In this document: piece after piece, positions 1 through 38,453 of the stretch
Position numbering within the stretch: position 1 is the first letter of the stretch
Layout of the letters: each line of letters opens with the position of its first letter
Made by a program: the position numbers and the translations under genes
Assembly (NCBI GenBank): GCA_903928915.1
Contig: CAIYSL010000115.1
Coordinates: forward strand, 1 to 38,453
Length of the DNA stretch: 38,453 bases
Reading direction: 5' to 3'
Origin: an uncultured Syntrophobacterales bacterium
Lineage (GTDB): Bacteria; Desulfobacterota; Syntrophia; Syntrophales; UBA5619
The notes under the pieces: generated by a model
Told to the model about the DNA's origin: nothing
Databases searched by the model: none
Seen by the model: only the letters and a program-made list of their open reading frames with translations

Positions 1-304
1 CCGCGCCGAGCGTGATCACGATCAGCCCCAGGATGCTGGGGTGCTTGGCGGGCCGCAGGAAGAGGTATTCGATCAGGATCCCGAGCAGTATGGAGAATAC
101 CATGGTGAAGAGGAAGGCGGCCCAGAAAGGCCACTCGTACACCGTCAGGATGTGGTAGGCCACGAAGGCGGAAAACATGGCCATTTCACCCTGGGAGAAG
201 TTGACCACCTCGGAGGTCTTATAGATGATCACCACCGCCGTGGCGAACAGACCGTAGCAGGCGCCTATCGCGAGCCCTTCCACCAGAAGCTGTCCAAACG
301 GCAT
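1..304 (-). CDS. livH: LivH-type branched-chain amino acid ABC transporter permease (partial, N-terminal part)
   Basis: The first 101 codons of an inner-membrane permease are present; the rest lies left of the window. It begins MPFGQLLVEGLAIGACYGL and continues with a segment like VVNFSQGEMAMFSAF, the typical opening of LivH family permeases. These form the membrane channel of high-affinity branched-chain amino acid (HAAT) importers together with LivM, LivG, LivF and a periplasmic binding protein. The ATG at 304 is preceded by a good ribosome site (AAGGAAGG), and the gene starts 22 bases after the livM stop, so both are surely co-transcribed. The order livM then livH is the reverse of the common livH-livM order. 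Substrate cannot be told from sequence; the corrinoid protein upstream makes a methylated compound possible. Family assignment is confident. Confidence 0.9.
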   Translation of the reverse strand, partial: MPFGQLLVEGLAIGACYGLFATAVVIIYKTSEVVNFSQGEMAMFSAFVAYHILTVYEWPFWAAFLFTMVFSILLGILIEYLFLRPAKHPSILGLIVITLGA

Positions 305-326
305 AGTACCTTCCTTCGCTTCGCAA

Positions 327-1397
327 TCAGAACGGCCAAGTCCGCCAATACTTCTTCATCCTGATCCAGAGGCCGAACATGCCCAGGGGTTCGAAGATGA
401 TGATCCCGATCATGATCAGACCGATGGCGATACTGCCAATGTTTTCCAGCCCGACCATCGTAAACCACTGCTTCGATACGGCCACCATCAGGGCGCCGAA
501 ATAGGGGACCTCGGCGATGTTCTTCAAGAGGTCGTACTGCAGGTAGGTGATCAGCGTTGCCCCCAGGATGCTCCCCAGGATGGTGCCCAGCCCGCCCACC
601 ACCACCATCACCAGAAAGATGATGGAGAGGATCAGGTTGAAGGTGAAGGGGTCGAAGAACCCCAGGACGAACCCGAACAGCCCGCCGGCGACGCCGGCGT
701 AGAAGGCGCTGACGGCGAACGCGAGGGTCTTGTACACGGTCAGGTTTACGCCGATCACTTCGGCGGCGATATCGCTGTCCCGGATCGCCACGAAGGAACG
801 CCCCACGCGGGTCTTGAGGATGTTCCGGGCGGCCACCACCATGACCACCGTCGTAAGCAGGATCAGGTAGTACTTCTCAAAGTCGGTCTTCAGGACCCAG
901 CTCGCCCCCAGCTGCGGGATCCCCACCTCGAGCGGCGGAACCTTGATCCCCATCCGGCCGCCGAACACCTCCATCCCCCCGATGATGTGCATGATCGTCA
1001 GCCCGAATCCCAGAGAGACGATCGCCAGGTACGGTCCTTCGAGCCGCAGGGCCGGCAGCCCGAGGATAAACCCGAAGAAGGCCGCGATGAAGGCGGCGAT
1101 GAGCAGGGCAACCGCGAAGGGGAGCTGGAGTTTGGCCATCAGCAGGGCCGTTCCGTAGGCGCCGATGGCGAAAAACCCGGCGTGCCCCAGGGATATCTGG
1201 CCGGTGGATCCGACCAGGATGTTGAGGCCCACGGCCAGGATGACGTGGACCATGATGATGTTGAACAGGTAGACGTAGTAATTCGGGGCGACGAAGGGAA
1301 CGGCGATCAGCAGCAGGAGCAACGCCGTCGTCCAGAAGAGGACCACCCCGCTCTCGAAGAGCTTGACGTCCTCGTAATAATCGCGTTTCATGTCCAT
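327..1397 (-). CDS. livM: LivM-type branched-chain amino acid ABC transporter permease
   Basis: This 356-residue polytopic membrane protein has the LivM signature around residues 60-75 (NILVGSTGQISLGHAGFF) and a conserved late loop (VVGGLGTILGSILGA). It would pair with the adjacent LivH to form the transmembrane pore of an ABC importer of the branched-chain amino acid/amide type. The start at 1397 is chosen for the GAGGTGAC ribosome site just upstream; a second ATG two codons in is an alternative. The gene lies 60 bases downstream of a corrinoid-protein gene on the same strand and 22 bases upstream of livH. Binding-protein and ATPase genes are not in the window and may lie to the left. Confidence 0.93.
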   Translation of the reverse strand: MDMKRDYYEDVKLFESGVVLFWTTALLLLLIAVPFVAPNYYVYLFNIIMVHVILAVGLNILVGSTGQISLGHAGFFAIGAYGTALLMAKLQLPFAVALLIAAFIAAFFGFILGLPALRLEGPYLAIVSLGFGLTIMHIIGGMEVFGGRMGIKVPPLEVGIPQLGASWVLKTDFEKYYLILLTTVVMVVAARNILKTRVGRSFVAIRDSDIAAEVIGVNLTVYKTLAFAVSAFYAGVAGGLFGFVLGFFDPFTFNLILSIIFLVMVVVGGLGTILGSILGATLITYLQYDLLKNIAEVPYFGALMVAVSKQWFTMVGLENIGSIAIGLIMIGIIIFEPLGMFGLWIRMKKYWRTWPF

Positions 1398-1457
1398 GCC
1401 GTCACCTCGTATCGCGCCTGCGCCCTGTTCGCAGCGCCCCCCGGCGCGGGGCTCTTC

Positions 1458-2087
1458 TCAGCGGAGCGACCGCAGCATCGTCACGGCGGAGGTGGCGTCC
1501 GAGGCGTAGCCGTCGGCCCCGATCTCCGCGGCGAACCGCTCCGTAACCGGTGCCCCCCCGACGATGACCCGGACCTCCGCGCGCAGCCCTGCCTTCTCGA
1601 GGGCAAGAATCGTCTGGCGCATCTCCTTCATCGTCGTCGTGAGCAGCGCCGAAAGCCCGACGAAGGCGGGCCGGTGCGCCTGCACCGCGGCAACGAACCG
1701 CTCCGCCGAAACGTCGGCCCCCAGGTCCACCACCTCGAACCCGCCGCCCTCAAGCATCATCACCACGAGGTTCTTTCCGATGTCGTGAAGGTCCCCTTTG
1801 ACGGTCCCGATGACCACCGTTCCGGCTGCGGCCCCGCTGGACCGGGTGAGGATGGGCTTCAGCACCTCCATCGCCCCCTTCATGGCACGCGCGGCGAGCA
1901 TCACCTCGGGGATGAACACCTCGCCGTTCTTGAACCGCTCGCCCACCTCGCCCATCGCCGGGATCAGCCCCTGGCTGAGCACTTCTTCCGCCGACCTCCC
2001 CGCGTCGAGTGCCTCCTGGGTCAGACGGACGACCGTCTCCGTTTCGCCGGCCAAGAGCGGCTCCAGAAATGCCCTTGCGTCACCCAT
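1458..2087 (-). CDS. Cobalamin (corrinoid)-binding methyltransferase partner protein
   Basis: This 209-residue protein has the two-domain layout of MtaC/MtbC/MttC-type corrinoid proteins: a helical cap (about residues 1-85) followed by a B12-binding Rossmann domain (about 88-209). Visible motifs are DLHDIGKN at 99-106, with His101 the expected lower cobalt ligand, GLSALLT near 144-150, and GGAP at 177-180. Such proteins carry a methyl group from a substrate-specific methyltransferase (methylamines, glycine betaine, methanol, methoxy-aromatics) to a second acceptor. The start at 2087 follows a GGAAGGGGG ribosome site; the frame is open further upstream but that extension looks non-coding. No methyltransferase is adjacent on the visible side; livM-livH follow in the same direction. 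The methyl donor is unknown. Confidence 0.88.
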   Translation of the reverse strand: MGDARAFLEPLLAGETETVVRLTQEALDAGRSAEEVLSQGLIPAMGEVGERFKNGEVFIPEVMLAARAMKGAMEVLKPILTRSSGAAAGTVVIGTVKGDLHDIGKNLVVMMLEGGGFEVVDLGADVSAERFVAAVQAHRPAFVGLSALLTTTMKEMRQTILALEKAGLRAEVRVIVGGAPVTERFAAEIGADGYASDATSAVTMLRSLR

Positions 2088-2299
2088 CGTACCCCCTTCC
2101 CCGCTTGTGCGATCCGCGACTCCTGCCCTGCGCGGACGAGGCTGTGCCGGCAGTGAATCCCGCCGATGCAGACTGAACGGCGCGGCTATGCATATGATGC
2201 TCTGGATTGTGTGGTTCGGTCTTCCTGCGGCGGCCGATGCGAACGCGGCGGGGTGGATAACTGGGCGCCACCGGCGGTCCCCCCCATGACGACGGTGAA

Positions 2300-2328
2300 T
2301 CTCTAACAATCTTTCCCGAAGCTGTCAA
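2300..2328 (-). promoter_or_regulatory. Possible sigma70-type promoter for the corrinoid-livM-livH genes
   Basis: On the minus strand a perfect TTGACA (2328-2323) is followed after 17 bases by TAGAGA (2305-2300), which matches the -10 consensus at only three positions. Spacing and orientation fit, but the start codon is about 210 bases further on. Confidence 0.4.
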
Positions 2329-2400
2329 CCCATTTTTCCCGCCCGGGCGATGTCCTGCCGCCTGCGGCGCCGCGACATCGATCCGGCCGGCACTTTCGTC

Positions 2401-2429
2401 TTGACACCCGCATGCCGACCCACTATATA
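2401..2429 (+). promoter_or_regulatory. Sigma70-type promoter for the glcD-like operon
   Basis: A perfect TTGACA (2401-2406) is followed by a 17-base spacer and TATATA (2424-2429). Transcription would begin near 2436, which rules out the upstream in-frame ATG at 2412 and supports the start at 2475. Confidence 0.65.
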
Positions 2430-2474
2430 CCTGCAAGCAACGGTCATTTTTATCTTCCATCCCGGGGACTCATC

Positions 2475-3902
2475 ATGCTGACGAAGGCCGCAATCGATCG
2501 GCTCCGGCAGAAGGTCGGAACAGGAAACGTATACCACGAGCGGGAGGACCTCCTCGTGTACGGGTACGATGGCACCCCCGAAACCGCGGGCATCCCCGAC
2601 GTCGCCGTCTTCCCGCAGGACGGCGAGGGGCTCAAGGCCGCGCTGGCCTTCTGCCGCGACGAAGGGCTCTCCCTCACCCCGCGGGGAGCGGGTACGGGCA
2701 TCTCCGGCGGAAGCATCCCCGTTCGCGGCGGCATGGTCCTCGGGCTCACCCGGATGAACCGCATCATCGAGATCGACGAGGAGAACCTGACCGCCACCGT
2801 CGAAGCGGGCGTCATCACCGTCGATCTTTTCAACGCCGTGGCCAGCCGGGGGCTCTTCTACCCGCCCGACCCCGGCTCGCAGAACGTCTCCACCCTGGGC
2901 GGCAACATCGCGGAAAACGCGGGCGGCCTCCGCGGGCTCAAGTACGGCGTCACCCGGAATTACGTCATGGCCCTGTCCGGCCTGCTGATCGACGGGACGG
3001 AATTCTTCACCGGCGGCAAATGCGTCAAGGACGTGGCCGGCTATTCGCTCCGCGACCTCCTCGTGGGCAGCGAAGGGACCCTGGGGATCATCACCGAGGC
3101 GACGGTCCGCCTGATCACGCCGCCGCAGGACAAGCGCACCTTCCTCGCCTATTTCCGGGACATCCGCACCGCCGGCGAGGCGGTCTCGCGGATCATCGCC
3201 GGCCGGATCATTCCGGCGACCCTGGAGATCATGGACAAGATGACGATCAACTGCGTGGAAGACTACGCCGCGATCGGGCTTCCCCGCCAGATGGAGGCCC
3301 TCCTCCTGATCGAGGTCGACGGCCACCCCGCGGTTGTGGCCGAGGAGGCCGACGGGGTCCGGCGGATACTCCAGGAGGTTAAGGCGGACGAGGTCCGTCT
3401 GGCCGCGAACGCCGCCGAGGCAGCACGCCTCGCCGCTGCCCGGCGGACCGCCCTGTCGGCCGTGGCCCGCGTGTCGCCGACGACGATCATCGAGGACGCG
3501 ACGGTCCCCCGGAGCTGCCTGGCCGAGACCTTTGCCGAGATCGAACGGCTGAAGGAGAAATACAAGGTCCGGGTGGCCACCTACGGCCATGCCGGCGACG
3601 GCAACCTCCACCCCACGGCCGCCACCGACGAGCGAAACCGCGAGGAGATCGCCAACGTCCATGCCTTTTTCAGCGAACTGTACGACAAGGTCCTCTCCCT
3701 CGGCGGAACGGTCTCGGGCGAGCACGGGATCGGGACGGCCAAGAAGGCCTATCTGCTGCGTCAGCTCGGTGCAGGCGGGGTTGCGGTGATGCGCCGGATC
3801 AAGGATGCCTTCGATCCCGCCGGATGCCTCAACCCCGGCAAGATATTCCTCGACGCGCCCGCCCCTCCGTCGACCGTGCATCCGGGAGGGAAAGATGTCT
3901 GA
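2475..3902 (+). CDS. glcD: GlcD-like FAD-linked 2-hydroxyacid dehydrogenase (glycolate/D-lactate type)
   Basis: This 475-residue flavoprotein oxidises a 2-hydroxyacid such as glycolate or D-lactate to the 2-oxoacid. The N-terminal FAD-binding (PCMH/VAO) domain shows RGAGTGISGG near residue 69 and a GSEGTLGIITEA motif around residue 200. The C-terminal FAD-oxidase domain has HAGDGNLHP (about 371) and SGEHGIGTAK (about 414), both typical of GlcD and D-lactate dehydrogenases. The start at 2475 lies after the promoter at 2401-2429; an ATG at 2412 would sit before the predicted transcript start. The stop overlaps the glcF-like start by 8 bases, indicating translational coupling and a two-subunit enzyme. 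There is no glcE. The substrate is not resolved by sequence. Confidence 0.9.
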   Translation: MLTKAAIDRLRQKVGTGNVYHEREDLLVYGYDGTPETAGIPDVAVFPQDGEGLKAALAFCRDEGLSLTPRGAGTGISGGSIPVRGGMVLGLTRMNRIIEIDEENLTATVEAGVITVDLFNAVASRGLFYPPDPGSQNVSTLGGNIAENAGGLRGLKYGVTRNYVMALSGLLIDGTEFFTGGKCVKDVAGYSLRDLLVGSEGTLGIITEATVRLITPPQDKRTFLAYFRDIRTAGEAVSRIIAGRIIPATLEIMDKMTINCVEDYAAIGLPRQMEALLLIEVDGHPAVVAEEADGVRRILQEVKADEVRLAANAAEAARLAAARRTALSAVARVSPTTIIEDATVPRSCLAETFAEIERLKEKYKVRVATYGHAGDGNLHPTAATDERNREEIANVHAFFSELYDKVLSLGGTVSGEHGIGTAKKAYLLRQLGAGGVAVMRRIKDAFDPAGCLNPGKIFLDAPAPPSTVHPGGKDV

Positions 3903-5196
3903 GCCCTCCCCGGCGGGCAACTTCCGTCCCGCCGACTCGCCGAGCTACGAATCGATCCTGCAGTGCATGCGCTGCGGGTTCTGCCTGGCCGTCTGCCCGA
4001 CCTACGCCCTGACCAACCGGGAGCGCTCCAGCCCGCGGGGCCGGGCCGCCCTGGCCCGCGCCGTGGCGGAAGGAAGGCTGGAATTCACCCCGGCCGTGGG
4101 TGAAGAGGCATATTTCTGCCTGGACTGCAAGGCCTGCACCACGGCCTGCCCCGCCGGGGTCCGGGTCGGCACGATCATGGAGTTCTGCCGGAGCCAGGAG
4201 CAGGGGTTCCGCCCTCCCTCCCTCCCCGCCGGGGCGCTGCGTGACTTCATCCTCAAAAGAATGCTCCCCTCACCGGCACTGATGGAGGGGTCGCTTCTCC
4301 CCCTGCGGTTGTACCAACGGCTCGGCGTCCAGTGGGCTGTCCGCCGTTTCGGGATCAACCGGTTCCTCCCGGGCGCCCTGGCGAAGATGGAAGGGATCCT
4401 CCCCGCCCTCGAAAAACCGCTCCGCCTCGAACTCCCCGAGGTGATCCCGGCTCAGGGGAAGAAGCGGGGGCGCGTCGCCTTTTTCCTCGGCTGCGCCATG
4501 AGCCTGGTGTTTCCCGAGGTCTCCCGGCAGACGGCCCGCATCCTCTCCCAGCAGGGGTTCGAGGTGGTAACGCCCCGGGAGGTCAAGTGCTGCGGGGCGC
4601 CGCACCTGGCCGAGGGGGACCGGGATACCGCCCGGCGCCTCGCCCTCACCAACCTCGACCTGTTTCTCGGGCTGGAGGCGGATGCGATCGTCACCGACTG
4701 CGCAGGGTGCGGCTGCGCCCTGAAGGAGTACGAGGAGCTTCTGGAGGGGCACGCCGACCACGGTCGGCTCGGCCGCTTCCGGGCCAAGGTCCGCGACGTC
4801 TCGGAGTTTCTGGCCGGGGCGGGAATCCGCACCGAGGAGCTCCGCCCGGTACCGATGAGCGTCACCTACCACGAGCCCTGCCATCTCGTCCACGGTCAGG
4901 GGCTCTCCGGCCCTCCCCGCCACCTGATCGGGAAGATCCCCGGGGTCGAACTGAGGGAGATGAAGGAATCTAACTGGTGCTGCGGAATGGCCGGGTCGTT
5001 CGCCCTGAAGGAACGCGAGGCGAGCCGCAAGCTCCTGGAACGGAAACTCGCCCACGTCCGGGCAACCGGGGCCGACGCCCTCGTAACGGCCAACCCCGGC
5101 TGCCACCTCCAACTCGCCTGGGGGGTACGGGAGCTGGGGATGAAGCAGCCGGTCCTGCATGTGGTGGAGCTCTTCGGACGGGCGCTGCCGGCATGA
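3895..5196 (+). CDS. glcF: GlcF-like (Fe-S)-binding, CCG-domain oxidoreductase subunit
   Basis: This 433-residue protein carries two ferredoxin-type [4Fe-4S] motifs, CMRCGFCLAVCP near residue 24 and CLDCKACTTACP near residue 75. Two CCG-domain cysteine repeats follow (KCCGAPHLAEGD and WCCGMAGSF). This is the layout of GlcF, LldE/LutA and HdrB-related subunits that pass electrons from a flavin dehydrogenase to quinone or another carrier. The ATG at 3895 overlaps the end of the glcD-like gene and has a GGGAGGG ribosome site. The upstream in-frame ATG inside glcD is rejected. It most likely forms a complex with the GlcD-like protein. Its stop overlaps the mazG start (ATGA). Confidence 0.9.
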   Translation: MSEPSPAGNFRPADSPSYESILQCMRCGFCLAVCPTYALTNRERSSPRGRAALARAVAEGRLEFTPAVGEEAYFCLDCKACTTACPAGVRVGTIMEFCRSQEQGFRPPSLPAGALRDFILKRMLPSPALMEGSLLPLRLYQRLGVQWAVRRFGINRFLPGALAKMEGILPALEKPLRLELPEVIPAQGKKRGRVAFFLGCAMSLVFPEVSRQTARILSQQGFEVVTPREVKCCGAPHLAEGDRDTARRLALTNLDLFLGLEADAIVTDCAGCGCALKEYEELLEGHADHGRLGRFRAKVRDVSEFLAGAGIRTEELRPVPMSVTYHEPCHLVHGQGLSGPPRHLIGKIPGVELREMKESNWCCGMAGSFALKEREASRKLLERKLAHVRATGADALVTANPGCHLQLAWGVRELGMKQPVLHVVELFGRALPA

Positions 5197-6041
5197 ACGA
5201 CCCCGCCGCGGAGAGGAACGAACCCCAGACGGAACCTACCGCCGGCGCCGATACCGGCTTCCGGAAGCTCCTCGACCTGATCGTCCGGCTGCGGTCGGCC
5301 GACGGGTGCCCCTGGGACCGCTCCCGCACCCTGCCGGACATGGCCCGCTACCTGATCGACGAGGCCTACGAGGCCGTCGAGGCGATCGACGGCGGCTCCC
5401 CGCCGGCCATCCGGGAGGAGCTCGGCGACCTCCTCTTCCAGATCCTCTTCATCGCCCGGATGGCCGAGGAGGCCGGCGATTTCGACATCTCCGGCGTCCT
5501 TGCCGGGATCGCCGAAAAGATGATCCGCCGCCATCCCCACGTCTTCGGCGATGGGCGTGCCGACAGCGTCGAGGAGGTGCGGCGGAACTGGGAGCAGATC
5601 AAGCGCGAGCAGGAGCACAAGGGGATCGATACCTCGCGGCTGGAAGAAGACGTTCCCCGCGCGCTGCCGACATTGGCAAAGGCGCAGCTGATCAGCGCCC
5701 GGGCAGCCAAGGTCGGGTTCGACTGGAAAGATACCGACGGGGTGCTCGCCAAGCTGGCCGAAGAGATCGACGAGTTCGACAGGGCCCGCAAACAGGGCGA
5801 CCACAGGGCGATCGCCGAGGAGGCGGGCGATCTCCTGTTCACCCTGGTCAACCTCTGCCGCTTCTCCGGCGTCGACGCTGAGGCGGCGCTCAGGACCTCC
5901 CTCGGAAAATTCACCCGCCGGTTCGCCTCCATCGAACGGGCGCTGGCGGCGGAGGGACGGCAGCCCGCCGAGGCGACACTCGCCGAGCTGGACCGTCTCT
6001 GGAACGAAGCAAAAACCGGACCTCACCGCGGGACACCCTGA
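5193..6041 (+). CDS. mazG: MazG nucleoside triphosphate pyrophosphohydrolase
   Basis: This 282-residue protein has two tandem MazG domains, close in length to E. coli MazG (263). The first shows CPWDRSRT then EAYEAVEAI and EELGDLLFQILF. The second shows KVGFDWKDT then EEIDEFDRA and EEAGDLLFTLVN, the acidic residues that bind Mg2+ and nucleotide phosphates. MazG hydrolyses NTPs/dNTPs to monophosphates and pyrophosphate, a housekeeping and stress-related role. The start at 5193 is taken because its ATG overlaps the preceding stop (ATGA), implying coupling to glcD-glcF. The reason for that linkage is unclear and it may simply share the promoter. Confidence 0.93.
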   Translation: MNDPAAERNEPQTEPTAGADTGFRKLLDLIVRLRSADGCPWDRSRTLPDMARYLIDEAYEAVEAIDGGSPPAIREELGDLLFQILFIARMAEEAGDFDISGVLAGIAEKMIRRHPHVFGDGRADSVEEVRRNWEQIKREQEHKGIDTSRLEEDVPRALPTLAKAQLISARAAKVGFDWKDTDGVLAKLAEEIDEFDRARKQGDHRAIAEEAGDLLFTLVNLCRFSGVDAEAALRTSLGKFTRRFASIERALAAEGRQPAEATLAELDRLWNEAKTGPHRGTP

Positions 6042-6043
6042 GC

Positions 6044-6229
6044 ATGGACTACTTTCTCTGCGTGCTGGGGATGGTATTCGTCGTCGAAGGCCTCCCCTAC
6101 CTTACCTTCCCGGATGCGCTCAAGAACTACCTGGCCAGGCTTACCGCGCTGCCCGATGCGACGCTGAGGATCATGGGATTTGCGGCCGTCTGCATCGGCC
6201 TGCTCATGATCGCCATCGGAAGAAGTTGA
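6044..6229 (+). CDS. DUF2065 small inner-membrane protein
   Basis: This 61-residue protein has two predicted membrane helices, about residues 3-20 and 42-58, joined by a short loop containing LPYLTFPDALKNYLARL. It matches the YjeT/DUF2065 family pattern (GLxLVxEGLPYxxxP). The function of the family is unknown; in other proteobacteria it is often a small companion of housekeeping genes. It begins 2 bases after the mazG stop and so belongs to the same transcript. Its stop codon TGA lies inside the -35 box of the next promoter. Confidence 0.8.
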   Translation: MDYFLCVLGMVFVVEGLPYLTFPDALKNYLARLTALPDATLRIMGFAAVCIGLLMIAIGRS

Positions 6230-6255
6230 CATTTCCCGCGGTTTCTGGTTATGTG
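6226..6255 (+). promoter_or_regulatory. Probable sigma70-type promoter for queA-tgt
   Basis: A perfect TTGACA (6226-6231) is followed after 18 bases by TATGTG (6250-6255). The TGA of the -35 box is also the stop codon of the DUF2065 gene. The -10 is weak (first three positions match), so this is moderate evidence. Confidence 0.5.
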
Positions 6256-6323
6256 CCGCGATTTTCCGGGCGATCCCCGGCCCCTGTCCGGGATCGCCGT
6301 ATACCCTGCGGCTGGTGCGTACC

Positions 6324-8479
<2,156 letters not shown>

Positions 8480-8548
8480 CGGCCGCGGCGACGACGATAC
8501 ACGACAACAGTGGTAGCGATTCTTACGCAAAGGGAGGGTGTTACGGTG

Positions 8549-8881
8549 ATGAATACGGCGTATGCAATGGGTACCCCGCCAGGAGGGGGAGGGGCGGCCG
8601 GCGGCGGCGACCTCAGTTTTATCGTCATGATGGGCGTCCTGTTCGCCATCTTCTACTTCCTTCTGATCCGGCCCCAGCAGAAAAAACAGAAAGAGATAAA
8701 GAACATGATCGCCAATCTCGCCCACGGCGACACCGTCATGACCTCGGGCGGGATCCAGGGTAAGGTTACGGGGCTCACCGAAACGGTGGTAACCCTCGAA
8801 ATCGCCGACAAGGTCAAGATAAAAGTCGCCCGGAATTTCATCGCCGCCGTTCTGCAGAAGGCGTCGAACGAGCAAGGCTGA
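8549..8881 (+). CDS. yajC: Preprotein translocase accessory subunit YajC
   Basis: This 110-residue protein has a glycine-rich N-terminus and a single membrane helix (about residues 22-42) ending in the YajC signature FFLLIRPQQKK-like sequence FYFLLIRPQQKKQKE. A short cytoplasmic domain follows with HGDTVMTSGGIQGKV. YajC associates with SecDF at the Sec translocon. The ATG at 8549 is used; the GTG one codon earlier (8546) has slightly better spacing to the GGAGGG site and may be the true start. The neighbours tgt (upstream) and secD (12 bases downstream) confirm the identity. Confidence 0.95.
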   Translation: MNTAYAMGTPPGGGGAAGGGDLSFIVMMGVLFAIFYFLLIRPQQKKQKEIKNMIANLAHGDTVMTSGGIQGKVTGLTETVVTLEIADKVKIKVARNFIAAVLQKASNEQG

Positions 8882-8893
8882 AAGGGGTTAACC

Positions 8894-10495
8894 ATGTTTA
8901 AGAGTATCCGCGTACGGGTGGCCTTCACTGTCATAGTCATACTGGCCGCGCTCGTCTATCTGACCCCCACGGTTGTACCCGACCTTCCCGAGGTGTGGAA
9001 ACAGTACCTCCCGACCGACAAGATCCATCTCGGCCTCGACCTGCAGGGGGGGATGCACCTCGTCCTGGAGGTAGATACTGCCAAAGCGGTGGAGAGCACC
9101 CTGGTGCGAGAGGTGGGCAACCTGCAGGAGAGCCTGATGGACAAACGAGTCCGCTTCAAGCTCCGCGAGCGTACCAAAGAGGGCGCTACGTTCTTCGAAT
9201 TTCCCGACGTTCCTTCGCGGGACGCCTTCGAAAAACTCATCAAGAACGATTTCCCCGATCTGGAAATCGCCACTTCGGAGATGGCCGACGGCAAAGGGGT
9301 CGTATCGCTCAAGATCAACGCCAAGCGCGCCGGCGATATCAAGAAGATGGCCGTCGAGCAGAGCCTGGAGACGATCCGGAACCGGGTCGATCAATTCGGC
9401 ATATCCGAACCGGAGATCATCCCCCAGGGGGTAGACCGGATCATCGTCCAGCTTCCCGGGGTCAAGGATCCTGCCCGTGCCAAAGGCCTGATCGGACGCA
9501 CCGCCCTGCTTGAATTCAAAATCGTCGACGACGAGCGCAGCCTGGATGATGCCCTGAAGGGGAACGTCCCCGAGGGGGACATCGTCGCCTACGAGTCCCG
9601 TTTGGACCGCAGTACCGGCCGCAGGAGCCAGACCCCGGTCCTGCTCAAGAACAAGTCGCTCCTCACGGGCGACGCCCTGGAGAACGCCAAGGTCCAGATC
9701 GGCGACCGGTTCGGCGAGCCGCACGTGTCGATCAAGTTCAACGCCCAGGGGGCGAAGGACTTCGACCGGATCACCGGAGAAAACGTCAAGAAACGCCTCG
9801 CCATCGTTCTGGATGGCACGGTCCATTCCGCCCCGGTGATCCAGGAGCGGATCTCCGGCGGACAGGCCCAGATCACCGGCGCGTTCACGATGGAAGAGGC
9901 GACAGACCTGGCCATCTTCCTGCGTGCCGGCGCCCTTCCCGCCCCGGTCAACATCCTCGAGGAACGGACGGTCGGACCGTCGCTCGGCCAGGATTCCATC
10001 GACAAGGGGACCTGGGCGAGCATCATCGCCGGGCTCTTGGTCATCCTGTTCATGGTCTTCTACTACCGCATGACCGGGCTGGTCGCAGACGTCGCGCTGA
10101 TTTTAAACATGGTTCTGCTGTTGGGGGTGATGATCGCCTTCCGGGCGACGCTGACGCTCCCCGGCATCGCCGGCATCGTGCTCACCATCGGTATGGCCGT
10201 CGACGCCAATGTCTTGATCAACGAGCGGATCAGGGAAGAGCTCCGGCTGGGGAAAACCCCGCGGGCCGCCGTCGAGGCCGGGTACGCGAAGGCCTTTCTG
10301 ACCATCTTCGACTCCAACGTGACGACCTTGGTGGCGGCGCTGTTCCTGTTCGGGTTTGGTACGGGACCGATCAAGGGGTTCGCCGTCACGCTGACGATCG
10401 GCATCGTGGTCAGCATGTTCACCGCCGTCTTCGTCACGCGGATCATTTTCGACTACTTCATCTGGAACCGGAAGATCCAGAAGATCAGCATCTAG
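8894..10495 (+). CDS. secD: Protein translocase subunit SecD
   Basis: SecD is a proton-motive-force-driven inner-membrane subunit that helps pull exported proteins through SecYEG on the periplasmic side. The 533-residue protein has an N-terminal helix, then the D1 motif LGLDLQGGMHLVLEVD near residue 45. A large periplasmic domain includes ETIRNRVDQFGISEP. A C-terminal bundle of about five helices follows, with ERTVGPSLGQDSI and GMAVDANVLINERIREE. An AAGGGG ribosome site precedes the ATG. Length is intermediate for the family. It is encoded between yajC and secF, separated from secF by 75 bases holding a hairpin. Confidence 0.97.
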   Translation: MFKSIRVRVAFTVIVILAALVYLTPTVVPDLPEVWKQYLPTDKIHLGLDLQGGMHLVLEVDTAKAVESTLVREVGNLQESLMDKRVRFKLRERTKEGATFFEFPDVPSRDAFEKLIKNDFPDLEIATSEMADGKGVVSLKINAKRAGDIKKMAVEQSLETIRNRVDQFGISEPEIIPQGVDRIIVQLPGVKDPARAKGLIGRTALLEFKIVDDERSLDDALKGNVPEGDIVAYESRLDRSTGRRSQTPVLLKNKSLLTGDALENAKVQIGDRFGEPHVSIKFNAQGAKDFDRITGENVKKRLAIVLDGTVHSAPVIQERISGGQAQITGAFTMEEATDLAIFLRAGALPAPVNILEERTVGPSLGQDSIDKGTWASIIAGLLVILFMVFYYRMTGLVADVALILNMVLLLGVMIAFRATLTLPGIAGIVLTIGMAVDANVLINERIREELRLGKTPRAAVEAGYAKAFLTIFDSNVTTLVAALFLFGFGTGPIKGFAVTLTIGIVVSMFTAVFVTRIIFDYFIWNRKIQKISI

Positions 10496-10521
10496 CAGGG
10501 CACGCGCCGCGCCGTCGCTGC

Positions 10522-10552
10522 GGCGCCGGGACGAAGGACCCGGGCGCCTTTT
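10522..10552 (+). terminator. Hairpin with short T-run between secD and secF (possible weak terminator or attenuator)
   Basis: GGCGCCGGG at 10522-10530 can pair with CCCGGGCGCC at 10539-10548, with one bulged G, and is followed by TTTT (10549-10552). This could tune secF expression relative to secD. The T-run is short, so full termination is unlikely. Confidence 0.35.
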
Positions 10553-10570
10553 GGTTGTGAGGAGAATTCA

Positions 10571-11479
10571 ATGGAAATCATTAAGTCCGATACCAACTTC
10601 AATTTCGTCAGGCTGATGAAACCCGCCGTCATCGCCTCGCTTGCCGTGATCATCATCGGAATCGCCTCCCTGATCCTGCACGGTGGGCCGAACTACGGCA
10701 TCGATTTTGCCGGCGGCAGCCTGATCCAGATCAAGTTTCCGCAAGAGGCGGCCGCGGACAAGATCCGCTCCGCCCTCAAACCGATGGGGTTCGAGGGGAG
10801 CATCATCCAGAAGTTCGGCCCCAACGAGGTGATCATCCGGACGGCCGAGTCGGGGGCAGACCCGAAGGGGCTTACCGCCCGCATCGAGGAGGCCTTCACC
10901 TCCGTCTTCGGCAAGGGCGCCTACGAGGTCCGCAGGATTGAGGTCGTCGGCCCGAAGGTCGGCAGGGACCTGACCAAGAAGGCGCTTCTGGCCATCATCT
11001 TTTCCTGGATCGGCATCCTGATCTACGTGGGGGTGCGTTTCGAATTCCGGTACGCCCTGGGCGGGATCGTCGCCCTCGTCCACGACGTCCTGATCACGGT
11101 CACCTTCCTGTCGCTGTTCGACAAGGAGTTCGACCTGAACATCGTGGCGGCGCTCCTGACGATCATCGGGTATTCGATCAACGACACGATCGTGATCTTC
11201 GACCGGATCCGGGAGAATACGCGCAAGAATATCAAGATGGCGCTGGGCGACGTTATCAACATGAGCGTGAATCAGACGCTCAGCAGAACCATCCTGACCT
11301 CGCTGACGGTTCTGCTGGTCCTCGTGGTCCTGTTCTTTTTCGGCGGCGCCGTGATCCACGACTTCACCTTTGCCCTACTGGTGGGAACCGTGGCCGGTAT
11401 CTATTCAACCGTATTCATCGCCAGCCCGATCGTGCTGCTGTTCGAGCGGATCAAGCCGTCGGGTCCGAAGAGGAAATAA
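10571..11479 (+). CDS. secF: Protein translocase subunit SecF
   Basis: SecF pairs with SecD in the inner membrane to support protein export. The 302-residue protein has an N-terminal helix and the GIDFAGGSLIQIKF motif near residue 41. The periplasmic domain ends at EVVGPKVGRDL, and the C-terminal helices carry GYSINDTIVIFDRIRENTRK. Length matches typical SecF (about 300-320). A strong GAGGAG ribosome site lies just before the ATG. The end of the gene carries the AGAGGA site for the following TTG-started DUF456 gene, so translation of the two is linked. Confidence 0.97.
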   Translation: MEIIKSDTNFNFVRLMKPAVIASLAVIIIGIASLILHGGPNYGIDFAGGSLIQIKFPQEAAADKIRSALKPMGFEGSIIQKFGPNEVIIRTAESGADPKGLTARIEEAFTSVFGKGAYEVRRIEVVGPKVGRDLTKKALLAIIFSWIGILIYVGVRFEFRYALGGIVALVHDVLITVTFLSLFDKEFDLNIVAALLTIIGYSINDTIVIFDRIRENTRKNIKMALGDVINMSVNQTLSRTILTSLTVLLVLVVLFFFGGAVIHDFTFALLVGTVAGIYSTVFIASPIVLLFERIKPSGPKRK

Positions 11480-11482
11480 GAA

Positions 11483-11995
11483 TTGTCGCCCTGGGATGTG
11501 GGAGGACTGACCCTGTTCATCCTCGTGCTCCTGTGCGGCACGTTCTCAATCCTGTTCGGTTTTCCCGGGACCGTGATCATCTTCGTCGATGCGCTCCTGT
11601 ACGGGGCGGTGACGGGGTTTGAGCGGATCGGGTTCAAGATCCTGCTCGCGCTGCTCATCCTGTCGGCCCTGGCGGAGGTAACGGACTTCGCGGTAGGGAT
11701 GACGAGTGCCGTGAAAATCGGCCCTACCCGGAAGGGGGTCGGGGCCTTTCTGGTCGGCGGGCTCGTCGGCGCCCTCCTGTTGACCCCCTTCCTGTTCGGG
11801 CTCGGCCTAATCGTCGGGATTTTCAGCGGGGGCTTCGCCGCCATGCTGACCGTGGAACTGCTGGCCCGCCGCAGACTGAAGCCGACGCTCCGGGAGGCCT
11901 GGGAGACCATTCTCGGCCGTTCGGCGGGAGTATGCGTGAAGGGGTTCATCGCCCTGATCATGGTGATCATCACCTTAACCAGCATCTATTCGTAA
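11483..11995 (+). CDS. DUF456 family membrane protein
   Basis: This 170-residue hydrophobic protein has about four or five predicted helices and glycine-rich blocks such as GGLVGALLLTPFLFGLGLIVG and, early on, LFGFPGTVIIFVDALLYG. This is the pattern of the DUF456 family, whose function is not established. It starts with TTG at 11483, three bases after the secF stop, with its ribosome site AGAGGA inside secF. The next gene, lepB, begins 10 bases later, so secF-DUF456-lepB are likely one transcript. A role in envelope biogenesis is only an inference from position. Confidence 0.75.
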   Translation: MSPWDVGGLTLFILVLLCGTFSILFGFPGTVIIFVDALLYGAVTGFERIGFKILLALLILSALAEVTDFAVGMTSAVKIGPTRKGVGAFLVGGLVGALLLTPFLFGLGLIVGIFSGGFAAMLTVELLARRRLKPTLREAWETILGRSAGVCVKGFIALIMVIITLTSIYS

Positions 11996-12005
11996 GGAAC
12001 GGTCC

Positions 12006-12617
12006 ATGAGTAGTCCGAAATCGAAACTGCGCGAGTACGTCGAAGCGATCCTCCTGGCAATCGTGATCGCCTTCTTCATCCGGACCTTCGTCGTCCAGGC
12101 CTACAAGATCCCCTCCGGATCGATGAAGCCGACCCTCCTGATCGGCGACCATATCCTCGTCAGCAAGTTCAACTACGGGGTGAAGCTCCCCTTCCTGCGG
12201 TCCACTCTCATCCCCATCGGAACCCCCCAGCGGGGGGATATCGTGGTGTTCATCTATCCCGAAGACCGCTCGAAGGACTTCATCAAGCGGCTCGTCGGCC
12301 TCCCCGGCGACACCGTCGAGGTTCGCGAGAAAAAGATCTACTTGAACGGGAAGCCCTGGAACGATGGCCACGGCGTTCATTCCGACAGCCTCGTAATCCC
12401 CGGCGCAGTCCAGCCGCGCGACAATTTCGGACCGGTCAAGGTCCCGGAAGGGTCGCTGTTCGTCATGGGGGACAATCGGGACGAGAGTTACGACAGCCGG
12501 TTCTGGGGGTTCGTCGAGATGAAGGACGTCCTGGGAAAGGCCCTGATCATCTACTGGTCCTGGAATAACGATGAATACGGGGTCCGCTGGAGTCGGATCG
12601 GCCGCATCCTCAACTGA
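12006..12617 (+). CDS. lepB: Signal peptidase I
   Basis: LepB cleaves N-terminal signal peptides from exported proteins at the outer face of the inner membrane. The 203-residue protein has one N-terminal helix (about residues 12-30). The catalytic serine is in IPSGSMKPTL (Ser39) and the catalytic lysine in IKRLVGLPGD (Lys94). Box E, GDNRDESYDSRFWGFV, lies near 155-170. It is a short single-anchor form, unlike the larger two-helix E. coli enzyme. The AAGGAA ribosome site precedes the ATG. It ends the Sec cluster; a new promoter begins 22 bases after its stop. Confidence 0.96.
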   Translation: MSSPKSKLREYVEAILLAIVIAFFIRTFVVQAYKIPSGSMKPTLLIGDHILVSKFNYGVKLPFLRSTLIPIGTPQRGDIVVFIYPEDRSKDFIKRLVGLPGDTVEVREKKIYLNGKPWNDGHGVHSDSLVIPGAVQPRDNFGPVKVPEGSLFVMGDNRDESYDSRFWGFVEMKDVLGKALIIYWSWNNDEYGVRWSRIGRILN

Positions 12618-12639
12618 CGCGCCGGTTCCATCTTTTGGC

Positions 12640-12667
12640 TTGACACCGTGCAGTCGTTCGGTATAGT
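12640..12667 (+). promoter_or_regulatory. Sigma70-type promoter of the pyr operon
   Basis: A perfect TTGACA (12640-12645), a 16-base spacer and TATAGT (12662-12667, five of six consensus bases) lie 155 bases before the pyrR start. Transcription would begin near 12674, leaving room for the attenuator that follows. Confidence 0.75.
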
Positions 12668-12696
12668 GCATTCTCGGTGTTGAAAAGACCCTTTAA

Positions 12697-13362
<666 letters not shown>

Positions 13363-13429
13363 CCCCAACCCGCCGCCCCGCGGGGGTAAGACTCCGGCGG
13401 CAGTGCCGCCGCAGCCATGAGGTCGCCAA

Positions 13430-14353
13430 ATGAAACTCACGAGAAAGGACATCCTCGGAATCCAGGATTTTTCCGTCGCGGAGATCGAGCTGGTCCTCGA
13501 CACGGCGGAATCTTTCATCGAGGTCTCCACGCGGGAAATCAAGAAGGTCCCCACGCTCCGCGGCAAGACGGTGATCAACCTCTTCTACGAGGCGAGCACC
13601 CGGACGCGGACCTCGTTCGAAATCGCCGGCAAGCGCCTGAGCGCCGACACGATCAACATCTCCGCCTCGACCAGCAGCATGGTCAAGGGGGAGACCCTGA
13701 TCGACACCGCGAAGAACTTGGAGGCGATGAACCCGGACATCGTCGTCGTCCGCCACAGCGCCGCCGGGGCCCCCCATCTGCTGGCGGGGCTGCTCAAGCA
13801 GTCGATCATCAACGCCGGCGATGGCGCCCACGAACACCCCACCCAGGCCCTGCTGGACATGATGACGATCCGGGCGAAGAAGGGGCGGATCGCCGGCCTG
13901 AACGTGGCCATCATCGGCGATATCTCCCACAGCCGGGTCGCCCGCTCCAACATCTACGGCTTGACCAAGATGGGGGCGCGGGTCTCCGTGGCCGGGCCGG
14001 CCACGATGATCCCCCGCGGCGTGGAAACGCTCGGCGTCGCCGCGTACACCCGCATCGACGATGCGATCCGGGGGGCCGACATCGTCATGATGCTGCGCAT
14101 CCAGACCGAACGGGAGAAGAACAACATCTTCCCGTCGCTGCGCGAGTATGCCAACCACTTCTCCCTCAATTCCCGGAACATCACCCTCGCCCGGGAGGAC
14201 GCCCTGATCATGCACCCGGGCCCCATGAACCGCGGGGTGGAGATCTCTCCGGACATCGCCGACGGCCCCCGTTCGATCATCCTCGACCAGGTTACCAACG
14301 GCGTCGCCGTCCGGATGGCGCTTCTCTATCTCCTGACAGGAGGCGACGAATGA
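13430..14353 (+). CDS. pyrB: Aspartate carbamoyltransferase catalytic subunit
   Basis: PyrB makes N-carbamoyl-aspartate from carbamoyl phosphate and aspartate, the committed step of pyrimidine synthesis. The 307-residue protein has the carbamoyl-phosphate motif STRTRTSFE near residues 54-62, [21 protein letters not shown] and the aspartate-binding region [10 protein letters not shown]. Length equals the family norm. No regulatory pyrI subunit is adjacent, as in the PyrR-regulated class. The 67-base gap before it holds a 7-bp GC hairpin (CGGCGGC/GCCGCCG, 13395-13411) without a T-run, then a GAGG ribosome site. The stop overlaps the pyrC ATG. Confidence 0.97.
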
Positions 14354-15636
14354 TACTGGTACTGAAGGGAGGCAGGATCCTCGACCCCTCCCGCACGCTC
14401 GACACGAAGGGGGACCTGCAGATCGAAGACGGAAAGATCGTCGCCTGCGGCAAGGCGCCCGCCAAGGCGCTCCGCTCTTCCGGAGCCGAGGTGATCGACC
14501 TGGACGGCAAGCTCATCGTCCCCGGCCTGATCGACATCCACACCCATCTGCGGGAGCCGGGGTTCGAGTACAAGGAGACGATCGCCTCAGGATGCGCGGC
14601 CGCCGTCGCGGGCGGGTTCACCTCCCTGGCCTGCATGGCCAATACGGACCCCGTCAACGACAATCCTTCGGTGACCGAGTTCATCCGCCGGAAGGCGGCG
14701 GAATGCGGCGTCGCCAACGTCTACCCGATCGCGGCGATCAGCCTGAAGTCGGAAGGGGCGACCCTCGCCGAGTTCTGGGACCTCAAGGAAGCCGGCGCCG
14801 TGGGGTTCTCCGACGACGGCCGGCCGGTCATGAATGCGGCCCTGCTGCGGCGGGCGCTCGAATACGCCTCGTCGCTGGAGATGCCCGTCATCGTCCACTG
14901 CGAGGACAAGCACCTCTCTGCGGGGGGGGCGATGCACGAGGGGCTGGTGTCCGCCGAACTCGGGCTGGCCGGCATCCCATCGATTGCGGAGGAGGTCATG
15001 GTGGCCCGGGACCTCCTCCTGGCCGAGTACACCGGGGCGGCCCTGCACATCGCCCACGTGAGCACGGCCGGGTCCGTGCGGCTGATCCGTGCCGCCAAGG
15101 CGCGGGGCGTCCGCGTGACCGCCGAAACCGCCCCCCACTATTTTACCCTGACTGATGCGGCCGTCCGCGCCTTCGATACCAACGCCAAGGTCTCCCCCCC
15201 CCTGCGCGGCGTCGAGGACGTGGCCGCCATCCGGGAGGGGCTCCGCGACGGGACCATCGACGTGATCGCCACGGACCACGCGCCCCACGCGCGCACCGAC
15301 AAAGAGGTCGAGTTCGATTACGCGGCCAGCGGTCTGACGGGGCTCGAAACCTCGCTCGGCCTGTCGCTCGCCCTGGTCCGCGACGGCGTGCTGACGCTTC
15401 CCGCCCTGATCGAAAAGATGACGCTCCGGCCGGCCGGGGTCATCCACGTCCCGAAGGGGACGCTGGCCGAGGGGGCCGACGCCGACGTCACCGTCATCGA
15501 CCCGAACCGCTGCTGGAGCGTCGACCGGTCCGCCTTCCGCTCCCGCGGGAAGAACACCCCCTTTCACGGCTGCACCCTTACGGGGAAGGCGGTCCTGACG
15601 ATTGTCGGCGGCGTGATCCGGCACCGCGATTTGTAA
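14350..15636 (+). CDS. pyrC: Dihydroorotase (class I)
   Basis: PyrC cyclises carbamoyl-aspartate to dihydroorotate. The 428-residue amidohydrolase has the metal motif [10 protein letters not shown] (His64, His66), GFSDDGRP (bridging Asp), HCED and HVS histidines, and the catalytic ATDHAPH block, all complete. The class I length (about 430) and pairing with pyrB suggest the two proteins may form a complex as in Aquifex. The ATG at 14350 overlaps the pyrB stop (ATGA). The long in-frame stretch upstream is the pyrB region read in another frame and is rejected. Confidence 0.97.
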
Positions 15637-15645
15637 CCGCCGCAG

Positions 15646-16419
15646 ATGAACGCGCGCCAACTCTACCGAACCGAGGCGATCGTCCTGCGCCTGCTGGACT
15701 ACGGGGAAGCGGACCGGATCGTGACCTTCTGCACCGCCGGGTACGGCAAGGTCCGGGGGATCGCCAAGGGGGCGCGGCGAAGCCGCAAGCGGTTCGCCAA
15801 CGCGCTCGAACCCTTCTGCCTGTCGCAGCTCAACTTCACCCGCCGCGGTCCCGACAGCCTGGCCATGGTCGACGCCTCGGAGGTGATCTCGCATTTTCCC
15901 CGTATCCGCTCCGAGCTGGAGATGTCGCTCAAGGCCTCCTACCTGATCGACCTCACCGACCAGTTCCTCCCCGAGGAAAAGAAGAACGAGGCCGTGTTCC
16001 TCCTGTTGAAAACCTTCCTCGACCTGTTCGAGCTGACCGCGGCCACGGAGCCGCTGGTGCGCTTCTTCGAGATCCGCCTGCTGAAGCTGGCCGGGTACGA
16101 TCCGCTGCTGGATCGGTGCCTCCTCTGCAAGGCCCCGGTGGGGGGAGCGACCGCCTATCGCTTCGTCCCCGCCGACGGCGGTATCGTGTGCCCGTCCTGC
16201 CGTCCGGAGGGGGGGGACGCCGTTCCCGTCTCGCTGGGAACGATCCGCTCGCTCGTCCTGGGGCGCGACATGCCCATCGATCGGCTGGGCCGGATCGTGC
16301 TTTCGGCACAATCCGCCGAGGAAAGCCGCCAGCTCCTTGCCCGGTTCATCCGCCATCTCCTCGGGAGGGAGCTGAAATCGGTCCACGTCCTGAACGAAAT
16401 CCGCCGTCTGGGAGTATGA
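15646..16419 (+). CDS. recO: DNA repair protein RecO
   Basis: RecO helps load RecA onto SSB-coated single-stranded DNA in the RecFOR pathway. The 257-residue protein starts with an OB-fold (about residues 1-80) including EAIVLRLLDYGEADRIVTFC and GKVRGIAKGARRSRKRF. A helical part follows, with a zinc-finger pair CLLC (about 160) and CPSC (about 183). It starts 9 bases after pyrC with little ribosome-site signal, so it probably depends on upstream translation and belongs to the pyr transcript. It converges with the minus-strand ATPase gene, with 93 bases between the stops and no clear terminator there. Confidence 0.93.
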   Translation: MNARQLYRTEAIVLRLLDYGEADRIVTFCTAGYGKVRGIAKGARRSRKRFANALEPFCLSQLNFTRRGPDSLAMVDASEVISHFPRIRSELEMSLKASYLIDLTDQFLPEEKKNEAVFLLLKTFLDLFELTAATEPLVRFFEIRLLKLAGYDPLLDRCLLCKAPVGGATAYRFVPADGGIVCPSCRPEGGDAVPVSLGTIRSLVLGRDMPIDRLGRIVLSAQSAEESRQLLARFIRHLLGRELKSVHVLNEIRRLGV

Positions 16420-16512
16420 GGAAGGCGTTTTCCGCAGGCGGTGAACCCGCCGTCCGCAGGAAGGGTATTCGCCAGGCGATTCACGCGGCCGCGCGACGGG
16501 TCGCCCGTCCCC

Positions 16513-19236
16513 CTATGCCAGCACCCGCATCCATTCCGTAAGCGAGGTGATTCCGGCAGTCACGTTGCTGAACCCCTGGGTCTGCAGCGAGGCGAATCCA
16601 CGTTCTTCCGCCCTGGCCCGGATCATGGCGGCGGAACCTCCCTGCAGGATCGTTTCCTGGACCCTGTCCCACAACGGCAAGACTTCGTACACGGCGCACC
16701 TTCCCCGATAGCCCGTATTGCCGCATTCGTCGCATCCCTCTCCCCGAAAAAACCGATGCCCGTCGAGCCTCAGTCCGTAACTCTTGAACACGGTTTCCTG
16801 CAGGTCCGTCGGGACGACCTCGACCCTGCACCGTTCGCAGATCTTGCGCAGCAATCGTTGCGCCACGATGAGGTTGACGGAGGAGGTGATCATGTACGGT
16901 TCGATCCCGATATTGAGCAGCCGGGTGACGGTTTCGGGCGCATTGTTGGTATGAAGGGTGCTCAGCACCAGATGGCCGGTCAGAGCGGCCTTGAAGGCAA
17001 TTTCGGCGGTCTCAAAATCCCTGATCTCTCCCACCATGATGATATCGGGGTCCTGCCGCAGAAAAGTCCGCAGCGCGCGCGCGAAATTCAGCCCTATCTT
17101 CGTGTTCATCTGAAACTGGTTGATCCCCTGCAAATTATACTCGACGGGATCTTCGGCCGTCGAAATGTTGAGGGACCCGTCGTTCAATCCGCGCAGCATC
17201 GAGTAGATCGTCGTTGTCTTCCCGCTTCCGGTCGGACCGGTCACCAGGATCATCCCTTTGGATTTGTACATGGCGGACAGCAGGAGCGTTAAGTCGTTTT
17301 CGTTCAGGCCCAGCCTGCGTACATCCAGCCCCGGACCGGCGCTGTCCAGCAGACGCAGGACAATCTTTTCTCCGTACATTCCCGGAAAGGTCGAGACGCG
17401 AAAGTCGACGACCTTTCCGTCCTTGCGCACCTTGAACCTGCCGTCCTGGGGGAGTCGCCGTTCGGAAATGTCCAGCCCGGACATGATCTTGATCCGCGAG
17501 GCCAAGCCGTTGGCATAGCTCTTGGCAGGGTCCAAAACCGTCGTCAGCGTACCGTCGATCCTGAGGCGCACCCGTAATTCCTGTTCGTAGGGTTCGATAT
17601 GGATATCGCTGGCGTTTTGTTTAATGGCCTCCTCGATGATCACATTGGCCAGCTTGATGATCGGGGCGTCCGAGTCTTTCAGCTCCTCGCCGTAGGCGAC
17701 GGCTTCCTGTTTCTCTTCCACAAGCTCCAGGTCGCTGTTCCAATCCTCCTGCTGCATCTTCGTCATCGCCTGGTGATTGCAGGGCTTGGCCGTCTTGATG
17801 TTGTAGAATTTCTCGATCGAATTCAGGAGGTAGTATTCCGCGGCCAGATGGGGAAGGACCGGAGAACCGGTGACGAAGCGAATGTCTTTGGTGAGCTGCC
17901 AGTCGTCCGGGTTCGTCATGGCCGTGCACAGGCTCCCGGACTCGGTCTTGAACGGGAGAACCTGGTAGCGCCGCACGTATTTTTCCGGGATGATCTTGAG
18001 GATGCCCTCATCGATGTGTTCGATCGTCGACAGGATGGCGATCCGGCAGTTCTTGTGCTGCTGGGCCAGGTGGTGGATCAGGACCGTCTCGTTCACGAGG
18101 TTGAGCGCGGCCAGGTTGTACTGCAGGCTGTTTCCGTTCTTCTTGCGCTCCTTCAGGGCCTCCTGCAATCCGGCCCGGGACACTTCGTCCGCTTCGAACA
18201 GCCGGCCGCCGATCGTGTCCCCGATCAGATAGGATTCAGGCTTGTTGAGCGCCGGCGCGCAACAGAGATTCTGCAGACTCTTCGCAACGGCGAGATAGGT
18301 ATCGACATGATTCTCCTTCTTCATCCAATTGATCAGCGTACCGGATGTCTTCTGGAAATTATCCTTCAGGCAGTCGAATTCATCCAGAGCGGCCGTCACG
18401 GCCCGTAGGCTTTCGGCGATTCCCTTCCGTATCTCGGCGGATTTGTCGTCCATCTTCCGGGACAAATCGCCGATCAGCGCTGCCAGCTCGTCGCTGCTCC
18501 CTCCGGACAGGAGATCGTCGATACAGGCGGCGATTCGTTTCCCGTCGCCCGCGGACGGCTCCTGTCCGCGGAGACGATCCGCCGTCTCGGGGGGGAGGAG
18601 AGAATCTTCGGGACCGGGTCGGCGGGTATCTTCCTCCCGATCGTTCGTCCCGCCGTTCGCCTGATCGTCAATGCTGTGTACGGGTCGAGTGTGCCGATCG
18701 CAGTCGGGGTCACTGCCGGTCGCTCCCCGATTCTTCTCCTGCGCAATTCCGGCGGTTGCCGCGTGGTCGCGCGCCCCCCCCGTTTCCTTTCCCGATACCT
18801 TCCCGTACCTGATCCCGTTGAGCCGAATCGTCGTGACGCCGTTTTGCCTCAGGAACGAATCGACGCTGCCGGATTTCCTGTTGGGTTGGGGCCGCTGCGA
18901 CATCGCCCGGATAAACATCAGGTAGTCCCGCCGGGACAGTCCCCGATAGAAGGAGATGCTTTCGATTGCCCGCTGATCGAGCTCCAGAGCGAGGTTCGCG
19001 AATCCGGCGTTCGGCGATTCGAGCGGGACGTCGTCCGCCAATAATTTTCCGCCGTCAGCGCTCAGCGTCAGCACGCTCTTCGCGTTCAGATGATCTACCA
19101 ATGCGCGGTAGGAATTGTGGAGTATCTCGGTAGTGGCGGGATGGTCTTCGGGGTATACGCCCGTGCTCTTTATGGCGAGCTGCACCTGGCTGAGCGTGTC
19201 GAGGACTTGCTTGTTATGACCCTGCGGCAATTTCAT
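16513..19236 (-). CDS. PilB/GspE-family type IV pilus/secretion ATPase with long extra N-terminal region
   Basis: The C-terminal half is a complete secretion ATPase: ASDIHIEPYEQELRVR, RLPQDGR, Walker A GPTGSGKTTT (about residue 666), an Asp box (TAEDPVEY), Walker B DPDIIMVGEIRD and the His box STLHTN. A four-cysteine zinc motif (CERC near 800, CDECGNTGYRGR near 834) follows. A MshEN/GspE-N-like domain (about 405-480, containing IPEKYVRRYQVLPF) precedes it. The first 400 residues are unusual: an alpha/beta region with YPEDHPAT and LLADDVPLE, a polar low-complexity linker (about 150-230) and a helical, HEAT-like stretch. Total is 907 residues against about 570 for PilB. Start: ATG at 19236; a GTG at 19251 is an alternative and neither has a strong ribosome site. 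No pilus gene is adjacent. Confidence 0.88.
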   Translation of the reverse strand: MKLPQGHNKQVLDTLSQVQLAIKSTGVYPEDHPATTEILHNSYRALVDHLNAKSVLTLSADGGKLLADDVPLESPNAGFANLALELDQRAIESISFYRGLSRRDYLMFIRAMSQRPQPNRKSGSVDSFLRQNGVTTIRLNGIRYGKVSGKETGGARDHAATAGIAQEKNRGATGSDPDCDRHTRPVHSIDDQANGGTNDREEDTRRPGPEDSLLPPETADRLRGQEPSAGDGKRIAACIDDLLSGGSSDELAALIGDLSRKMDDKSAEIRKGIAESLRAVTAALDEFDCLKDNFQKTSGTLINWMKKENHVDTYLAVAKSLQNLCCAPALNKPESYLIGDTIGGRLFEADEVSRAGLQEALKERKKNGNSLQYNLAALNLVNETVLIHHLAQQHKNCRIAILSTIEHIDEGILKIIPEKYVRRYQVLPFKTESGSLCTAMTNPDDWQLTKDIRFVTGSPVLPHLAAEYYLLNSIEKFYNIKTAKPCNHQAMTKMQQEDWNSDLELVEEKQEAVAYGEELKDSDAPIIKLANVIIEEAIKQNASDIHIEPYEQELRVRLRIDGTLTTVLDPAKSYANGLASRIKIMSGLDISERRLPQDGRFKVRKDGKVVDFRVSTFPGMYGEKIVLRLLDSAGPGLDVRRLGLNENDLTLLLSAMYKSKGMILVTGPTGSGKTTTIYSMLRGLNDGSLNISTAEDPVEYNLQGINQFQMNTKIGLNFARALRTFLRQDPDIIMVGEIRDFETAEIAFKAALTGHLVLSTLHTNNAPETVTRLLNIGIEPYMITSSVNLIVAQRLLRKICERCRVEVVPTDLQETVFKSYGLRLDGHRFFRGEGCDECGNTGYRGRCAVYEVLPLWDRVQETILQGGSAAMIRARAEERGFASLQTQGFSNVTAGITSLTEWMRVLA

Positions 19237-19319
19237 CGGTCCATCAACCACGACCGAAAATCCTGCCCGGCTCCGAACCGCAGAACCGGGATACGGCTGG
19301 CGGCCTCACGCGGGGAACG

Positions 19320-19348
19320 ATACTACCGCGATAGTTTGCATAATACAA
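19320..19348 (-). promoter_or_regulatory. Possible promoter of the PilB-like gene
   Basis: On the minus strand TTGTAT (19348-19343) is followed after 17 bases by TAGTAT (19325-19320), four of six -10 bases. The predicted leader is about 77 bases. The -35 box is weak, so this is tentative. Confidence 0.35.
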
Positions 19349-19369
19349 GCGATTTATTTCGCGGCCCTT

Positions 19370-19394
19370 TCCCCCCGATCCGTGACCGGGGGGA
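19370..19394. repeat. 8-bp inverted repeat in the divergent region
   Basis: TCCCCCCG (19370-19377) and CGGGGGGA (19387-19394) are perfect inverted copies separated by 9 bases, lying between the two opposed promoters. It has no T-run, so it is more likely a protein-binding site or structural element than a terminator. Function is unknown. Confidence 0.5.
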
Positions 19395-19509
19395 GAGATG
19401 CGGCGATGCGCAGGAGGGAGCGCGAACCGGATGGCGGATATGCGGCGGCGCACTGCGGAGCGCTGCAACGAAATTCGCCGTCTCGGTATCCGAGCACCGC
19501 AGATTCGTA

Positions 19510-19538
19510 TTGACACCCGCCGCCCACCGTGTTAAGAA
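19510..19538 (+). promoter_or_regulatory. Sigma70-type promoter of glyQ-glyS
   Basis: A perfect TTGACA (19510-19515), a 17-base spacer and TAAGAA (19533-19538) lie 59 bases before the glyQ GTG. The same -35/spacer/-10 combination precedes tRNA-Asn at 37778-37806. Confidence 0.6.
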
Positions 19539-19596
19539 CCCGGCCGAAAATATTCATGATATCAAGAAATAACACCCATACAGCTGAGGAGGAGTC

Positions 19597-20529
19597 GTGA
19601 CCTTTCAGGAACTGATCTTTGCCCTCGAGAAATACTGGGCCTCACAGGGGTGCGTCATCCAGCACCCCTATGACGTGGAGGTGGGCGCGGGGACTTTCAA
19701 CCCGGCCACATTCCTCCGGGCCTTGGGGCCGGAACCCTGGAAGGCGGCCTACGTGGAGCCCTCCCGGAGGCCGACGGACGGAAGGTACGGAGAAAACCCG
19801 AACCGGCTCCAGCATTACTACCAGTACCAGGTCGTCATGAAGCCGTCGCCGCCCAACATCCAGGAGCTCTATCTCGACTCCCTCAAGAGCTTCGGGATCG
19901 ATCCGCTGGAACACGACATCCGGTTCGTGGAGGACGACTGGGAGTCGCCCACGGTGGGCGCCTGGGGGCTCGGCTGGGAGGTATGGCTCGACGGGATGGA
20001 GATCTCCCAGTTCACCTATTTCCAGCAGGTCGGCGGGTTCGACTGCCGCCCGGTCAGTGCGGAGCTGACTTACGGCACCGAGCGGATCGCCATGTACATC
20101 CAGGGAATCGACAACGTGTACGACCTCGAATGGACGAAGGGGATCAGCTACGGAGATGTCCACCACCAGGGAGAGGTGGAGTGGTCCGTGTACAACTTCG
20201 AGACCGCCGACATCGCCCAGCTCAGGACGCGCTTCGATATGTACGAGGCCGAGGCGATCAGAATGGCGGAGAAGGGTCTGGTGCTCCCCACGTACGACCA
20301 TTGCCTCAAGTGTTCCCACACCTTCAACCTCCTGAACGCCCGGGGCGCGATCAGCGTGGCCGAACGGACGAGCTACATCGGCCGGGTTCGCAATCTTGCC
20401 CGCCTCAGTGCGGAAGGGTACCTTCGGCAGCGCGAGGCGCTCGGCTACCCCTTGCTGCACGGGGCGCCGCCCCCCTGCGGGTCCCAGCCCTCCGCCGCAG
20501 CCAAGACCACCGGGGGGGGAGGAAGATGA
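19597..20529 (+). CDS. glyQ: Glycine--tRNA ligase alpha subunit
   Basis: GlyQ is the catalytic alpha subunit of the bacterial alpha2beta2 glycyl-tRNA synthetase. The 310-residue protein has the near-invariant family opening [19 protein letters not shown], followed by QPYD-like [31 protein letters not shown] and [19 protein letters not shown]. It uses a GTG start with a strong GGAGGAG ribosome site. The final 25 or so residues are a proline/glycine-rich tail beyond the usual end. The stop overlaps the glyS ATG (ATGA), so both subunits are made in coupled fashion. Confidence 0.98.
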
Positions 20530-22622
20530 TGGAACGGGAACTGCTGCTCGAAATCGGTACCGAGGAGATTCCGGCGGCCTTTCTGCTGAAGGCGCTCAGA
20601 GACATGGAGGAGATCATCCGCCGGGAGCTGGCGGACAGTCGGATTCCGCATGGAGAGGTCCGGACGATGGCGACCCCCCGCCGGCTGTTCCTTGCGGTGG
20701 CCGACGTCGCCGACCGGCAGGAAGACCAGTTGATCGAAAAACTCGGCCCGGCCCGGTCCGTCGCCTTCGATGGGCTGGGGAACCCCTCCAAGGCGGCACT
20801 GGGCTTCGCACGGGGCCAGTGCATCGACGTGAACGCCCTGGAGTTCGCCACAACGGAGAAGGGCGAGTACCTCTGCGCCCGCCGGAAGATCGCCGGCGAA
20901 GCGACCGAAGGGCTGCTGCCGGCAATCCTCGCGCGGCTCGTCGCGGCGATCCCCTTCCGCAAGTCCATGCGGTGGTCCGACCTGGAGGTCCGCTTCGCCC
21001 GGCCGATCCACTGGATCCTCGCCCTGTACGGCGGCCGGGTCGTCCCGTTCACCGTGGGAAACGTCGCCAGCAGCAATGCCAGCCGCGGCCACCGGTTCAT
21101 GAGCCCCGGCACCTTTTCCGTCCACTCCTTTCAGGAGTACCTGACCCTGATGCGCACCCATTTCGTCATCGTCGACCCTGCGGAGCGCACGCGGATCATC
21201 GCCGACCGGACCGCAGAGGCCGCCGCCGCGGTCGGCGGAAGTCCACTGCGGAACGACGATCTGCTCGAGCACGTCTCCTTCCTCACCGAATACCCGACGG
21301 TCATCTGCGGTAATTTCGACCCGGAGTATCTCCGGCTCCCCCGCGAGGTCCTGGTGACCACCATGATCTCCCACCAGAAATATTTTCCGGTTGTGGACGG
21401 AAACGGCGATCTCCTGCCCCACTTCCTGACGATCAACAACACCCTCGCCCGCGACCCCGCCGTCGTCCGGCGGGGCAACGAACGGGTCATCCGGGCCCGC
21501 CTGGCCGACGCGCGGTTCTTCTTCGACGAGGACCGGAAGGTCCCGCTCGCGGACCGTGTGGAAGACCTCAAGAAGGTCACCTTCCACACCCTCCTGGGCA
21601 CATCCCACGAGAAGGTGCTGCGGTTCAGGGAGCTGGCCGGCCGGATCGCCCGGCAGGTGCACCCGTCCCAGGGCGATGCGGCCCTGTTTGCCGCGCGTGT
21701 CGACGAGGCGGCGCTCCTGGCCAAGGCCGACTTGGACACCCAGATGGTCGGTGAGTTTTCCGAGCTGCAGGGGGTGATGGGGCGGGAGTACGCCCTGCGC
21801 GAGGGGAAAGATCCGATCGTCGCGAAGGCGATCTACGAACACTACCTCCCGATCTCCGCCGGCGGGGAGCTGCCCGAAACGGATGAGGGGGCCGTCGTCA
21901 GCATCGCCGACAAGCTCGACACGATCTGCGGATTCTTCGGTGTCGGCCTCGTCCCCACCGGGACCGCCGATCCCTACGCACTGCGCCGCCAGGCCCTGGG
22001 CATCATCAACATCATCCTCAAGAAGGGCTATGCACTCCCGCTCGACGGCCTTATCGACGACGCACTCGCCATCCTGGCGGGACGCCTGAAACGTCCGGCC
22101 GCAGAGACGAAGGCCGATTGCCTGGAATTCTTCCGGAGCCGGTTCGAAAACCAGCTCCTCGCCCAGGGCCACCCCTACGACGTCGTCGACGCGGTGCTGG
22201 CCACCGGAAGCGGGAATCTCGTCCGGGCGGAGGCGCGGATCCGGGCGATGGAGGAGTTCAAACGGCACCCCGACTTCGCCCCGCTCGCCGGCGCGTTCAA
22301 GCGGGTTGTGAACATCATCCGGAACATCCGGCAGGAAGCCCAACTCCATCCCGATCGTTTCACCTGTACCGAAGAGCGGGAGCTCCACCAGGCCTTTCTG
22401 GACATCCGCCAGATCGTCCGGTCGCAGTGCGACTCGGGCCAGTACGAGGGGGCGCTCATCGCGCTGGCCAAGCTCCGCAGGCCCGTGGACTGTTTTTTCG
22501 AGGCGGTCCTGGTCATGGCTGAGGATGAACAGGTCCGCTGCAACCGCCTCACCCTGCTTGCGGAGATCGCCTCTCTGTTCCATGACTTGGCGGATTTCTC
22601 CAAGATCGTGACGGAAGCGTAG
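20526..22622 (+). CDS. glyS: Glycine--tRNA ligase beta subunit
   Basis: GlyS is the beta subunit, needed for tRNA recognition and full aminoacylation of tRNA-Gly. The 698-residue protein starts with the family motif [15 protein letters not shown]. Diagnostic blocks follow, such as [52 protein letters not shown] and GREYALREG. The C-terminus carries an anticodon-binding-like helical region. Length matches E. coli GlyS (689). The ATG at 20526 overlaps the glyQ stop; a second ATG follows directly at 20529. The preceding GGGGGGAGGA run, at the end of glyQ, serves as ribosome site. Confidence 0.97.
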
Positions 22623-22784
22623 CCTTCGATCGGTGCCGATCCGCCCCCGGGTGGCCGCGACAGGAAGGGGAGCATGGGCCCATCCGGGCAAAGTTCCTAT
22701 TGAATTATTTTCGATTCTGATTTAGCCTCTGATCGGTTGCCGCACGCGGCGACCCGCAGCGAACCAACGATGCAGGGGATGGTC

Positions 22785-25100
22785 ATGCTGACGGAATTAC
22801 AGCGAATGGATAAAATCGGCAACAAATCCGTCCTGGAATTGGAAGAAAAACTCCAGGTGCGCAAGGCCCTGGTCGACATAACCAACCGCATCCACGCCGC
22901 CCAGAACATCAAGCAGATCCTCGTCGACCTCAAAGACGGCATCCTGACCCTTTTCAATGCCCACTCGATCACGATCTACGTCGTCGACCAGCCGCGCAAA
23001 GAGATCTACTCCCTGCTCCTTGCCGGGGCGCAGGTGAAGGAGATCAGGGTCCCGATCAATAACCGGAGCATCGCCGGGTACGTGGCCAACACCGGCAGGA
23101 TCGTCAACATCGCCGACGCCTACGATTCTGCAGAGCTGAAGCTGCTCGACAATGAACTCGCCTTCGACGTGAGCTGGGACAAGAAATCGGGTTTCCGGAC
23201 GCGGCAGATCCTTGCCGCGCCGATCTACCACAACAAGGCACTGATGGGGGTCCTGCAGATCCTCAACAAGAAGGGGGGACCAGGCAGATTTTCCGACGAC
23301 GAACGGGGCTTCCTCCAGGAGATCGCCGACGTCCTCGGCGTCGCCTTCTTCAACCAGGAGCGGTACGCCCGGCGCCGGAAAACCCGGTTCGATTACCTGA
23401 TCAGCCACGACCTGCTCAAAGAAGAGGAACTGGACGCCGCCTGGGAGGAAGCTCGCGAGGCAAAGGAACAGATCGATGATTTCCTGATGAAGAAATACCG
23501 GATCTCCCACGAAGATATCGGCCGCTCCTTCGAGGAGTTCTTCCGGTGCAAATTCATCCCCTTTTCCGACCGCTATCCCATCCCCGGCGACCTCCTGGTC
23601 AACCTCAAGAAGGAGTACCTCCGCCGGGAACTGTGGGTCCCGCTCGAGAAGAAGGACGGCGTCATCCACGTCATCGTCGACGACCCGAACAACATCCTCA
23701 AACGGGACATGATCGAAAACCTCCTCAAGACGAAGGCAGTCCGGTACGACGTCTCCCTCCCCAGCGATATCATTAAATACATAAACAACTTCTACCACTC
23801 GACCGAGGACGAGTCGTCGATCACCGACATTCTCGGCAAGCTCGACGCGGACGACGAGACTCAGGACGAGGAAGACGGCGAGATCGTCAACGAGTCGGAC
23901 AGCGTGATCATGCAGTTGGTCAATAAGATCATCCTCGACGCCCAGGCCAGACGCGCCTCCGATATCCACATCGAACCGAACGTCGCCAAGAAGAACGTCG
24001 AGGTCCGGTACCGCGTCGACGGCGACTGCGCCATCTACCAGACCTTGCCCTACAACTACCGTGCGGCCGTCGTTTCCCGCATCAAGATCATGTCGAACCT
24101 CGACATCACGGTCAGGCGCCTTCCCCAGGACGGCAAGATCAAGTTCCGGAAGCCCGGCGGCGAAGAGATGGAGCTGCGCGTGGCCACGATCCCGACCGCG
24201 GGCGGGGTGGAGGACGTGGTGATGCGGATCCTGGCCAAGGCCGGTGATACCCTGCCCTTGACGGCGATGGGGATGCTGGAGCGCAATTTCCGGGAGCTGC
24301 GGCAGATCCTGGACAAACCCTACGGGATGATCCTCGTCGTCGGACCCACCGGGTCCGGGAAGACGACCACCCTGCACGCCGCCCTCCACGAGATCAACCG
24401 GCCCGACCGCAAGATCTGGACCGCCGAGGACCCGGTGGAGATCACCCAGTACGGCCTGCGCCAGGTCCAGGTCCAGTCGAAGATCGGGTTCGACTTCGCC
24501 GCGGCGATGCGCGCCTTCCTCCGTGCCGACCCCGATGTGATCATGGTGGGCGAGATGCGCGATTTCGAAACCGCCAAGACCGGCGTCGAGGCGTCGCTCA
24601 CGGGTCACCTCGTCTTCAGCACGCTCCACACCAACAGCGCCCCCGAGACGATCGTCCGCCTCCTCGACATGGGGATCGACCCGCTCAACTTCGCCGACGC
24701 CCTGCTCGGGATCCTCGCCCAGCGCCTCGTCCGGACCCTCTGCAAGAAGTGCAAAGAGGCCTACCACCCCGACCGCGCCGAGTACGACGAGATTGTGCAG
24801 CACTACGGCGAGGAGCAGTTCGCCAAGCTGAACACCCCCTACGACGACAAGTTCATGCTGTATCGGCCCAAGGGGTGCGACATCTGCGACAAGACGGGGT
24901 ACAAGGGCCGGATGGGGATCCACGAGCTGATCGTCGCCACAGACGGCATCAAACGGATGATCCAGAAGCACGAGACCGTCGAGACGATGCGCGACCTGGC
25001 CATGTCCGAGGGGATGACCACCCTGCTGCAGGACGGAATCCTGAAGTCGATCCAGGGGGTGACCGATTTCAAGCAGGTACGGCGGGTCTGCATCAAGTAG
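22785..25100 (+). CDS. GAF domain-PilB/GspE fusion ATPase
   Basis: This 771-residue protein begins with a GAF sensory domain (about residues 25-195; KQILVDLKDGILTLFNAHSI, RQILAAPIYHNKALMGVLQI). A MshEN/GspE-N-like domain (about 203-345) and an acidic linker (about 352-368) follow, then a complete secretion ATPase. The ATPase shows ASDIHIEPN, RLPQDGKIKF, Walker A GPTGSGKTTT (520-528), TAEDPVE, Walker B DPDVIMVGEMRD, STLHTN and the zinc cysteines CKKC (about 653) and CDICDKTGYKGR (about 699). The start at 22785 is chosen for the AGGGGA site 7 bases upstream; in-frame starts at 22737, 22770 and 22779 have poorer sites. A weak promoter-like TTGAAT-N17-TAGCCT lies at 22700-22728. GAF domains bind small ligands or cyclic nucleotides, so ATPase activity may be signal-controlled. 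No pilin or secretin is nearby. Confidence 0.9.
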   Translation: MLTELQRMDKIGNKSVLELEEKLQVRKALVDITNRIHAAQNIKQILVDLKDGILTLFNAHSITIYVVDQPRKEIYSLLLAGAQVKEIRVPINNRSIAGYVANTGRIVNIADAYDSAELKLLDNELAFDVSWDKKSGFRTRQILAAPIYHNKALMGVLQILNKKGGPGRFSDDERGFLQEIADVLGVAFFNQERYARRRKTRFDYLISHDLLKEEELDAAWEEAREAKEQIDDFLMKKYRISHEDIGRSFEEFFRCKFIPFSDRYPIPGDLLVNLKKEYLRRELWVPLEKKDGVIHVIVDDPNNILKRDMIENLLKTKAVRYDVSLPSDIIKYINNFYHSTEDESSITDILGKLDADDETQDEEDGEIVNESDSVIMQLVNKIILDAQARRASDIHIEPNVAKKNVEVRYRVDGDCAIYQTLPYNYRAAVVSRIKIMSNLDITVRRLPQDGKIKFRKPGGEEMELRVATIPTAGGVEDVVMRILAKAGDTLPLTAMGMLERNFRELRQILDKPYGMILVVGPTGSGKTTTLHAALHEINRPDRKIWTAEDPVEITQYGLRQVQVQSKIGFDFAAAMRAFLRADPDVIMVGEMRDFETAKTGVEASLTGHLVFSTLHTNSAPETIVRLLDMGIDPLNFADALLGILAQRLVRTLCKKCKEAYHPDRAEYDEIVQHYGEEQFAKLNTPYDDKFMLYRPKGCDICDKTGYKGRMGIHELIVATDGIKRMIQKHETVETMRDLAMSEGMTTLLQDGILKSIQGVTDFKQVRRVCIK

Positions 25101-25106
25101 TCATTT

Positions 25107-25727
25107 TCAGCGCGGATGCCGCTTCAGGGCCTGGTCGATATCCACGATAACCTGCCGGGAGAACCGGGACATGGCCCGGCTCATCGACGCGGCCAGCTCT
25201 GCATCCCCCTCGCTCGCAAAGGGCTCTGCGTAGCGATAGCCTTTCTGCAGCACCACCCGGTCTGGGGCCTCCCGTGCGGCCAGGTCCAGGAGGGTCACCG
25301 TCGCCTCCAGAACGGCGGTCCGTTGCCGGCCGTCGACCACCTCGCTGAATTCCTCCAGCCCTCCCGCGAGCACGAACCGCGTCTCCTCGGGATCGCGCGA
25401 CGCGAGGACCGCCCGGAACAGGCCCGCATGCCTCAGGTCGCGCCGGAGGAAGTCCGTCACCATATCCCCCGGGGCAACCCGCCAGCGCCGTTCGTGGTAG
25501 GCATCGCGCCGAAAGGGGCCCTCGCGGCGCAGCATGGCCGGACCGGCATGGACCCGGACCGCGGTAAACCGCTCTACTTTGAGTATTCCTGCCGCTGCGG
25601 AAACCGTCTCCCCCGCCGGGGGTGGGTATTCGAGGACGTACTGCCGCACCAGCAGCGGAGACGTTGCCCCGCCGATGCATCCGGCCAATCCGACCACCCA
25701 CAGGATGATCCCCCATCCTATCCTCAT
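25107..25727 (-). CDS. PqiC/ABC-transport auxiliary lipoprotein of an MCE system
   Basis: This 206-residue protein has a lipoprotein signal peptide with lipobox LAGC (Cys17). A domain follows resembling the ABC-type transport auxiliary component family (PqiC/YmbA-like): YVLEYPPPAG near the start, then ILKVERFTAVRVHAGPAMLRR and a C-terminal RFSRQVIVDIDQAL helix. Such lipoproteins sit in the outer membrane as partners of MCE-protein lipid tunnels. It is the last gene of the mlaE-mlaF-mlaD operon, 4 bases after the mlaD stop. A GAGAGGTGAG ribosome site precedes the ATG. Its stop is 6 bases from that of the converging GAF-ATPase gene. Confidence 0.82.
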   Translation of the reverse strand: MRIGWGIILWVVGLAGCIGGATSPLLVRQYVLEYPPPAGETVSAAAGILKVERFTAVRVHAGPAMLRREGPFRRDAYHERRWRVAPGDMVTDFLRRDLRHAGLFRAVLASRDPEETRFVLAGGLEEFSEVVDGRQRTAVLEATVTLLDLAAREAPDRVVLQKGYRYAEPFASEGDAELAASMSRAMSRFSRQVIVDIDQALKRHPR

Positions 25728-25731
25728 CGTC

Positions 25732-26733
25732 TCACCTCTCGCCCGTCTCCCTGGTGTCGCCCTCCGGTTTGCTGAAGATCAGATCCGACGGATTCAGCCG
25801 CAGCCTCTCCAGGAGGGCCCGCAGCTGGTCTACCGCCTGCCGGATCTCCTCGGTCGTCGACTCGACGTCGGTGGCCATCTTCCGCGTCCGCCTGTCGATC
25901 CCGTCGACCAGCTGGCCGGCGCTTCCGGTCACGGAGGCAGCCCTGTCGGTCAACGCAGCGGCCTTGTCCGACAGCTCGGCAGTCTTCAGGTTGACGACCG
26001 CCTCCTTGAGGGTGGCCACGAGGTCGCGCGTCTCGGCAATGCCCCGCCGCGCCTCCTGCAGCCCCTGCCGCGTCTCGTCTACGATTCCCTGGAGGGCCCC
26101 CGCGGCCAGCAGCGCATCGATACGCTTCAGGCTGCCGGCAAGACCGACGGCGGTTGAATCAAGGTTTGCGACGATCCTCTTCGTCGCCGGCCCGTCGAAA
26201 AAGGTCTCCGCGGCCCGGGAGGTGGCCTTTACCTGGTCGGAAATCCCCTTGAGGTCCACCTGGGTGAACCGCTCCAGGAGTGTGTCGATGCCCGAGAGCA
26301 TTTGCTTGGTCTGCGAAGGCCGCGACGGGATGATCGTCCTGCCGTTGCCGATCTCTTTCGGGGGAATCAGGACCTGTTCGTCGGGCAGCCGCTGGTCGAG
26401 CTCCACGAAGACGATCCCCGTAATCCCGGCGGCGCGGAGCTGGGTCACGAGCGAGTTCTCCACGTCACCCTCCAGGGCGATCTTGATCACCACCTCGACA
26501 AGCTTTTGATCGGAGGCGACCTTGATCGACTTCACGTTTCCCACCCCCACCCCCCGGTACTTGACCTCCGAATCGACCTGCAGCCCCTGCACCGACTCGT
26601 CGAAATAGGTCACATACTGCGTCCCCCGTTCGAAGTACTTGGAGGCCCCCACCCAGACGATGGCGGCGGCTCCGGTCAAGAGCCCCACGATCACGAAGAG
26701 CCCGGTCAGGAATCTCGCCTCTCGTTTCGCCAT
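25732..26733 (-). CDS. mlaD: MlaD-like MCE domain lipid-transport protein
   Basis: This 333-residue protein has one N-terminal membrane anchor (about residues 9-29), then an MCE domain (about 39-116) with YRGVGVGNVKSIKV and GITGIVFVEL. A long helical tail (about 150-310) is rich in Ala/Thr/Leu and predicted to be coiled-coil-like. MCE proteins form hexameric rings that shuttle phospholipids between the membranes; the long tail suggests a longer tunnel than E. coli MlaD (183 residues). It starts directly after the mlaF stop (TAGATG), with GGAGG in the end of mlaF. Partners are MlaF, the STAS-MlaE fusion and the PqiC-like lipoprotein. Confidence 0.9.
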   Translation of the reverse strand: MAKREARFLTGLFVIVGLLTGAAAIVWVGASKYFERGTQYVTYFDESVQGLQVDSEVKYRGVGVGNVKSIKVASDQKLVEVVIKIALEGDVENSLVTQLRAAGITGIVFVELDQRLPDEQVLIPPKEIGNGRTIIPSRPSQTKQMLSGIDTLLERFTQVDLKGISDQVKATSRAAETFFDGPATKRIVANLDSTAVGLAGSLKRIDALLAAGALQGIVDETRQGLQEARRGIAETRDLVATLKEAVVNLKTAELSDKAAALTDRAASVTGSAGQLVDGIDRRTRKMATDVESTTEEIRQAVDQLRALLERLRLNPSDLIFSKPEGDTRETGER

Positions 26734-27525
26734 CTACCCCATCCTCCTTGCATCCTCTTTGAACAGAAACCGCCGGAGCCGCGGATCCTTCGCCGAGCGC
26801 CGCAGCTCCTCCGGCGTGCCCATCGCGATGATCCCCTTCTCTCTCCCGTCGAGCATGATGATCCGATGGGCGATCCCGAGGACCAGCTCCACATGGTGGC
26901 TGACGATGACCATCGTCGTGCCGAGCCCGGCGTTGATCGCCCGGATCAGCACCTCCTGTTCCGCTGCGTTGACCGGATCGAGGCCCGCGGAGGGCTCGTC
27001 GAAGAACAGTATCTTCGGGTCGAGGACCATCGCCCGGGCGAGACCGCCCCGCTTGCGCATGCCTCCGGACAGCTCGGCCGGGTAATGGTTTTCGTACCCG
27101 GCGAGGTTGACCATGGCCAGCTTCATCCGGACGATCGCCCCCGCCGTCTCCGGCGAGATCCCGTCGACGGCGCTCAGCGGCAGGGCCACGTTCTCGCCGA
27201 GGGTCATCGACCCGAACAGGGCATCGGACTGGAACAGGACGCCGATTTTCCCCCGGATCCGATTCAGCTGCTCGTCATCCGCGGCCACGATATCGGTGCC
27301 CCCGATCAGCACCCTGCCGGCGGCCGGCCGCAGCAGTCCGATCATATGCTTGAGGAGGGTGGATTTTCCGCATCCGCTCCCGCCGATGATGCAGAGAATC
27401 TCCCCGCGGTGCACCTCGAGCGAAATCTCCTCCAGGACCGTCGTGTCACCGAATCGCGCGGTCAGTCCCTCTACGGCGACTACCGCCTCGCCTGTTCCAT
27501 TCACCGCGCTTCCCCCGGGGTTCAT
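26734..27525 (-). CDS. mlaF: MlaF-like ABC transporter ATPase
   Basis: This 263-residue ABC ATPase has Walker A GGSGCGKST (48-56), a Q-loop (VLFQSDALF), the signature LSGGMRKRGGLARA, Walker B ILFFDEPSAGLD and an H-loop (VSHH). The SGGM signature and FQSDALF Q-loop are typical of MlaF/Ttg2A lipid-transport ATPases. It powers lipid movement with the MlaE permease in the inner membrane. The ATG at 27525 overlaps the mlaE stop by one base (TGATG). The long in-frame region upstream is mlaE read in another frame and is not part of this gene. Confidence 0.93.
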   Translation of the reverse strand: MNPGGSAVNGTGEAVVAVEGLTARFGDTTVLEEISLEVHRGEILCIIGGSGCGKSTLLKHMIGLLRPAAGRVLIGGTDIVAADDEQLNRIRGKIGVLFQSDALFGSMTLGENVALPLSAVDGISPETAGAIVRMKLAMVNLAGYENHYPAELSGGMRKRGGLARAMVLDPKILFFDEPSAGLDPVNAAEQEVLIRAINAGLGTTMVIVSHHVELVLGIAHRIIMLDGREKGIIAMGTPEELRRSAKDPRLRRFLFKEDARRMG

Positions 27526-28673
27526 CACGTCTTGTCCAGGTAATGCAGCACGATGGCGAAGGCGGAATCCGCCACCACGATCAGCAGGATCGACGTAACC
27601 ACCGCCGAGGTGGTCGCCGCACCTACCGCCTCGACGCCGCCCCGCACCTGAAACCCCCGCTGACAGCCGATCCAGGCAACGATGAAGGCGAAGACCACCG
27701 CCTTCACGAGGCTCGACACCAGGTAATAGACGCTGATGATCCGCCGGCTTGCCTCGAGGTAGGTGTACGGGGTGAGGTCGAGCCCCGTTACCCCGACGAT
27801 CATCCCGCCCAGGATGCCGAACAGATCGGCGTACAAGGTGAGGACCGGCAGGACCAGCACGGTGCCGATCAGCTTGGGAACGGCGAGAAACCGGATCGGA
27901 TCGAACCCCATCGTGACGAGGGCGTCCACCTCGTCGTTGACCATCATCCCCCCGATCTCGGCGGCATAGGCCGAGGCCGAGCGGCCGGCCACGAGGATGG
28001 CGGTCATGATCGGCCCCAGTTCCCGGACGATGGCCAGCGCCACCAGCGATGCGACATAGATGTTCGCCCCGAACTGTTTGAGCTGCAGTGAGGACATGAA
28101 GGCGATGATCAGCCCGATCAGGAGGCTGATCAGGGCGACGATCGGCAGCCCTTCGGTCCCGGTCCGCCGCATGGCGAACAGTACATCTCCCCAGCGGACG
28201 TCGCGGGGGTGACGAATCGCGTGGAGGAGCGCCGCGAGCAGATCGCCCAGAAATGCCATGATCCCGATGAAATCCGCTGCGATGCGTTGGGCTGCATTCC
28301 CCATGGCATCGACAACCCCGCCGGGCTCCTCGTCTCCGTGGAGCGGCGGCTTGCTCAGCTCCCCACGGTCGATCAGGTCCATCACCTTCCGGACCTCGGG
28401 CGGAACATGGAGGTACCGCTGCACGCGGCCTCTCCGGCTGCCGTGCTCCTCCAGGCGGATCAGCGTCAACACGCCCGCGCTGTCCATGTACGAAATTCCC
28501 GCGAGATCGACGGTGACCGTTGTGACCGCTGGGTCGTCGAGATGCGCGTCCAGCTCGGCGAGCAGGGCATCTGCCGAACCCAGCGAGACGCGTCCCGCCA
28601 GGGTCAGGATCAGTTCCGTGCCCTGCTTCCCGACGGCAAGCGTATACCCGGGCGATTCGGTCCTCGTTCCCAC
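27525..28673 (-). CDS. mlaE: STAS-MlaE fusion permease of an MCE lipid transporter
   Basis: This 382-residue protein joins a STAS domain (about residues 10-100, TVTVDLAGISYMDSAGVLTLIRLE) to an MlaE permease domain (about 130-382). The permease has IVRELGPIMTAILVAGRSASAYAAEIG and GFDPIRFLAVPKLIG, the family's core motif. In E. coli the STAS protein MlaB is separate and activates MlaF; here it is built in, which accounts for the lack of an mlaB gene. It starts with GTG after a GGAGA ribosome site. It leads the operon mlaE-mlaF-mlaD-lipoprotein, 80 bases downstream of mutS. No mlaC or mlaA is nearby. Confidence 0.92.
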   Translation of the reverse strand: MGTRTESPGYTLAVGKQGTELILTLAGRVSLGSADALLAELDAHLDDPAVTTVTVDLAGISYMDSAGVLTLIRLEEHGSRRGRVQRYLHVPPEVRKVMDLIDRGELSKPPLHGDEEPGGVVDAMGNAAQRIAADFIGIMAFLGDLLAALLHAIRHPRDVRWGDVLFAMRRTGTEGLPIVALISLLIGLIIAFMSSLQLKQFGANIYVASLVALAIVRELGPIMTAILVAGRSASAYAAEIGGMMVNDEVDALVTMGFDPIRFLAVPKLIGTVLVLPVLTLYADLFGILGGMIVGVTGLDLTPYTYLEASRRIISVYYLVSSLVKAVVFAFIVAWIGCQRGFQVRGGVEAVGAATTSAVVTSILLIVVADSAFAIVLHYLDKT

Positions 28674-28753
28674 GTGTCTTCTCCCCGCGGCCGCCGGGAT
28701 TCATTCTGCCGGGCGGCCGCGCCCGTGCACATCCCGGGCCGGTCGTCCGTCCC

Positions 28754-31372
28754 TTATCCCAGCCGCTCCTTCCAGGCCGCGATCTGCTTCATCGCCTCGA
28801 GTGGCGTCAGGTTGAGCAGGTCGATCTCCCGGATCGCGTCGATGACCGGACCGTTCGGATCCGCGAACAGGGAAAGCTGGTTCGCGTTCTTAGTGAAACC
28901 CTTCCTGCCCCGGGCGATCTTCGGCATCCCCACTTCGTCAAGCTCGCCCTGCTCCATATTCCGCAGGATCTCCTTCGCCCGGCTGATCACCTCTGGTGGC
29001 ACCCCCGCGATTCGCGCCACCTGGATGCCATAGCTGCGGTTCGTCCCCCCCTCCATGATCTTCCTGAGGAAGATGATCCGGTCCCTCCATTCCCGGACGG
29101 CGATGTTGAAGTTCTTGACCCCCTCCTTCGTCACTACCAGTTCCGTGAGCTCGTGGTAGTGGGTGGCAAACAGCGTCCGCGCCCCCAGCGGCGCCGCGTC
29201 GTGGATGTACTCCGCCACCGCCCAGGCGATGCTGAGGCCGTCGAAGGTGCTTGTCCCCCGGCCGACCTCGTCGAGGATGATCAGGCTCCGTTTGGTGGCA
29301 TGCTGGAGGATGTTGGCCACCTCGGTCATCTCGACCATGAAGGTGCTCTGTCCCCGGGCGAGGCTGTCGGCCGCCCCGATCCGGGTGAAGATCCGATCGA
29401 CCACGCCGATGTGCGCGCGCGCCGCAGGGACGAAACTTCCCATCTGAGCCATCAGGACGATCAGCGCGATCTGCCGGATGTAGGTCGATTTACCCGCCAT
29501 GTTGGGTCCGGTGATGATCAACAAGCGGTTCTTTTCCAGGTCCAGCGTCACGTCGTTCGGAACGAACGTTCCGGCCCCGGAGATGCGCTCCACGACGGGG
29601 TGCCGGCCGTCACCGATCTCGATCAGGTCCCCGTCGTCGACCACGGGACAGCAGTAGTTGTACCGTTCGGCCACCTCGGCAAGCGACGCCAGTCCGTCAA
29701 GATCGGCAATCCGCGCCGCCGTGGTCTGTATCCGGCGGATGGCAGCGGCGATCCGTTCGCGCAGCGCGACGAACAGTTCGTATTCCCGCGCCTGCCGCCG
29801 CTCCTGGGCGTGGAGGACCGTCTCCTCGTACCCTTTCAGCTCTTCGTTGATGTACCGCTCCGCGTTGACCAGGGTCTGCTTGCGGATGTAGTCGGCGGGA
29901 ACGAGCCGCGCATTGGCCTTCGTCACCTCTAGGTAGTAGCCGAATACGCTGTTGAACCCCACCTTCAGCGAGGCGATACCCGTCCGCTGCCGTTCCTTCT
30001 CTTCGAGCGCGGCGATCCACTGCCTGCCGTCGCGGGTGAGGGAGATCAGTGCGTCGAGCTCCGCGTCGTACCCCTCGCGGATGATCCCCCCTTCGCGGAT
30101 CGTGAGCGGCGGGTCATCCACGATAGCCCGTTCGAGCAGCTCCCGGATGTCGGTCATCTCATCGATGCCCCCGTGTATCGTCGCGAGCAGCGGCATCTGG
30201 AGGCGGCCGGTGAGGCGGCGGATAGCCGGCAGGACCGCCAGCGACGACCGGAGCGCCGCGAGGTCGCGGCCGTTGGCGAGCCCGACGGCGATCCTGCTGC
30301 CCAGACGCTCCAGGTCGTACACCGACCGCAACACTCCGCGCATCTCCTCCCGGAGGAGGTGCTGCTCGCGGAATTCGGCGACCGCCGCCAGCCGCTCCCG
30401 GATCCGGAGGGGGTCCCGCAGCGGATAGGCGAGCCACCAGCGGAGCCGGCGCGCCCCCAGCGAGGTGACCGTCATGTCCAGGACGTTACAGAGCGACCCC
30501 GCCCTCTTCCCCTCGACGATCGTGGTGAACAGTTCGAGGTTTCGCTGGGCCACGTCGTCGAGGGTCAGATGGCTGCCACTTGCGTACCAGACCAGGTCGT
30601 TTACGTGGCCGAGCCGGTCCTGTTGCGTTTCTGCCATGTAGGCCAGCAGCGCCCCTGCCGCCGCTGCCATGGCCGGACGGTCCCTGATACCGATGGCCGC
30701 GAGGCGCTCGGCGGGGAATTGCTCGCCCAGGCGGGCCAGCGCGGCAGCGGGATCGAACCGCTCCGGCGGGAAGCGGTCGATCAGGCAGCGCTCCTCATCG
30801 CCGGCGATGTCCCGGATGAGCTGTTCGTCCTTCAGGTCCTCCGGGACGATCAGCTCGCGGATCGCGAGCGCGGACGCCTCGGCGCGAAAATAGTCGCGAT
30901 TCGCGGCCTCGGTCACCCGAAACTCGCCGGTAGAGATGTCGACGATGGCAAGCCCGTACCGTCCCTCCCGGACGACCAGGGTCGCCAGAAAGTTGTTCTC
31001 GCCGGCGTGGAGATTCTCCGTGTCGAGGACGAGGCCGGGGGTCACGACACGGACGACCTCGCGTTTCACGACCCCCTTGGCCTGCTTCGGGTCCTCCACC
31101 TGTTCACAGACGGCGACCTTGCACCCCTTGGCGATCAGCTTCGCGATGTACGCGGAGGCGGCATGGTAGGGAAACCCGCAGAGGGGGACGGCATCCTTGC
31201 TGTTCTTGTTCCGGGAGGTGAGAGTGATCTCCAGCAGCGCCGAGGCCTTGACCGCGTCCGCGAAGAACATCTCGTAGAAATCGCCCATCCGAAACAGGAG
31301 GATGCAGTCGGGATAGCGCTCCTTCACCTGGGCGTACTGGCGCATCGCCGGGGTCAGGTCGTTCACTCCCAT
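28754..31372 (-). CDS. mutS: DNA mismatch repair protein MutS
   Basis: MutS recognises mismatches and small loops and starts repair with MutL. The 872-residue protein has the N-terminal mismatch motif [10 protein letters not shown] (about residue 27), central lever/clamp regions with [14 protein letters not shown] and the C-terminal ATPase. The ATPase shows Walker [14 protein letters not shown] (about 620), Walker [16 protein letters not shown] and FATHYHEL. Length matches the MutS1 family. The ATG at 31372 follows GGGAGA and overlaps the upstream holin-like gene by 10 bases. The open frame continues upstream to 31954 but that part lies in other genes. No mutL is in the window. Confidence 0.97.
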
Positions 31373-31764
31373 CGGTCTCCCTTCTTCCGAAGGTCGATGG
31401 CAGAGATCCGCTCCACCCGCCCCCGTTCGCCCACGAAGCCGTTGAGCAGCCAGCTGACCACGCCGATGATCAGGGCGCCGAACACGGCGGTCCAGACCCC
31501 CCGCACGGTGAACCCGGGAATCACCGCGGAGACGATCCGCAGCATCAGGGCGTTGATGACGAAGGTAAACAGTCCGAGGGTGAGGATGTTCACGGGCAGG
31601 GTGAGCAGCAGGATCAACGGACGCAGAACGGCGTTCAGGATGCCGAGTGTCGCCGCCGCCGCGAGCGCGGAAAACAGCCCCTCCACCCGTATGCCCTCCA
31701 AGAACCAGGATGCGACCAGAACCGCCGCGGTCAGCACGAACCAGCGCAGCAGCACTCCCTTCAT
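31363..31764 (-). CDS. Phage-holin-superfamily-IV-like (YvlD type) small membrane protein
   Basis: This 133-residue protein has four predicted helices and the pattern of the YvlD/Mycobacterium 4TMS holin superfamily: [32 protein letters not shown] in the middle and an early [11 protein letters not shown]. Despite the family name these are mostly chromosomal membrane proteins of unknown function, and nothing here is otherwise phage-like. A GGGGGAAAG site precedes the ATG. The end overlaps mutS by 10 bases, so the two are translationally linked. It is 105 bases downstream of the rubrerythrin gene. Confidence 0.78.
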
Positions 31765-31869
31765 CGCTCTTTCCCCCCTGCCCCGCTCCGCGCGCCCGCG
31801 GCGTGACGGCGCTCTGCGCCGGCCGGCATCTGCCCCGGATCGAGCCGCCTCCGCAGCGGGTCCCCCCGG

Positions 31870-32364
31870 TCAGGCAACCGGGCCGAATCGATCCGCTTTG
31901 GCGCCACAGATCGGGCACGCCTCGGGCGGAGCCCCGTCCACCACGTATCCGCAAACCCGGCAGACGTGGTAGCTCGTCTCCCGTTCGGCCAGCAGATGGC
32001 TCATCGCCTCCTTGTACAAAAACCCGTGCGACTCCTCCACGTCCCGGCTCTGGCTGAAATGGAGCACCGCTGCCCGGTCCCCCTCGGCTTCCGCCGCGCG
32101 GACGAATTCGGCGTAGGCGACCTCGGCCACCCCATGCTCGGAGGCGAAACTCGCGGCAAGGTTTTCTTCGGTCGTCCCGGACTCCTTGAGGAGCTTGAGC
32201 GCCCTGGCCCCGTGGATCTCTTCCGAGCAGGCGATCGCCCGAAACAGTTTGGCGATCTGAGGATACCCCTCGTCCGCTGCCCTGTCGGCATAGACCTTCA
32301 GGCGGAGGGCCGCCTTTGCCTCCCCGACGAAGGCCTCCTTCAACGCGTCCCGTACACTCGCCAT
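31870..32364 (-). CDS. Rubrerythrin
   Basis: This 164-residue protein combines a ferritin-like diiron four-helix domain (about 1-130; [41 protein letters not shown]) with a C-terminal rubredoxin-like [Fe(SCys)4] domain (CRVCGY and CPICGAK). Rubrerythrins reduce hydrogen peroxide to water in anaerobes, taking electrons from rubredoxin. The start at 32364 follows a GGGAGAA site. Next to it are a stand-alone rubredoxin (upstream) and a flavodiiron oxygen reductase, together an oxygen and peroxide defence set. It is somewhat shorter than the approximately 190-residue classical form. Confidence 0.93.
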
Positions 32365-32446
32365 CGCAGTTCTCCCGTCCGCGGCACGTTCCTCCCCGGC
32401 GCAGGCCGCACTATTACCCTTCGTCCCCGCCGGAAGCCCCGTCCGG

Positions 32447-32605
32447 CTATTCGGGGTTGAACTGGTCCTTTGCCGCCCCGCAGATCGGGCAGACCCACTC
32501 ATCGGGAAGGTCCGCAAAGGGGACCCCTTTCTTGATCCCGTTGTCGGGATCGCCAACCGCCGGGTCGTAGACGTAACCGCATACACTGCACACGTATCGT
32601 TCCAT
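32447..32605 (-). CDS. Rubredoxin
   Basis: This 52-residue electron carrier has the two iron-binding pairs [10 protein letters not shown] (Cys6, Cys9) and [11 protein letters not shown] (Cys39, Cys42), and the conserved [11 protein letters not shown] and [11 protein letters not shown] segments. Length is exactly that of classical rubredoxins. An AGGAGG ribosome site precedes the ATG. It lies between the flavodiiron oxidoreductase (39 bases upstream) and rubrerythrin (82 bases downstream) and is the likely electron donor to both. Confidence 0.97.
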
Positions 32606-32644
32606 GGTTCGTTCCTCCTGATTTCGGTTCGTGAATCCGTTCGG

Positions 32645-33856
32645 TCAACACGGCGCCAGCCGCTCGCCGACTTTCTGCGCCATCTGCTGCCCGAGCGCGG
32701 TGCACCGGGCCAACACCTCCGCAGCGGGGACGTTCTTCGCCCGGATCCCCTCCGCGGCGATCTCCACCTTCATCGCAACGAGGATTTCCTCGATGTGGCG
32801 CACCGCCTCCCCGCTCCAGCCGTAGGAGCCGAATGCGGCCCCGACGAGGTTCTGCGGTTTGAGTCCGCGGAGGTAGGTCAGGCAATCGGCCAACGACGGA
32901 AGCATGTTGTTGTTGAGCGTCGAAGAGCCCACAGCGACCGCCCCGGCGCCGAGCAGCTCGTACACCACCTCGCTGCGGTGCACTGCGTCCAGCGGCATGA
33001 CCTTCACCGTCAGTCCCCCCGCGGCAAACCCCTCGCCGATCGCCCGGGCCATCTTCTCGGTGCTGTGCCACATCGTCGCGTATACCACGACCCCCTTGGC
33101 AGTGGGCTTCTGGCTGGCCCACCGGGCGTAGCGCCCGACGACCCCGCCGATGTCCTTTCTCCAGATGGGGCCGTGGTCTGGTGCGATCAGCTTCACGGAG
33201 AGCCCGGCGGCACGCACCTTCTCCAGCAGCTTCAGCACCAGCGGCGAGTAGGGGAGGATGATGTTCGCAAAGTAGGTCGCCCCTTCGTACTCCAGAATCG
33301 CCGGATCGATCTGATCGTCGAACCGCGCCGACGAGGCAAGGTGCATCCCGAAGGCGTCCTGCGAGAAGAGGAGTTCCTCTTCGTTCAGGTAGGCGAACAT
33401 GCTGTCGGGCCAGTGGAGCATTCGCGTCTCCATGAACGTGAGGCTGCGATTCCCCAGCGACAGGGTCTGCCCGTCCTTGACCGCGGTGATCTCCGCCCCG
33501 ACGGCGTAGAGCTCCGGCAGGGTCTTTGCCCCGACTGCCGAGGCGAACACCTTCTCGGGCCGCACCGCCGCGATCACCTCCGGCAGGCTGCCCGTGTGGT
33601 CCGCCTCCGAATGGTCGGAGACGATATATGCGATCCTGCCGGGATCGACCACGTCGGCGATGCGGGCCATCATCTCCTCCCGGAACGGGGCCTTCACCGT
33701 GTCCACGAGGGTGATCTTATCGGCCATGATCAGATAGGCGTTGTAGGTGCTTCCCCGCTGGGTACGATATCCGTGGAAATCCCTGATGTTCCAATCGATG
33801 GCGCCGACCCACCAGACGTCATCCGTCACCTTGACAGCCCTGTACGGACCTTGCAT
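32645..33856 (-). CDS. Flavodiiron protein (FprA / rubredoxin:oxygen oxidoreductase)
   Basis: This 403-residue protein has an N-terminal metallo-beta-lactamase-like diiron domain with H-S-E-A-D-H (His82, Glu84, Asp86, His87), MLHWPDSM, FSQDAFG and APDHGPIW supplying the iron ligands. A C-terminal flavodoxin domain (about 250-400) follows, with YATMWHSTEKMA as the FMN phosphate loop. These enzymes reduce O2 to water or NO to N2O with electrons from rubredoxin. A GGGAGGAA ribosome site precedes the ATG. The rubredoxin gene directly follows. It is 49 bases downstream of iorB and may share its transcript. Confidence 0.95.
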   Translation of the reverse strand: MQGPYRAVKVTDDVWWVGAIDWNIRDFHGYRTQRGSTYNAYLIMADKITLVDTVKAPFREEMMARIADVVDPGRIAYIVSDHSEADHTGSLPEVIAAVRPEKVFASAVGAKTLPELYAVGAEITAVKDGQTLSLGNRSLTFMETRMLHWPDSMFAYLNEEELLFSQDAFGMHLASSARFDDQIDPAILEYEGATYFANIILPYSPLVLKLLEKVRAAGLSVKLIAPDHGPIWRKDIGGVVGRYARWASQKPTAKGVVVYATMWHSTEKMARAIGEGFAAGGLTVKVMPLDAVHRSEVVYELLGAGAVAVGSSTLNNNMLPSLADCLTYLRGLKPQNLVGAAFGSYGWSGEAVRHIEEILVAMKVEIAAEGIRAKNVPAAEVLARCTALGQQMAQKVGERLAPC

Positions 33857-33905
33857 CGCTTCGTTCCTCCCGCTCAGATTTCTCTCCGCTCTCCCGACCG
33901 GTTCC

Positions 33906-34529
33906 TCATCCCTTCCCGGCTGCGGCGGCGCCGATGGCGAAGGCGCGCAGGTTTGCCTCGACGCGGCCGGCCGGCATCCCCTCGCCGATCACCGCCGCGA
34001 ACAGTTCCCCGTCGATCGGCAGCTCCGCCAGCCCGGCGACCGCCCCGATCATGACGATGTTCCCCAGAATCGGATTGCCGAGGCTGATCGCCTCCGCAGT
34101 CGCGTCGAGGAACCAGGCCTCTGCCGAGAGTTCCCCCACGGCCGCGCGGATCTGCCCGTCCTCCGGGTAGTCGGACTCGCCCGTGATCACCCCCACCGGG
34201 TAGATCGGCCGCATGTTCACCAGGGTCTTCACGCCGGGGTTGCCGTACTCGATCAGGACGCGGATCGCCTCAAGCGGCTCGATCGCAACGATCAGGTCGG
34301 CCCGCCCTTTCGGTATCTGCGGGCTCCAGACGGCCTTCTGCGATACCCTGAGATGGCTCATCACCGACCCGCCCCGCTGGGACATCCCGAAGGTCTCGCC
34401 GATCGTCACCCGGTACCCCCGGCGGACGAGCATATTCGCCAGAACCCGCGAGGCCATCACGTTCCCCTGCCCGCCGACGCCGGTGATCACGATGTTGTAG
34501 GGGTCCCTCGGCAACGTTCGGTTCGTCAT
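33906..34529 (-). CDS. iorB: Indolepyruvate:ferredoxin oxidoreductase beta subunit
   Basis: IorB is the gamma-domain (pyruvate oxidoreductase-gamma type) subunit. It joins IorA in oxidising aryl-pyruvates from aromatic amino acids to aryl-acetyl-CoA while reducing ferredoxin. The 207-residue protein has IVITGVGGQGNVMASRVLA at its N-terminus, GETFGMSQRGGSVMSHLR and, later, GNPILGNIVMIGA, all typical. The ATG overlaps the iorA stop (ATGA), with GAGGAGG in the iorA end. Some IorB-like proteins use other 2-oxoacids, so substrate is inferred from family. Confidence 0.94.
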   Translation of the reverse strand: MTNRTLPRDPYNIVITGVGGQGNVMASRVLANMLVRRGYRVTIGETFGMSQRGGSVMSHLRVSQKAVWSPQIPKGRADLIVAIEPLEAIRVLIEYGNPGVKTLVNMRPIYPVGVITGESDYPEDGQIRAAVGELSAEAWFLDATAEAISLGNPILGNIVMIGAVAGLAELPIDGELFAAVIGEGMPAGRVEANLRAFAIGAAAAGKG

Positions 34530-36472
34530 AGCCTCGGCGCCTCCTCGCTCCGGATCGCCTCGACCGGACAGATCCCGGCGCAGACGCCGCAGCCGGCGCA
34601 GATCACCTCGTCGATCCGCGCCTTCGCCGCCTGTCGGTCCCAGAGGAGCCCGGGACAGCGGAAAATCCGCGTGCAGAGCCGGTTGCAGCCGCAGGCGTCT
34701 CCCCGGCAGAGCCCTTCGTCCACCCGCATCAGGAACCCCTTCTTCCCCTTCTTTTCCGGGGAGAGGGCGCAGGACTGCTTCAGGATCAGCACCCGCACCC
34801 CGCCCTTGCGTTCCAACAGGTCGTTGAGCGTCTCGCGTGTCTCCCGCAGGGCAAAGGGGTCCCCGACGGCCACCTCGGTCCCTATCGCCCGGCAGAGCGC
34901 GGCGATATCCACCACCGGTGCGCGGTCCCCCATGGCGTTCGTCTCCGTCCCCGGGTGGGGCTGGAACCCGGTCATCGCCGTGCCGCTGTTGTCGAGGACG
35001 ACGAAGACGATGCCCGCCTGCTGGTGTACCGCGTTGATCAGCGCAGGGACTGCCGCGTGGTAGAAGGTGGAATCGCCGCAGACTGCGATCACCGGCTGCT
35101 CCATGCCGAACCCGCCCAGCTTGCCGAACCCCGATGCCAGCCCCGTCCCCGACCCCATCGCGTGGAGGGTCTTGGCGGTGTGGAACCCGGCCGCGGGAAA
35201 CAACGAGGCCATGGCGTAGCAGCCGATATCCCCGCAGACGAACCCGCCGCGCCCGTCCCGCCGCAGGGCCTCACGGATGCTCCAGTAGGAGGCGCGGTGC
35301 GGACAGCCCGGGCAGAAGGTCTGCTCGCGCCGGGGCGCAAGAGCCGCGTACTGCCGAAGCGTGTCGCAATAAGCTGCGGGCAGGGCCGGTGGTGCGATTC
35401 CCAGAATCGCCGCCACGGCACAGGCCACCAGGTCCGGGTTGAGCTCCCCCGCCATCGGCAGTGTCCCGTCGTTCTTCCCCTGGATCGTCTTGATCCCGAT
35501 CTCCCCTGCCGCCTCGGCGGCCAGCACCTTGACCTGCTCCTCCAAAAAGGGGAGGACCTCCTCCACGATCAGAACCCGTCCCGCCGCCGCCAGGGAGCGC
35601 TTCACGAGCTCAGGCGGGATGGGCCAGGTGGTGCCGAGCTTGAGGATCCCCACCCGGTCTCGTGTCCCGAGCAGGCCGACGGCCTCGCGGCTGTACAGGG
35701 CGCAGGCGCTGCTGGTCACGATCAGCAGCTCCGGCCGGGCGGGGCCTTCGTAGGCGTTGAAGGGGCTCGTTTCGAAGCGCTTCAGCGCCTGCGCGACCTT
35801 CTGCTGCTGGAGGCGGTGTTTCTGGATGACCGGGGCGCTGATCATCGGCCCTCGCTCTGCGTCGGTAACCGGTCCGTCGCAGAGAAATGCCGCGCTCCCC
35901 CCCGCGGACGGAAGCTCGCCGAGGCGGACGTTTCCGCTGGCGTGGGACATGCGGGTGACGCTGCGGAGCATGACGATCGTCCGCAGCTCCTCCGAAAGGT
36001 CGAAGGCCCAGCGGGTCATCTCCTTCGCCTCCTGGAAATCTGCCGGTTCCAGAAGCGGGATCTCCACGAGCCGGGCGAAATGGCGTGACTCACCCTCGTT
36101 GACGCTCGAGAGCGCCCCCGGGTCGTCGCAGCTGACGAGGACCATACCGCCCCGCGTCCCCGACCCGACCAGATGGAGGAGAAAATCGGAGGCCACGTTC
36201 ACTCCGTTCTGCTTCATGACGCACAGCGACCGGAGCCCGGCAAAGGAGGCCGCCGCCGCCACCTCCAGGGCCACCTTTTCGTTCGTCGACCACTCGACGT
36301 ACAGCTTCCCCGGCCGGGCGAATCCGGAGAGCGTCTCGATGATCTCCGAAGAGGGGGTGCCCGGGTAGGCAGCCGCTACTGCCACCCCCGCCTCCAGGGC
36401 CCCGCGGGCTATCGCCTCGTTCCCCATCAGGAGGACCTCGTCCCCCGCCCCGTGCGAACTATCGATGGGCAT
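34526..36472 (-). CDS. iorA: Indolepyruvate:ferredoxin oxidoreductase alpha subunit
   Basis: This 648-residue subunit has an N-terminal 2-oxoacid oxidoreductase alpha-like domain (YPGTPSSEIIETL, MKQNGVNVASD) and a TPP-binding domain. The latter contains FCPGCPHRASY and the GDS...DN motif (VCGDSTFYHAAV to VVLDNSGTAMTG). A C-terminal ferredoxin-type part holds cysteine-rich CRGDACGCNRLC and the [4Fe-4S] motif CAGCGVCAGICPVEAI. The AAGGAGAGGG ribosome site precedes the ATG. Downstream iorB overlaps; 63 bases upstream is an FrhB-like iron-sulfur protein that may exchange electrons with this enzyme. It probably works in aromatic amino acid fermentation or in reverse carboxylation. Confidence 0.95.
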   Translation of the reverse strand: MPIDSSHGAGDEVLLMGNEAIARGALEAGVAVAAAYPGTPSSEIIETLSGFARPGKLYVEWSTNEKVALEVAAAASFAGLRSLCVMKQNGVNVASDFLLHLVGSGTRGGMVLVSCDDPGALSSVNEGESRHFARLVEIPLLEPADFQEAKEMTRWAFDLSEELRTIVMLRSVTRMSHASGNVRLGELPSAGGSAAFLCDGPVTDAERGPMISAPVIQKHRLQQQKVAQALKRFETSPFNAYEGPARPELLIVTSSACALYSREAVGLLGTRDRVGILKLGTTWPIPPELVKRSLAAAGRVLIVEEVLPFLEEQVKVLAAEAAGEIGIKTIQGKNDGTLPMAGELNPDLVACAVAAILGIAPPALPAAYCDTLRQYAALAPRREQTFCPGCPHRASYWSIREALRRDGRGGFVCGDIGCYAMASLFPAAGFHTAKTLHAMGSGTGLASGFGKLGGFGMEQPVIAVCGDSTFYHAAVPALINAVHQQAGIVFVVLDNSGTAMTGFQPHPGTETNAMGDRAPVVDIAALCRAIGTEVAVGDPFALRETRETLNDLLERKGGVRVLILKQSCALSPEKKGKKGFLMRVDEGLCRGDACGCNRLCTRIFRCPGLLWDRQAAKARIDEVICAGCGVCAGICPVEAIRSEEAPRL

Positions 36473-36535
36473 TACCCTCTCCTTGCGGAGCCGGGGCTGT
36501 CCGGTGAGGATCCGCTCCGGCTCCGTCCTTTCCCT

Positions 36536-37633
36536 TCATCCGCTGACCCCGCCGGCCGCCCGTTTCTTGGCCAGCGAAGCTGCCTTGAGTCTGTCCCAGT
36601 TGCCCTCCGGCACTTCCCTAAATTCGAGAACCCCCCTCAGTCGGGCGAGCGCCAGCAACTCGCCCCCCCGCCGGTTCCGGACGATGACCTGGTTCCACCC
36701 GCGCGCCTCCTGCCACCCCTCGGGGAGACGGGCCGAACCGACCGAGAGGTCGCTGAATTCGGCGGTCATATCGCCGCAGGAACGGCAGGCAGGGCGGACG
36801 CAGGGGGTGACTTCGTCGAGCGATACCGGAATGGTCCCCGCCGCGGTGTACAACTCGAGGGTATGGTACCGGCTGGGCGGGATATCCATTCCCGACACCC
36901 CGGACAGTACCGTTTTACCCTTCACCAACGCGGCCAGTTCCCGCCAGGAGAGCGCCCAGCCGCAGAAGAGGCCCACCACGAGCCGCAGTTTCTCGATGCC
37001 GCTGTCAGCAGCCGTCACCGGCTGGGTGCGCATCTTGGCCAGGCTGAGCGCTTGGCAGGGGGTGGCAACGACGCCGATCTGCCGGCAGTCCGTGCGGACC
37101 GCCCGGTTGAACTCCGCCAGGGTGGGAGAAACGACGAATCGGCTCTTTGCGCAACCGGCCGCCTCTTCGGGATCACGGACGGTGATGCCCCGGGGCAGGA
37201 GCCCCTCGCCCGCGGCGGCAAGGACGGCGGCATCGATCAACCCCTCCCGCAAGGCCAGCGCGATCAGCGCCGTTACGGTGCCGCCATGCTGCGCCCGGCG
37301 CCGGATTCCCGCGTCCGTTGCCCGGGTGATGAAAAACCCCGCCGCCGCTCCTAACTCCGGGGTCACTTCTGCCCCTTCGGCAAGCTGGCGCCGGAGCGCC
37401 TCCCGGTCCACGGGGGTCTGCGGGCAGAAGTCGTAGCAGCGCCCGCGGGAAAGATCGCAGGAATGAAGGGTTACGGTCTTGTCCCGGTAACTCGCCTGGT
37501 AGGGGCAGATGTTGACGCAGGCGCCGCACCCGGTACAGAGGCCGGGCTTGAGGACCTGTTCCTCCAGCCCCTGCTGCCCTTCCCGTCCCCCTCCCGCACC
37601 AGCGGTTCCCGGTTGATGTTCACACAACCCCAT
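36536..37633 (-). CDS. FrhB-like coenzyme F420 hydrogenase/dehydrogenase beta-type Fe-S flavoprotein
   Basis: This 365-residue protein has a [4Fe-4S] motif CTGCGACVNICP (Cys33-Cys43) and a second cysteine group C-x6-C-x3-C (59, 66, 70). FrhB/FdhB N- and C-terminal domains follow, with QHGGTVTALIALALREGLIDAAVL, GVVATPCQALSLAKM, LVVGLFCGWALS and CRSCGDMTAEFSDLSVG. The family uses FAD and iron-sulfur clusters to pass electrons, with F420 in archaea and with ferredoxin, NAD(P) or other partners in bacteria. It leads the operon with iorA-iorB. The first 25 residues are Gly/Gln-rich and dispensable-looking, so the true start could be later than 37633. The partner is not known. Confidence 0.85.
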   Translation of the reverse strand: MGLCEHQPGTAGAGGGREGQQGLEEQVLKPGLCTGCGACVNICPYQASYRDKTVTLHSCDLSRGRCYDFCPQTPVDREALRRQLAEGAEVTPELGAAAGFFITRATDAGIRRRAQHGGTVTALIALALREGLIDAAVLAAAGEGLLPRGITVRDPEEAAGCAKSRFVVSPTLAEFNRAVRTDCRQIGVVATPCQALSLAKMRTQPVTAADSGIEKLRLVVGLFCGWALSWRELAALVKGKTVLSGVSGMDIPPSRYHTLELYTAAGTIPVSLDEVTPCVRPACRSCGDMTAEFSDLSVGSARLPEGWQEARGWNQVIVRNRRGGELLALARLRGVLEFREVPEGNWDRLKAASLAKKRAAGGVSG

Positions 37634-37696
37634 GACCCCGTTTTTCCTCCCGAATGCGCTCCTTTAGGACCGGTAGCCCTTCCCCTTATCGCTGCC

Positions 37697-37727
37697 ATTC
37701 TATCACGAGCGGACGTTTGCCTGTCAA
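37697..37727 (-). promoter_or_regulatory. Probable promoter of the FrhB-like-iorA-iorB operon
   Basis: On the minus strand a perfect TTGACA (37727-37722) and TAGAAT (37702-37697, five of six) are present, but 19 bases apart, longer than ideal. The start codon follows about 64 bases later. Confidence 0.5.
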
Positions 37728-37777
37728 CCCATAAATAGGAGGGAATCGGAATATTTTTCCCCTGCGAAAGACTGTTG

Positions 37778-37806
37778 TTGACAAGCAGCTGCACTTATAC
37801 TAAGAA
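37778..37806 (+). promoter_or_regulatory. Promoter of tRNA-Asn
   Basis: A perfect TTGACA (37778-37783) is followed after 17 bases by TAAGAA (37801-37806); a TATACT at 37796-37801 is an alternative -10 but only 12 bases away. The tRNA begins 17 bases after the -10. Confidence 0.6.
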
Positions 37807-37823
37807 GCCCTTAGAAACGACAT

Positions 37824-37899
37824 TCCCCAGTAGCTCAGTCGGTAGAGCAGATGGCTGTTAACCATCGGGTCCGTGGTTCGAGTCCGCGCTGGGGAGCCA
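37824..37899 (+). tRNA. tRNA-Asn (anticodon GTT)
   Basis: This is a complete 76-nt cloverleaf with encoded CCA. The acceptor stem TCCCCAG pairs with CTGGGGA, the D stem GCTC with GAGC, the anticodon stem GATGG with CCATC around loop CTGTTAA, and the T stem CGTGG with CCGCG (one G-T pair) around TTCGAGT. The anticodon GTT reads Asn codons, and with its G34 is a substrate for the queuosine enzymes queA and tgt encoded in this window. The gene has its own promoter and terminator. Confidence 0.98.
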
Positions 37900-37908
37900 A
37901 TAAGTAAC

Positions 37909-37950
37909 GAGGGGTTAAGCCAAAACAGCTTAACCCCTCTTTTTCTTTTC
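37909..37950 (+). terminator. Intrinsic terminator of tRNA-Asn
   Basis: GAGGGGTTAAGC (37909-37920) and GCTTAACCCCTC (37928-37939) form a perfect 12-bp stem with a 7-base loop, followed by a T-rich tract from 37940. Confidence 0.95.
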
Positions 37951-38239
37951 TGGTCAGTTTATACCACCCCTGTACCACTTTCGGCTGGTGAAACAAATAT
38001 TAGACGAGTAGTCGTATATCTACCTCTACGCGCAGCGTTCATCATGTCGCTTCGTGATGGGGTTACGGCCAATTTGACGTTGCAGTTGGCGCACCGTCCC
38101 CCTCCCCGCGGCTCGACATCGTAGAGGGGATCGGGCGGGCGCCTTTTCTTCAGGTAGGACTCATGCGCATATTGGACTCCAGTAGAGACTCATGGTAAAC
38201 ATCACGCAAGAATAGAACAGCAGTTGAACGTTCCGTTTC
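37951..38239. other. Non-coding or degenerate stretch beyond tRNA-Asn
   Basis: No convincing gene is seen. A minus-strand frame is open from 38189 to a stop at 37959-37961 with a CANC motif and coding-like composition (KKRRPPDPLYDV), but it has a stop just upstream at 38190-38192 and no usable start. It may be a broken gene or chance. Confidence 0.4.
37962..37978 (+). repeat. Direct repeat TACCAC-N5-TACCAC next to tRNA-Asn
   Basis: TACCAC occurs at 37962-37967 and 37973-37978, an 11-base period, about one helical turn. It lies just beyond the tRNA terminator. Phased short repeats beside a tRNA 3' end resemble arm-type binding sites of tyrosine recombinases at attachment sites; this is an inference and no integrase is visible. 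Confidence 0.4.
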
Positions 38240-38453
38240 ATGCATATACTCATTCCTGAGATAGGAGACTTGGAACGGCTGAGATCGATCCCAGTAGTGG
38301 CCGTGGATCTCGGTTTCGTTGCGAGCCGCTCATGCGGGCTTGCGACAAGCAGAAGTATAATGTATTCACCCAAATGCTTCAGCTTTGGCGACTGCGTCGA
38401 AGAACTGACTGGACTCCTTTCCAGCCAAGAAACTGTCATCCTCGTCATCGAAG
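38240..38453 (+). CDS. Unrecognised protein, possible RNase H-like fold (partial, cut by window end)
   Basis: The first 71 codons are open to the right edge. The start at 38240 is the first after an in-frame stop at 38225-38227; no clear ribosome site is seen. The sequence begins MHILIPEIGDLERLRSIP. Then VVAVDLGFVASRSCGLATS resembles the first strand of RNase H/RuvC-like folds, where the Asp (residue 23) would be a metal ligand. The visible end TVILVIE resembles a later strand carrying a second acidic residue (Glu71). This pattern recalls predicted RNase H-like nucleases such as the DUF429 group, but without the rest of the protein the function cannot be assigned. Base composition is more AT-rich than the housekeeping genes, fitting a possible transferred region. 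Confidence 0.5.
   Translation, partial: MHILIPEIGDLERLRSIPVVAVDLGFVASRSCGLATSRSIMYSPKCFSFGDCVEELTGLLSSQETVILVIE

Follow-up and report, generated by a model that had tools for sequence, protein, structure and literature searches.

Origin of the extended motor ATPase

A gene in the window analysed here (the whole stretch of 38,453 nucleotides from an uncultured Syntrophobacterales bacterium) encodes a PilB/GspE-family ATPase with a long additional N-terminal part, which raises the question of where this part comes from and what it does on a motor protein. We find the product to be a PilB-type motor ATPase placed behind the N-terminal half of a module-HEAT-type signalling protein, with the motor motifs present and the c-di-GMP motif of the MshEN domain altered (Table 1).

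The reading frame begins with the ATG at 19236, at which the orthologs align; a GTG at 19251, five codons 5' of this ATG, is a possible alternative. The gene stands alone between recO (+) and the glycyl-tRNA synthetase genes, the beta subunit being recognised by Pfam and the alpha subunit, at 19597, being assumed from its position. GC content is ~57-61% in parts of the gene (window 16500-19200), against 65-69% in most flanks.

Pfam places T2SSE (PF00437) at residues 521-904 (E 8.7e-134; 446.2 bits, cut-off 24.9) and a single MshEN stretch (PF05157) at residues 409-479 (47.6 bits, cut-off 23.1). The MshE-type motif model NF053729 matches residues 342-393 below its cut-off (23.1 bits against 38), and solved PilB chains in PDB align to the protein from residue 336-343 onward. 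Because of these borders the standard PilB part is taken to begin near residue 341, so that the additional part comprises ~340 residues; the earlier note, which had correctly spotted an extra N-terminal part, put its length at about 400. The elements that it described there, namely YPEDHPAT, LLADDVPLE, a polar linker (~151-227) and a helical stretch (~228-338), are all present.

Table 1. Features of the fusion gene, in window coordinates
Feature	Position	Strand	Size, evidence or remarks
Whole gene: YP module, linker, pre-HEAT-like helical segment, MshEN and T2SSE ATPase	16513..19236	-	907 aa
YP module, residues 1-150	18787..19236	-	Found by profile on HEAT, HD, GGDEF, PilZ and histidine-kinase proteins; AF2 model
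Polar variable linker, residues 151-227	18556..18786	-	AF2 block means 25-44; highest dN/dS of close pairs; gaps among orthologs
Helical segment B, residues 228-338	18223..18555	-	hhalign likeness to the pre-HEAT segment of type-i module-HEAT proteins
MshEN (GSPII) domain, residues 341-479	17800..18216	-	PF05157, E 1.7e-12; PDB matches
MshEN motif I, TIGGRLFEADEVSRAGLQEALKER	18145..18216	-	Compared with MshE: Arg9->Thr, Gly18->Asp, Gln32->Arg
MshEN motif II, SLQYNLAALNLVNETVLIHHLAQQ	18058..18129	-	Compared with MshE: Arg38->Ser, Gly40->Gln, Gly47->Asn; Gln61 kept
T2SSE motor ATPase, residues 521-904	16525..17676	-	P-loop (GPTGSGKTTT), DPDIIMVGE, four-cysteine motif

Could the extra part be an ordinary extension of MshEN, or the product of a fused or misassembled reading frame? 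Length alone is not unusual, as Thermus thermophilus PilF (913 aa; 6f8l) is also a PilB-type ATPase lengthened N-terminally. The front part of PilF, however, consists of several further GSPII-like stretches, whereas that of the fusion is composed of the YP module and a HEAT-type segment without a match to PilF chains. Pfam recognises MshEN nowhere else in the protein, and a profile of residues 1-345 retrieves no PilB, PilF or MshE chain from PDB up to E 1, which rejects the extended-MshEN reading, one of the two outcomes that the earlier note had named as refuting its view. The length is also atypical of PilB proteins: of the 82 PilB-type matches listed for the whole-protein query (E 1e-100 or better, 61 genomes), 75 start no earlier than query residue 328, and the remaining seven belong to fusion genes, of which two are represented by C-terminal pieces at the ends of contigs. 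Six further long frames were considered and rejected as extended motors: L200, L201, L202, L204 and L205 are, by eye, GC-rich shadow frames 5' of ordinary PilBs, and in L203 a stop cuts the upstream part off an ordinary frame of 573 residues. Another candidate, L206, resembles by eye a GAF-containing PilB of the window (see below) and belongs to the same ATPase clade.

Assembly or frame artefacts are rejected by the orthologs. A profile of the N-terminal half (E 1e-20) finds the fusion in 6 of 155 genomes of the class, in two families; four copies (window, L048, L049 and L050) are complete in one frame, and L047, L051 and L052 are truncated where their contigs end. The orthologs are 58-65% identical to the window protein, which contradicts a single contaminating source. 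A search with residues 1-149 gives matches at E 0.001 in 17 of 61 genomes, counting the own genome; only in five of these (G000, G001, G014, G019 and G051) does identity reach 54% or more. A separate scan yielded six fusion loci in five 'Deltaproteobacteria' metagenome-assembled genomes, which correspond to the records G001, G014, G019, G051 and G310, the last having two copies (L050 and L051). Two may also be present in G014, since its N-terminal fragment (the end of L047) and its C-terminal fragment (the start of L207) overlap with different residues.

In the three closest ortholog pairs dN/dS amounts to 0.17-0.20 for the module, 0.49-0.62 for the linker and 0.26-0.28 for segment B (based on just 64 codons in two pairs). 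For the pair L049/L050 the values are 0.19, 0.52 and 0.28, respectively, followed by 0.14 for MshEN and 0.08 for the ATPase, and pairs with L051 agree for the module, the linker and the available part of segment B. In pairs with the window gene synonymous sites are near saturation, which also holds for the value of 0.10 obtained for the ATPase of window/L048. Module and segment B are under purifying selection, and the low dN/dS in the module and the helical stretch argues that the extension is more than a chance addition. An extended MshEN or a faulty frame thus appears highly improbable.

An uncatalogued module shared with signalling proteins

The earlier note likened the first 140 residues of the protein to a module of deltaproteobacterial HEAT-repeat and signalling proteins, and the comparison was right. 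Residues 1-150 recur on HEAT-repeat (HEAT_2) proteins, HD(-GYP) proteins (HD_5), GGDEF-AAA_16-module-HEAT proteins, HEAT-cNMP-PilZ proteins and histidine kinases. For this module, delimited here as fusion residues 3-147, we coin the name YP module. A profile of 20 modules detects it in at least 78 of 198 genomes of the phylum (E 1e-5), yet it is missing from Pfam and NCBIfam, where the 20 modules obtain no more than single-member matches (best E 0.075 and 0.023, respectively), so that the YP module is noteworthy in itself. Among PDB sequences the best match of the module profile (E 0.018) is Octarellin, which we take to be a designed protein, and that of the N-terminal-half profile has an E of 0.19; PHROGs gave a single match (E 0.073) and viral contigs none. 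In titles and abstract openings of a mostly open-access literature set without preprints, we found no report on the YP module, on this fusion or on the HEAT and HD(-GYP) gene pair described below.

The AF2 model of residues 5-141 is mostly confident and shows the order helix-helix-hairpin-helix-strand-helix-helix-strand, with block means of 73-89 for residues 11-110 and of 66-81 for residues 111-140. The model of the N-terminal half is good only for about these residues (mean pLDDT 55.4), and that of the full-length fusion is poor (34.9). The Foldseek search returned nothing below E 0.48; PelD was among the weak rows and was not used. VIA-align rows cover the first helices only, to residue 54 and in one case to 71, and exclude no family.

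To see in what company the module occurs, ORFs were classified in stretches around the listed module matches, using home-made profiles built from few seeds on Pfam-assigned regions and leaving aside the own genome and two same-order matches (G033:C6:200022 and G049:C71). Among the matches listed, this gave 149 module ORFs in 98 loci: 69 with HEAT, 54 with HD, 11 with GGDEF and HEAT (10 of these also with AAA_16), two with HEAT, cNMP and PilZ, and two with a kinase HATPase. In a further 11 nothing was recognised, five being cut or short and six having 734-751 residues. None of the 149 module ORFs of this phylum sample contains a T2SSE ATPase, again among the matches listed, which bears out the earlier impression that the pairing with a motor is unusual. 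Two module-HEAT proteins (L089:4014-9056 and L090:3920-6676) carry C-terminal cNMP-binding and PilZ domains. Tandem modules were observed as well: two per protein in GGDEF/AAA-type proteins of ~1430 residues (L087:2050-6393, L087:6896-11176 and L088:3039-7334, the two L087 genes lying on the same strand), and a duplication at residues 4-151 and 147-294 of a HEAT protein (L046:3644-6370).

Module-HEAT and module-HD genes tend to be neighbours. Of the 54 module-HD ORFs among the matches listed, 49 follow a module ORF of the same strand that is either of the HEAT type or unclassified, the longest frames being separated by -700 to +300 nt, and 53 contain both an HDxGK-type and a GYP-type motif. 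The pair, module-HEAT followed by module-HD(-GYP), recurs in the phylum (L034:2195-5577, L083:3808-6764, L097:4053-7594 and others). In L038 (G023:C2) an in-frame stop separates the module from the HD part of a module-HD-GYP frame, reflecting a real break or a sequencing error. The module-HD(-GYP) proteins share the N-terminal module of the fusion and differ from it in their output, which is of the HD-GYP phosphodiesterase type rather than a motor.

Segment B resembles the pre-HEAT segment

The resemblance to HEAT proteins continues beyond the module. One class of module-HEAT proteins, labelled type i in this analysis (for instance L035, L039, L045 and, in the own genome, L033 on contig C98), likewise begins with the YP module and continues with segment B; these proteins then run into HEAT_2 repeats, whereas the fusion runs into MshEN and ATPase. 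Fusion residues 225-338 align with columns 374-466 of an alignment of seven type-i proteins with an hhalign score of 49.0 and a match probability of 89.7 (E 1.8e-6 for a single comparison). Shuffled controls remain lower (at most 22.6 in 60 column shuffles and 29.6 in 59 block shuffles), as does the reversed profile (15.4), and type-ii HEAT, HD and an MshEN control yield E 0.015 or worse.

In a search of 594 ORFs with segment B (some fusion records being contained twice), the top seven non-fusion matches are all type-i HEAT proteins (E 3e-4 to 0.033). The eighth is L088, a GGDEF-AAA-HEAT protein (0.047), and the ninth L118, again of type i (0.061); of the ten type-i proteins searched, L041 comes far down (E 2.4) and L036 does not appear among the matches listed. 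Judged by sequence comparison, homology is strong for the module and good for segment B. Given this likeness of segment B to the pre-HEAT segment, the N-terminal half is arranged in the order of the HEAT proteins (module, linker, segment B), the HEAT array being replaced by MshEN and ATPase.

The fusion is nevertheless not simply a type-i protein with another end. It has module and segment B in order, but its Pfam matches up to E 1 include no HEAT family, HEAT_2 among them, and the module tree sets the fusion modules apart as a deep clade (100/100), separate from the type-i HEAT clade (97/92), although segment B points to type i.

Altered MshEN motif and retained motor

As given in PMC5013675, the c-di-GMP motif of MshEN reads RLGxx..G....LxxxLxxQ and occurs twice. 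Two intact copies are not found in the fusion, which reads T-[IV]-G... and S-L-Q...; Arg9, Gly18, Gln32, Arg38, Gly40 and Gly47 are altered in all six fusions that reach the motif, while Gly11 and Gln61 are kept in these six. More of the motif is preserved by the own PilB encoded beside PilC (C102), which reads KLG and KIG and retains the two later motif glycines along with the second Gln, the first Gln being Lys. Loss of c-di-GMP binding by the fusion is still not certain, because changes of Arg9 or Gln32 in MshE shift affinity less than about fivefold, according to the same source (PMC5013675).

The fusion has MshEN followed by the ATPase, as in the type IV pilus PilB (TIGR02538), and its best NCBIfam and PDB matches are PilB; it differs in the ~340 extra residues of other origin, in the altered MshEN motif and in the lack of a PilC gene alongside. 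Motifs that we take to be the P-loop, the acidic box and the four-cysteine motif can all be read from the sequence. The scores for PilB (TIGR02538, 633.6 bits) and GspE (TIGR02533, 558 bits) are under the equivalog cut-offs of 675.65 and 630.25, respectively. In the ATPase tree the domains of six fusions cluster together (100/100) on a long branch, and their placement next to the GAF group, at a node that unites long branches, is uncertain.

The own genome contains seven PilB/GspE-type ATPase matches plus one under the cut-off, and two more ATPase matches on C121 are read as PilT-type. A strong PilM match is present, and of five PilC genes three adjoin a PilB. Contig C115, which carries the fusion, has no PilC (PF00482) match; this is a weak criterion, because other PilB-type genes of the genome also lack such a neighbour. 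One of them lies 3.5 kb from the fusion (window 22737-25100, +; 787 aa): like the fusion it combines a PilB-type ATPase with an N-terminal signalling domain and is encoded on a contig without PilC, but it has GAF in place of the YP module and belongs to another ATPase branch. Its GC content drops to 58% (window 23000-24000), against 65-69% in most flanks.

One may ask whether the fusion still builds a filament at all, or whether, in a manner similar to the GGDEF-AAA-module-HEAT proteins, its ATPase serves signalling and takes its input from the module. The contig without PilC, the scores below both equivalog cut-offs and the co-occurrence of module and AAA_16 ATPase in 10 of 149 ORFs (among the matches listed) are consistent with this, and PMC5544727 reports Myxococcus PilB as a signalling protein. 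However, the P-loop, the acidic box, the four-cysteine motif and MshEN are all kept, and by dN/dS the ATPase is the most conserved part of the fusion, which makes the loss of filament assembly distinctly improbable.

A possible role of the module in motor control

Some extension motors are regulated by MshEN-bound c-di-GMP and others by separate effectors such as PilZ and FimX, as stated in PMC11656802. The motor described here covalently bears a module common to proteins of second-messenger turnover. Most likely, on present sequence comparisons, it would be controlled by contacts of this module with a c-di-GMP-related signalling system and not by direct binding of c-di-GMP. The adjoining module-HEAT and module-HD(-GYP) genes suggest that the YP module makes protein contacts, and it may pair with other YP-module proteins or with itself. 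The partner of the fusion would then be a module protein or the fusion itself, and such contacts might take over from direct c-di-GMP binding as the control input. Binding of a partner at the N-terminus could be relayed via linker and segment B, thereby placing or switching the ATPase hexamer on a pilus platform whose PilC is encoded elsewhere. That all parts hold together, with the YP module pairing in this manner, replacing the c-di-GMP input and controlling the ATPase, we would put somewhat short of an even chance. More tentative is the wider proposal of the YP module as an undescribed, widespread interaction module of a HEAT/HD-GYP/GGDEF/PilZ system, into which a pilus extension motor has been plugged, MshEN binding being traded for module contacts. 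The fusion would in this case suggest a pilus motor wired into a HEAT and second-messenger signalling network.

For control by module contacts we count the shared module, the gene pairs, segment B, selection, the altered MshEN, the motor motifs and the contig without PilC despite five PilC genes in the genome, as well as an HD-GYP-type neighbour at one locus. There, in G051 (L030, which is the L048 record), the fusion is preceded at a distance of 54 bp by the end of a same-strand HD-GYP-type gene of 240 residues, itself without the module; apart from this one-locus neighbour, no conserved neighbourhood was seen at the loci examined. Against it we count that the HD-GYP locus is single, that the fusion modules branch separately, that L088 stands among the type-i matches of segment B, in which L041 and L036 fare poorly, and that the effects of MshE mutations are small. 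Another module protein (frames of 747-781 residues, type-i clade) is moreover found in only three of the six fusion genomes, so that in the other three, which are drafts, the partner would be missing or be the fusion itself.

The same three genomes without another module protein, together with the separate deep branch of the fusion module and a long linker of low model confidence, would also fit an N-terminal half that mainly serves as a localisation or oligomerisation tether, bringing the motor to the cell pole or clustering hexamers without any link to c-di-GMP. The other hosts of the module, which are mostly HEAT and HD(-GYP) proteins and in some cases GGDEF or PilZ proteins, and the altered c-di-GMP motif of MshEN speak against such a tether, which we consider less likely, and control by module contacts remains the reading that we prefer.

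Two other long ORFs of the window have N-terminal parts worth recording. A MutS ORF of 1066 aa (28754-31954, -) matches MutS_I only from residue 201, its start being perhaps placed too far upstream, and in a 739-aa ORF (13417-15636, +) an amidohydrolase domain begins at residue 364-367, the part ahead of it matching nothing in Pfam up to E 0.001.
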